A stretch of 49,396 bases of DNA from Desulfobacterales bacterium. GTDB lineage: Bacteria; Desulfobacterota; DSM-4660; Desulfatiglandales; Desulfatiglandaceae. Both the position numbers and the translations under genes were made by a program. Below the pieces are notes generated by a model. The model had not been told where the DNA came from and made no database searches. It worked only from the letters and a program-made list of their open reading frames with translations. Shown here one piece after another: positions 1 through 49,396 of this stretch. The stretch lies in NCBI GenBank assembly GCA_014382905.1, contig JACNIU010000191.1:1-49396 (forward strand), read 5' to 3'. How positions within the stretch are numbered: the stretch's first letter is position 1; the number at the start of each line of letters is the position of its first letter.

Positions 1-290
1 TTAAAATTCATGTCCTTCCTTTGAGCCTTTGTGCCTTAGTGGCTGAACTGTTACGAAACCAGTTATTTTTCCGCCCCAGGCCAGAGACAGATTGGGCCGC
101 AAAAGACGGCCGCCACAAGGCTCCTGATGAGTCTCCTGCCGCCAGATCTGGCTCGAAAGATCGGGTTTGAGAATCCGAGCCGTCTGTTCATCGGAAAATC
201 CGTACGGTAACACGTTAGATTTGAAATCCGGATTCCGCTGGCCGATGAGGTTTCAGGTTTCGGGGACCTCCTTTTCTTGAGAAACTTTCA

Positions 291-944
291 TTACAGTAGC
301 CCTACAGAAAAGGCCAAAAGAAACTGCCCGACATAGTAGAGGGGGAGGCCTATGAACCTATTTGCAGGTTCCTTCTTTACAAACCGGTCCCGGGCGACGA
401 ACAGATCAGAGACGTAGAAACAGGATGCCCCTGAAAAGACCACCATCCGCCCTTTCCAGGCAAAACTGGAATCACCCAATATCGACCAGGCCCCCGAAAG
501 CATAATGGTGATGACGATGATGTAGGCCAGGACCGGAACTTTCATGGATCCAAGGCGGGGTTTCAGCCAGTAGTATATATACCCGCTAAAGATGAACACA
601 ATAAGGGTTCCCACCCAGGTCCATATGTTTATACAGGCTACTCCAAAAAAGCCGATGATGTAAAAAATATGGCCGATCAAAAACGAGACCAGTCCCAGGC
701 GGAACATTTTGTCCTGGGGCAGGGCAAGAAAGACGTCCCCTCCTAAGCAGAACAACAGGCCGATCAGGAGAACGTGGTAATAGAAAGGGATGGGATGGGG
801 CTGGACCAGGAGGGTCATTACAAACAGCGCTGAAAGGGCAGTTTTTGTGGGCAGGAGACCTTTTCGGTTTTCCCTGTACTCATAATAGAGGAGAAAAGGA
901 AGGAGTATCCCACTTAGAACGATGATAATTATGTTCAGCGTCAT
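291..944 (-). CDS. YhhN/TMEM86-family lysoplasmalogenase-like membrane protein
   Basis: 217-aa multi-TM ORF; the 'LLFCLGGDVFLALPQDKMFRLGLVSFLIGHIFYI' segment is typical of the YhhN family. Confidence 0.8.
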   Translation of the reverse strand: MTLNIIIIVLSGILLPFLLYYEYRENRKGLLPTKTALSALFVMTLLVQPHPIPFYYHVLLIGLLFCLGGDVFLALPQDKMFRLGLVSFLIGHIFYIIGFFGVACINIWTWVGTLIVFIFSGYIYYWLKPRLGSMKVPVLAYIIVITIMLSGAWSILGDSSFAWKGRMVVFSGASCFYVSDLFVARDRFVKKEPANRFIGLPLYYVGQFLLAFSVGLL

Positions 945-1213
945 TCCAGTCTATCACCCCCTTATATAATTGAAGTTCGTGCTCTTGGGTTTTCGTTGGG
1001 TGTCATCTCAAATAAGGGTCCTGAAGTTTGAAATTTACATATAAAGTACTATATTAGAAAAATAGTCAAATGGGGCGTTTTTCAAACAAGACAACTCCCC
1101 TTCCTTTTTTACCTGTTGATTAGGCCTGTTTGCAAGTGTAATATGTAAACTTGCTGCGTAATCAGCTCAAGGTTTGGGAGACCCTGAAATTTGCATGCAA
1201 GGAAATAGATGAC

Positions 1214-2512
1214 ATGACCCAGTTAAAAAAAGCAAGATCCGGTGTCATCACGCCGGAGATGAAAAAGGTGGCCGAAAACGAGCAGGTGGATGCAGTCTGG
1301 CTCAGAGACCAGGTGGCAAAGGGAAGAGTTGTCATCCCCGCCAACAGAAGACATCATCGACTCGTGCCGTGCGGAATAGGAGAAGGGCTGTTCGTAAAGG
1401 TCAATGCCAATATCGGGACTTCTTCTGACAGATCTGTGCTTGAAGATGAGGTAGCGAAGCTGAGGGTATCCATGGAAGCCGGTGCGGACACGGTGATGGA
1501 CCTGTCAACCGGCAGCCAGATCGATGCGACGAGGGCGAGTATTTTAGCTGAATCGACGATCCCGGTGGGAACAGTTCCGATTTATCAGGCGGTCGTAGAG
1601 ACCGTGGAAGAAAAGGGCGGACTGATCCATCTGAGTGTGGACAAGATGTTTGAGGTGATTGAAAAGCAGGCCCGGGAAGGCGTTGACTTTATTACGGTTC
1701 ATTGCGGCCTCACAAGAGCGGCCCTGGAGATGTTGAGAAAACAGGGACGGATTACGGACATTGTAAGCCGTGGGGGTTCATTCCTGACCACCTGGATGTT
1801 GCACCATGACAGGGAAAACCCGCTTTACGAAAATTATGACAGACTTCTTGACATCGCCCGGGAATATGATGTGACGCTCAGCCTTGGCGATGCATTAAGA
1901 CCCGGATGCCTGGCCGATGCAACGGACAGGGCCCAGATTCATGAGCTAATGACCCTTGGACACCTCACGCAATTGGCCTGGGAAAGGGATGTCCAGGTGA
2001 TGATAGAAGGCCCGGGGCATGTCCCTTTAGATCAGATCGAGGCCAATGTCATACTCCAGAAAAAGCTGTGCCACCACGCCCCTTTTTACGTCCTGGGTCC
2101 TTTGGTCACGGACATTGCTGCAGGGTATGATCATGTGGCCTGCGCCATCGGCGGTGCCCTGGCCGGGGCGGCAGGCGCCGATTTTCTCTGCTATGTGACA
2201 CCTGCAGAGCATCTCTGTCTGCCAAGTGTTGAAGATGTTCGGGAGGGGGTCGTGGTCACAAAGATTGCGGCCCACGCGGCAGATATTGCAAAGGGAAATA
2301 AAATCGCCATCGAAAGGGACAGGCAGATGGCGGTTGCAAGAAAAAACCTGGACTGGGAAACCCAGATGAAGCTGGCAATTGACCCCAAAAAAGCCAGGGC
2401 GTACCGGGAACAGAACCCCCCTACAGATGATGATGTCTGTACCATGTGCGGGAAGTACTGCGCCATAAAACAGGTTAAGGAATACTTCACTTCCCCAGAC
2501 AGAACTGACTGA
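1214..2512 (+). CDS. thiC: Phosphomethylpyrimidine synthase ThiC (or BzaF-like paralog)
   Basis: ThiC-like throughout (MEAGADTVMDLSTG, IEGPGHVPLDQIEANV, C-terminal Cys cluster CTMCGKYC); start set at internal ATG 1214. Confidence 0.9.
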   Translation: MTQLKKARSGVITPEMKKVAENEQVDAVWLRDQVAKGRVVIPANRRHHRLVPCGIGEGLFVKVNANIGTSSDRSVLEDEVAKLRVSMEAGADTVMDLSTGSQIDATRASILAESTIPVGTVPIYQAVVETVEEKGGLIHLSVDKMFEVIEKQAREGVDFITVHCGLTRAALEMLRKQGRITDIVSRGGSFLTTWMLHHDRENPLYENYDRLLDIAREYDVTLSLGDALRPGCLADATDRAQIHELMTLGHLTQLAWERDVQVMIEGPGHVPLDQIEANVILQKKLCHHAPFYVLGPLVTDIAAGYDHVACAIGGALAGAAGADFLCYVTPAEHLCLPSVEDVREGVVVTKIAAHAADIAKGNKIAIERDRQMAVARKNLDWETQMKLAIDPKKARAYREQNPPTDDDVCTMCGKYCAIKQVKEYFTSPDRTD

Positions 2513-3869
2513 AGATGCTGTTTAATATGTCTTCGCTGGTGGTTTCTCCTGTGATTTCCCCTAAGGCATCGAGCCCGCTTTTAAGCTCCAAGGCGACAAT
2601 CTCCATCGGTGCCTCTTCTCTGGTTTCTGACACCGCATCTTTGAAAAACTGAAGCGCATCGCTCAAGGCACGCCGGTGCCGCAAGTTGGGTGCCGCGTGA
2701 GAGGATGTCACATCGGACCGGCCGCCAAGGATGCAATCTTTCATCGCCTTTTTCAGCGTGTCAAGTCCCTGGCCGGTAAGGGCCGAGATCCTGACAGACG
2801 GGAAAAGAGAAAAGGTCTCAGCGTTTGCCTCGTGATCGATCCTGGGGGGCAAATCAATCTTGTTCATCACGATCAGGGCCCTCTTCCCCTGCGATTGAAG
2901 GATAATGTCACGGTCGTCCCGGCCCAGAGGACGGCTCTGGTCAATGACAATCAACACGAAGTCGGCCTCGGTCAATTTCCGTTTGGTCAAGTCAACCCCA
3001 AGTCTCTCCACCTCATTCTTCACTTTCCGGATCCCCGCCGTATCCATCAACCGAAGCGGTATCCCTTCAATATTTATGGTGGATTCGATGATATCTCTCG
3101 TGGTGCCGGGGATGGGGGTCACAATAGCCCGTTGCTCGTTCAGGAGGCGATTTAAGAGGCTTGATTTCCCGGCATTGACCCGGCCGGCAATAACGGTATT
3201 GATCCCGTCCACCCAGATCCTGCTTTTATGGGCCTCTATGAATCCCTCAATCGGGGCGATGAGTTCTTTCTCTATTGCCGTTGCACCCTCTTTCCTGAAG
3301 ACGGTGTCGGTCTCCTCTTCCGGAAAATCGATGGCCACCTCTGCATGTGCAAGGATACCGATAGCCGCCTGTCTCAATCGCTCAATGTCCGCCCTAAACG
3401 AACCCTGGACCTGCTGTGACGATAAATAGATACCTCTCTCTGACTGGGAATTGATAAGATCGATAACCGCTTCAGCCTGTGTCAGATCGATCCGCCCGTT
3501 TAGAAATGCCCTCAGTGTAAATTCTCCGGGCCTGGCCAACCTTACCCCCTGATCCAGGACGGTCTCGAGGATCTTGGAAAGGAGTGCGTACCCACTGTGG
3601 GAGTTGATTTCAACGACGTCTTCTCGGGTATAAGTATGGGGACGCCTCATGAAGGAGAGAAGAACTTCATCGATGGGGTTTCCAGAGGAGGGGTCGTATA
3701 ATTGCCCCAGATAGAGACGGTGGCTCTTAAATGTCGTTGTGGGGTTCTTCGGCCTGAAGATCTTTCGGACGATTTCAGGACAGAGGGGGCCGCTGATACG
3801 GATGATGCCGATTCCTGCCTGGCCAATCGGAGTGGCGATAGCGGCGATGGTATCCTGATCAGGAGACAT
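2487..3869 (-). CDS. mnmE: tRNA modification GTPase MnmE
   Basis: DTIAAIATPIGQAGIGIIRISG N-terminus, GRVNAGKSSLLNRLL P-loop, C-terminal FCLGK. Confidence 0.97.
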   Translation of the reverse strand: MSPDQDTIAAIATPIGQAGIGIIRISGPLCPEIVRKIFRPKNPTTTFKSHRLYLGQLYDPSSGNPIDEVLLSFMRRPHTYTREDVVEINSHSGYALLSKILETVLDQGVRLARPGEFTLRAFLNGRIDLTQAEAVIDLINSQSERGIYLSSQQVQGSFRADIERLRQAAIGILAHAEVAIDFPEEETDTVFRKEGATAIEKELIAPIEGFIEAHKSRIWVDGINTVIAGRVNAGKSSLLNRLLNEQRAIVTPIPGTTRDIIESTINIEGIPLRLMDTAGIRKVKNEVERLGVDLTKRKLTEADFVLIVIDQSRPLGRDDRDIILQSQGKRALIVMNKIDLPPRIDHEANAETFSLFPSVRISALTGQGLDTLKKAMKDCILGGRSDVTSSHAAPNLRHRRALSDALQFFKDAVSETREEAPMEIVALELKSGLDALGEITGETTSEDILNSIFSQFCLGK

Positions 3870-3900
3870 CTCAATATTCTGCGGTTCGATATTCCTCGGT

Positions 3901-4674
3901 TCAATATTCTCTTTTTGGTGACCTTGAATCGCTATCTCTTTTAGGGATAATGACCACTTTTTTCAAGATGCCTTCTCCCCTCCCCTTTGTGCCTAACTCA
4001 TCGTCGTCCTTGAGGGCAAGATGCACAATCCTCCGGTCGTGAGGATTGAGAAGGTTGGTGGCAACCGGTCTCCGGATCCGCTTTGCTTTGTCGCCCATCC
4101 TCAAGGCCATTTGAATCAGGAAATCCTGCCTCCTCTGACGATAGTTCTCTGAATCGACAAGGACCCGAGCCCTCATTTCAAGCGATTTGTTCACAATCTT
4201 GTTGACGATAAACTGAAGCGCATCCAGGGTCCTCCCTTTCCTGCCTATCAAGAGGCCCGATTTATCACCTTCAATGTTCAGATTGATTGTTCCATCCATC
4301 TGTGCCGCTGTGACCATGGTCCCTTCCATCGGGATCAGGGCTAAGATATTCTCCAATGCCTCTTTTGCAATAGCAATCCCGTTTTCCGCCTCAGCTATTC
4401 GTTCCGTTTTTGTAACAGTAGTTTCATTTTCCGCTTCGGGGGGCAATACATCTTTTGCAGCAGCGATTTCGATTTCTTCTTCTTGTGATTCGGGCACTGT
4501 TTTGATCACCGCAACCCTTATCTTGGCCTTTCTCCCGCCAACTAAACCAAAAATTCCCGCTGATCCCGGTTCAATGATTTCGATATCCATTTCCTCTTTT
4601 GTAAGATTGAGTTGAGAGCACGCAATTTCGATAGCGTCTTCTTCTGTTTTTCCTTCAAACTCATAAGTTTCCAT
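3901..4674 (-). CDS. jag: Jag/KhpB RNA-binding protein (Jag-N, KH, R3H)
   Basis: Jag N-domain, 'LLIGRKGRTLDALQFIVN' KH motif, R3H-like C-terminus; directly downstream of yidC. Confidence 0.93.
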   Translation of the reverse strand: METYEFEGKTEEDAIEIACSQLNLTKEEMDIEIIEPGSAGIFGLVGGRKAKIRVAVIKTVPESQEEEIEIAAAKDVLPPEAENETTVTKTERIAEAENGIAIAKEALENILALIPMEGTMVTAAQMDGTINLNIEGDKSGLLIGRKGRTLDALQFIVNKIVNKSLEMRARVLVDSENYRQRRQDFLIQMALRMGDKAKRIRRPVATNLLNPHDRRIVHLALKDDDELGTKGRGEGILKKVVIIPKRDSDSRSPKREY

Positions 4675-4690
4675 GATTGTCCTCCAGATA

Positions 4691-6358
4691 TTATGCCGGT
4701 TTTTTGTGGATGCGGTACTGCTGGCCGATAGAAAGGATATTATTGATTAGCCAGTAAAGAACAAGACCGGAAGGAAAATTAATAAACATAAAAGTAAAAA
4801 TAACTGGCAAAAACATCATAATTTTGGCCTGAGTCGGATCGCCAGGGGTCGGCGTCATTTTTTGCTGAATAAACATTGAGGCACCCATCAGGAGCGTCAG
4901 AATGGGTATTCCGTAAGGCGGCGTCATAAACGGGATCTGAAACGGAAAATTAAATAACCGATCGGGCGCCGAGAGATCATTTATCCACAGTGCAAACGGG
5001 GCATGCCGCAACTCAATGCAGCCCCCCAGGACCCTGAAGAGCGCAAAAAACACCGGGATCTGAATAATCATAGGGAGACATCCCCCCATAGGGTTCACCT
5101 TGTAGGTCTTGTATAAGGCCATCATCTCCTGGTTTAATTTTTGCTTGTCGTTCTTGTACTTTTCCCTGAGCTTGGCCATCCTGGGTTGAAGCTTCTGCAT
5201 CTCCTTCATGGATTTATAGCTCTTGTGGGTCAGGGGCCAGAACAATATCTTGACTAAAATCGTCAGAAAAATGATAGAGACACCGTAGTTATGGATGTAA
5301 TCATCAAAGAACCGCAAAACATAGAGAAGGGGTTTTGCGATAATGTCTGTCCATCCGAAATTGATAGCCTGATCGAGGTTCTTTCCGAATTCTTTCAGTA
5401 TCCCCAAGTCGCGGGGCCCCAGATATAGTTCATATTGAGAAGACTTCAGTTCAGACGGGTTTATAGAAACAGGCGGCAGGAGATATGCCGCTTCCAGGAT
5501 CCCCGATGATAAATGACGTCCGGTAAAGACCCCCTGCGAAGGGACGTCCGGGACAATGGCCGACATAAAATAATTGTCCTCGTAGGCAACCCAACCTAAC
5601 TGGCCCTTAATGGTCTTTTCATCGGACGGGTCTTCGAGCTCAACCTCTTCCAGTTTCTTGTCCAGAAGCAAAGCAAAACCGATGTAGGCATAATAGCCCC
5701 CATTATTCTGAGGAGGCATGGCTTTCAGGCTTCCTCTAAAGACACCCTCTACAGATTTCGCGGATTGGTTGGTCACATCTACCTTTAGGTCAATCCTGTA
5801 TCGATCCGGATAAAAACGAAACGTCTGAATGATTGAAAGATCGTCTTCGGTTACAGTCCGGAAAACCAGCTCCCGTGGAGAGGACTCGGGGCCAAGCCGA
5901 ACGATGTCCTGATCCGGCTGAAAAACCGTTTCCCCCTTCTTACCGGCCGAATGATTGTCAAAGGTAACAAGCAGAAAATCGCCCATCCCTTTCTTAAGGC
6001 TCACAAGGTCGATCAGGGGAGAAGCAGGATCCGTGGTTTGACGATATTTTTTTAATTTAAAGCTTGTTATGGTAGGGCCCGCATTGCTGAAGACAGCCTT
6101 GTATAAAGGGGTATCGATTTGGATCTCTTTTTCATCTTGCCTGGGGATTAGCCCTACCGGCATTTCTTTCGGGGCGGGAGGTTGCGCCGGACGGCTTACT
6201 GCGGGTGCTTCTTGGGCCTTCGAGAGTTCTTTGGGCGCTTCACCAGAGGGCACTTCCTTCACTACCGGCGCCTGTTCCTGCTTCGGCCCGAAAAAGAACG
6301 ACCACCCAACGAGTATTATAAATGATAAAACAAATGCTATTAATGTTCTCTTATCCAT
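4691..6358 (-). CDS. yidC: Membrane protein insertase YidC
   Basis: MDKRTLIAFVLSFIILVGW N-terminus, large periplasmic domain, conserved C-terminal insertase core. Confidence 0.97.
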   Translation of the reverse strand: MDKRTLIAFVLSFIILVGWSFFFGPKQEQAPVVKEVPSGEAPKELSKAQEAPAVSRPAQPPAPKEMPVGLIPRQDEKEIQIDTPLYKAVFSNAGPTITSFKLKKYRQTTDPASPLIDLVSLKKGMGDFLLVTFDNHSAGKKGETVFQPDQDIVRLGPESSPRELVFRTVTEDDLSIIQTFRFYPDRYRIDLKVDVTNQSAKSVEGVFRGSLKAMPPQNNGGYYAYIGFALLLDKKLEEVELEDPSDEKTIKGQLGWVAYEDNYFMSAIVPDVPSQGVFTGRHLSSGILEAAYLLPPVSINPSELKSSQYELYLGPRDLGILKEFGKNLDQAINFGWTDIIAKPLLYVLRFFDDYIHNYGVSIIFLTILVKILFWPLTHKSYKSMKEMQKLQPRMAKLREKYKNDKQKLNQEMMALYKTYKVNPMGGCLPMIIQIPVFFALFRVLGGCIELRHAPFALWINDLSAPDRLFNFPFQIPFMTPPYGIPILTLLMGASMFIQQKMTPTPGDPTQAKIMMFLPVIFTFMFINFPSGLVLYWLINNILSIGQQYRIHKKPA

Positions 6359-6421
6359 CTTGGGCGCTTGGTCCTGATTATTCTCTTGAAAAGTTCGATT
6401 TATGAATCTGTATCCTGAACC

Positions 6422-6469
6422 CTAAGGGCTCACGCAAAAATGTGAACTTATTTTTGCGCGAACCCTTAG
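6422..6469. repeat. Palindromic intergenic element (19-bp arms, ~10-nt loop)
   Basis: ctaagggctcacgcaaaaa / tttttgcgcgaacccttag: 17 of 19 arm positions pair. Confidence 0.85.
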
Positions 6470-6508
6470 TCACAACCGCATACGAAGGGCCTGACAAAGC
6501 GACCGGCC

Positions 6509-6727
6509 TCATTTCAGCGGATCGTATCCTCCAGGATGAAATGGGTTGCATTTGGAGATCCTGACAAGGGTCAACCACCCTCCTCTCAAGACCCCGTACT
6601 TGTCGAAGGCAAAGCGGGCATACGTTGAGCATGTGGGATAAAAACGACAGGAAGGAAACCAAAAAGGCGAAATGAAACGCTGATATATAAATATCAATAC
6701 GATAGGTATATATCTAAAACTATGCAC
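6509..6727 (-). CDS. yidD: Membrane protein insertion efficiency factor YidD
   Basis: [24 protein letters not shown]...[11 protein letters not shown]; probable GTG start overlapping the rnpA stop. Confidence 0.93.
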
Positions 6728-7070
6728 TAAGCTCTTTTTTGAAAAAGATCTCTCCGAGTTCTTCTTTGGTTTTCCAGAGATCCAAATAGCTGGCATCCTT
6801 CTTTGCTGCAACGACAATATCGTATCCTTGGGGGATTTTTGAGTAGTTGAGCCTAAAGAACTCCCGGATTAGTCGTTTGACTCTATTTCTTTTGACCGCG
6901 TTCCCCGACTTTTTACTAACAGTAACCCCCAACCTCGTTATGCCTAGCCCGTTCCGTTTGGTAATGACAACAAAGTGTCTCGTATGATGACGCTTACCCG
7001 ACCGATTTAGATTGACAAAATCCGTTCGATTCAATAATCTTCTTTTCTTTGGAAAAGAAAAAGAAATCAT
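6720..7070 (-). CDS. rnpA: Ribonuclease P protein component
   Basis: RNR-like motif '[18 protein letters not shown]'; adjacent to rpmH. Confidence 0.96.
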
Positions 7071-7106
7071 AACATCCGAGGAAAATCGGCCAGACTTGAG
7101 GGCATC

Positions 7107-7241
7107 CTATACGGCTAATCGTTTCCGCCCCTTAGCCCTCCTTCTCTTTAAGACGCTTATTCCGCCATTAGTACGCATCCGCGCTCTGAAACCATGGGTT
7201 CTCGCTCTCTTGATGTTGCTGGGTTGATAAGTCCTCTTCAT
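7107..7241 (-). CDS. rpmH: 50S ribosomal protein L34
   Basis: [44 protein letters not shown] (44 aa); start set at the internal ATG. Confidence 0.98.
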
Positions 7242-7440
7242 GATGTAATTCCTTTGAGTGAATTTTAGGCAAACGCTAATATAACTACGGGCAACTAACT
7301 TTGTCAAGCCAAATTATAGAACCCAAATTATTTCAATCTGTTATCCCCAAAGATGGATGAATCTTGCGTTTTCATCGTTTTATATTGATAATTTGTAACA
7401 GTTCGTATATCTAATTGGAAATTTGCGAGTCCAAATCATG

Positions 7441-7571
7441 ACAAACTCGTAAAAAGTCGGAAAGCACCCGTTGTCGTCATTCCCGCGAAAGCGGGAATCC
7501 AGTAAAATCAACCAGTTCTGGACTCCCGCTTTCGCGGGAGTGACGGCCTTGGAGACTTTTTACGAGACCAT
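7441..7571. repeat. MITE-like palindromic element with 'cgtcattcccgcgaaagcgggaat' core
   Basis: 13-bp terminal inverted repeats ctcgtaaaaagtc (7446-7458) / gactttttacgag (7554-7566); flanking 9-bp direct repeat caaatcatg at 7432-7440 and 7572-7580. Confidence 0.8.
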
Positions 7572-7584
7572 CAAATCATGCTGA

Positions 7585-8631
<1,047 letters not shown>

Positions 8632-8668
8632 CAGGGCAAGAGGCTTGGTTTTCCTCTTCCTTTAACTC

Positions 8669-8810
8669 GTGTCCATCCATAAATGGCTATTTTTCACAAT
8701 CTCTGTGTCAGATTCGGATTTTAATCCTCGAAATACTTCAATGTATTCCTGTGGTTAAAATCCTCATCTTCCTTGACCTTGTAAAAACTATCTCATTTCT
8801 GGATGGACAC
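8669..8810. repeat. MITE-like ~142-bp imperfect palindrome between mreB and mreC
   Basis: gtgtccatccataaatg... / ...catttctggatggacac termini plus inner ggattttaat/ggttaaaatcc palindrome; 6-bp direct repeat taactc at 8663-8668 and 8811-8816. Confidence 0.85.
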
Positions 8811-8889
8811 TAACTCATTGGTGAGATAGTCGACTCCTCAACCACTTAACAAAGTCTGTAGCAGGACAAAGCGGACCAAGGTTTTATCA

Positions 8890-9723
8890 TTGCAAGGTGA
8901 AAGACGCTCTCGTAAAATATGGATATCGGTTTTTCTTATCTGTCTTGCACTATTTTTGCTCTCCTCGAATTCAGGCCTGAGACAACCGTGGAATCCAGCA
9001 GAGCAATTAATTGTAGAAATTGCAGCTCCCTTCCAAAAGCTCGTCAAGCAAACCATAAACCTCACAAAAGACTTCTGGTCTAACTACTTCTACCTGATCG
9101 ACGTTCGTCATGAAAACAGGGTTTTGAAGCGTGAGATCAATTCCCTCGGGAGAGAAAACAGCCGATACAGAGAGTTGCTGGCCACCCAAGCAAGACTCCG
9201 GCAACTTCTCCAGTTCAAAGAGATCATTCGACGCCCGGTTGTCGCAGCCCAGGTCATAGGCCTGGACCCAACCGGATGGTTCAAATCAGTAATTATCGAT
9301 AAGGGGAAGAGTGCCGGTCTGAAGTTGGATATGCCGGTAGTAAACGCATCGGGTGTGGTGGGTAGGATCGTTTCTGTTTCGACGGACTACGCCAAAGTCT
9401 TGTTAATTATCGATCAGAACAGCGCTGTTGACTGCCTGATGCAACGCTCCCGGGACAGGGGAATGGTAAAAGGGCTGTCGAGCGGGGTTTGTAAAATGGA
9501 TTACATGGCCAAATCCAGCGATGCTGTTGTTGGAGACATGGTCATTACTTCAGGGATGGGCGGTATTTTCCCTAAAGGACTGTCGGTAGGAAAGATTTCA
9601 GGTGTGAAAGAAGGTTCTGGAGAGCTTTTTAAAGAGATCGACGTCACACCATCTGTTGATTTCTCCAAGTTAGAAGAAGTTCTTGTCATACAAACCAAAA
9701 GGAGAGATGAGAAAATGAAGTGA
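8890..9723 (+). CDS. mreC: Rod shape-determining protein MreC
   Basis: Single TM plus coiled coil, 'VIGLDPTGWFKSVIIDKGKSAGL' and 'VVNASGVVGRIVSV' motifs. Confidence 0.95.
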   Translation: MQGERRSRKIWISVFLICLALFLLSSNSGLRQPWNPAEQLIVEIAAPFQKLVKQTINLTKDFWSNYFYLIDVRHENRVLKREINSLGRENSRYRELLATQARLRQLLQFKEIIRRPVVAAQVIGLDPTGWFKSVIIDKGKSAGLKLDMPVVNASGVVGRIVSVSTDYAKVLLIIDQNSAVDCLMQRSRDRGMVKGLSSGVCKMDYMAKSSDAVVGDMVITSGMGGIFPKGLSVGKISGVKEGSGELFKEIDVTPSVDFSKLEEVLVIQTKRRDEKMK

Positions 9724-9855
9724 TGATCACGCAACGGCAAGGAATTTCATGTCAATAGTGCCCGAATGGATATCCAGTAATCTGATCAGAAAGGAGAGCC
9801 CATCGTCAAGACACAAGAAAGCAGAAAGCCAAGTTTTTGTATCGCTGCATGGTTT

Positions 9856-10350
9856 GTGGGGGTTCTATTCACACTCCTGAAAGGCGTCTGGATAAATCCC
9901 TGGAGTGTAGGGGTTTTTGATATAGGGCTCTTAACCATATTAATCGCTTATCTATTCTTGTCCTTCGGCGGAACCCAGGCATTGGCCTTTGCGTTGGGAC
10001 AGGGGTTTTTAATTGATATTTTCTCCGGGGGTTTGCACGGTCTGTTTACAGCACTTTATTTATGCGTTTTTGGAGGAATCTTCTTGGGGTCGCGGTTCTT
10101 TAACCTGCAGGCCCCCAAAGGACAAATAGTCATCGTCTCGTTGGCAATTTTTTTAAAAAATAGTATGCTGATCGTAATTCTTGCTCTTTTTTCCCACAGC
10201 ATTGTTTTGTCAATGCTATTCCTCCGTGCTTCAGCAGTTTCGATAATAGCCACCGGTCTGATCGCCCCGATTCTTTTCAGCCTGTTCAACCGGTTGAGAG
10301 ACGCTACCGGAGAGGAAGCAACCCCTTCTCCTGAAGAGATCCAGGAGTGA
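9856..10350 (+). CDS. mreD: Rod shape-determining protein MreD
   Basis: Hydrophobic ORF between mreC and PBP2; MreD-like 'GFLIDIFSGGLHGL'. Confidence 0.85.
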   Translation: MGVLFTLLKGVWINPWSVGVFDIGLLTILIAYLFLSFGGTQALAFALGQGFLIDIFSGGLHGLFTALYLCVFGGIFLGSRFFNLQAPKGQIVIVSLAIFLKNSMLIVILALFSHSIVLSMLFLRASAVSIIATGLIAPILFSLFNRLRDATGEEATPSPEEIQE

Positions 10351-10515
10351 CTATTGACTGTTTAACTGATTAAGCCACGTCCTGCGGGCCTCCGGCTCAT
10401 AGAGAGCCTACGCCTCGGAGAGCGTGGTCAAAATTCATTGGCTATGCCTGGACAGAACCATGGGAATAGTGGGGAACTCTGCTGATCCCCTGTTTCCATC
10501 CTTTCATGTCCTATA

Positions 10516-12387
10516 GTGCGGGCGATCGTTAGCGTCCCGGGGAATAGAGTTAAAGTGTTGAGAACATCAAATTTCGATCCTGTTTCCTCAGAGATTTTCA
10601 GCAAACAACTGAAAATTGCGATGCTGTTTGTCCTGGTGATATTCGCCATTTTAGTCCTGAGATTGTGGTTTTTACAGATTGTAAGTGGATCGACTTACCG
10701 GATAAAATCAGAACATAACCGTATCCGCCTCCAGGACATTTCTCCTTTCAGGGGAATGATCTTAGACAGGAACGGCAGCGTACTCGTAGACAACCGCCCA
10801 TCCTATGATCTCTATGTAATTCCAGAAGAAGTCCAACACCGGTCTCAATTGTTGAAAAGGCTCAGCACGCTTGGAGATCTCGATTCGGAATACGCTGAAC
10901 GGGTATTAGATAAAGCCGCCCGGGGATATCCTTTCAAGCCTGTATGCCTTAAGAGGGACATATCCCGTGATGAGCTTGCAAGGATTGAGACACACCGCTT
11001 TGATCTACCTGGTATTATGATCAAGGTCAGACCTCAACGGTATTATTTCTACGGAGGCCTCGCATCCCATGCTCTCGGTTACTTGGGTGAAATCAGCGAG
11101 AGCCAGTTGATGAGCGGTCAGTTCCGGGATAACAAATTAGGAGATTTGGTCGGAAAGACGGGTGTGGAGTGGAAGTGGCAGGCATTATTAAATGGCGTTC
11201 GCGGGGGAGAGCAGGTAGAAGTAGACGCCGAAGGCCGAATAATAGAGGTAATTTCTCGCAGGGCACCTGTTTCCGGCGCAAACATATGTTTAACCATCGA
11301 CAAGGATTTGCAGGCCTTGGCTGAAAAATCGCTCCTCGGGAAACATGGAGCGATCGTGGCCATAGATCCCGGAAATGGGGCGGTCCTGGCATTGGCAAGC
11401 AGTCCCTCTTATGATCCCAACCTGTTTATCAAAAAGATTGACGAAAAAACCTGGCAAAATATCGTTTCATCCAACGATTTCCCTCTGCAAAACAGGGCAC
11501 TAACCGGTCAATACCCGCCGGGGTCGGTCTTCAAGATCGTCATTGCTTTAGCAGCGCTCGAGGAGGGCGTCATCACACCGGAAGAGGAGATATTTTGTAA
11601 CGGCACTTTTTCCTTAGGAAACCAGAGTTATCGTTGCTGGAAGAAGTATGGTCATGGGAAAGCAAACCTTAACAGGGCCCTGGTAGAGTCATGTGATATA
11701 TATTTTTATAATGTGGGGAGACGGCTGGGTGTTGACAAGATTGCTCGATATGCGACGCGCTTGGGGCTGGGAAAGAAGACCGGTTTAGATCTCAGCCAGG
11801 AGAAGGGCGGCCTGATTCCTACAAGCGAATGGAAACTGAGAAGATGGGGGGTCCCCTGGCAGGCTGGCGAGACGGTCTCCACTTCTATCGGGCAGAGCTT
11901 CGTGCTTGTAACCCCAGTCCAGATGGCCAACCTTATTTCAGTTGTTTTTAACGGAGGGCGCTCATTCACGCCTCAAGTGACGAAGTGGGTCAGGAAAACA
12001 GGGGGTGAGAATGTCTTTGAATTTGCCCCCCAATCCAACGGAAAGGTCGGAATTAAACAGGAGCACCTGGATTTTGTCAAAAAGGCACTCATCGGCGTTG
12101 TCAACCAGCCTCGTGGCACCGGTTCGAAGGCCAAGCTAAAAGAAGTCACTGTAGCGGGAAAAACAGGCACAGCCCAGGTGGTGGCCCTCCCCGCGGGAGA
12201 AAGGTCAAAACAGGAAACGGCTATCCCCTGGAAATTCAGAGATCATGCCTGGTTTGTCGCGATTGCGCCGGCAGATACCCCCAAGATTGCAGTAGCCGTC
12301 CTTGTAGAGCATGGCGGGCATGGAGGAAGCGCTGCCGCGCCAATCGCTAAGGAATTGATAAAGGCATACCTGGATGTCCCGTCGTGA
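10516..12387 (+). CDS. mrdA: Penicillin-binding protein 2
   Basis: FRGMILDRNGSVLVDNRPSYD, GLIDDLVGKTGVE-like region, PPGSVFKI active site, AGKTGTAQV. Confidence 0.96.
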   Translation: MRAIVSVPGNRVKVLRTSNFDPVSSEIFSKQLKIAMLFVLVIFAILVLRLWFLQIVSGSTYRIKSEHNRIRLQDISPFRGMILDRNGSVLVDNRPSYDLYVIPEEVQHRSQLLKRLSTLGDLDSEYAERVLDKAARGYPFKPVCLKRDISRDELARIETHRFDLPGIMIKVRPQRYYFYGGLASHALGYLGEISESQLMSGQFRDNKLGDLVGKTGVEWKWQALLNGVRGGEQVEVDAEGRIIEVISRRAPVSGANICLTIDKDLQALAEKSLLGKHGAIVAIDPGNGAVLALASSPSYDPNLFIKKIDEKTWQNIVSSNDFPLQNRALTGQYPPGSVFKIVIALAALEEGVITPEEEIFCNGTFSLGNQSYRCWKKYGHGKANLNRALVESCDIYFYNVGRRLGVDKIARYATRLGLGKKTGLDLSQEKGGLIPTSEWKLRRWGVPWQAGETVSTSIGQSFVLVTPVQMANLISVVFNGGRSFTPQVTKWVRKTGGENVFEFAPQSNGKVGIKQEHLDFVKKALIGVVNQPRGTGSKAKLKEVTVAGKTGTAQVVALPAGERSKQETAIPWKFRDHAWFVAIAPADTPKIAVAVLVEHGGHGGSAAAPIAKELIKAYLDVPS

Positions 12388-12445
12388 TGTAGGATTGATG
12401 CTGGATACTGGATGCTTAACCACTAACCCTTTCATTTGAAAAAAC

Positions 12446-13549
12446 ATGCTTGACCGAAGATTGATCCAGAATTTCGACTGGGTTTTGCTCCTCCTGTTGC
12501 TGTTTCAGGCAGGCATAAGCCTCCTCAATCTCTATAGCGCCACCTATCCGATTCGGGATCTGGGAGGATCCGAAATCTTTCTCAAACAGATTTATTGGTT
12601 TTTGATTGGATTTACTGTTTTTCTCCTGATGACCGCCTTTAATTATTATGTATTAGAGCGCCTGGCCTATCCGGTCTATTTTTTTACCATAGTCCTTCTC
12701 GTCCTGGTCCTCATTGTGGGAAAGGTGATGTCAGGGTCCCAGCGGTGGTTGAGTTTGGGAGCAATTTCTTTTCAACCGTCGGAGTTGGCAAAGATCGCCA
12801 TCGTGCTGGTTTTAGCCAAGTTCTTCAGCGAAAGAGGCGATTACAGGGAATATCGACTGCGGGATCTGTGGCAGCCTTTTGTGCTTACTGCGATCCCCTG
12901 TTTTCTGATTCTTAAAGAGCCTGATCTTGGCAGTGCCCTTTTCCTGGGGCTGGTATCCTTCTCCGTTATCCTGATTGTCAAGGTATATTGGAAATCGCTG
13001 GTCATTTTAGCTGGATCCTCCCTTTTGGCGGCCCCCTTGATTTGGTTTGGGCTCAGGGAATACCAGCAAAAACGAGTCCTTTCATTTCTAAGCCCCGATA
13101 TGGACCCTTTAGGTGCCGGATACCACATCAATCAATCCAAAATCGCAATAGGTTCAGGACAATTTTGGGGAAAAGGCTTTCTAAAAGGGACACAGACCCG
13201 CCTTCACTTCTTGCCCGAACAACACACCGATTTTGCTTTTTCAGTATTAGCCGAGGAGTGGGGTCTGGCAGGATCGATTGCGCTTCTTCTGATTTACCTC
13301 TTTTTAATCCTATGGGGCCTCAATATAGCAAAAAGCTCCAAGGATAGATTCGGCTCCATACTCGCTGCAGGGATAGTTGCTATCATTTTCTGGCAGGTCG
13401 CAATAAACGTCGGGATGGTTACAGGGCTCCTCCCTGTCGTTGGTATCCCCCTCATACTTCTCAGCTATGGTGGGTCATCTCTGATTACAACCATGGCGGC
13501 CATGGGGATCCTCATGAGTATCAGCATGAGACGTTTCATGTTTCAGTAG
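12446..13549 (+). CDS. rodA: Rod shape-determining protein RodA (SEDS)
   Basis: SGSQRWLSLGAISFQPSELAKIA, KEPDLGSAL, HTDFAFSVLAEEWGL. Confidence 0.96.
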   Translation: MLDRRLIQNFDWVLLLLLLFQAGISLLNLYSATYPIRDLGGSEIFLKQIYWFLIGFTVFLLMTAFNYYVLERLAYPVYFFTIVLLVLVLIVGKVMSGSQRWLSLGAISFQPSELAKIAIVLVLAKFFSERGDYREYRLRDLWQPFVLTAIPCFLILKEPDLGSALFLGLVSFSVILIVKVYWKSLVILAGSSLLAAPLIWFGLREYQQKRVLSFLSPDMDPLGAGYHINQSKIAIGSGQFWGKGFLKGTQTRLHFLPEQHTDFAFSVLAEEWGLAGSIALLLIYLFLILWGLNIAKSSKDRFGSILAAGIVAIIFWQVAINVGMVTGLLPVVGIPLILLSYGGSSLITTMAAMGILMSISMRRFMFQ

Positions 13550-13699
13550 GTGGCCCTATCGCTTTTTGTTGCACGAAAACAGGGGGCTATGCTATAGGTT
13601 CCGTAGGTGTAAGGGCTCGCGGATTGTCGTCCAGATATCAGGAGAAACCCGATAGGATTTTTAGATTGCAGATTGTAAATTGTAGATTGAGGATTTTCA

Positions 13700-14692
13700 T
13701 TGGATAAACCTGCCCCCACAGATAATTCTACTGTCACCAGACGGATCAGTTTTCCGGACTATGAATTGATACAAAGCCTGTGTGGCGAACGTAATGCACA
13801 TCTTGGCCTTTTAGAAAAAGAGGTCGGAGTTTCCTTGAATCTCAGAGGAAATGTCATCCTTCTCAGGGGAAGGGATTGGGAAGTCGATGTGGCGGAAAGG
13901 GTCCTGAAACAGCTCTATGGGCTCCTGGAAGCCGATTATCCGCTCTATCCCAGCGATATTCAATACGCCGTCAGAATATTGAGCGGAGACCGGTCCGTTG
14001 AACTGAAAACAATTTTCAAAGAAGAGGTTTATATCTCGTCCAAGAAGAAATTAATAACCCCAAAAACAATCAATCAGAAGAAATATATTGATAGCATAAA
14101 AAATTTCGATATTGTGTTTGGAATCGGTCCGGCCGGGACGGGTAAGACCTATCTTGCAATGGCTATGGCGGTGTCATCGTTGATCAAAAAGGAGGTAAAC
14201 AGGGTTGTTTTGGCAAGGCCGGCCGTAGAGGCAGGGGAGCACCTCGGCTTCCTTCCAGGTGACCTGTATGAAAAGGTTAACCCCTACCTCCGGCCATTGT
14301 ACGATGCCCTTCATGATATGATGCCCTTTGAGAATGCATCCCGTCTGCTTGAACAAGGGGTGATAGAGGTAGCGCCTCTCGCTTTTATGAGGGGGCGGAC
14401 ACTAAACGATTCATTCGTCATTCTGGATGAGGCCCAGAACGCTACTTCTGAACAGATGAAGATGTTTTTAACCCGTCTCGGTTTTAGCTCAAAGGCCGTG
14501 ATTACCGGAGATGTCACCCAGACAGATCTTCCAAAAGGCAAGACCTCCGGCCTCATTGAAGCCAAAGAGACCTTAAGGGGGATCAAAGGGATACAGTTTA
14601 TTTATTTTTCAAGAGAAGATGTGGTAAGGCACCGGTTGGTCCAGGAAATCATTGACGCTTATGAAAAAATGGAAAGTCAAAGACAGGCCTGA
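13700..14692 (+). CDS. PhoH-like ATPase (PhoL/YbeZ type)
   Basis: FGIGPAGTGKTYLAMAMAV P-loop, FVILDEAQNATSEQMKMFLTRLG. Confidence 0.95.
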   Translation: MDKPAPTDNSTVTRRISFPDYELIQSLCGERNAHLGLLEKEVGVSLNLRGNVILLRGRDWEVDVAERVLKQLYGLLEADYPLYPSDIQYAVRILSGDRSVELKTIFKEEVYISSKKKLITPKTINQKKYIDSIKNFDIVFGIGPAGTGKTYLAMAMAVSSLIKKEVNRVVLARPAVEAGEHLGFLPGDLYEKVNPYLRPLYDALHDMMPFENASRLLEQGVIEVAPLAFMRGRTLNDSFVILDEAQNATSEQMKMFLTRLGFSSKAVITGDVTQTDLPKGKTSGLIEAKETLRGIKGIQFIYFSREDVVRHRLVQEIIDAYEKMESQRQA

Positions 14693-14708
14693 AGGGATCT
14701 GACTTGCT

Positions 14709-17243
14709 ATGACAGTGAACAGATTGGATAAGTCGAGGTTGAAATCCCTTAACACGAGAAAGGCATCAGGAAAAAGGGAAAGGGATGCTTCTCCCGGTGG
14801 AAAAAAGGGCTATGCTCGTTCAGGTGTCTGGTTTCGAGAGGAGGCAAAAAGGTGGTATATACTGCTCGGCCTGAGCATAATCATCTCAGTTCTCCTTTTT
14901 CCAACCATCTTAACCCCTCCCAAGGCATACAAATTAGGAGACATAGCTGATCGTGATATCAAGGCCTCCCAGACATTTCTTATCGAAAATACTGACCTGA
15001 CGGAAAAAGACAGACAGGATGTGGTCCGGGCTGTTTTGTCAGTATACGATTTTGACCCGACCGCAACGGATGTTGCCTCCAAGATAAAGGAGGCTTTTGA
15101 ATCCGGTAGGGTATATCTGGCCAACTCTCTTGAGTTTTCCTACGCCTTCGACAGTAGCGCTGCAACATCTGAAAAGGCACTCGCTGACCATTTGGAAGCA
15201 GTGAATGCCTTCAAGAGCCGCTTTTTTGAGATCCTTGATATCCCCTACAACGAAAAGCTTATTGATGTTTTGATTAAAAATGGTTTCTCCCCTGAGGCAG
15301 AGGAATCAGTGATTGCATTGGCTACTGATCTCTTCCACAGCGGTGTTGTCGGCAACAAAATGATGCTGATAAGTCAGAGCGGTAAAGGGATTGTCCTGCA
15401 TGATATCCACAATAGCAAAGAGATCAAAGTCACTGATTTTGAGAGGTTCTATGATCTCAAAAGCGCCGGGGAATTTATAAATGGACAGGGAAAAGTTCTG
15501 ACCAGGGCAATAAAACCCAAAGAATTGGCAAAAGCCTCTTTGGAACTGGCATCCGCCCTGATCAAACCAAATGTAACATTTAACAAAAGGGAGACCGCAC
15601 TCAGACAAGAAAATGCGCGTAAGTCGGTGAAGCCCTTTTATTTCAAAGTGAAAAAGGGTGAAATGCTGATCAGGGAAGGTGAAAGAACTTCGCCCGAGCA
15701 TCTCCTCAAGCTTCATGAACAATATAAACTATCAAAACAAAAAGAGATGTTGGGTAAAGTCCCGGCCATGGCGCTCCTTATCGCCTTCCTTCTCTCGTCC
15801 ATGTACGTTGTGGGGCTCTTCAGTAGTCGATCATCCCAGACTGAGGTAAGAGACCTGCTCTTTAGTGCGGCCACCCTTTTACTTATTTTCTTAGTCATCA
15901 TCGCCTTTAACTTCGTGGCCTTTGAAATCGCGCGAGGCTTTAGTTTCTTTTCACCAAAGGCGTTGCTATTCGCCGTACCGGTTGCCAGCGGGGCCATGCT
16001 GATATCCATTTTCCATGGAATCGGTGTGGCGGCCAGCTTCTCTCTTATTATTTCTGTTTTGGCCTGTCTTGTTATGGACGGCCGGGTAGAGTTTTTTGTG
16101 TATTTCTTCATCAGCTCCTTAGTGGCGGCATCCGGTGTAAGGAAATATAGAGAAGTGGGGGTTTTGATAAAGGCCGGACTCAAAGTAAGTCTGTGCAATA
16201 TGATCCTGGCCCTTTCCATAGCGGCATTATACGGTTCATTTTTTACTTTAGAGGCCCTGATCGCCTCTGGTTCAGCCCTCATCGGGGGAGTTCTCGTCGG
16301 CGTTGTGGCCACAGGAATCCTTCCCCTGATTGAAATGTCCTTTGGCTACACGACAGATATCAAACTCCTTGAATTGGCGAATCTGGACCAACCCCTTTTG
16401 CGCGAGCTTATGGTCCAGGCCCCGGGCTCCTATCATCACAGCGTGGTTGTGAGCAACTTGGTAGAAGCGTCGGCACGAGCGGTCAATGCCAATCCGCTTC
16501 TTGCGAAAGTGGCCGCCTATTACCATGATATCGGAAAGATAACAAAGCCTCTTTATTTCATCGAAAATCAGGGGGGCCGGGAAAACAAGCATGAGAAGCT
16601 GGCCCCTTCCATGAGCAGTCTGGTACTCATTTCTCATGTCAAGGACGGTGTTGAACTGGCAAAGAAGTATAAGCTGGGGAAGGAAATTATTGACATTATC
16701 AGGCAGCACCACGGTACATCTCTGATCACGTTTTTTTACGAAAAGGCAAAAGAGCAGGGAGAGAAGAAGGGCGAAAAATATCTTCAGGTAGAGGAAGCGG
16801 ATTTTCGTTACCCGGGCCCCAAGCCTCAGACCAAGGAGGCCGGGCTTGTGATGCTTGGAGACGTGGTGGAAGCTGCCTCCAAGACGCTTGTTGACCCTAC
16901 AGCGGCACGGATTCAGGGAATGGTTCAGAAAATGATAAACAAAATTTTTTCTGACGGTCAATTAGATGAATGCGAACTGACCCTGAAGGACCTTCACGAG
17001 ATCGCAAAAAGCTTTAACAAGACGTTAAGCGGCATTTTTCATCACCGGATTGAATATCCTGAACCTGTGGCAAGGTTCACCCCTTCCCGCGATCGAGACG
17101 CGATTGGAAAAGGAAAGGACGTGCCCCATAAAAAGGAAAAAGATGGAGATACAGATCAGCTCGCATCGGGAACTCCCAGGGTTGGAAAAAAACAAGATAA
17201 GGGTGAAGTTAGAGAAAGTCTTAAGAGACTTGGGTTATCATGA
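14709..17243 (+). CDS. 7TM-HD (PgpH-like) HDIG phosphodiesterase
   Basis: 844 aa: extracellular region, 7 TM stretch, HD motif 'AAYYHDIGKITKPLYFIENQ' and 'IIRQHHGTSLITFFY'. Confidence 0.92.
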   Translation: MTVNRLDKSRLKSLNTRKASGKRERDASPGGKKGYARSGVWFREEAKRWYILLGLSIIISVLLFPTILTPPKAYKLGDIADRDIKASQTFLIENTDLTEKDRQDVVRAVLSVYDFDPTATDVASKIKEAFESGRVYLANSLEFSYAFDSSAATSEKALADHLEAVNAFKSRFFEILDIPYNEKLIDVLIKNGFSPEAEESVIALATDLFHSGVVGNKMMLISQSGKGIVLHDIHNSKEIKVTDFERFYDLKSAGEFINGQGKVLTRAIKPKELAKASLELASALIKPNVTFNKRETALRQENARKSVKPFYFKVKKGEMLIREGERTSPEHLLKLHEQYKLSKQKEMLGKVPAMALLIAFLLSSMYVVGLFSSRSSQTEVRDLLFSAATLLLIFLVIIAFNFVAFEIARGFSFFSPKALLFAVPVASGAMLISIFHGIGVAASFSLIISVLACLVMDGRVEFFVYFFISSLVAASGVRKYREVGVLIKAGLKVSLCNMILALSIAALYGSFFTLEALIASGSALIGGVLVGVVATGILPLIEMSFGYTTDIKLLELANLDQPLLRELMVQAPGSYHHSVVVSNLVEASARAVNANPLLAKVAAYYHDIGKITKPLYFIENQGGRENKHEKLAPSMSSLVLISHVKDGVELAKKYKLGKEIIDIIRQHHGTSLITFFYEKAKEQGEKKGEKYLQVEEADFRYPGPKPQTKEAGLVMLGDVVEAASKTLVDPTAARIQGMVQKMINKIFSDGQLDECELTLKDLHEIAKSFNKTLSGIFHHRIEYPEPVARFTPSRDRDAIGKGKDVPHKKEKDGDTDQLASGTPRVGKKQDKGEVRESLKRLGLS

Positions 17244-17604
17244 CAAGGAATTGAGTCTTCTCTTTACAGATGACAATCGAATGGCGCAACTCAACCTTCG
17301 CTATTTGAGGAGGGAAGGCCCTACAGATGTCCTGGCATTCCCCATGGCCGATCCGGATGCCCCGGCAGATCAAACATCTGCGTTTGAACCGGTCATGTTA
17401 GGGGATGTGGTCATTTCAGTGGACACTGCATTGAGTGAAGCAGATAAATTTGGGGAGCCCTTGGAACATGTCATAGACCGGTTGCTTATCCATGGGATCT
17501 TGCACCTTTCAGGGTATGACCACGAAGCGTCCGAGGAAGGGGCTTTACTGATGGAAAAAGAGGAAAAAAGGCTCATGGCATTAATTGAAGTGTCTAAAGT
17601 TTGA
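17143..17604 (+). CDS. ybeY: Endoribonuclease YbeY
   Basis: HGILHLSGYDHEASEE zinc motif; start set at ATG 17143, overlapping the previous gene by 101 bp. Confidence 0.94.
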   Translation: MEIQISSHRELPGLEKNKIRVKLEKVLRDLGYHDKELSLLFTDDNRMAQLNLRYLRREGPTDVLAFPMADPDAPADQTSAFEPVMLGDVVISVDTALSEADKFGEPLEHVIDRLLIHGILHLSGYDHEASEEGALLMEKEEKRLMALIEVSKV

Positions 17605-17624
17605 ATAAGGGGAGGGATAGAAAC

Positions 17625-18344
17625 ATGGCACGCTTAGCCGTTAACGTGGACCATGTTGCCACGTTGCGCCAGGCAAGGGGAATCGATCAACCAGACCCGG
17701 TTATTGCGGCCGGCCTTGCCGAATTGGCAGGCGCCGAGGGGATCATCTGTCATCTCAGGGAAGACAGGCGGCATATCAGTGACCGGGACCTTAGACTTTT
17801 ACGAGAGATTGTGAAGACAAAACTGAATATGGAAATGGCTGCTGTCGATGAAATGGTGGATATCGCTCTTGCCACCAGACCTGACCTGGTCACTCTCGTT
17901 CCCGAGAAGAGAGAAGAACTTACTACAGAGGGGGGCCTTGATGTCAAAGCCCGGCCAGACCATTACCGAGGCGTCGTAGACCGTCTCAAGAGAAAGGAGA
18001 TTCAGGTCAGCTTTTTTGTGGACCCTGACCACGGACAGATCGAGGCCGCCCGGCAGTGCGGCGCAGATATTGTGGAGATTCACACGGGCCATTACTCGGA
18101 GGCAAGATCTGAATTTGAGGCCACCGAAAGCTTCGAGCGTATTGCCCTGGCCGTGCAATCTGCCGCCGGCCTGGACCTCGGTATCAGCGCAGGTCATGGG
18201 CTCAACTACGTAAACGTCAAAAGGTTTAAGGACCTTCCCCGGATCGAAGAGTACAGCATCGGGCATAGTATCGTGGCGATGGCCGTTCTGGTAGGGTTCG
18301 AAGATGCCGTTCGGAAGATGATCGAACTGGTCAAGCATTTTTGA
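17625..18344 (+). CDS. pdxJ: Pyridoxine 5'-phosphate synthase
   Basis: MARLAVNVDHVATLRQARG...GLDVKARPDHY...VSFFVDPD. Confidence 0.97.
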   Translation: MARLAVNVDHVATLRQARGIDQPDPVIAAGLAELAGAEGIICHLREDRRHISDRDLRLLREIVKTKLNMEMAAVDEMVDIALATRPDLVTLVPEKREELTTEGGLDVKARPDHYRGVVDRLKRKEIQVSFFVDPDHGQIEAARQCGADIVEIHTGHYSEARSEFEATESFERIALAVQSAAGLDLGISAGHGLNYVNVKRFKDLPRIEEYSIGHSIVAMAVLVGFEDAVRKMIELVKHF

Positions 18345-18345
18345 A

Positions 18346-18738
18346 ATGATTTATGGAACCGGCGTAGACCTTGTCAGTATTCGCAGAATTGAAAAGGTAA
18401 TCCTCAGGTGGGGCGACAGGTTTGTCAAAAAGGTATTTGCGGCCGAAGAGGCCCGAATCTGTTGGAAGAAGCCCTCTCCCTATTCAGCCTTCGCTCTTCG
18501 GTTCGCTGCCAAGGAAGCCTTCGCAAAGTCATTGGGCCTGGGAATGAGGAAAGGCATCAGATGGCGGGATATAGAAATTTTCAACGACGCTGCCGGGAAA
18601 CCGGGGTTGAGGCTTTATGGAGTGGCATCGGAAATCTGTAAACAGAAAGGGATAAATGGCATTCACCTGAGCCTTTCAGATGATGGCGAATATGGTATAG
18701 CCATGGTGGTGTTAGAAACTCTTGGAAAGAAGGGATAG
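18346..18738 (+). CDS. acpS: Holo-[acyl-carrier-protein] synthase
   Basis: MIYGTGVDLVSIRRIEK, RFAAKEAFAKSLG. Confidence 0.96.
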   Translation: MIYGTGVDLVSIRRIEKVILRWGDRFVKKVFAAEEARICWKKPSPYSAFALRFAAKEAFAKSLGLGMRKGIRWRDIEIFNDAAGKPGLRLYGVASEICKQKGINGIHLSLSDDGEYGIAMVVLETLGKKG

Positions 18739-18741
18739 AGA

Positions 18742-19191
18742 ATGTTGAATGCCAGCGATATTATGACGACCGATGTTATTACCGTCAAGAAAGACACCTC
18801 CCTGAAGGATCTGGCCAAGGTCCTTTACAAGAACCACATAAACGGCGTACCCGTGGTTGACGATGACGGCTCACTCCTTGGGATTATCTGTGAAAGTGAT
18901 CTTATACGCAAAGACAAGAAACTTCACATCCCAACAGTGGTGACCCTCTTTGATGCGGTAATCTATCTTGAAAACCCGAAAAACATAGAGAAAGAGTTTC
19001 AGAGGGTCAGTGCCACTACCGTCGGAGAGCTCTACACCCGGAAGGCTATTACAGTGGATGAAAAGACTCCCATTGATGAAATCGCCACAATTATGACCCA
19101 GAAGAAGATTTACACGATTCCGGTCATGGATGGTGACCGGTTGGTGGGGATTATCGGCAAGGCAGACCTTATAAGGACCATTGCAGATTGA
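18742..19191 (+). CDS. CBS-domain pair protein
   Basis: Two CBS motifs: SDIMTTDVITVKKDTSLKDLAKVL and KAITVDEKTPIDEIATIM. Confidence 0.92.
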   Translation: MLNASDIMTTDVITVKKDTSLKDLAKVLYKNHINGVPVVDDDGSLLGIICESDLIRKDKKLHIPTVVTLFDAVIYLENPKNIEKEFQRVSATTVGELYTRKAITVDEKTPIDEIATIMTQKKIYTIPVMDGDRLVGIIGKADLIRTIAD

Positions 19192-19670
19192 AAAAGGGAT
19201 CTGTCACACGTCGGACATCTTCCGATCAAGAGACCATAAATCTGGGCCTGAGATTAGGCGCGCTCCTGAATGAGGGAGATGTGGTAGCGTTGGCAGGGGA
19301 CTTGGGGAGTGGAAAGACATGGTTTACCAAAGGCGTGGCCCTGGGATTGGAGATCTCGCCTGACATTCTCATCACCAGCCCCTCTTTTTCCCTCATGAAC
19401 GCGTACGAGGGAAGGTGTGCGCTTTTTCATATCGATGTCTATCGATTGGAAAACGTCTCTGACTTTCTTGATGCAGGCCTTGATGAATACCTTCACGGGA
19501 GCGGGATTACGGTGATGGAGTGGGCGGATCGCTGGCCAGAGATTTTGCCTGAAAGGAGTCTAAAGGTCCAACTTGTAATTTTGAACGAGAACTCCCGGGA
19601 AATCACCCTGTCCGGTCACCATCCCAGGGCGTTGACGATCTTGAGACAAATGAAAGAGGAGGTCAGGTAA
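19188..19670 (+). CDS. tsaE: tRNA threonylcarbamoyladenosine biosynthesis ATPase TsaE
   Basis: [40 protein letters not shown]. Confidence 0.95.
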
Positions 19671-19677
19671 AAAAATC

Positions 19678-20910
19678 ATGGCATTAATTGTTCAGAAGTA
19701 TGGCGGCACCTCGGTCGGAAGCATCGAAAAAATAAGGGCGGTTGCCAATAGGGTTATCAAGACCTTCAAGCAGGGCAACCAGATGGTGGTGGTCCTGTCG
19801 GCCATGGCGGGTCAGACCGACGGTCTGATTAGATTAGCCAAAGATATGACCGATGACCCGGATCCCAGGGAACTTGACGTCCTTATGTCCACAGGTGAGC
19901 AGGTAAGTGTGGCGCTATTTGCGATGGCGGTGAAATCAATGGGCTGCGATGCCCGCTCCTTCCTCGGGTTCCAGGTAAAAATTCACACGGATCATTTATT
20001 TGGCAGGGCAAAGATTCATGACATCGAAACCGATCGTATTACCAGGAACCTGGCCAAAGGGAGGATCGTGACTGTCGCGGGCTTTCAGGGCCTCGATGAT
20101 AACGGGGACATCACTACACTGGGAAGGGGGGGGTCTGACACAACGGCTGTTGCCCTGGCCGCAGCCCTGAAGGCTGATGTTTGTGAGATCTATACCGATG
20201 TGGACGGTGTTTATACCACTGATCCCAATATCTGTCCAAAGGCAAAAAAAATGGATTTCATCTCTTACGATGAGATGTTGGAAATGGCCAGCCTGGGCGC
20301 CAAGGTTCTGGAAATCCGTTCGGTTGAATTTGCCAAAAAATTTGACGTGCCAATCCATGTAAGATCAACTTTTACGAACGAAAGGGGTACAATGGTGGTT
20401 GCTGAAACAAAAGATATGGAAAAGGTTGCAGTGTCTGGGGTCGCTTATAATAAAAACGAGGCCAGGGTGACCATCCGAAAAGTGCCGGATCAGCCAGGGA
20501 CAGCCTCCCGTATATTTGATCCTGTTTTCAAGGCCGGTATTGTGGTTGATATGATCGTGCAGAACACGAGCCAGGACGGGCTTACCGATCTGACATTCAC
20601 CGTGCCTAAAACAGACTTCTACAAAACAATGAAGTTAGTCAGCGATGTGGCCGCAGAAATAGGTGCTGAACGGGTCCTGGGCGATGAGGACATTGCCAAG
20701 GTATCCATCATTGGTGTGGGGATGAGGACTCACGCTGGCGTCGCCAAAATAATGTTTGAGACCCTTGCCAACGAAAATATAAATATCATGATGATCAGCA
20801 CCTCTGAAATTAAGATATCCTGCGTGATAGAGGAAAAGTATACTGAGTTGGCGGTGCGTGTCCTTCACCGGGCTTTTGGTTTGGACGATGAAAAAAAGGA
20901 AACCCCATGA
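19678..20910 (+). CDS. lysC: Aspartate kinase
   Basis: [32 protein letters not shown]-terminal ACT domains. Confidence 0.97.
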
Positions 20911-21460
20911 TACCTCTGCACCGGTCGGGATTGGCGTACTTATTTTTTTGTTTTTCCTGATGGCCATAAATTTCCTGAAAGGCTCAAATAACCTGTTCTG
21001 CCCGGAAAGGTCTCCTTCGGGCGGCCACGTGTTTGCCCAGATCTCAGGAGATGTCAGATACCCCGGCGTTTACGGGTTCGACAACCCGGCCTCCCTAAGA
21101 GAATTGGTGGATCGTGCCGATGGGTCAGCCCTGGCAGAGCATGCGGTTCAGCTCCCGGCAGGGCTTCTGTGTCAATCAGGCGACCACATTGAACTCAAAA
21201 ACCGCCAGAAAAAGATCTTTTTCCATATCGGTAAAATGTCGGCCTTTTACCGAACAACGCTTGGCATACCGGTTTCTGTCAACAGCGACAGCGCCGAAGG
21301 ACTCGCCTCTGTTCCGGGAATCGGTTTTAGGACTGCAGAGGCAATTGTACAGGAGAGAATCAAGAGGGGTCGCTTTGAGAAACTGAGCGATATCATATCT
21401 GTACGCGGGATCGGCCCGGCACTGTACCGCAAGATAAAACCCTACCTGGCGTTGGATTAA
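20888..21460 (+). CDS. ComEA-like helix-hairpin-helix protein with N-terminal TM
   Basis: [57 protein letters not shown]; start at ATG 20888 inside the lysC 3' end. Confidence 0.88.
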
Positions 21461-21473
21461 AAACGTTTTCCCG

Positions 21474-21850
21474 TAACACATTAGCGGTTTGAAAGAAAGC
21501 CAGTGACCGTGAGGGTCTCTTTCCCAAAGGCCGTAAATAAGTCCCTCATTTCATAGGAACGGCAGCGAGGCTTTAAATTCGTCACAGGACAGCCCCAGAA
21601 TAAGGTATCCATTTAAACGGCTATCGCCTCTGCCTGCCCGGAAACTGTATTCAACGTCAAGGGGGCGTTCTATACCCTCTGGAGAATTTTTGTTACGTCC
21701 TTTGGGAAAGAGACCCTCACGGTCCGGCCTGCCCGCCAATGCCTTTCGCCGCGCATTGCTGGTTCAACCCTTCAGGACGTGTGGCACCTCCCATCAGCAA
21801 CACGTCCAAGAGAGGCGATGGCAGGCGGGCAATCTAATCATGACCGTTTT
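21474..21850 (+). repeat. Dispersed ~290-bp repeat, copy A (with a ~102-bp nested insertion)
   Basis: IR arms tgagggtctctttcccaaaggccgtaa (21510-21536) and ttacgtcctttgggaaagagaccctca (21693-21719); core nearly identical to copies B and D. Confidence 0.93.
21728..21829. repeat. Nested palindromic insertion inside repeat copy A
   Basis: Interrupts the sequence 'ccgg|caatctaat' that is continuous in copies B and C; ends cctgcccgccaatgcc / ggcgatggcaggcggg are imperfect inverted repeats. Confidence 0.75.
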
Positions 21851-21879
21851 CCCTGTTTACTTATTTTTTTACCAAAACT

Positions 21880-22908
21880 ATGATGATTTTAGGCATAGAT
21901 ACCTCATGTGATGACACATCAGCGGGGGTTGTCGTTGACGGAAGGTCCGTCCTCTCCAACGTGGTCCATTCTCAGGTCGAGATCCACCATCCCCACGGAG
22001 GCGTTGTTCCGGAACTTGCCTCCAGGGAACACATCAAGAATATCATGCCGGTGGTCGAGACGTCCCTTTCAAAGGCGGGCGTCCGGATGAACGATCTGGA
22101 TGGGATTGCCGTAACTGTGGGGCCAGGACTTGTGGGAGCCCTTCTGGTCGGCCTTTATTATGCCAAGGGGTTAGCCTATGTCTGTGACATTCCCTTGGCA
22201 GCGGTGAATCACATGGAAGGCCATATCCTTTCAATCTTCCTGGAGGAAGAAATTCCTCAGTTTCCCTTTATTGCCCTGACCGTCTCCGGCGGGCATACGA
22301 GCATATACCATGTGGAGGCCTATGGCCAATATGTCCAGATGGGTCAAACCCTTGATGATGCCGCCGGGGAGGCATTCGACAAGGTAGCCAAGATTTCCGG
22401 TCTTGGCTATCCGGGAGGTGTTGCCATAGAAAGGATGGCTGTCAACGGCAGTTGTGACAGGATCAAGTTCCCGAGGGCATATCTGGAAAAAGAATCCCTC
22501 GACTTCAGCTTCAGCGGCCTTAAGACTGCCGTCGCATTATATATGAAAAAATGGCGTGACAACCAGACGCAACAAGATGAAATAACCCTTGCTGACATTG
22601 CGGCATCATTCCAGGAGTCGGTGGTAGACGTACTTGTTGATAAGGTCATGACCGCAAGAAGAAAAACAGGGGTTAAATCGGTTATAATGGCAGGGGGCGT
22701 GGCATGCAACAGGAGACTTCGGGAGAGGCTGTCAGAGGCTGCCGGAACTGAAGGTGTAAACGTCTATTACCCCCGGCCGGAATACTGTACCGACAACGGG
22801 GCCATGATTGCAGCAGCAGGCTATCATCGGCTGTTGCGGGGTGAAACAGCAGGCATGTCCTCAGATGTGAGATCCAAATTTCCCATCCGGCCAAGCCCCT
22901 TACCCTGA
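21880..22908 (+). CDS. tsaD: tRNA threonylcarbamoyladenosine synthase TsaD
   Basis: MMILGIDTSCDDTSAGVV, NHMEGHILS, GGVACNRRLRERL. Confidence 0.98.
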   Translation: MMILGIDTSCDDTSAGVVVDGRSVLSNVVHSQVEIHHPHGGVVPELASREHIKNIMPVVETSLSKAGVRMNDLDGIAVTVGPGLVGALLVGLYYAKGLAYVCDIPLAAVNHMEGHILSIFLEEEIPQFPFIALTVSGGHTSIYHVEAYGQYVQMGQTLDDAAGEAFDKVAKISGLGYPGGVAIERMAVNGSCDRIKFPRAYLEKESLDFSFSGLKTAVALYMKKWRDNQTQQDEITLADIAASFQESVVDVLVDKVMTARRKTGVKSVIMAGGVACNRRLRERLSEAAGTEGVNVYYPRPEYCTDNGAMIAAAGYHRLLRGETAGMSSDVRSKFPIRPSPLP

Positions 22909-22932
22909 ACGAGGTTGTGAAATTAAGTAGAC

Positions 22933-23451
22933 TTGAAATTCAAGAGACAGCTCAGATATTATTACCTCAGGTTTATCCGTCTAAGGGGCAATCCCCATGA
23001 ACTGGCCCTCGGGATGACCTTTGGGATCTTCACCGGCATGATGCCGATCTTGCCCTTTCAGATGGCGCTTTCCGTGGGTTTAGCCATGCTGTTCAAAGGG
23101 AGCAAGATAACAGCGGCATTAGGTACCTGGATCAGCAATCCCTTGAACTGGTATTTTCTGTACTATTACAATTACAAATTAGGGGCATTCATATTAGGGA
23201 TAAAAGGGCATAGCGCCATGTTTTCATCCATCATGACGGCCGTACGATTGGGCGAAGACTCGATGGTTATCGTGGAGAAAATCCTGGCAGCCGGTAGTCT
23301 CACGGTTGCGTCCTTTCTTGTGGGCGGCCTGGTCATGGGAACGGTCACTTCAATCCCCTCTTATTTCATTTTCTTGCACATCTTCCGGCGTATAAAGGTC
23401 TGGCGCGAATCGAAAAGGGGACACAAGAATTGGAGCGTCACAGATCGTTAA
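22933..23451 (+). CDS. DUF2062-family membrane protein
   Basis: LALGMTFGIFTGMMPILPFQMALSVGLAMLFKGSKITAALGTWISNPLNWYFLYYYNYKLG. Confidence 0.9.
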   Translation: MKFKRQLRYYYLRFIRLRGNPHELALGMTFGIFTGMMPILPFQMALSVGLAMLFKGSKITAALGTWISNPLNWYFLYYYNYKLGAFILGIKGHSAMFSSIMTAVRLGEDSMVIVEKILAAGSLTVASFLVGGLVMGTVTSIPSYFIFLHIFRRIKVWRESKRGHKNWSVTDR

Positions 23452-24275
23452 GGCCGGTAGCAGCATTTCGACCAAAAAAAAGGTTGGGACAGCATTTTCT
23501 TATTAATGCCGGGATCATTCAAAGAATTATCTCTTTAGCTGGATTCCGGTCCGGAGATGTGATCCTGGAAATCGGACCCGGAGAAGGGGCCATGACCCTC
23601 CCCCTTTCCAGAACCGTTTCACACATTGTGGCAGTAGAGAAGGACATCGACCTGGTAAGTTCGCTCCAGAAGAAGCTGTCCGGCTCTAACATCTCCAATG
23701 TAACTCTGGTAAATCACGATATCCTTTCATTTGATTTCACCGGTGTCAGACCCCGGCCCCCTGACAAGATCCAGATCATAGGGAATCTCCCTTACAACAT
23801 ATCCTCCCCTGTGCTGGAAAAACTGATAAAACATCGAAGACTGTTGGCAAGGGCAATCCTTATGTTCCAATTGGAGGTCGCCAATAGGCTAACCGCATCT
23901 CCCTGCACAAAGGCCTATGGGGCCATGACCCTCCTGGTTCAATACCATGCGAAATCCACCCGCCTGCTAAAGGTGTCCAGGAGCGCCTTTTATCCGGTGC
24001 CAAAAGTGGATTCAATGATCGTTGAGCTTGACTTTGAGCACCCATATCCCGCACCGGGAGTCCACGGGGACCACTTCAGAAACGTGGTGAGGGGGGCCTT
24101 TGCTCACAGGAGAAAGACAATTATTAATTCCATGAAGGGATTTTTACCCTTCTGGACACACGATGTGCTCATAAACGGGATGGAGGCGAGCGGGATTGAC
24201 CCTAAAAGACGGGCAGAAACCCTGCATATGGATGAGTTTTTACGCTTGGCTTCTGCCCTTACAATTGACAAGTGA
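23430..24275 (+). CDS. rsmA: 16S rRNA (adenine1518/1519-N6)-dimethyltransferase RsmA/KsgA
   Basis: KKRLGQHFLINAGIIQRI, ILEIGPGEGAMT, IIGNLPYNISSPVL. Confidence 0.97.
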   Translation: MERHRSLRPVAAFRPKKRLGQHFLINAGIIQRIISLAGFRSGDVILEIGPGEGAMTLPLSRTVSHIVAVEKDIDLVSSLQKKLSGSNISNVTLVNHDILSFDFTGVRPRPPDKIQIIGNLPYNISSPVLEKLIKHRRLLARAILMFQLEVANRLTASPCTKAYGAMTLLVQYHAKSTRLLKVSRSAFYPVPKVDSMIVELDFEHPYPAPGVHGDHFRNVVRGAFAHRRKTIINSMKGFLPFWTHDVLINGMEASGIDPKRRAETLHMDEFLRLASALTIDK

Positions 24276-24350
24276 TGAACAGGGTGATATTAAGTTAACC
24301 TTTGACACGAACAGCCGGGAAAGCCGGCTGAGACCTTTGAAAAATTTGCC

Positions 24351-25205
24351 ATGGAAATCATAGAGACAGTTCAAGAGATGCGGCAGAGATCCGAGGCATT
24401 ACGATTGGACGGGCAAACCATCGCCTTTGTCCCGACCATGGGGTTTCTCCATGAGGGCCACCTTGAATTGATGCGCGCAGGAAAAAAACACGCTGGCAAA
24501 CTGATCATCAGCGTCTTTGTGAATCCTACGCAGTTTGGCCCCGGCGAGGATCTTGATCAGTATCCAAGAGACACGGAAGGCGATCTGGAAAAGGCCCATA
24601 ATGTCGGGGTCGATATCGTCTTTATGCCATCTGCAGCGGAGATGTATCCGGAGGAATCTGAGACCCGGGTGCGGGTGGAAAATCTCCCCCGCCACCTCTG
24701 CGGTCTTTCGAGGCCCGGCCACTTTGACGGGGTGGCCACAGTGGTTGCCAAATTGTTCAACATTACGAAGCCACATGTGGCGGTCTTTGGCCAGAAAGAC
24801 TACCAGCAGTTAGCAGTGATAAGCCGAATGGTCATGGATCTCAACATGGACATCCAGATCTTGGGGGTTCCCACTGTCCGGGAGCCGGACGGCCTCGCCA
24901 TGAGTTCTCGGAACAGCTATTTAAGGCCGGAAGAGAGAAGGTCCGCCCTCTCACTGAGAAAATCAATCGATTTGGCAGGGGCGTTATTCCGGGGAGGAGA
25001 GAAAAAGGCAAAAGCGATAAAAGACGAGATTCAATCTCTTGTTCTGAGCCATCCCTTTACCGAAATCGATTATATCGCCCTCTGTGACCCGGTAACATTA
25101 GACGATGTTGAGGTGCTGGGTCATGAGAATCTGCTTGCCCTGGCAGTCAGGGTCGGAAAGACCAGACTGATAGACAACTGCCTGCTCCGCGAGGGCCGGG
25201 ACTGA
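24351..25205 (+). CDS. panC: Pantothenate synthetase
   Basis: [37 protein letters not shown]-like motif, [16 protein letters not shown]. Confidence 0.97.
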   Translation: [284 protein letters not shown]

Positions 25206-25368
25206 AACGCCCCAAGGATCCATTCCCCCCTTGGATCAAGAGGTTTGCTTGAAATTTACATATGAAAAATTATTCGTTACCAGCTGCCGGGTATCGGTGT
25301 TTGGAGGGTAGAGTGAACGGTCCCCTGATAACGGATATCCGACAACCGATAAGAACTTAGATACAGGG

Positions 25369-25657
25369 TAACACTTCAGCAGTTTGAAACAAAGCTGGGG
25401 AGCATGAGGGTCTCTTTCCCAAAGGACGTAAATAAGGGGATCGTTTCACAGGAACGGCAGCGAGACCTTAGAATTCGTCACTGGACAGCCCCAGAAAAAG
25501 ATATTCATTTAAACGGACATCGCCTCTGCCTGCCCGGAACCTGTATTCAACGTCAAGGGGGCGTTCTATACGCTCTGGAAAATTTTGTTACGTCCTTTGG
25601 GAAAGAGGCCCTCATGCTCCGGCAATCTAATAAAGACCGTTCTCAAAACGCTAAGCT
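25369..25657 (+). repeat. Dispersed ~290-bp repeat, copy B (immediately upstream of metK)
   Basis: IR arms at 25405-25431 and 25588-25614; core in the same orientation as copies A and D. Confidence 0.95.
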
Positions 25658-25676
25658 GATATGAAAGGAGTTTTAG

Positions 25677-26840
25677 ATGAGACCATTAAACTTTCTGTTT
25701 ACTTCAGAGTCCGTAACCGAAGGGCATCCGGATAAGGTCGCCGATCAGATATCCGACCACATATTAGACAGGATATTAGCCCAAGATCGGACATCAAGGG
25801 TGGCGTGCGAGACCTTGGTGACCACCGGTATGGCCATGATTTCAGGAGAAATAACAACCTCGGCGTACGTGGATATGCCGGAAGTGGTCAGAGAGACCAT
25901 CAGAGACATCGGGTACAAGAATTCCTCCATGGGGTTTGACTGGGAGACATGCGCTGTACTTTCCACCATTGACAAACAATCCCCTGATATTGCGATGGGG
26001 GTCGATGGAAAGGGCCTTTTCAAAGAGCAGGGGGCGGGAGATCAGGGCCTCATGTTTGGCTACGCCTGCAAAGATACCGCAACCTTCATGCCGATGCCCA
26101 TTTACCTGGCCCACGGGCTGACCAAGAGATTGGCCCATGTTCGAAAGTCCGGAGACCTTACCTGGCTCAGACCCGACGGGAAGTCCCAGGTGACCGTAGA
26201 ATATATCGAAGGGAAGCCTTCAAGGGTTCACTCGGTTGTGATTGCCGCCCAGCACGCCCCGGACGTGGATTACGACACCCTCCACGAGGCCATCATCGAG
26301 AAGGTTATCAGGCAGGTGATACCACCGGAGATGCTGGACCCGGAGACACAATACTATATCAACACCACAGGTCGGTTTGTGGTGGGGGGGCCTTTAGGGG
26401 ATTGCGGTTTAACAGGACGTAAGATCATCATGGACACGTACGGCGGTTTTGGCTATCACGGCGGCGGGGCTTTTTCAGGAAAAGATCCTTCCAAAGTGGA
26501 CCGAAGTGCCTCATATATGTGTCGCTATATTGCCAAGAATATCGTGGCGGCCGGATTGGCCGAAAAATGCGAAATCCAGGTGGCATATACAATTGGCAGG
26601 GCCCACCCGGTTTCGGTGATGGTGGGTGCTTACAGTACGGGGGTTCTTCCCAGCATCGAACTGACCGAAATTGTAAAAAAAGAATTTGACCTGAGGCCTG
26701 CTGCAATTATTGAGCGCCTTGATCTTCTTCGACCCATTTACAGAAAGACATGCAACTATGGCCATTTCGGTCGAGAGAGGCCTGAGTTTACCTGGGAAAA
26801 GACCGATGCGGTAGCAGCGCTCAAAAAGGCTGTAAAATAG
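25677..26840 (+). CDS. metK: S-adenosylmethionine synthetase
   Basis: [37 protein letters not shown]. Confidence 0.98.
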
Positions 26841-26898
26841 CGTTTCGGCCAGGGCCAGGAGGAGTGCGTGAATCAAATCAATAAGCGAGGTTAAGTAG

Positions 26899-28224
<1,326 letters not shown>

Positions 28225-28273
28225 GGGGTATATGTCAGATGCATCGCGGTCATGACGATCCGATTTTTCAGTT

Positions 28274-29230
28274 TCATGTTTCCGCTTCCATCTCTTCCTT
28301 CATGCGGCGCCTTTTCTTTAGCATTATCCTTATGGACCCGTAAACAGTAATCAATGCGGCAAGGGAGAAAAGGATCTCATAAAGATTGTAACTGAGATAG
28401 GTAAACCAGGTCATCTTTCTCCTGAGGGAACTCTGCCATCCCTTTTCCAGATCCTCAAACGACACGGAACATGCTCTCAAAACAGCAGCATGGACGCTTT
28501 CACCCTGCTTCATCCCTTCTAAGACCTTGAGTACCCCCTCTCTTCCAAACTTGCCGATGATGTAATCTACAAAGCTCTTGCTCTCCTCATAAGCCAGTAT
28601 CAGATCCTCCTCACGGCGAGGGAAGCCCCTGGCTAATGAGTCAAGAGAAATAAACCGCCCCCTCAAGGCAACCTTATTCAGTCGTGATCTCTTTTGATCT
28701 AAGATGATATCGCCAATGCCGTCGCTCACCCATTGTGCTACGCCTTCATCAAGCCACCTGGGGAGAGGAACGCTTCTGATATGCTGATGAAGGAGAAGAT
28801 GACACAGTTCATGTTTAAAGATATTTCTGAGGGTGAAGGGGTGGATGTTCATTTTTGAATAATCGATGACAATGAGATCCTTTTCAGGGAGAGCGAAGGC
28901 CACTGTGAGAGGATTTTTTATCATCTGTTGAAACTCCTTGCTCTCCTTTATGAGAAGAATGGACGGGGTTAAATTCAGGTCCCATCCGAAGATCCTTTCT
29001 AATTCTGCCTTGACCCCGGGATAGATATTCGTCAGTTGTTTTGCAGCCGGCTCAAGAGGTGGTTCGAATAACACCCTGATGCCCGCCTCTTTGAGGAGAT
29101 AAACCTCTCCCGCACCAAGGGATCTCCAAGAAAAGAGGAGGGAGGCGGCAAGAAATAGGAGAAGGATGTTTCGGATTGCAGATTGCAGATTGCAGATTGC
29201 AGATTTCCGGTTTCGGTCTTTCATATTCAT
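28274..29230 (-). CDS. Peptidase MA-like gluzincin metalloprotease, signal peptide and C-terminal TM
   Basis: FKHELCHLLLHQHIRSVPLPRWLDEGVAQWVSD (HExxH-type variant HELCH with downstream E); hydrophobic N- and C-termini. Confidence 0.8.
   Translation of the reverse strand: MNMKDRNRKSAICNLQSAIRNILLLFLAASLLFSWRSLGAGEVYLLKEAGIRVLFEPPLEPAAKQLTNIYPGVKAELERIFGWDLNLTPSILLIKESKEFQQMIKNPLTVAFALPEKDLIVIDYSKMNIHPFTLRNIFKHELCHLLLHQHIRSVPLPRWLDEGVAQWVSDGIGDIILDQKRSRLNKVALRGRFISLDSLARGFPRREEDLILAYEESKSFVDYIIGKFGREGVLKVLEGMKQGESVHAAVLRACSVSFEDLEKGWQSSLRRKMTWFTYLSYNLYEILFSLAALITVYGSIRIMLKKRRRMKEEMEAET
29174..29205. repeat. Heptanucleotide tandem repeat (gattgca)4 plus partial unit
   Basis: gattgcagattgcagattgcagattgcagatt. 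Confidence 0.95.
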
Positions 29231-29243
29231 GTTTTCTTGAACC

Positions 29244-29422
29244 GAATCATGATAGGCTCGTAAAAAGTCCGATTTCTCGCAGAGTTCTCAGAGAACGCAG
29301 GGGTAACCTGTTCAAATTGTTCATTCCGTCTTGGCGTCCTTTGCGCCTTTGTTTACCCCGTAGCTCCGGGAGATGGTACTGGGGCGCGAGACCAGAGAGT
29401 TTTTACACGTGCATCAATCATG
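29244..29422. repeat. Composite repeat element related to the one at 7441-7571
   Basis: aatcatgataggctcgtaaaaagtc ... gagtttttacacgtgcatcaatcatg ends resemble the rpmH-mreB element; interior has ctcgcagagttctcagagaacgcag and cttggcgtcctttgcgcctttg, a common intergenic repeat style. Confidence 0.55.
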
Positions 29423-29573
29423 CGTCATTTATGAGAAATTCTTGAAAAGGGACGACGTATGCCCTAAGATGTCAGCACCGTCACAGTTTAGGGCTCATCA
29501 ACCACTTAACCAATTGACCGCTCAACGACTTGACTGTTTAACGAGGTTCGCACTACCGGAGGATCTGTTGAAA

Positions 29574-30749
29574 ATGAACCGTGTCCTTACAGGACTCGAC
29601 CGCATACGCACGGAACTGTGGAAAAAACTGAAAGGCGACAGGCTGGGTCTCCTTGCCAATCAGGCCTCGGTCGATAGCCATCTCAATACAGCAAAGGAGA
29701 TTATTTCACGCCTCCTGCCCGGTCAACTGAAGTCCCTTTTCGGCCCGCAGCACGGCTATGGAGGTGAAGACCAGGACAATATGATGGAAACTCCCCATTC
29801 ATATGAGCAGGCGTTGAGGATTCCTGTCTTCAGCCTTTATGCCGAATCGAGAGATCCGTCTTCAACCATGTTTGACCTGATCGACACCCTGGTCATAGAT
29901 CTTCAGGATGTGGGTGCAAGGGTCTACACCTTTGCCTCCACCATGCTCAACTGCCTCAGGGCAGCGGCAAGACTCGGGAAAAGGGTGGTTGTCTTAGATC
30001 GCCCCAACCCATTGGGCGGAAATGTGGTCGAGGGAAACCTCCTGGAGCCGGAGCTATATTCATTTGTTGGGCCTTATCGTTTACCGATGCGGCATGGTCT
30101 GACAATCGGGGAAATGGCACGTGTTTTCAGCCATGTGTTTGATCTTGACTGCGACCTTGAAGTCATACCCATGCAGGGCTGGCATCGGCGCATGTTATGG
30201 AATGAAACCGGGTTAAGGTGGGCGATGCCCTCTCCGAACATGCCTTTTCCGGAAACCGCCCATGTCTATCCAGGCCAGGTGCTCTGGGAGGGAACCAATC
30301 TTTCCGAAGGAAGAGGAACATGCCGCCCCTTTGAAATCTTCGGGGCGCCTTTTTTTGATGCAACGGCCATCAAACAGATGCTGGACCCGGATGCGAGTAC
30401 AGGCTGTTATCTCCAGGAATATCTGTTTCGTCCAACGTTCCATAAATGGTCAGGAGAACTGTGCCACGGATTTATGATACACATCCTTGACCCACATGCC
30501 TACCAACCCTATTTCACCTCAGTTGCCCTATTGAAGGCCGTTATGGAACTCCACCCGAGAGATTTTGAGTGGAAGCAGCCTCCGTACGAATATGAATACA
30601 AAAAAAAGCCCATCGATATCATCATGGGCAATTCATCTTTGCGGCGCGGTCTGGAATCTGGCGACCCCCTTTCTCTGATAAGGGAGAGGTGGCTGCCAGA
30701 CCTCGAATCCTATGTTAATTGGAGAATGCCCTATCTCTTGTATTCGTGA
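29574..30749 (+). CDS. DUF1343 / NamZ-like exo-beta-N-acetylmuramidase family protein
   Basis: LGLLANQASVDSHLNTAKE, LKSLFGPQHGYGGEDQDNMMETPHS, DLQDVGARVYTF, VLDRPNPLGG; start set at internal ATG. Confidence 0.9.
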   Translation: MNRVLTGLDRIRTELWKKLKGDRLGLLANQASVDSHLNTAKEIISRLLPGQLKSLFGPQHGYGGEDQDNMMETPHSYEQALRIPVFSLYAESRDPSSTMFDLIDTLVIDLQDVGARVYTFASTMLNCLRAAARLGKRVVVLDRPNPLGGNVVEGNLLEPELYSFVGPYRLPMRHGLTIGEMARVFSHVFDLDCDLEVIPMQGWHRRMLWNETGLRWAMPSPNMPFPETAHVYPGQVLWEGTNLSEGRGTCRPFEIFGAPFFDATAIKQMLDPDASTGCYLQEYLFRPTFHKWSGELCHGFMIHILDPHAYQPYFTSVALLKAVMELHPRDFEWKQPPYEYEYKKKPIDIIMGNSSLRRGLESGDPLSLIRERWLPDLESYVNWRMPYLLYS

Positions 30750-30791
30750 CCAGCTAAAGGTTTAAGGCATCTTCCGTGACAAACAATGATC

Positions 30792-30962
30792 TTAACTCTT
30801 CTGCTCTCCGCTGATCCATCTGTCAATGGCATCCTTGTCGAATCGCCAGACCCTGCCAATCCGGATCGCGGGGATTTTACCTTCTGCTGCATACTTACAG
30901 ATTGTAATCTCGTGCAATTTCAAATATTTTGCGATTTCTTTTGTGGTCATGATCTTGGGCAT
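30792..30962 (-). CDS. Small helix-turn-helix (excisionase/HTH_17-type) DNA-binding protein, absent from the supplied ORF track
   Basis: Translation of the reverse strand: MPKIMTTKEIAKYLKLHEITICKYAAEGKIPAIRIGRVWRFDKDAIDRWISGEQKS* (56 aa). Confidence 0.85.
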   Translation of the reverse strand: MPKIMTTKEIAKYLKLHEITICKYAAEGKIPAIRIGRVWRFDKDAIDRWISGEQKS

Positions 30963-31179
30963 AGCAGACTCCTCTATATCTTCTTAACATATTTCGATGG
31001 ATTTCCAAATATGCGTAACAGTGTCAGGCAACTATCAGATAACAAGTTTAATACCGGAAAACTCTAAAGTCAATAAAAAACCTGTTAATCATCAATACTA
31101 AATAAAAAATATCTTAACTTTATAAACTTTATTCGTATTTCGCTTTTCCAAGCTCGCTTCTGACAAATTAAAAATAGAG

Positions 31180-31468
31180 TAACGCTTTAGCAAATGAAAG
31201 AAAGCCGGCAACCGTGAGGATCTCTTTCCCAAAGGACGTAACAAAATTTCTCCTGAGCGTATAGAACGCCCCCTTGACGCTCAATACAGGTTCCGGGCAG
31301 GCAGAGGCGATGTCCGCTTAAATGGATACCTTCTCCTGGGGCTGTCCTGTGACGAATTTTAAGGCCGCACTGCCGTTCCTATGAAATGATCCCCTTATTT
31401 ACGTCCTTTGGGAAAGAGACCCTCACGGTCCGGCAATCTCATCATGACTGTTTTCAAAACGCTGATAC
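31180..31468 (-). repeat. Dispersed ~290-bp repeat, copy C (core inverted relative to its outer ends)
   Basis: IR arms 31214-31240 and 31399-31425; core reads as reverse complement of A/B/D while the outer ~35-45 nt on each side keep the A/B/D orientation; flanking aaaataga at 31171-31178 and 31469-31476. Confidence 0.93.
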
Positions 31469-31625
31469 AAAATAGAAAACTGCCATATACCGGGTTTGGG
31501 CTTGACGATTCTTGGTGTCGTCAGTATATAGGCTCTGGGGGCATGGACTCAGGACTTGCGTCTGCGTTGCACTGAATTTGAAGTGCGTAACCCACTCTTT
31601 TTGCAATGGGACTTTTGACGAGAAT

Positions 31626-33884
31626 ATGGGATATGGATTCAAGGCTAAGCTCTGGCCTGATCTGAGAACTTTAAAGGTAAGCTCGAGCACGATTACCAGC
31701 GCGGGTAAATGGGCCTTTTATTTCGTCCTGATAGGGCTTATTGCAGGCCTGGGAGCTGTTATGTTTCATTTTCTTTGCCAGGCAGGCGCCCATCTGCTTA
31801 TGGATCAAATAGCCGGTTACCGGCCTCCTTCCCCTGCCGGCGAGGGGCATCTTTTTACGCCCACTCAAACCCCTTTCAATCGCTGGATACTCCTTTTCCT
31901 ACCTGCATTGGGGGGCATCCTCAGCGGCTGGCTCGTCTACACCTTTGCACCCGAGGCAGAAGGCCATGGTACGGATGCAGCCATCGATGCATACCACAAT
32001 AAAGGGGGGTTTATCAGGGGAAGGATCCCATTTATAAAGACAATTGCCTCTGCAATTACACTTACTTCGGGCGGGTCGGGCGGACGTGAAGGACCTATTG
32101 CCCAGATTGGAGCAGGTTTCGGCTCTTTTTTAGCCACGAAGTTGAGGCTTTCGGACCGGGAGCGCCGGATCATGTTGGCAGCGGGTATGGGGGCCGGCGT
32201 GGGTAGCATCTTCAGGGCACCTCTGGCAGGTGCTCTATTTGCGGCAGAGGTGCTCTACCGGGACCCGGAGTTTGAATCCGAGGTAATCATCCCTGCTGGC
32301 ATCTCATCTGTAGTGGCGTACTGCATCTTCTGTCTCTGCTTAGGGTGGGGATCGCTATTTGAGACGGAAGATTTTCTCTTCCGCAACCCGTTGGAACTTG
32401 GGCCGTATACCGTGCTCGCATTTGTGTTGGCAGGAGCGGGATTTGTGTACGTCAAGTCCTTTTACGGGGTACAGCATATGGCAAAGGCGGTAAAAATCCC
32501 GAACTATCTCAAGCCTGCTATCGGCGGCCTGTTTACCGGAGCCATTGGTTTTTTCCTTCCCCAGACCCTATCTTTCGGATACGGGTTTGCCCAGCTGGCA
32601 CTGGATAACCAGCTCCCTACATTGTTCCTTTTTACACTCGCCATTGGAAAAATACTGACCACCTCCTTTTCGATCGGCTCCGGGGGGAGTGGTGGCGTAT
32701 TCGGCCCTTCAGTTGTCATAGGCGGTGCACTGGGCGGCGTAGTGGGCAGGGTATTCCATCAGATAATGCCGAGCATCGTCACCAGTCCCGGCGCCTTTGT
32801 CGTCGTCGGGATGGCGGGTTTTTTTGCGGGTGTTTCAAATACCCCCATATCCACCATCATTTTTGTAAGCGAAATGACCAACTCTTACCATCTGCTCCTG
32901 CCCGGCCTCTTGGTCTGCTCCCTGGCCTACCTGCTATCCCGAAGATGGACCATATATGAGAAACAGGTGCCCGCCAAAATAGACTCAAATGCCCACAAGG
33001 GAGATTTCTTTGTTGATATTCTTGCGGCTATCAGGGTCAAAGAACTGACCGGGCAACTCAGAAAAGCACGGTTGATTCCGGAAGATATGACCCTGAAGAG
33101 TTTCCGGAAGGTCTTCAGATCAAGTCAGCAACACTACTTTCCGGTGGTCGACAGGGAGAATAAGCTGACAGGGATATTCTCAATAAATGATATTCGGGGC
33201 GTCATTTTTGACAGGGAGGTGGAGGAGTTAGTACGCATGAAGGATGTGGCGAATTCCGATATAATATTCACAACACCGTCGGAAGATTTGAATGAGGTAT
33301 TCAAGAAATGCACCATCCGTAATCTCCAGAGGGTACCGGTTGTGCGAGACGATGATCACTCGGTTCTTATAGGGATGTTGGATCGACAAGAAATGATCCA
33401 GTTTTACAACCAGCGGGTCCAGGACATCAAGGCGGGTGATGAGATTAGAGCCGCCGCAGCAGATGATCGTGACGTGAGCAGATTAAGGGATATAACCGTT
33501 GGAGACGCAATGAATCCAACGCCGGAGCTTGTCGGGGCTGACATGAGAGTCGACCAGCTAAAGGACCTGATTTATGAGAGAGGATTCAACAGTTTTCCCG
33601 TGATCAACGCATCGGGGAGGCTCGCGGGGATTCTCTCCCTCTCGGATTGGAAATCGGCTTTCAAAAAAGGCGATAACTCCCTGACGGCAGGTGATATAGC
33701 CACCAAAAATGTAATCACTGTAACAGACCGGGATTCGCTCCTGTCGGCCCTCTCCAAGATTACGTCCGGGGACTTCGCCATCCTCCCGGTGGTAGAACAG
33801 CATCGTCCTGATAAAATAGTCGGCGTCATCAGCCGCACGGATATCATGCTTGCCTTTAATAATTTTATCATGAGAAGGCGATAA
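31626..33884 (+). CDS. ClC-family chloride channel/transporter with multiple C-terminal CBS motifs
   Basis: TSGGSGGREGPIAQIGAG, GSGGSGGVFGPSVVIGGALG, then several CBS motifs; start set at internal ATG. Confidence 0.93.
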   Translation: MGYGFKAKLWPDLRTLKVSSSTITSAGKWAFYFVLIGLIAGLGAVMFHFLCQAGAHLLMDQIAGYRPPSPAGEGHLFTPTQTPFNRWILLFLPALGGILSGWLVYTFAPEAEGHGTDAAIDAYHNKGGFIRGRIPFIKTIASAITLTSGGSGGREGPIAQIGAGFGSFLATKLRLSDRERRIMLAAGMGAGVGSIFRAPLAGALFAAEVLYRDPEFESEVIIPAGISSVVAYCIFCLCLGWGSLFETEDFLFRNPLELGPYTVLAFVLAGAGFVYVKSFYGVQHMAKAVKIPNYLKPAIGGLFTGAIGFFLPQTLSFGYGFAQLALDNQLPTLFLFTLAIGKILTTSFSIGSGGSGGVFGPSVVIGGALGGVVGRVFHQIMPSIVTSPGAFVVVGMAGFFAGVSNTPISTIIFVSEMTNSYHLLLPGLLVCSLAYLLSRRWTIYEKQVPAKIDSNAHKGDFFVDILAAIRVKELTGQLRKARLIPEDMTLKSFRKVFRSSQQHYFPVVDRENKLTGIFSINDIRGVIFDREVEELVRMKDVANSDIIFTTPSEDLNEVFKKCTIRNLQRVPVVRDDDHSVLIGMLDRQEMIQFYNQRVQDIKAGDEIRAAAADDRDVSRLRDITVGDAMNPTPELVGADMRVDQLKDLIYERGFNSFPVINASGRLAGILSLSDWKSAFKKGDNSLTAGDIATKNVITVTDRDSLLSALSKITSGDFAILPVVEQHRPDKIVGVISRTDIMLAFNNFIMRRR

Positions 33885-33967
33885 AGACAGAGCGTTAAGG
33901 TAGGCGGCAATCATGGGTTCAGAGATTCAGGGAAACCCTGAACCCGATAAACCGATGAACGGTTCTT

Positions 33968-34921
33968 TTATTTCATGGTCTGGAGCTTAGCCTTGGCGAT
34001 ATTTGCTTCGCTCGATTTGGGATATTTCTGAATAAGCTTTTTTAAAAGAAGCCTTGCACTGGTTTTGTCTTTTATTTCATAGAAAGCCAATGCCTGTCGA
34101 AGAATAGCGTTAGGCACTTTGTTTCCATCCGGGTAATTCTTGATCACACGCTGGAAGGCCAAAATCGCCTGCTCATACTGCTTCAGGGCCATACAGGATT
34201 CCCCAACCCAGTATTGGGCGTTATCAGCCAGTGTTGATTTGGGGTACTTCTCAAGAAAATTCTTGAAGCCTGCGATCGCCTCCTCATGCTTTTCTTCCCG
34301 ATAAAATGTGAGGTTTACATCGTATAACCGCTGCTCAGGAGACACTTCCGGTTCTTTCGGAATCTGAGGTTGAGACACGGGTTCCTGAGCCGCTATGGCT
34401 TCCTTTATGGGTTCCTTCTTAGGGTCTCGCCCCTGTTGAGCGGCACCCGGGTCGATCCCGAGATATGAGTTTACCCGCTTTACCCTTGTCTCTAACTCGG
34501 AGATGTTGCCTTCCAGGCCAGTAACCGTTGCCCTCATATCATCCTGGGCCGTCGTGTCTCTTTCAATCGCACGCTTTACCAACTGGTTGTTCTCATCCAA
34601 ACGGCCTGAGATCTTTTGCATTTCCTCCCTGATTTTATCGTTCTCAACGTCCGCTTTTGCCTGCCGTTCACGGATCGAGGTCAGTCTCGAATCCAGTTCG
34701 CTGGAGAGTTTCTTGTCCGTTGCTTCCTGAAGGCTGTCCATCCTCTTGTTGACGGCTACGATCTGATCGTTGAGATACAAAAAATCCTTCTCGGTAACAC
34801 AGGAAGAAAAGAACAGGAAAGAACAGGTAATCAACCCGAACTTAACGCCAAAAGATCTTATCGAGTCAGAAATTCCCACGTTCCCTTCTCCTGAATAGAG
34901 CATCTGATCCTGAATTACCAA
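33968..34921 (-). CDS. cpoB: Tol-Pal system protein CpoB/YbgF-like (coiled coil plus TPR)
   Basis: Lipoprotein-like N-terminus (SFLFFSSC), coiled coil, C-terminal TPRs LYDVNLTFYREEKHEEAIAGFKNFLEKYPKSTLADNAQYWVGE. Confidence 0.88.
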   Translation of the reverse strand: MVIQDQMLYSGEGNVGISDSIRSFGVKFGLITCSFLFFSSCVTEKDFLYLNDQIVAVNKRMDSLQEATDKKLSSELDSRLTSIRERQAKADVENDKIREEMQKISGRLDENNQLVKRAIERDTTAQDDMRATVTGLEGNISELETRVKRVNSYLGIDPGAAQQGRDPKKEPIKEAIAAQEPVSQPQIPKEPEVSPEQRLYDVNLTFYREEKHEEAIAGFKNFLEKYPKSTLADNAQYWVGESCMALKQYEQAILAFQRVIKNYPDGNKVPNAILRQALAFYEIKDKTSARLLLKKLIQKYPKSSEANIAKAKLQTMK

Positions 34922-34974
34922 ACACCGTCAAACCCTTGATAGGAAGACGGCCGACAGAGGCCACCCCTGGATCT

Positions 34975-35027
34975 CCCCTCCCGACAAAACCCGTGCAAAC
35001 TTCTGCGCGGCGGATTGTCGGGTGGGG
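34975..35027. other. Stable stem-loop between pal and cpoB
   Basis: cccctcccgacaa ... ttgtcgggtgggg, 12 of 13 positions complementary. Confidence 0.7.
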
Positions 35028-35058
35028 CCAAACCGATTAAACGAAACCAGTTCCCTTA

Positions 35059-35622
35059 CTATTGGAATAACTTAAAGGTATCTCTTCTGTTAAGTGCCCA
35101 GGCAACCTCGTTATTTGCAGGATCTGCCGGTCTCAGCTCTCCATAGCTGATAGTCTTGATCCGATCACCGGATATCCCTAAGGCCATAACGTATTTTTTC
35201 GCGGAAGCGGCTCTTCTCTCGCCCAACGCCAGGTTGTATTCCTCAGTACCTCTATTATCACAATTGCCTGCAATAAGGACCGAAAGAGAAGGGTTAAAGC
35301 GTAGGAACGCCGCCTTCTTCTTTAAATTCTTCTCGGCCTCAGGTTTCAAATTTGATTTATCAAAATCAAAATAAATATTCTCGGCTTCAAACTCAGCCAC
35401 CTGGGCGGCAAGCTCAGGGGGCAGTTTCTTTTCTTCTATCTCCACTACAACTTCTTTCTTCGGCCCCTCCTTTACAACGACAACCTCCTCTTTAACGACC
35501 TCGGCAGGTGGTTTAACCCCTTCAGAAATGCCAACCTGTTTTTTTGCACACGACGTGATAAAAAACAGGCACGCGCAAACAAAAGCCATGGCAACTAAGC
35601 CAGTCATCACTTTTTTTCCCAT
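35059..35622 (-). CDS. pal: Peptidoglycan-associated lipoprotein Pal
   Basis: Lipobox-like FITSCA, OmpA-like IYFDFDKSNLKPEAEKNLKK...GNCDNRGTEEYNLALGERRAASAKKYV. Confidence 0.95.
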   Translation of the reverse strand: MGKKVMTGLVAMAFVCACLFFITSCAKKQVGISEGVKPPAEVVKEEVVVVKEGPKKEVVVEIEEKKLPPELAAQVAEFEAENIYFDFDKSNLKPEAEKNLKKKAAFLRFNPSLSVLIAGNCDNRGTEEYNLALGERRAASAKKYVMALGISGDRIKTISYGELRPADPANNEVAWALNRRDTFKLFQ

Positions 35623-36145
35623 ATGCCCTTTTCCTCCTGATCTTTATGGTTTACGCCAAATAGGATATCAAAACCCCGACCGCCTTAAAGCCCATAACCC
35701 ACGTAGGTGAGCAAAGGGCCACAGACTTCCATAAAAAGATTGACCCTCTATCCCTGCCCCAAAATGACTGCCAACTGCAAAAGGAACATGCCAATCATTT
35801 ATCTATTTAACATTTCCTTTTCCTTATTTCAAGGGTTTAGATACATATTTTTGTCTTTTTGAATCGATTATGCAAAATAAGATGGGTTACGCCCCACCTG
35901 ATCCTTTCAATCAGGATCAACGGGTCGGGTTAGAAATCAATGAAGTTTCAAACTGTAAGGGTGGTTGAGAAGCACGAGCGCCTGTTTGACCCCGATATTG
36001 ATCTCCTGGCGGTATTTGCGGTCTCGGTGCTGACGTGCCGGAGGTTCTTTCCGATTGTTGATTTTTATGTGGGTGATGGCACAGGCGAAGAGGATTCCAT
36101 AGGCCAGAGTGAAAAGCAGAAAGTGGCAGGACTTTGACGCGAGGG

Positions 36146-37966
36146 TCAAATATAGTCACGGGCGTATTTTCTCACGGGATGGCCGTCTAATACGTGAAAC
36201 TGTTTGATCTTCTTTAGGGTGACAGGAGAAAAGGTCCCGATGGGGAGGTAGATAATCTTTTTGCCTAAGCGTGCGGCCAGGCTCTGGCACCATCCGGACG
36301 GGGGGGTTGCGGCCACGTAGACCACATGTTTCTCGAAGCTGTAATCGAGGGCGGCCATAAGGAGTTTTTCAGGCTTGTTTCTGGCAAAGTGAAAAAACGG
36401 ATCTCTCCAGACGTCGTAGACCCGCAGGGGAGGATAGGTCATCATAAACCCCCCATACTGGCACCTGGAGATCCCAGGTCCGTCCATGACCTCGCCTGCG
36501 GGGGTGCTGTAAAAGGCCATATCCGATTCCTGGTTGTGCTCACCGAGCCAGGTCACACGCCAGGGAAATTCCTCCCTGCCGTCCCTGTCCGGGAGGTCCG
36601 GGTCAAAGATCACCACCACTGAACCTACCTTTCCCTTTAGGGGTCGGTCTTCCCTCACATATATCGTCCTGCTGGTCCATTTCCGGATGGTCTCCCGGAT
36701 GTCCAGGCCGTCCAGCATGGAACAGGCAAACGGTTCGATCCGGATGTTCTCTTCGGTCTTGATCTCAAGGGCCTTCTCGCTCAGATAGTGGCCATATCCT
36801 TCAACCACCACATCCTCAGGGGGATAAGAACAGATGGAAAACCCCTTGAAATCTTTCTGCCACTCCCCCGGATACTGTTCTCTCTTCTTTTTCTTGACCG
36901 GGACAGGCACCAGGCGCCTGCGCAGGGTCTTTAGCTGCCGGTGAAACCGAATCCTTCTGTTGTCCAGGAAGAGGTCCTCTCCTTCCAATCGAAGTACCGG
37001 CAGCCCGGGTTCTTCGCTCTGATAGGGGTAATCGCTGCCTTCCTCCCAGACCTCGTAGGCAAAATTATCATCGACCGTTCCCCGGGCCGCGACAATGATC
37101 TGGTAGAAACTGGGTACAAGGTTTTCCGTAAGGAAGGCATAGTTTCTGGCAAACTTATTCAGCATACGGATCTGGCTGTGAGGAACCTCTTCCTTGCTCG
37201 TTTTCCAGTGCCTCTTCCTCCCGATGTCAATTAATTCATTGTTGATTTTGAGCCTGTCTAACTCCATCGGCCCTGTTCTGCTACGCTCATAGGCCGTTGA
37301 AAGGAAAGGCATTTCACCCATGATCTCCCGGCTCGAGTCCCTGTGGAGATGGGCCAGCCCGACCCCTTTCCGCACCCTGCGTCCGATGACCTGGGTCTGG
37401 GGTTGGTCGAGCATATCCAGTATGCCCTGAGCATGAGACAACCCCCCTACAAAAAGGATCTTTTCCCCGGTTTTACTCAGTTCCTGCAGGTGATAGGCCA
37501 TTGTCTTCTCCCTAAGGAGATCCTCGGGAGAAGCATCATGACCCCGGTACGTTTTCATGTGGGCCTGACAATAGAGAAAATGGCCTATCCTTGTGATTGC
37601 ATACGGGTCCGGCATGGGGGAGAAGTCAGGGGGACATCCTTCCGTATCCCGGTCAACAAAATGGAGAGGGATCCCGTTTGAAAGGGCCAGCCGGATCGCC
37701 TCTACCCCCCCGTCAGTCGGTTCCAGCAGGAGGTAGGTAAAGGTCTCGTCCTTTTCCTCATAGTAGACGACCGACAAAAGAGGGAGTCTTTTGACGCCAT
37801 CGATAATCTTGCCTTTCAGCGTATCCGGGTACTCCACGGCCACGTGGTCCGGCTCGAAATCCTTAAATACCCTTCTTACCTCCAGGGCGAATTCCATCCT
37901 GTTGTGCAGGATAGGGACCATCCGGATATTATTCCACCCTATCTCAGTCTTCGTGGTCAATATCAT
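36146..37966 (-). CDS. Uncharacterized 606-aa protein; N-terminal part resembles the TraB/ChaN/EreA-like fold
   Basis: [65 protein letters not shown]-terminal ~280 aa not recognised. Confidence 0.6.
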
Positions 37967-38819
37967 CCACTATCTCCCTGAAATATGCAGAGGCGGTCGT
38001 ATCCAGGATCATGGACGCTGCCTCCTTTAGATATTGAGCTGTCTCCCTTGCCCGATCCGCCTGGGACCCCGAGCTGTCCCTCCCGGCCAGCCGTTTCAGG
38101 GCGTACCGAGCGATATTGATTCCGTCCCTGACCGAATAGCGCTCATCAGCCTCATGAGCGGCCTGAAGAAATTCAACCACATATTCGAGGATCTCATCAT
38201 CCGCAAAAGGGAGATTACTCTTTAATATCAGAAGTTCCTCGTCCCTTTCCGGGAAGTCTATGTGGATCCTAGGCTGGAGCCTGGAGTGGATATATTCAGG
38301 GAGCTCAAAGGTGCTGGCATCATCGTTCATGGTGGTGCAGAACCGAAATTCCGGATGGGCCTTTATCTTGATCCCCGCCACAATGGATTCAACATACCTT
38401 CTGCTATCCAGCAGGGGGGCAAGAGAGGCCCAGCTCTTCTCGCTCATCCTGTTCCCTTCGTCAATAACGGCGACACCACCTTTAATCATGGCCGAAACGA
38501 TGGGACTGGCCGTATATTTGATCTTCCCCTTGTCTGAGATAACAGGTGTGACGATCAGGTCCTCCGGCCGGGTGTCCATGGTGGCCTGAAACAGGTAAAC
38601 CGGCCGGTTTAAGGATTTCCCGGAATGATAGGCCAAGGTCGTTTTGCCAACGCCCGGCTTGCCCACCAACCTCGGGCTCAGCGGGAGATCATCCTTCCCT
38701 ATGACCAGCCACGAGGCCAGGACCTGCGTTATCAGTTCTTTCTGGCCGACCCACGACATCGGTACGTCATCCGGCTCACTCAGGTGCAATTCCACCCCGT
38801 CAATGGTTACTTTTTCCAC
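37944..38819 (-). CDS. MoxR-like AAA+ ATPase
   Basis: Walker [16 protein letters not shown], Walker [44 protein letters not shown]; overlaps the next gene by 23 bp. Confidence 0.9.
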
Positions 38820-38908
38820 GCCTCTTGCGCCTCCTTGTTTTTACGTAGTGGTTCTATTATATTATATTTTTTTTGCAAAGGGGATATATCTGTGATAAAA
38901 ATATATAG

Positions 38909-39496
38909 ATGAGGCAAAATAGGTGGGAGGACCATTATACCCGCCGGGCCAAAAGCGAGAAGTGGCTTGCCCGGTCAGTCTACAAGCTCCAGGAAATTGA
39001 CAACCGGTTCAACTTGATAAAAAGGGGCAACAGGCTGCTTGATTTAGGCTGTTTTCCGGGTTCATGGTCTCAATACGCACTCAATAAAGTGGGTCATCAA
39101 GGGGAAGTGGTTGGGATCGATCTCAACAGGCCTGACCATCTTTCGGCCAGTGGTTTCAGGTTTATCCAGGCGGATGTGCTGACCCTGGAAACCGAATGGT
39201 TGGTCAGAGAGATCTCACCGAGGGATGTGGTTATAAGCGACCTCGCTCCGTCGACCACGGGGATACGATCCACCGATACAAATCGGTCCCTCTCCCTGGC
39301 AGAAAAGGCAGTAGAAATCGCCTGTGCACTTCTCAAAGAAAAGGGACACTTTGTGTGCAAAATCTTTGAGGGAGAAGATCTCAAACCGTTTAAGTCAGAG
39401 GTGGCCCGGCACTTCAGGCAGATCCGGCTCTTCAGGCCCAAGGCCACGCGCAAGCGGAGCCGTGAGGTCTACCTCGTGGGGGTGTCACTGGATTGA
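38909..39496 (+). CDS. rlmE: 23S rRNA Um2552 2'-O-methyltransferase RlmE/FtsJ
   Basis: YTRRAKSEKWLARSVYKLQEID, LLDLGCFPGSWSQYAL, VISDLAPSTTGIR. Confidence 0.96.
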   Translation: MRQNRWEDHYTRRAKSEKWLARSVYKLQEIDNRFNLIKRGNRLLDLGCFPGSWSQYALNKVGHQGEVVGIDLNRPDHLSASGFRFIQADVLTLETEWLVREISPRDVVISDLAPSTTGIRSTDTNRSLSLAEKAVEIACALLKEKGHFVCKIFEGEDLKPFKSEVARHFRQIRLFRPKATRKRSREVYLVGVSLD

Positions 39497-39572
39497 TGAT
39501 TGTCGATGGACGATTGTCGATTGTCAGTCGTCAATCTTCAGTCGTCAATCGTCAGTCGTCAATCTTCAATTT
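39497..39572. repeat. Degenerate simple repeat based on gtcgtcaat/gattgtc-like units
   Basis: gattgtcgatggacgattgtcgattgtcagtcgtcaatcttcagtcgtcaatcgtcagtcgtcaatcttcaat. Confidence 0.85.
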
Positions 39573-39589
39573 TTTTGGGGGAGCAATAG

Positions 39590-40336
39590 ATGTCAGGTCA
39601 TTCAAAATGGAGTTCGATAAAGCATAAAAAAGGGGCTGCGGATGCCAGGCGGGGTAAGATATTTACCAAGCACATCAAGGAAATAACCGTAGCCGCGCGT
39701 ATGGGAGGGGGCGATCCGGACGGAAACCCCCGCCTCAGAGCGGCCATTGCCGCAGCCAAGGCAGAAAATATGCCCAAAGAAAATATCGCAAGGGGCATAA
39801 AGAAGGGGACCGGGGAGTTAGAGGGGGTCTCCTATGAAGAGGCCAACTACGAGGGATACGGACCGGGGGGCGTAGCTGTACTTGTGGATTGCCTTACGGA
39901 TAACAAGAACAGGACCGTAGCAGAGGTCAAGCACCTCTTCGAACGCTTCGGCGGAAATCTCGGAGAGCCGGGGTGCGTCGCCTGGATGTTTGAGACAAAG
40001 GGCCTTATCGTGTTCGAAAAAGATAAGGTAGATGAAGAAGAGCTCTTAAACCTGGCCCTCGAGGCTGGTGCTGAAGATATGAATGAAGAAGATACAGAGT
40101 TTGAAGTCGTTACGGCACCGTCTTACTTTGAGCCGGTCAGGAAGGCCATCGATGGCGCCGGTCTCTCTTACACCTTTGCGGAAGTATCCATGGTTCCCAA
40201 GAATACGGTCAAGGTGGAAGGCAAAAAGGCCCAGCAGATGCTGAACCTGATGGAATCCCTCGAAGACCACGATGATGTGAACCGTGTGTACGCCAACTTC
40301 GACATCTCTGACGATGTGATGGAGGCCTTAGGCTGA
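39590..40336 (+). CDS. yebC: YebC/PmpR-family transcriptional regulator
   Basis: [37 protein letters not shown]. Confidence 0.97.
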
Positions 40337-40815
40337 TGCTTGTGCTGGGGGTGGATCCCGGCTCGAGAATTACCGGGTATGGCCTGGTGGAGAAACAGAA
40401 TAATGATATAATCTACGTTGATTCCGGCCTTATCAGGTCCTCCAACAAGACCCCCTTCTACAAGAGAATCCATAAGATATTTGAAACCATGGTGGAAATC
40501 ATGGGCCATTACCACCCACAGGAGATGGCCATCGAAGACCTTTTCTATGCAAAAAACATACAGAGTTCTCTCAAGTTAGGGCATGCGAGGGGTGCCGTGT
40601 TGATTGCAGCGGTTCAATGCGGCATCCCCATCTTTGAGTATACCCCTTTGGAGATCAAGAAATCGGTCGTGGGATATGGGAGGGCCGACAAAGAGCAGGT
40701 TCGGTCCATGGTTCGGGTGATTCTAAGGTTCAAGGGGGACTTGACCCTCGACACCTCTGATGCCTTAGCCACTGCAATATGCCACGTCAACTGGTCAAAA
40801 TTTGAATCGGTGTAA
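40336..40815 (+). CDS. ruvC: Crossover junction endodeoxyribonuclease RuvC
   Basis: [61 protein letters not shown]. Confidence 0.97.
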   Translation: MLVLGVDPGSRITGYGLVEKQNNDIIYVDSGLIRSSNKTPFYKRIHKIFETMVEIMGHYHPQEMAIEDLFYAKNIQSSLKLGHARGAVLIAAVQCGIPIFEYTPLEIKKSVVGYGRADKEQVRSMVRVILRFKGDLTLDTSDALATAICHVNWSKFESV

Positions 40816-41103
40816 CACTTTAGCCGTTTGAAACAAAGCGTTGGACCATGAGGGTCTCTTTCCCAAAGGACGTAAATACGTGGATCGTTTCATAGGAACG
40901 GCAGCGAGGCCTTGAAATTCATCACTGGACAGCCCCAGAAAAAGGTATTTATTTAATCGGACATCGCCTCTGCCTGCCCGGAATCTGTATTGAACGTCAA
41001 GGGGGCGTTCTATACGCTCTGGAGAATTTTTGTTACGTCCTTTGGGAAAGAGACCCTCATGGTCCCAGGCAACAAACGAATAATTGTTTCAAAACGCTAA
41101 AGT
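40813..41103 (+). repeat. Dispersed ~290-bp repeat, copy D, inserted between ruvC and ruvA
   Basis: IR arms 40849-40875 and 41033-41059; flanked by 14-bp direct repeat aatttgaatcggtg at 40799-40812 and 41104-41117. Confidence 0.96.
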
Positions 41104-41122
41104 AATTTGAATCGGTGAGACG

Positions 41123-41725
41123 ATGATTGCCCAACTAAACGGTGTCCTGCTTCAGAAAACAACTCAGTCGATCATCATCGATGTGGGTGGCGTCGGTTAC
41201 GAGGTCTCTGTTCCCCTGTCTACATTTTACGCGCTTCCGGATAGCAGGGAGAGGGTCAGCCTCCAGATCTACACCCATGTCCGGGATGACTCCCTCACCC
41301 TGTTCGGCTTTAACACACGGCTGGAAAAAGATCTTTTTCTGATGCTGATCTCCGTATCGGGGATCGGCCCAAAACTTTCGTTAAATGTCCTCTCAGGCAT
41401 CGGCCCCCAGGACCTGTTGGAGGCCATCGCGAATGGGGATGCGCTGCGGCTTCAGGCGATCCCCGGGGTGGGCAAAAAGACCGCAGAGAGAATCGCCCTG
41501 GAACTGAAAGATCGCGCGTCAAAGGTCCTCGGAGAGGCGGGAATTTCCCGCATCCCGGTCCCTCAGGGGGAGGATCGGGTCATTTTGGATGATTCCCTTT
41601 CCGCCCTCGTGAACTTAGGGTATTCTGCGAAATCAGCCAGGATGGCTGTTGAAAAGGCGAAATCCCGGGTCGAGGAGATGACCTTAGAGGGCCTGATCAG
41701 AGAGGCCTTGAGAATTCTGTCGTGA
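41123..41725 (+). CDS. ruvA: Holliday junction branch migration protein RuvA
   Basis: [63 protein letters not shown]. Confidence 0.97.
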
Positions 41726-41735
41726 CGGAAAGGCT

Positions 41736-42764
41736 ATGGAAGAAAGAATCATAGACCCCGGACCCCATTTGGAAGAGCTCCCGACTGAGATAAGTCTCAG
41801 GCCGAGGACCCTCGACGAATATGTGGGCCAGGAGGAAATGAAAAGAAATCTTCGGGTTTTTATAGAGGCTGCCAAGGGACGGTCCGAGGCCCTGGATCAT
41901 GTGCTCTTCCACGGAAGCCCGGGCCTGGGGAAAACCTCCCTCGCCCATATCATCGCAAACGAATTAGAGGTGAATATAAAGGGCACCTCCGGCCCGGTCA
42001 TCGAGAAACCGGGTGACCTTGCGGCCATACTTACCAGTCTTCAACCCAAAGATGTCCTTTTTATCGATGAAATCCATCGCCTTAACCATGTGGTTGAAGA
42101 AATCCTGTATCCGGCCATGGAAGATTACGAGCTCGATATCATTATCGGCCAGGGTCCTTCGGCAAGGACCATGAAAATCCCTCTACCCGCTTTTACCTTA
42201 GTTGGCGCCACCACGCGGACAGGGTTGTTGACCCCGCCCTTCAGAGACCGTTTCGGGATGATCCTGCGGGTGGACTTCTACTCCCCTGAAGAGCTACATG
42301 TGATCGTGATGCGGTCGGCCAGGCTTCTCCAGATCCCGACGAGGGAAGAGGGCGCACTCGAAATCGCCAAGAGGGCCCGGGGAACGCCGAGGGTAGCGAA
42401 CAGGCTTTTGAGAAGGGTGCGGGACTTTGCTCAAGTTAAGGCCGACGGGGTCATCACGCAGGAAGTGGCCAGTCAGGCCCTGGATATGTTGGAGGTGGAT
42501 GACCAGGGGCTCGACAAAATGGATCGCTATATTATGAGTACCATTATTGAGAAATTTGACGGAGGTCCCATTGGATTGGGCAGCCTATCTGCGGCTGTGG
42601 GCGAGGAAAAAGATACTCTCGAAGACGTCTATGAGCCGTTCCTTATTCAGAGCGGCTATATCAAGCGGACACCGCAGGGCCGGGTCGCCACCAGGAGGGC
42701 CTATCTCCATCTGGGATTTGAAAAAAAGGGTCTGGGAGGCGTGGTTCAGAAGAAACTTTTCTAA
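41736..42764 (+). CDS. ruvB: Holliday junction branch migration helicase RuvB
   Basis: [60 protein letters not shown]. Confidence 0.98.
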
Positions 42765-42807
42765 AATTTCCGAATATGTCATTTTCAAATCGGGGTAACG
42801 AACTGCA

Positions 42808-44109
42808 TTGGATAGTTTTATTGCAATTATCATATCAGTGTCTATTTCCCTCCTAATGTATTTTGGTTTTGTGGTTGCCTTAAAAACCGAAAGAGGAAGG
42901 GATTATCTATGCAGGCACTGGTATTACCATCCAAACGCAATCTGTGTTTGGCGGGTATTCATCGGCTTGGCAGGCACGATGCTTTACTTTGTGATTGAGC
43001 AACACACGTGGGGAATTTTTTTGTTTACCGTTTCGGCGGTCCTGGACGGTGTTGACGGACTCATCGCCAGGAGCTGCGACCTCATAACCCCTTTTGGCGA
43101 AGAAATCGATCCTCTATGCGACAAATTAACCTATTTACCTCCCATGGTCTATTTCGCCTATGATGGCCTGCTGAGTATGACGGCGGTATGGACCCTGCTC
43201 ATCATAGAAGCCTGCGGGCAGTTCCTGGTCAGATATATTATTAAACGTTCCACAAAATTCTCTGTGGCTGCAAACAATTTTGGAAAGATTAAAGCAGTGT
43301 TGTGTTTTTCATTGATCATTTACTGTACACTTCTGAGTGATGCCTTACAACTTCCCGATTTCTCGGCGGAAATGCTTAATTTGTGCATCATCTTGTCTAT
43401 TTCATCGAGTGCTTTCAAAATCATAGCGAACCGTTTCTATGCCGACATTTTGTCTATTTTGAATTTATTATGCGGCGTAACCGGGATATTCTTGGTCTTC
43501 CAGGGCCGGTATGTATATACGGCGATTGCTATCTTAGCTGGACAGATCTTTGATCTGTTTGATGGCAGGATGGCTGAAAAGCATGGCGGAACAAAGTTCG
43601 GCCCATGGCTTGACGATATCGCGGACATGGTCAGCTTCGGCATTTGCCCGGGCTTATTGATCATTTTGAAAGGTAATTTGGGGCTGCCCTCATTTATCTT
43701 CGGGGCTCTTTACTGTGTTTCAGTAGGGTTTCGTTTGTGGCGATATCTGGTCCATGATAAACATGAAAAGACGCTACCTCCTGATGCCTTTAACGGACTG
43801 CCCAGCCCTGCCGGCGCGATAGTTGCCGTGGGAGCTTGTTTATTCTGGAAAAATCTGTGGATCATATGGGCCGTCACCCTTTTCATCTCATATCTGCTTG
43901 TAAGCCATATCAGGTTTATTCACTTTGGAAAAGTGATGTTACGACGGGTTCCACGGGCCTTGGTTGTCATATTTGGTTTTGTTATCGTGTTTATCATTGC
44001 CTATATTATAAAAGTAAAGGATTCTGAAATGCTGGGTGCTTTACTTCTCATGTCATTTTTAATTTATCTAATAACACGCAGTAAAATGATCATCAGAAAA
44101 GTCACGTAG
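42808..44109 (+). CDS. Two-domain CDP-alcohol phosphatidyltransferase-like membrane protein
   Basis: CAPT motif DGLIARSCDLITPFGEEIDPLCD (first half) and degenerate copy DGRMAEKHGGTKFGPWLDDIAD (second half). Confidence 0.82.
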   Translation: MDSFIAIIISVSISLLMYFGFVVALKTERGRDYLCRHWYYHPNAICVWRVFIGLAGTMLYFVIEQHTWGIFLFTVSAVLDGVDGLIARSCDLITPFGEEIDPLCDKLTYLPPMVYFAYDGLLSMTAVWTLLIIEACGQFLVRYIIKRSTKFSVAANNFGKIKAVLCFSLIIYCTLLSDALQLPDFSAEMLNLCIILSISSSAFKIIANRFYADILSILNLLCGVTGIFLVFQGRYVYTAIAILAGQIFDLFDGRMAEKHGGTKFGPWLDDIADMVSFGICPGLLIILKGNLGLPSFIFGALYCVSVGFRLWRYLVHDKHEKTLPPDAFNGLPSPAGAIVAVGACLFWKNLWIIWAVTLFISYLLVSHIRFIHFGKVMLRRVPRALVVIFGFVIVFIIAYIIKVKDSEMLGALLLMSFLIYLITRSKMIIRKVT

Positions 44110-44146
44110 CCATAATCCTGACTCCTGAAACCCCTGATATCACGGA

Positions 44147-44209
44147 TGGCGGAGGGAGGGAGATTCGAACTCCCGATGCCTTTCGACATAACGGTTTTCA
44201 AGACCGTTG
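44147..44209 (-). tRNA. 3' fragment of tRNA-Ser (UGA anticodon), truncated 5'; candidate att site
   Basis: Minus strand: acggtCTTGAAAaccgt anticodon arm, long variable arm, gggagTTCGAATctccc T arm, tccctcc-g-CCA; no matching ggaggga 5' acceptor strand or D arm. Confidence 0.85.
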
Positions 44210-44549
44210 ACCTTATCCTTTAAGCTGTTGAAATAGTGTAGTTTTTCAGACTAACCACTTTTTGTGGTGTGACTTTTGGTGTAAAAATTTTTCTAAATTG
44301 TAGTTAAAGAAAACCATCTTCGCGCCGCACCCTCTGGTATAATGAACAACTTGACTTATAATTCTACTGACGTCATTTTTTTTCTTGCTTTTTGAATTTG
44401 TCCTGTAGTATAGACTTTCAAGCGCCTTGTTTATGCTAATCGCTAATAGGTGTCAAAAAATATGAAAAACGCAAAGCCTATATTGTGGAGAATCCGGGAG
44501 GATCATGGTATGGGCTTTTTTTATTTAGTAACCGATTAAGGAGGGTAAA

Positions 44550-44945
44550 ATGGAGACTAAGAAAGCTCAAGACTGGGCTGCGTTTGATGTAATCAAGGGC
44601 TTGTTTGCTTTTCTGAACAAAGACACTATATCTTCGGCCTCTCCAGTAATACATAGTGCCTTATATAATTTAACTAAAAAGGATAAGTACAAGAAATTTT
44701 TGAAAGAATATGTATTTGATCACCGTAGCTACTTTCCATTTTCCAGAGATCTTCATACTGACCTTCTGAATTTACAGCAATCTGGCCATCTGTCCGCACA
44801 AAACCCTGATTTTATTGAATATACTGTTAATTCTAAGCTCAAGACCACTTTTGAGCTATACACAAAAAACCTTTTCTCAGAACAAGAAATTGCCATATTA
44901 AAGGAATTGGCAAAGGATTTTACCAGCGAAATGGCCGATGCTTGA
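44550..44945 (+). CDS. Uncharacterized 131-aa protein (YwgA/Panacea-like appearance), coupled to the HD-domain gene
   Basis: Starts METKKAQDWAAFDVIKGLFAFLN after an RBS-like ggaggg; 8-bp overlap with the downstream gene; family resemblance is impression only. Confidence 0.75.
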   Translation: METKKAQDWAAFDVIKGLFAFLNKDTISSASPVIHSALYNLTKKDKYKKFLKEYVFDHRSYFPFSRDLHTDLLNLQQSGHLSAQNPDFIEYTVNSKLKTTFELYTKNLFSEQEIAILKELAKDFTSEMADA

Positions 44946-46476
44946 GGAAAGCAAAATCCTTTCAGAAGAAGCAAAGGCTTATTATGAGCAACTCACGAAG
45001 GAAATTGATGAATTCCTGACTGAATATCTGCCTTCAGAGCCTAACCCACCTGCAAGTTCCCCAAAAGTCGTTCATGATGGCCTTTGGGGAACGACAAAAC
45101 TCAATCCTACCGAAATTAGATTCCTGGATACGCCGCTTATCCAGAGACTACGACAAATCCACCAGACCGGATGCTCGTATTTTACCTTCCCTTCTACAAC
45201 GCATACACGTTTCGAACACACTCTTGGCGTTATGCTAAAGGTGGAACAATTGGGGGAAGCGATAATAAAGAACTCCGAAGAAAAAAGGCTCGATCAAAAA
45301 GATATAGGGCAAATGCGGCTGGCGGCCCTTTTTCACGATATTGGACACGGTCCTTTCAGTCATACCAGCGAAGAAATCTATGGTATTATGCCGCATATTG
45401 AATGCCTCAGAGAAAGATTTCCAGGTGCCAAACCGCATGAAATTCTTGGATATCTGATTTTGACGTCTCCGCGGTTTAAAGCATTTTGTGAGACGGGGGT
45501 TGATGCGAACAAAACTGATGTAAACCCTGAGAAATTAGCAAACTATATTGTAGGGCAAAGTAGAGATCTTGAAAACCCATACAAGCGAGAATTGATCAAT
45601 GGTCCATTTGATGCCGATAAACTTGACTACCTATTCAGAGATAGTCACTTTAGCGGATTACCAATGTCGGTTGACCTGGACAGACTTTTTTATACCGTCC
45701 GAATTGGGGAAGCCAAAGACAAGAAGAATAGACTAATGGTGACATTGAGGGGCGCTACAGCTCTTGAACAAATTCTTTTTTCCAAGATGGTCCTTTTCTC
45801 CACAGTCTATCAACATCATAAAGTAAGAGCCTGTGACTGTATGTTTGCCGGGATAATTGAATATATGCAAGAACACCGCATAGAAATGCCTTTGAGAGGC
45901 AGAACTTTAAAATGGAATTCACCCGTTGATTTTTTGTGGGTTATAGATAACGAGTTTTTGTCATTTGGGTTTGAAACCGATAATGGAGAACTTCATGCTT
46001 TGATACATAATCTCTTTTTTCGGCGTTTACTGAAAAGGGCTCTGATTATTTCACGTAGAACTGTTGAGTTGAAAGATAATGATAGATGGGATGAACTTCA
46101 AAGACATGCTAAGAAATCATCAAATAGCGCCAAAAAGCGCAGGGAGTTAGCTCGAGAAATATGGAAATTTGCAGGAAAACCATGCCTTCCTCAAGAAGTA
46201 TGGGTAGACCTTCCGGAATTGCCCTCTATGAAAGCCGCTGATGACACGTTCGTATTACCCTCAGAAGGAGCAGAGCCAATTACTCTTAATAAATTATTTC
46301 CAACAGGCCAATGGACAAGTCAATATGGATTAAACAAATGGCGAGGGCACGTCTTTTGTCCACCTCAACATCGTGAAATTATAGGGGCCAGTGCAAAAAA
46401 AGTACTTGAAAGCCAATACCGAATTGAAATATTGGACGAAGCGTTTTTGAGATGTAAAGTTAAACCTCCAAGATAA
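44938..46476 (+). CDS. SAMHD1/dGTPase-like HD-domain phosphohydrolase
   Basis: IRFLDTPLIQRLRQIHQTGCSYFTFPSTTHTRFEHTLGVM, LAALFHDIGHGPFSHTSEE, NGPFDADKLDYLFRDS. Confidence 0.9.
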   Translation: MLEESKILSEEAKAYYEQLTKEIDEFLTEYLPSEPNPPASSPKVVHDGLWGTTKLNPTEIRFLDTPLIQRLRQIHQTGCSYFTFPSTTHTRFEHTLGVMLKVEQLGEAIIKNSEEKRLDQKDIGQMRLAALFHDIGHGPFSHTSEEIYGIMPHIECLRERFPGAKPHEILGYLILTSPRFKAFCETGVDANKTDVNPEKLANYIVGQSRDLENPYKRELINGPFDADKLDYLFRDSHFSGLPMSVDLDRLFYTVRIGEAKDKKNRLMVTLRGATALEQILFSKMVLFSTVYQHHKVRACDCMFAGIIEYMQEHRIEMPLRGRTLKWNSPVDFLWVIDNEFLSFGFETDNGELHALIHNLFFRRLLKRALIISRRTVELKDNDRWDELQRHAKKSSNSAKKRRELAREIWKFAGKPCLPQEVWVDLPELPSMKAADDTFVLPSEGAEPITLNKLFPTGQWTSQYGLNKWRGHVFCPPQHREIIGASAKKVLESQYRIEILDEAFLRCKVKPPR

Positions 46477-46768
46477 TCGATATGATTTGATCAAGCTATA
46501 GCATACTCCTCTTTGGGCTGTTCATTCCTTTCTTGACCGTTAATGACCTGAACCTCATAAACCTTCAGCCTTCCCGGTCCGTACCTGAGATTTCAATCCG
46601 TCCAAAACTTCCACAACCCGATGAATTGCCGATGGAAATACTTTAGCAGCCTCTTTTTGCAATATATTTAGTGAAAATGGGGGACATTCTGGAAGAGGGA
46701 CGTGAACCTCCAAGCTATTGAATCGGGGGACTTAATAACACAAGGTAGGGTAAAGTTCCATTTATCTC

Positions 46769-47569
46769 CTAACCGGGAGAACTCCTTGTTTTATTTATCG
46801 CCACTATTTTTTGTGAAGAAGTTCCCCGAATTTTATCTAAACCTTTGACCGCCTCCAGCTTGTGGCTCGGGGAAGGATGCTGATATCTCATGGCTACTTT
46901 TGCTGTCTTATGACCCATGATCTCCATGATGGTTTTCAGATCAACTCCGTTCATTCCTAACCGACTTCCAAAAGTATGACGCAGATCATGGAAACGAAAC
47001 CGGATCTCATTCCCTCCATCCCACCTGATCAGACCTGCCTTTCTCCTTGCACTATAAAAGCCTCCGGATAATTGGCTTAACCTTTCCCCTTTATGATTAC
47101 AGAATACAAAATCAGATCCCGGTCTTTCCATTCGCCTTTCAAGAATCTCCCTCATGGTCTCGTTTACAGGGACCGGCCTGTCTTGGTGTGTTTTTGTATC
47201 TGTGGCTAATAAATAATTCTCCTTCAAATGGACATTAACCCGCCTTATCCCAAATATCTCAGCCTGTCGCATCCCACTATATAAGGCAAATTCTACAAGA
47301 TCCCTGAGATACCTTTCCGGCTGTCTGATCTTATCACACTCATCCAATAACTTGACCTCTTCCTCTTGACTGAGGACCCACATCTTTTCATTATCCTCAT
47401 GTAACAGCTTGACCTTGGCGATAGGATTGACCTGGAGATAACTCCAATCAACGGCCTTGTTCATCATATTTTTGAGACAAGCCACATCCCTGTTGACCGT
47501 AGCAGGAGACGTGCCTCCCTCTCTCCTGGCCTTCTTATATTGTTCAACCTGAAAGGGATGGATGGACAC
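46769..47569 (-). CDS. Tyrosine recombinase/integrase, apparently truncated at the N-terminus
   Basis: Catalytic residues in SGMRQAEI, FHDLRHTFGSRL, MGHKTAKVAMRYQH; translation begins within the core-binding region (HPFQVEQYKKARREGGTSPATVNRDVACLKNMMNKAV). Confidence 0.88.
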   Translation of the reverse strand: MSIHPFQVEQYKKARREGGTSPATVNRDVACLKNMMNKAVDWSYLQVNPIAKVKLLHEDNEKMWVLSQEEEVKLLDECDKIRQPERYLRDLVEFALYSGMRQAEIFGIRRVNVHLKENYLLATDTKTHQDRPVPVNETMREILERRMERPGSDFVFCNHKGERLSQLSGGFYSARRKAGLIRWDGGNEIRFRFHDLRHTFGSRLGMNGVDLKTIMEIMGHKTAKVAMRYQHPSPSHKLEAVKGLDKIRGTSSQKIVAINKTRSSPG

Positions 47570-47745
47570 TGTATGTTATAGAAGGCCTACCAACCTTCTT
47601 CTCCTTCATGGCTGTGAGATAGTTCCGTTCCTCCAAGACATCCAGGCATGGCTCTATATCGGCGACTCTTGGAAAAGACCCTTTTAACGCATTGTAACAA
47701 TCGTTCTTTTTGAATGACTTGAACCTTCCACGCTCGACCCACCGC
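47544..47745 (-). pseudogene. Remnant resembling the C-terminal tail of a DUF3987/primase-type mobile-element protein
   Basis: GRFKSFKKNDCYNALKGSFPRVADIEPCLDVLEERNYLTAMKEKKVGRPSITYSVHPSLSG*; upstream part missing. Confidence 0.4.
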
Positions 47746-47749
47746 CACA

Positions 47750-48947
47750 CCGACGGACGCGCAGATCTGGCTGCTGAGTAATTTCAAGTTCGATTACCTG
47801 AAATCAGGCAGTTGGACTACCGGGAATGCGACTGCCGGCTCGTATGCGTCGGTCAGCCTGAACGACGTCGACCAGGGCAAGATACGCATCTACCGCACCA
47901 GCGGGGGCACCCGCATGTACGCCATCCTGAGCGACACCCAGCCCACAGCCGCGCAGCCAGACCCCTCCACTCCTCACCCCAACAACTATTTCGAGTGGAG
48001 TTTCGACGGCTTCGGGAAGCCCGGCACGCTCGACCTCAGCTGGATCGACCGCTTCGACTACCTCACCCGCCTCGAGGTGTCGAACCTCCGTCCTCCGCCC
48101 CCACGATGGTCTACGGGGCAAAGCAGGGCCAATCCACCGCCGCCGTCAGCGCCGCGATGGCAACCTACACCTCTCAGCCCGAATACGCCTGGCTGGGCAC
48201 CGGTGCGGGCGGATTTTCGCAGACGCTCTCGTTTCCGGGTGCGACCAATCCCATCGGCTGGGTAACGCGGAATCAATACTCGGGCTCCGGGTTCGCCTCC
48301 GGCATCGGCAGCTTCACCAATGCGCTGGACCAGGCCATCTCCACGGCAGCAGTGTCGCCGACATGGCCGGGATTGACTTCCGGCACGGGACCGAACTGGA
48401 CCACGGCGGGCTTCTCACCGGCCAAGATATGATCAACCTGCTCGACGATCGGCGACAGGCTAACGCGCTGGTGAATCCATACATGCTGGAACTGCTGCGC
48501 ACGCAGGAGGTCACGCCCGCCTACCTGTATCCATCCCAGGACATCTGGGCGTTCAATGGAATCGCCGGCGACTCGCCGGTGCTCGGCTTGCAGACCGGCC
48601 CACTGAACGGCCAGGCGGCCTTCGGCGACGCCGCGACGTTCGATTGGTACCTCGGTGGCGGCCTGCAATCCCATCATTACGTAACCACCGACGGAGATTG
48701 CGGTGTTAAATCCCCCTGCTACAGCTCAATCCAGGCGGCAATTGACGCAGCCAGCACCGGATCAACCATTTTGATAGCGGATGGGACGTACACAGAAGCC
48801 ATTACCCTGAACGAATCCAAGACGCTGACCCTTCAGGGCGGTTGGGACTCGTCTTTCTCAACTCAAACTTCTAACACAACCTTCATCAAGGCACCCAAAG
48901 TCACTCAGGGGTCACTCACACTACAAATGGTAACCATAAAGCCTTGA
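47750..48947 (+). pseudogene. Frameshifted secreted-protein gene: GH64/thaumatin-like N-terminal part joined to a beta-helix-type C-terminal module
   Basis: Continuous protein-like sequence moves through three frames: TDAQIWLLSNFKFDYLKSG...LDLSWIDRFDYLTRLEVSN / MVYGAKQGQSTAAVSAAMATY...FTNALDQAIST / DFRHGTELDHGGLLTGQDMINLL...TNTTFIKAP-type end. Confidence 0.6.
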
Positions 48948-48954
48948 TGGGAAC

Positions 48955-49250
48955 ATTACAAAATATGGAGATTATGGGGAGGGACAACCTTAACGTAAGC
49001 TGGCGGCAGGGTTGTCCTGTCGGCAGAGAAAAAAAGTGTCACGGTGGCTCCTGATAGGGGGCCACCACCTCCCCACCAATTTTATATAACGGTGCTGTAG
49101 GTTACACAAACAGGAAGGGACCGCTGCGTAACCGGGGTGCAAACGGCCCTGGTTGGGTAGGTTTGGGGGTCTGTAGAGGGGTTATTCGTCGAGCCCATGG
49201 GTAGGTATGGGTTCAGGTTAAAATGGCAATTTAGGGGCGTGAGGTCCTGG
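48955..49250 (+). ncRNA. Hairpin-rich, G-rich non-coding segment after the pseudogene (possible structured RNA)
   Basis: ggacaacc/ggttgtcc (48982-48989, 49010-49017), ggtggctcc/ggggccacc (49043-49051, 49058-49066), aaccgggg/ccctggtt (49130-49137, 49147-49154). Confidence 0.35.
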
Positions 49251-49396
49251 GTTGGGGTCCATATTCGTCTCTGCCCATTTTCACCAATTGGTCTGGTAGC
49301 CTTGCATGGATTTTGCTGGTTTGACGTGAAAACAAATGCAAGAAAGCCAGCATTTTGATGACCATCGAATTGAAATGACTTACATATGGATTCTTG

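Follow-up and report, generated by a model that had tools for sequence, protein, structure and literature searches.

The window (the whole 49,396-nucleotide stretch of a Desulfobacterales MAG that was analysed here) contains four copies of a repeated element, starting at approximately 21473 (A), 25368 (B), 31179 (C) and 40812 (D). They adjoin ordinary genes: tsaD, panC-metK, namZ-clc and ruvC-ruvA. The plan of the element is a short outer arm (S), an inverted-repeat arm (IR2), a core of ~157 bp, the opposite repeat arm (IR2') and a long outer arm (L), ~295 bp in total. Copies A, B and D run, on the plus strand, from S (GTAACACTTTAGCNGTTTGAAACAAAGC) through IR2 of ~33 bp (GGACCATGAGGGTCTCTTTCCCAAAGGACGTAA), the core and the second IR2 arm to L, which reads GTATCACTTTAGC..TTGAAAC.ATCATTCGTTTGTTGCC, or a relative of it, on the minus strand. 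The features of copy C and the positions of the other copies are as follows.

31171..31178, no strand: left 8-bp target-site duplication of copy C (AAAATAGA), read directly from the sequence; 8-bp duplications occur at many other copies
31179..31208, plus strand: short outer arm S of copy C (GTAACGCTTTAGCAAATGAAAGAAAGCCGG), from alignment to the left ends of A, B and D
31209..31241, plus strand: left IR2 arm of copy C, from sequence alignment
31242..31398, minus strand: core of copy C, reversed relative to A, B and D (state INV), from alignment
31399..31430, minus strand: right IR2 arm of copy C, from sequence alignment
31431..31468, plus strand: long outer arm L of copy C (GTATCAGCGTTTTGAAAACAGTCATGATGAGATTGCCG when read on the minus strand), from alignment to the right end of B
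31469..31476, no strand: right 8-bp target-site duplication of copy C (AAAATAGA), read directly from the sequence
21473..21851, plus strand: copy A, core forward; long arm split by a second palindromic repeat at ~21726-21829
25368..25662, plus strand: copy B, core forward, between panC and metK homologues
40812..41108, plus strand: copy D, core forward, between ruvC and ruvA; target-site duplication GAATCGGT

Copy C is a complete MITE-like element of ~290 bp (31179-31468). Its outer ends, GTAACGCTTTAGCAAATGAAAGAAAGCCGG on the left (short arm) and CGGCAATCTCATCATGACTGTTTTCAAAACGCTGATAC on the right (long arm), align in the forward direction with the ends of A, B and D, and its interior (31242-31398) is the reverse complement of their cores (90-92% over 153-228 bp). 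The alignment thus bears out the first-pass annotation, which had described the core of this copy as inverted between outer ends that keep the A/B/D orientation. The internal arms, given there as 27 bp, are indeed inverted and slightly longer, 31-33 bp (97% complementary), and folding of copy C as single-stranded DNA gives z = -6.8 versus shuffles. Since the 8-bp AAAATAGA flanks the whole of copy C, the outer arms form the ends of the element, and C went in as a single unit.

Among the other copies, the second palindromic repeat within the long arm of A (21726-21829; GGCCTGCCCGCC..GGCAGGCGGGC) is also present in L049, L054, L062, L077 and L079 and marks a sub-lineage. Copy D lies between the Holliday-junction genes ruvC (40336-40815) and ruvA (41123-41725), and its left target duplication overlaps the end of ruvC.

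A DNA search returned matches throughout the 4.56-Mb MAG, many of them with the core and the outer ends on opposite strands, and pattern searches of the same genome found 137 IR2 arms and 65 cores. For subsequent analyses 74 genome stretches were retrieved, and each outer arm was classified against the short and the long consensus arms. Terminal inverted repeats (GTAACACTTTAGC / GTATCACTTTAGC) occupy opposite ends of the element. Target duplications are constantly 8 bp long (L053, L055, L057, L066, L078, L083, L084, L095, L100, copies C and D, and others). The dispersed copies carry no transposase gene, and there is no sizeable ORF in copy C. Judged by its size, ends, copy number and target duplication, the element is a MITE. 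This MITE-like, non-autonomous transposon of ~295 bp has some 70 copies or more, among them copy C. Its transposition would rely on a host-supplied transposase acting on the non-autonomous element. IS66 elements have ends beginning GTAA/GTAT and generate 8-bp target duplications. The copies described here resemble IS66-type MITEs in both respects; unlike in that case, the only IS66 transposase of this genome (L117) has no such ends on inspection. IS66 was considered as the parent and set aside, the single transposase having ends unlike those of the element. Among other elements with the same ends, none has a recognised transposase. One of these (L154:519-606) is an 88-bp element with the same GTAACACTTTAGCC ends, an unrelated interior and an 8-bp target duplication (AACTCTTA); it is probably another MITE moved by the same transposase.

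The first-pass annotation had pointed to a tally of core orientation over the genomic copies as a check. Once run on the 65 core-bearing copies with at least one classifiable arm, and with the core read in the forward sense, the tally gave 33 copies in the order S-core-L versus 32 in the order L-core-S (23 versus 26 when both arms were cleanly classified). A few degenerate copies are of uncertain assignment: L047 was omitted, and L050, L092 and L096 were weakly assigned. The arrangement of copy C is therefore not odd, being that of about half of the copies in the genome. Orientation is scattered over the phylogeny of the copies. On the maximum-likelihood tree of 52 normalised copies it changes at least 16 times (mean for shuffled labels, 17.6), and at least six of the changes are forced by well-supported branches. 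Close relatives are found in opposite states (L099/L100, L061/L066 and L044/L060), and in pairs less than 4% divergent the discordance is 50%, as in all other pairs, although there are only eight such close pairs. The sub-lineage defined by the extra-repeat long arm (X-arm; copy A, L054, L062 and L077) has support of 100/99 and contains both states, three versus one, and the group of L093, L095 and L102 is likewise mixed. Since orientation is scattered over the tree and half of the near-identical pairs differ, it is well supported that the core was inverted many times during the history of the copies. It might be argued that two stable isomers arose early and were both spread by transposition, with no repeated flipping, as whichever isomer is the source gets amplified. 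However, none of the 200 bootstrap trees groups either state as a single origin, and together with the number of changes, the discordant close pairs and the mixed sub-lineage this makes two stable isomers an extremely unlikely account.

Weaker matches were found in 6 of 60 related genomes, one of which (G007) is a match of only 21 bp. The exact IR2 pattern had no match in the genome contigs searched. A gapped two-arm pattern had none in viral contigs and retrieved 49 stretches in named MAGs, all of them deltaproteobacterial: mainly HyVt-30, but also Tobar14m-G14, Meg22_1214_Bin_272 and one Thermodesulfobacteriota MAG. In these relatives conservation extends, to a varying degree, to IR2 and the core motifs GAACGGCAG, GACAGCCCC, CTGCCTG and GGGGGCGTTC, but not to the outer ends (CGACCTGTGCGGTTA in HyVt-30 and TGTCCGGTTAGGATTTTGC in Meg22). 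The IR2 sequence itself varies among genera with both arms changing together, so that the stem pairs covary; this result covers the IR2 stem, the effective number of sequences for the core interior being only 9. HyVt-30 copies also have 8-bp duplications in several cases (AAATGATT in L161, AAATCTTT in L181).

Orientation, again read from the arms, is 3:2 in Tobar14m-G14, 2:1 in Meg22, 1:1 in G019 and 39:1 in HyVt-30. Behind the last ratio lies an automatic assignment in which the major state took 32 full copies and 5 one-sided ones and the other state 1; two copies that it left unclassified are by eye in the major state. The difference between the genome studied here and HyVt-30 is significant (Fisher p = 7e-8, computed with 40:1). 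Core divergence is similar in the two genomes, with mean pairwise values of 7.8% and 11.2% and nearest-neighbour values of 4.1% and 3.8%, so that hosts differ in how fast the core flips or in what becomes of the flips. Two pairs of loci were considered as orthologous insertions with opposite cores, and both were rejected: L113 and L196 adjoin one and the same gene, yet their insertion points differ and their state does not, and the insertion point of L115/L177 is not common to both.

The genome is a MAG of 500 contigs, many of which end within copies. Where the inverted repeat is perfect, a short-k de Bruijn graph might have picked the core orientation at random, and an artefact of this kind would be expected to yield a 1:1 ratio without relation to the tree. 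However, contig ends within copies overlap by exactly 55 bases in one pair, and a second pair shares a 55-base start, which indicates k=55. This exceeds the longest exact IR2 runs inside copies (20-38). Moreover, the 23 copies with IR2 runs of at most 28 are split 12:11, the run in copy C itself is 21, and HyVt-30, despite similar arms, shows 39:1. We thus see only a slight chance that assembly produced the orientations; as a source of the mixture it appears unlikely, with a small residual doubt.

Another question is whether IR2 and the core constitute a separate mobile unit that entered the outer element at a fixed site, in independent events and in either direction. Consistent with this, the outer terminal repeats vary between genera (GTAAC..TTTAGC, and the HyVt-30 and Meg22 ends given above) and IR2-core is conserved, and coreless elements with the same outer arms exist. 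Most of the coreless elements, however, retain parts of IR2 (GGACCATGAGGGTCC in L140 and L141, GGACCATG in L138), which points to hairpin deletions rather than to empty sites. In addition, no free-standing IR2-core was recognised among the retrieved copies, the target duplications lie outside the outer arms, and core and outer arms are linked within sub-lineages that hold both states. Independent insertion, raised in the first-pass annotation as the competing explanation, is accordingly disfavoured, and we regard a separate IR2-core unit as very unlikely. The core-deleted derivatives (L138, L139, L140, L141, L151 and L153) are ~70-88 bp long, their junctions fall on short homologies within IR2 or close to it, and L138 has its own 8-bp target duplication (CTTTGCTG).

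Each flip of the core would be an exchange by way of the ~33-bp IR2 stem. The most likely route is polymerase template switching at the hairpin during replication or, alternatively, RecA-type or cruciform-mediated recombination at the hairpin. The same process would also make one IR2 arm a copy of the other and would sometimes remove the core; deletions are a third common outcome at hairpins. As the element looks alike from either side through IR2, the orientation of the core would probably be neutral and would drift to 1:1. IR2 arms are more similar within a copy (0.979) than between copies (0.943; 0 of 2000 permutations). They are identical over 32 nt in 28 of 54 copies, variants are shared along the whole arm, and in L094 both arms carry several changes private to that copy. 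Much of the sharing of arm variants is at the sub-family level, and the copy-private variants, of which only five occur in both arms versus 17 in one arm, count against this reading. Selection for pairing could contribute to the matched arms. Distances of outer arms and cores are weakly correlated (Mantel r 0.21, with 2 of 2000 permutations as high), which leaves room for exchange between copies. The core is longer by 32 bp in five otherwise distant copies (L063, L069, L070, L073 and L104); in L063 and L104 the insert is palindrome-like (CTCTCCGAGGCGTAGGCTCTACGAGCCAGAGG) and at one place. This shared insert suggests that copies have exchanged segments of their cores.

For polymerase template switching at inverted repeats, two outcomes are documented: inversion of the spacer and homogenisation of the arms (Abraham and Hazkani-Covo 2021, PMC8604942). 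That system resembles the present one in the inverted spacer, in arms made alike and in arm lengths above 9 bp. It differs in that it concerns single, short spacers of a few bases in yeast genes (PMC8604942), whereas here the spacer measures 157 bp and belongs to a bacterial mobile element with dozens of dispersed copies; this far greater length counts against the parallel. A further point against the hairpin view is the 39:1 ratio of HyVt-30, seen despite similar arms and divergence: flipping is not automatic from structure.

A dedicated site-specific recombinase of the tyrosine or serine type could instead flip the core at IR2 in a manner akin to phase variation, acting in trans on all copies. 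Both the 1:1 mixture and the length of IR2 suit an inverton, the contrast between 33:32 and 39:1 would follow from the presence or absence of the enzyme, and tyrosine recombinases are encoded in all five genomes tested. Yet HyVt-30, in which the core is almost fixed, has tyrosine recombinases as well. Serine recombinases are absent from G009, G019 and G023, and both states occur in G009 and G019. A non-systematic look found no recombinase consistently beside the copies, the core shows no evident promoter or gene, and conservative recombination would neither homogenise arms nor delete the core. Bacterial invertons are similar in having a segment between inverted repeats in both orientations. 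They are unlike the present element, for which we see no cognate recombinase and no regulated gene, and which occurs in tens of dispersed copies with arms alike along their whole length. We therefore consider a dedicated recombinase unlikely, though with a real if minor chance of being involved. Arms kept alike, core deletions and the lack of a required serine recombinase fit hairpin-driven rearrangement better than a dedicated invertase, and template switching or recombination through the IR2 hairpin is the cause of the flips that we favour, with some confidence. Of the invertible cassette proposed in the first-pass annotation, the inversion of the core between its arms is well supported; a dedicated, regulated and currently active switch would go beyond the evidence, as no invertase was found tied to any copy and the features are those of hairpin-driven rearrangement.

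Possible functions of the core were also considered. Rfam gave no match in the window at the gathering score and none for copy C at E<=5, and a promoter and terminator search of the core gave one weak promoter-like match and no terminator. Nothing observed shows a regulatory role for core orientation or an effect of it on the host.

The nearest precedent, by description rather than by sequence, is the Correia elements of Neisseria (CREE, nemis). These are short non-autonomous elements present in many copies, with inverted repeats around a conserved directional core and a target duplication (PMC2649163), and they have been reported to undergo inversion (PMC10969869). All of these properties, as well as the size class, are similar here. 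In CREE, however, the repeats are the element's own ends, whereas here the invertible module lies inside separate outer arms that fix the reference direction; also unlike in CREE, the genome-wide orientation ratio here is ~1:1. Within the open-access literature searched, an internal invertible module with reference ends, replicated ~65 times at 1:1 in one genome and nearly fixed in a related one, appears to be new, although an earlier description is possible.

In such a system each copy is a replicate test, in which the asymmetric outer arms give the original direction, the core gives the present one and divergence serves as a clock. The flipping cores constitute a natural experiment on DNA rearrangement by inverted repeats, in which genomes alone suffice to measure how fast and by what mechanism inversion proceeds. 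The contrast of 33:32 with 39:1 points to a host factor that can be searched for. It also follows that the core direction of a MITE is not usable as evidence of separate insertions. A broader proposal, which we consider rather doubtful, is that IR2-core is a conserved genome-wide invertible module that persisted through several genera as its outer transposon ends were exchanged for others, with a flip rate set by a host factor (near-random here, near-frozen in HyVt-30). The module would act either as a switch dispersed over many copies or within the life cycle of the element.

Three other features of the window may be mentioned. Adjoining copy C, on the minus strand (30792-30962), is a 56-aa ORF that, judged by eye only, resembles an excisionase-type helix-turn-helix protein (MPKIMTTKEIAKYLKLHEITICKYAAEGKIPAIRIGRVWRFDKDAIDRWISGEQKS). 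A tyrosine recombinase of the phage integrase family (266 aa) is encoded on the minus strand at 46769-47569. Finally, a separate 28-bp inverted repeat (CGTCATTCCCGCGAAAGCGGGAATCCAG) at 7475-7545 is of a kind common in many proteobacterial genomes.
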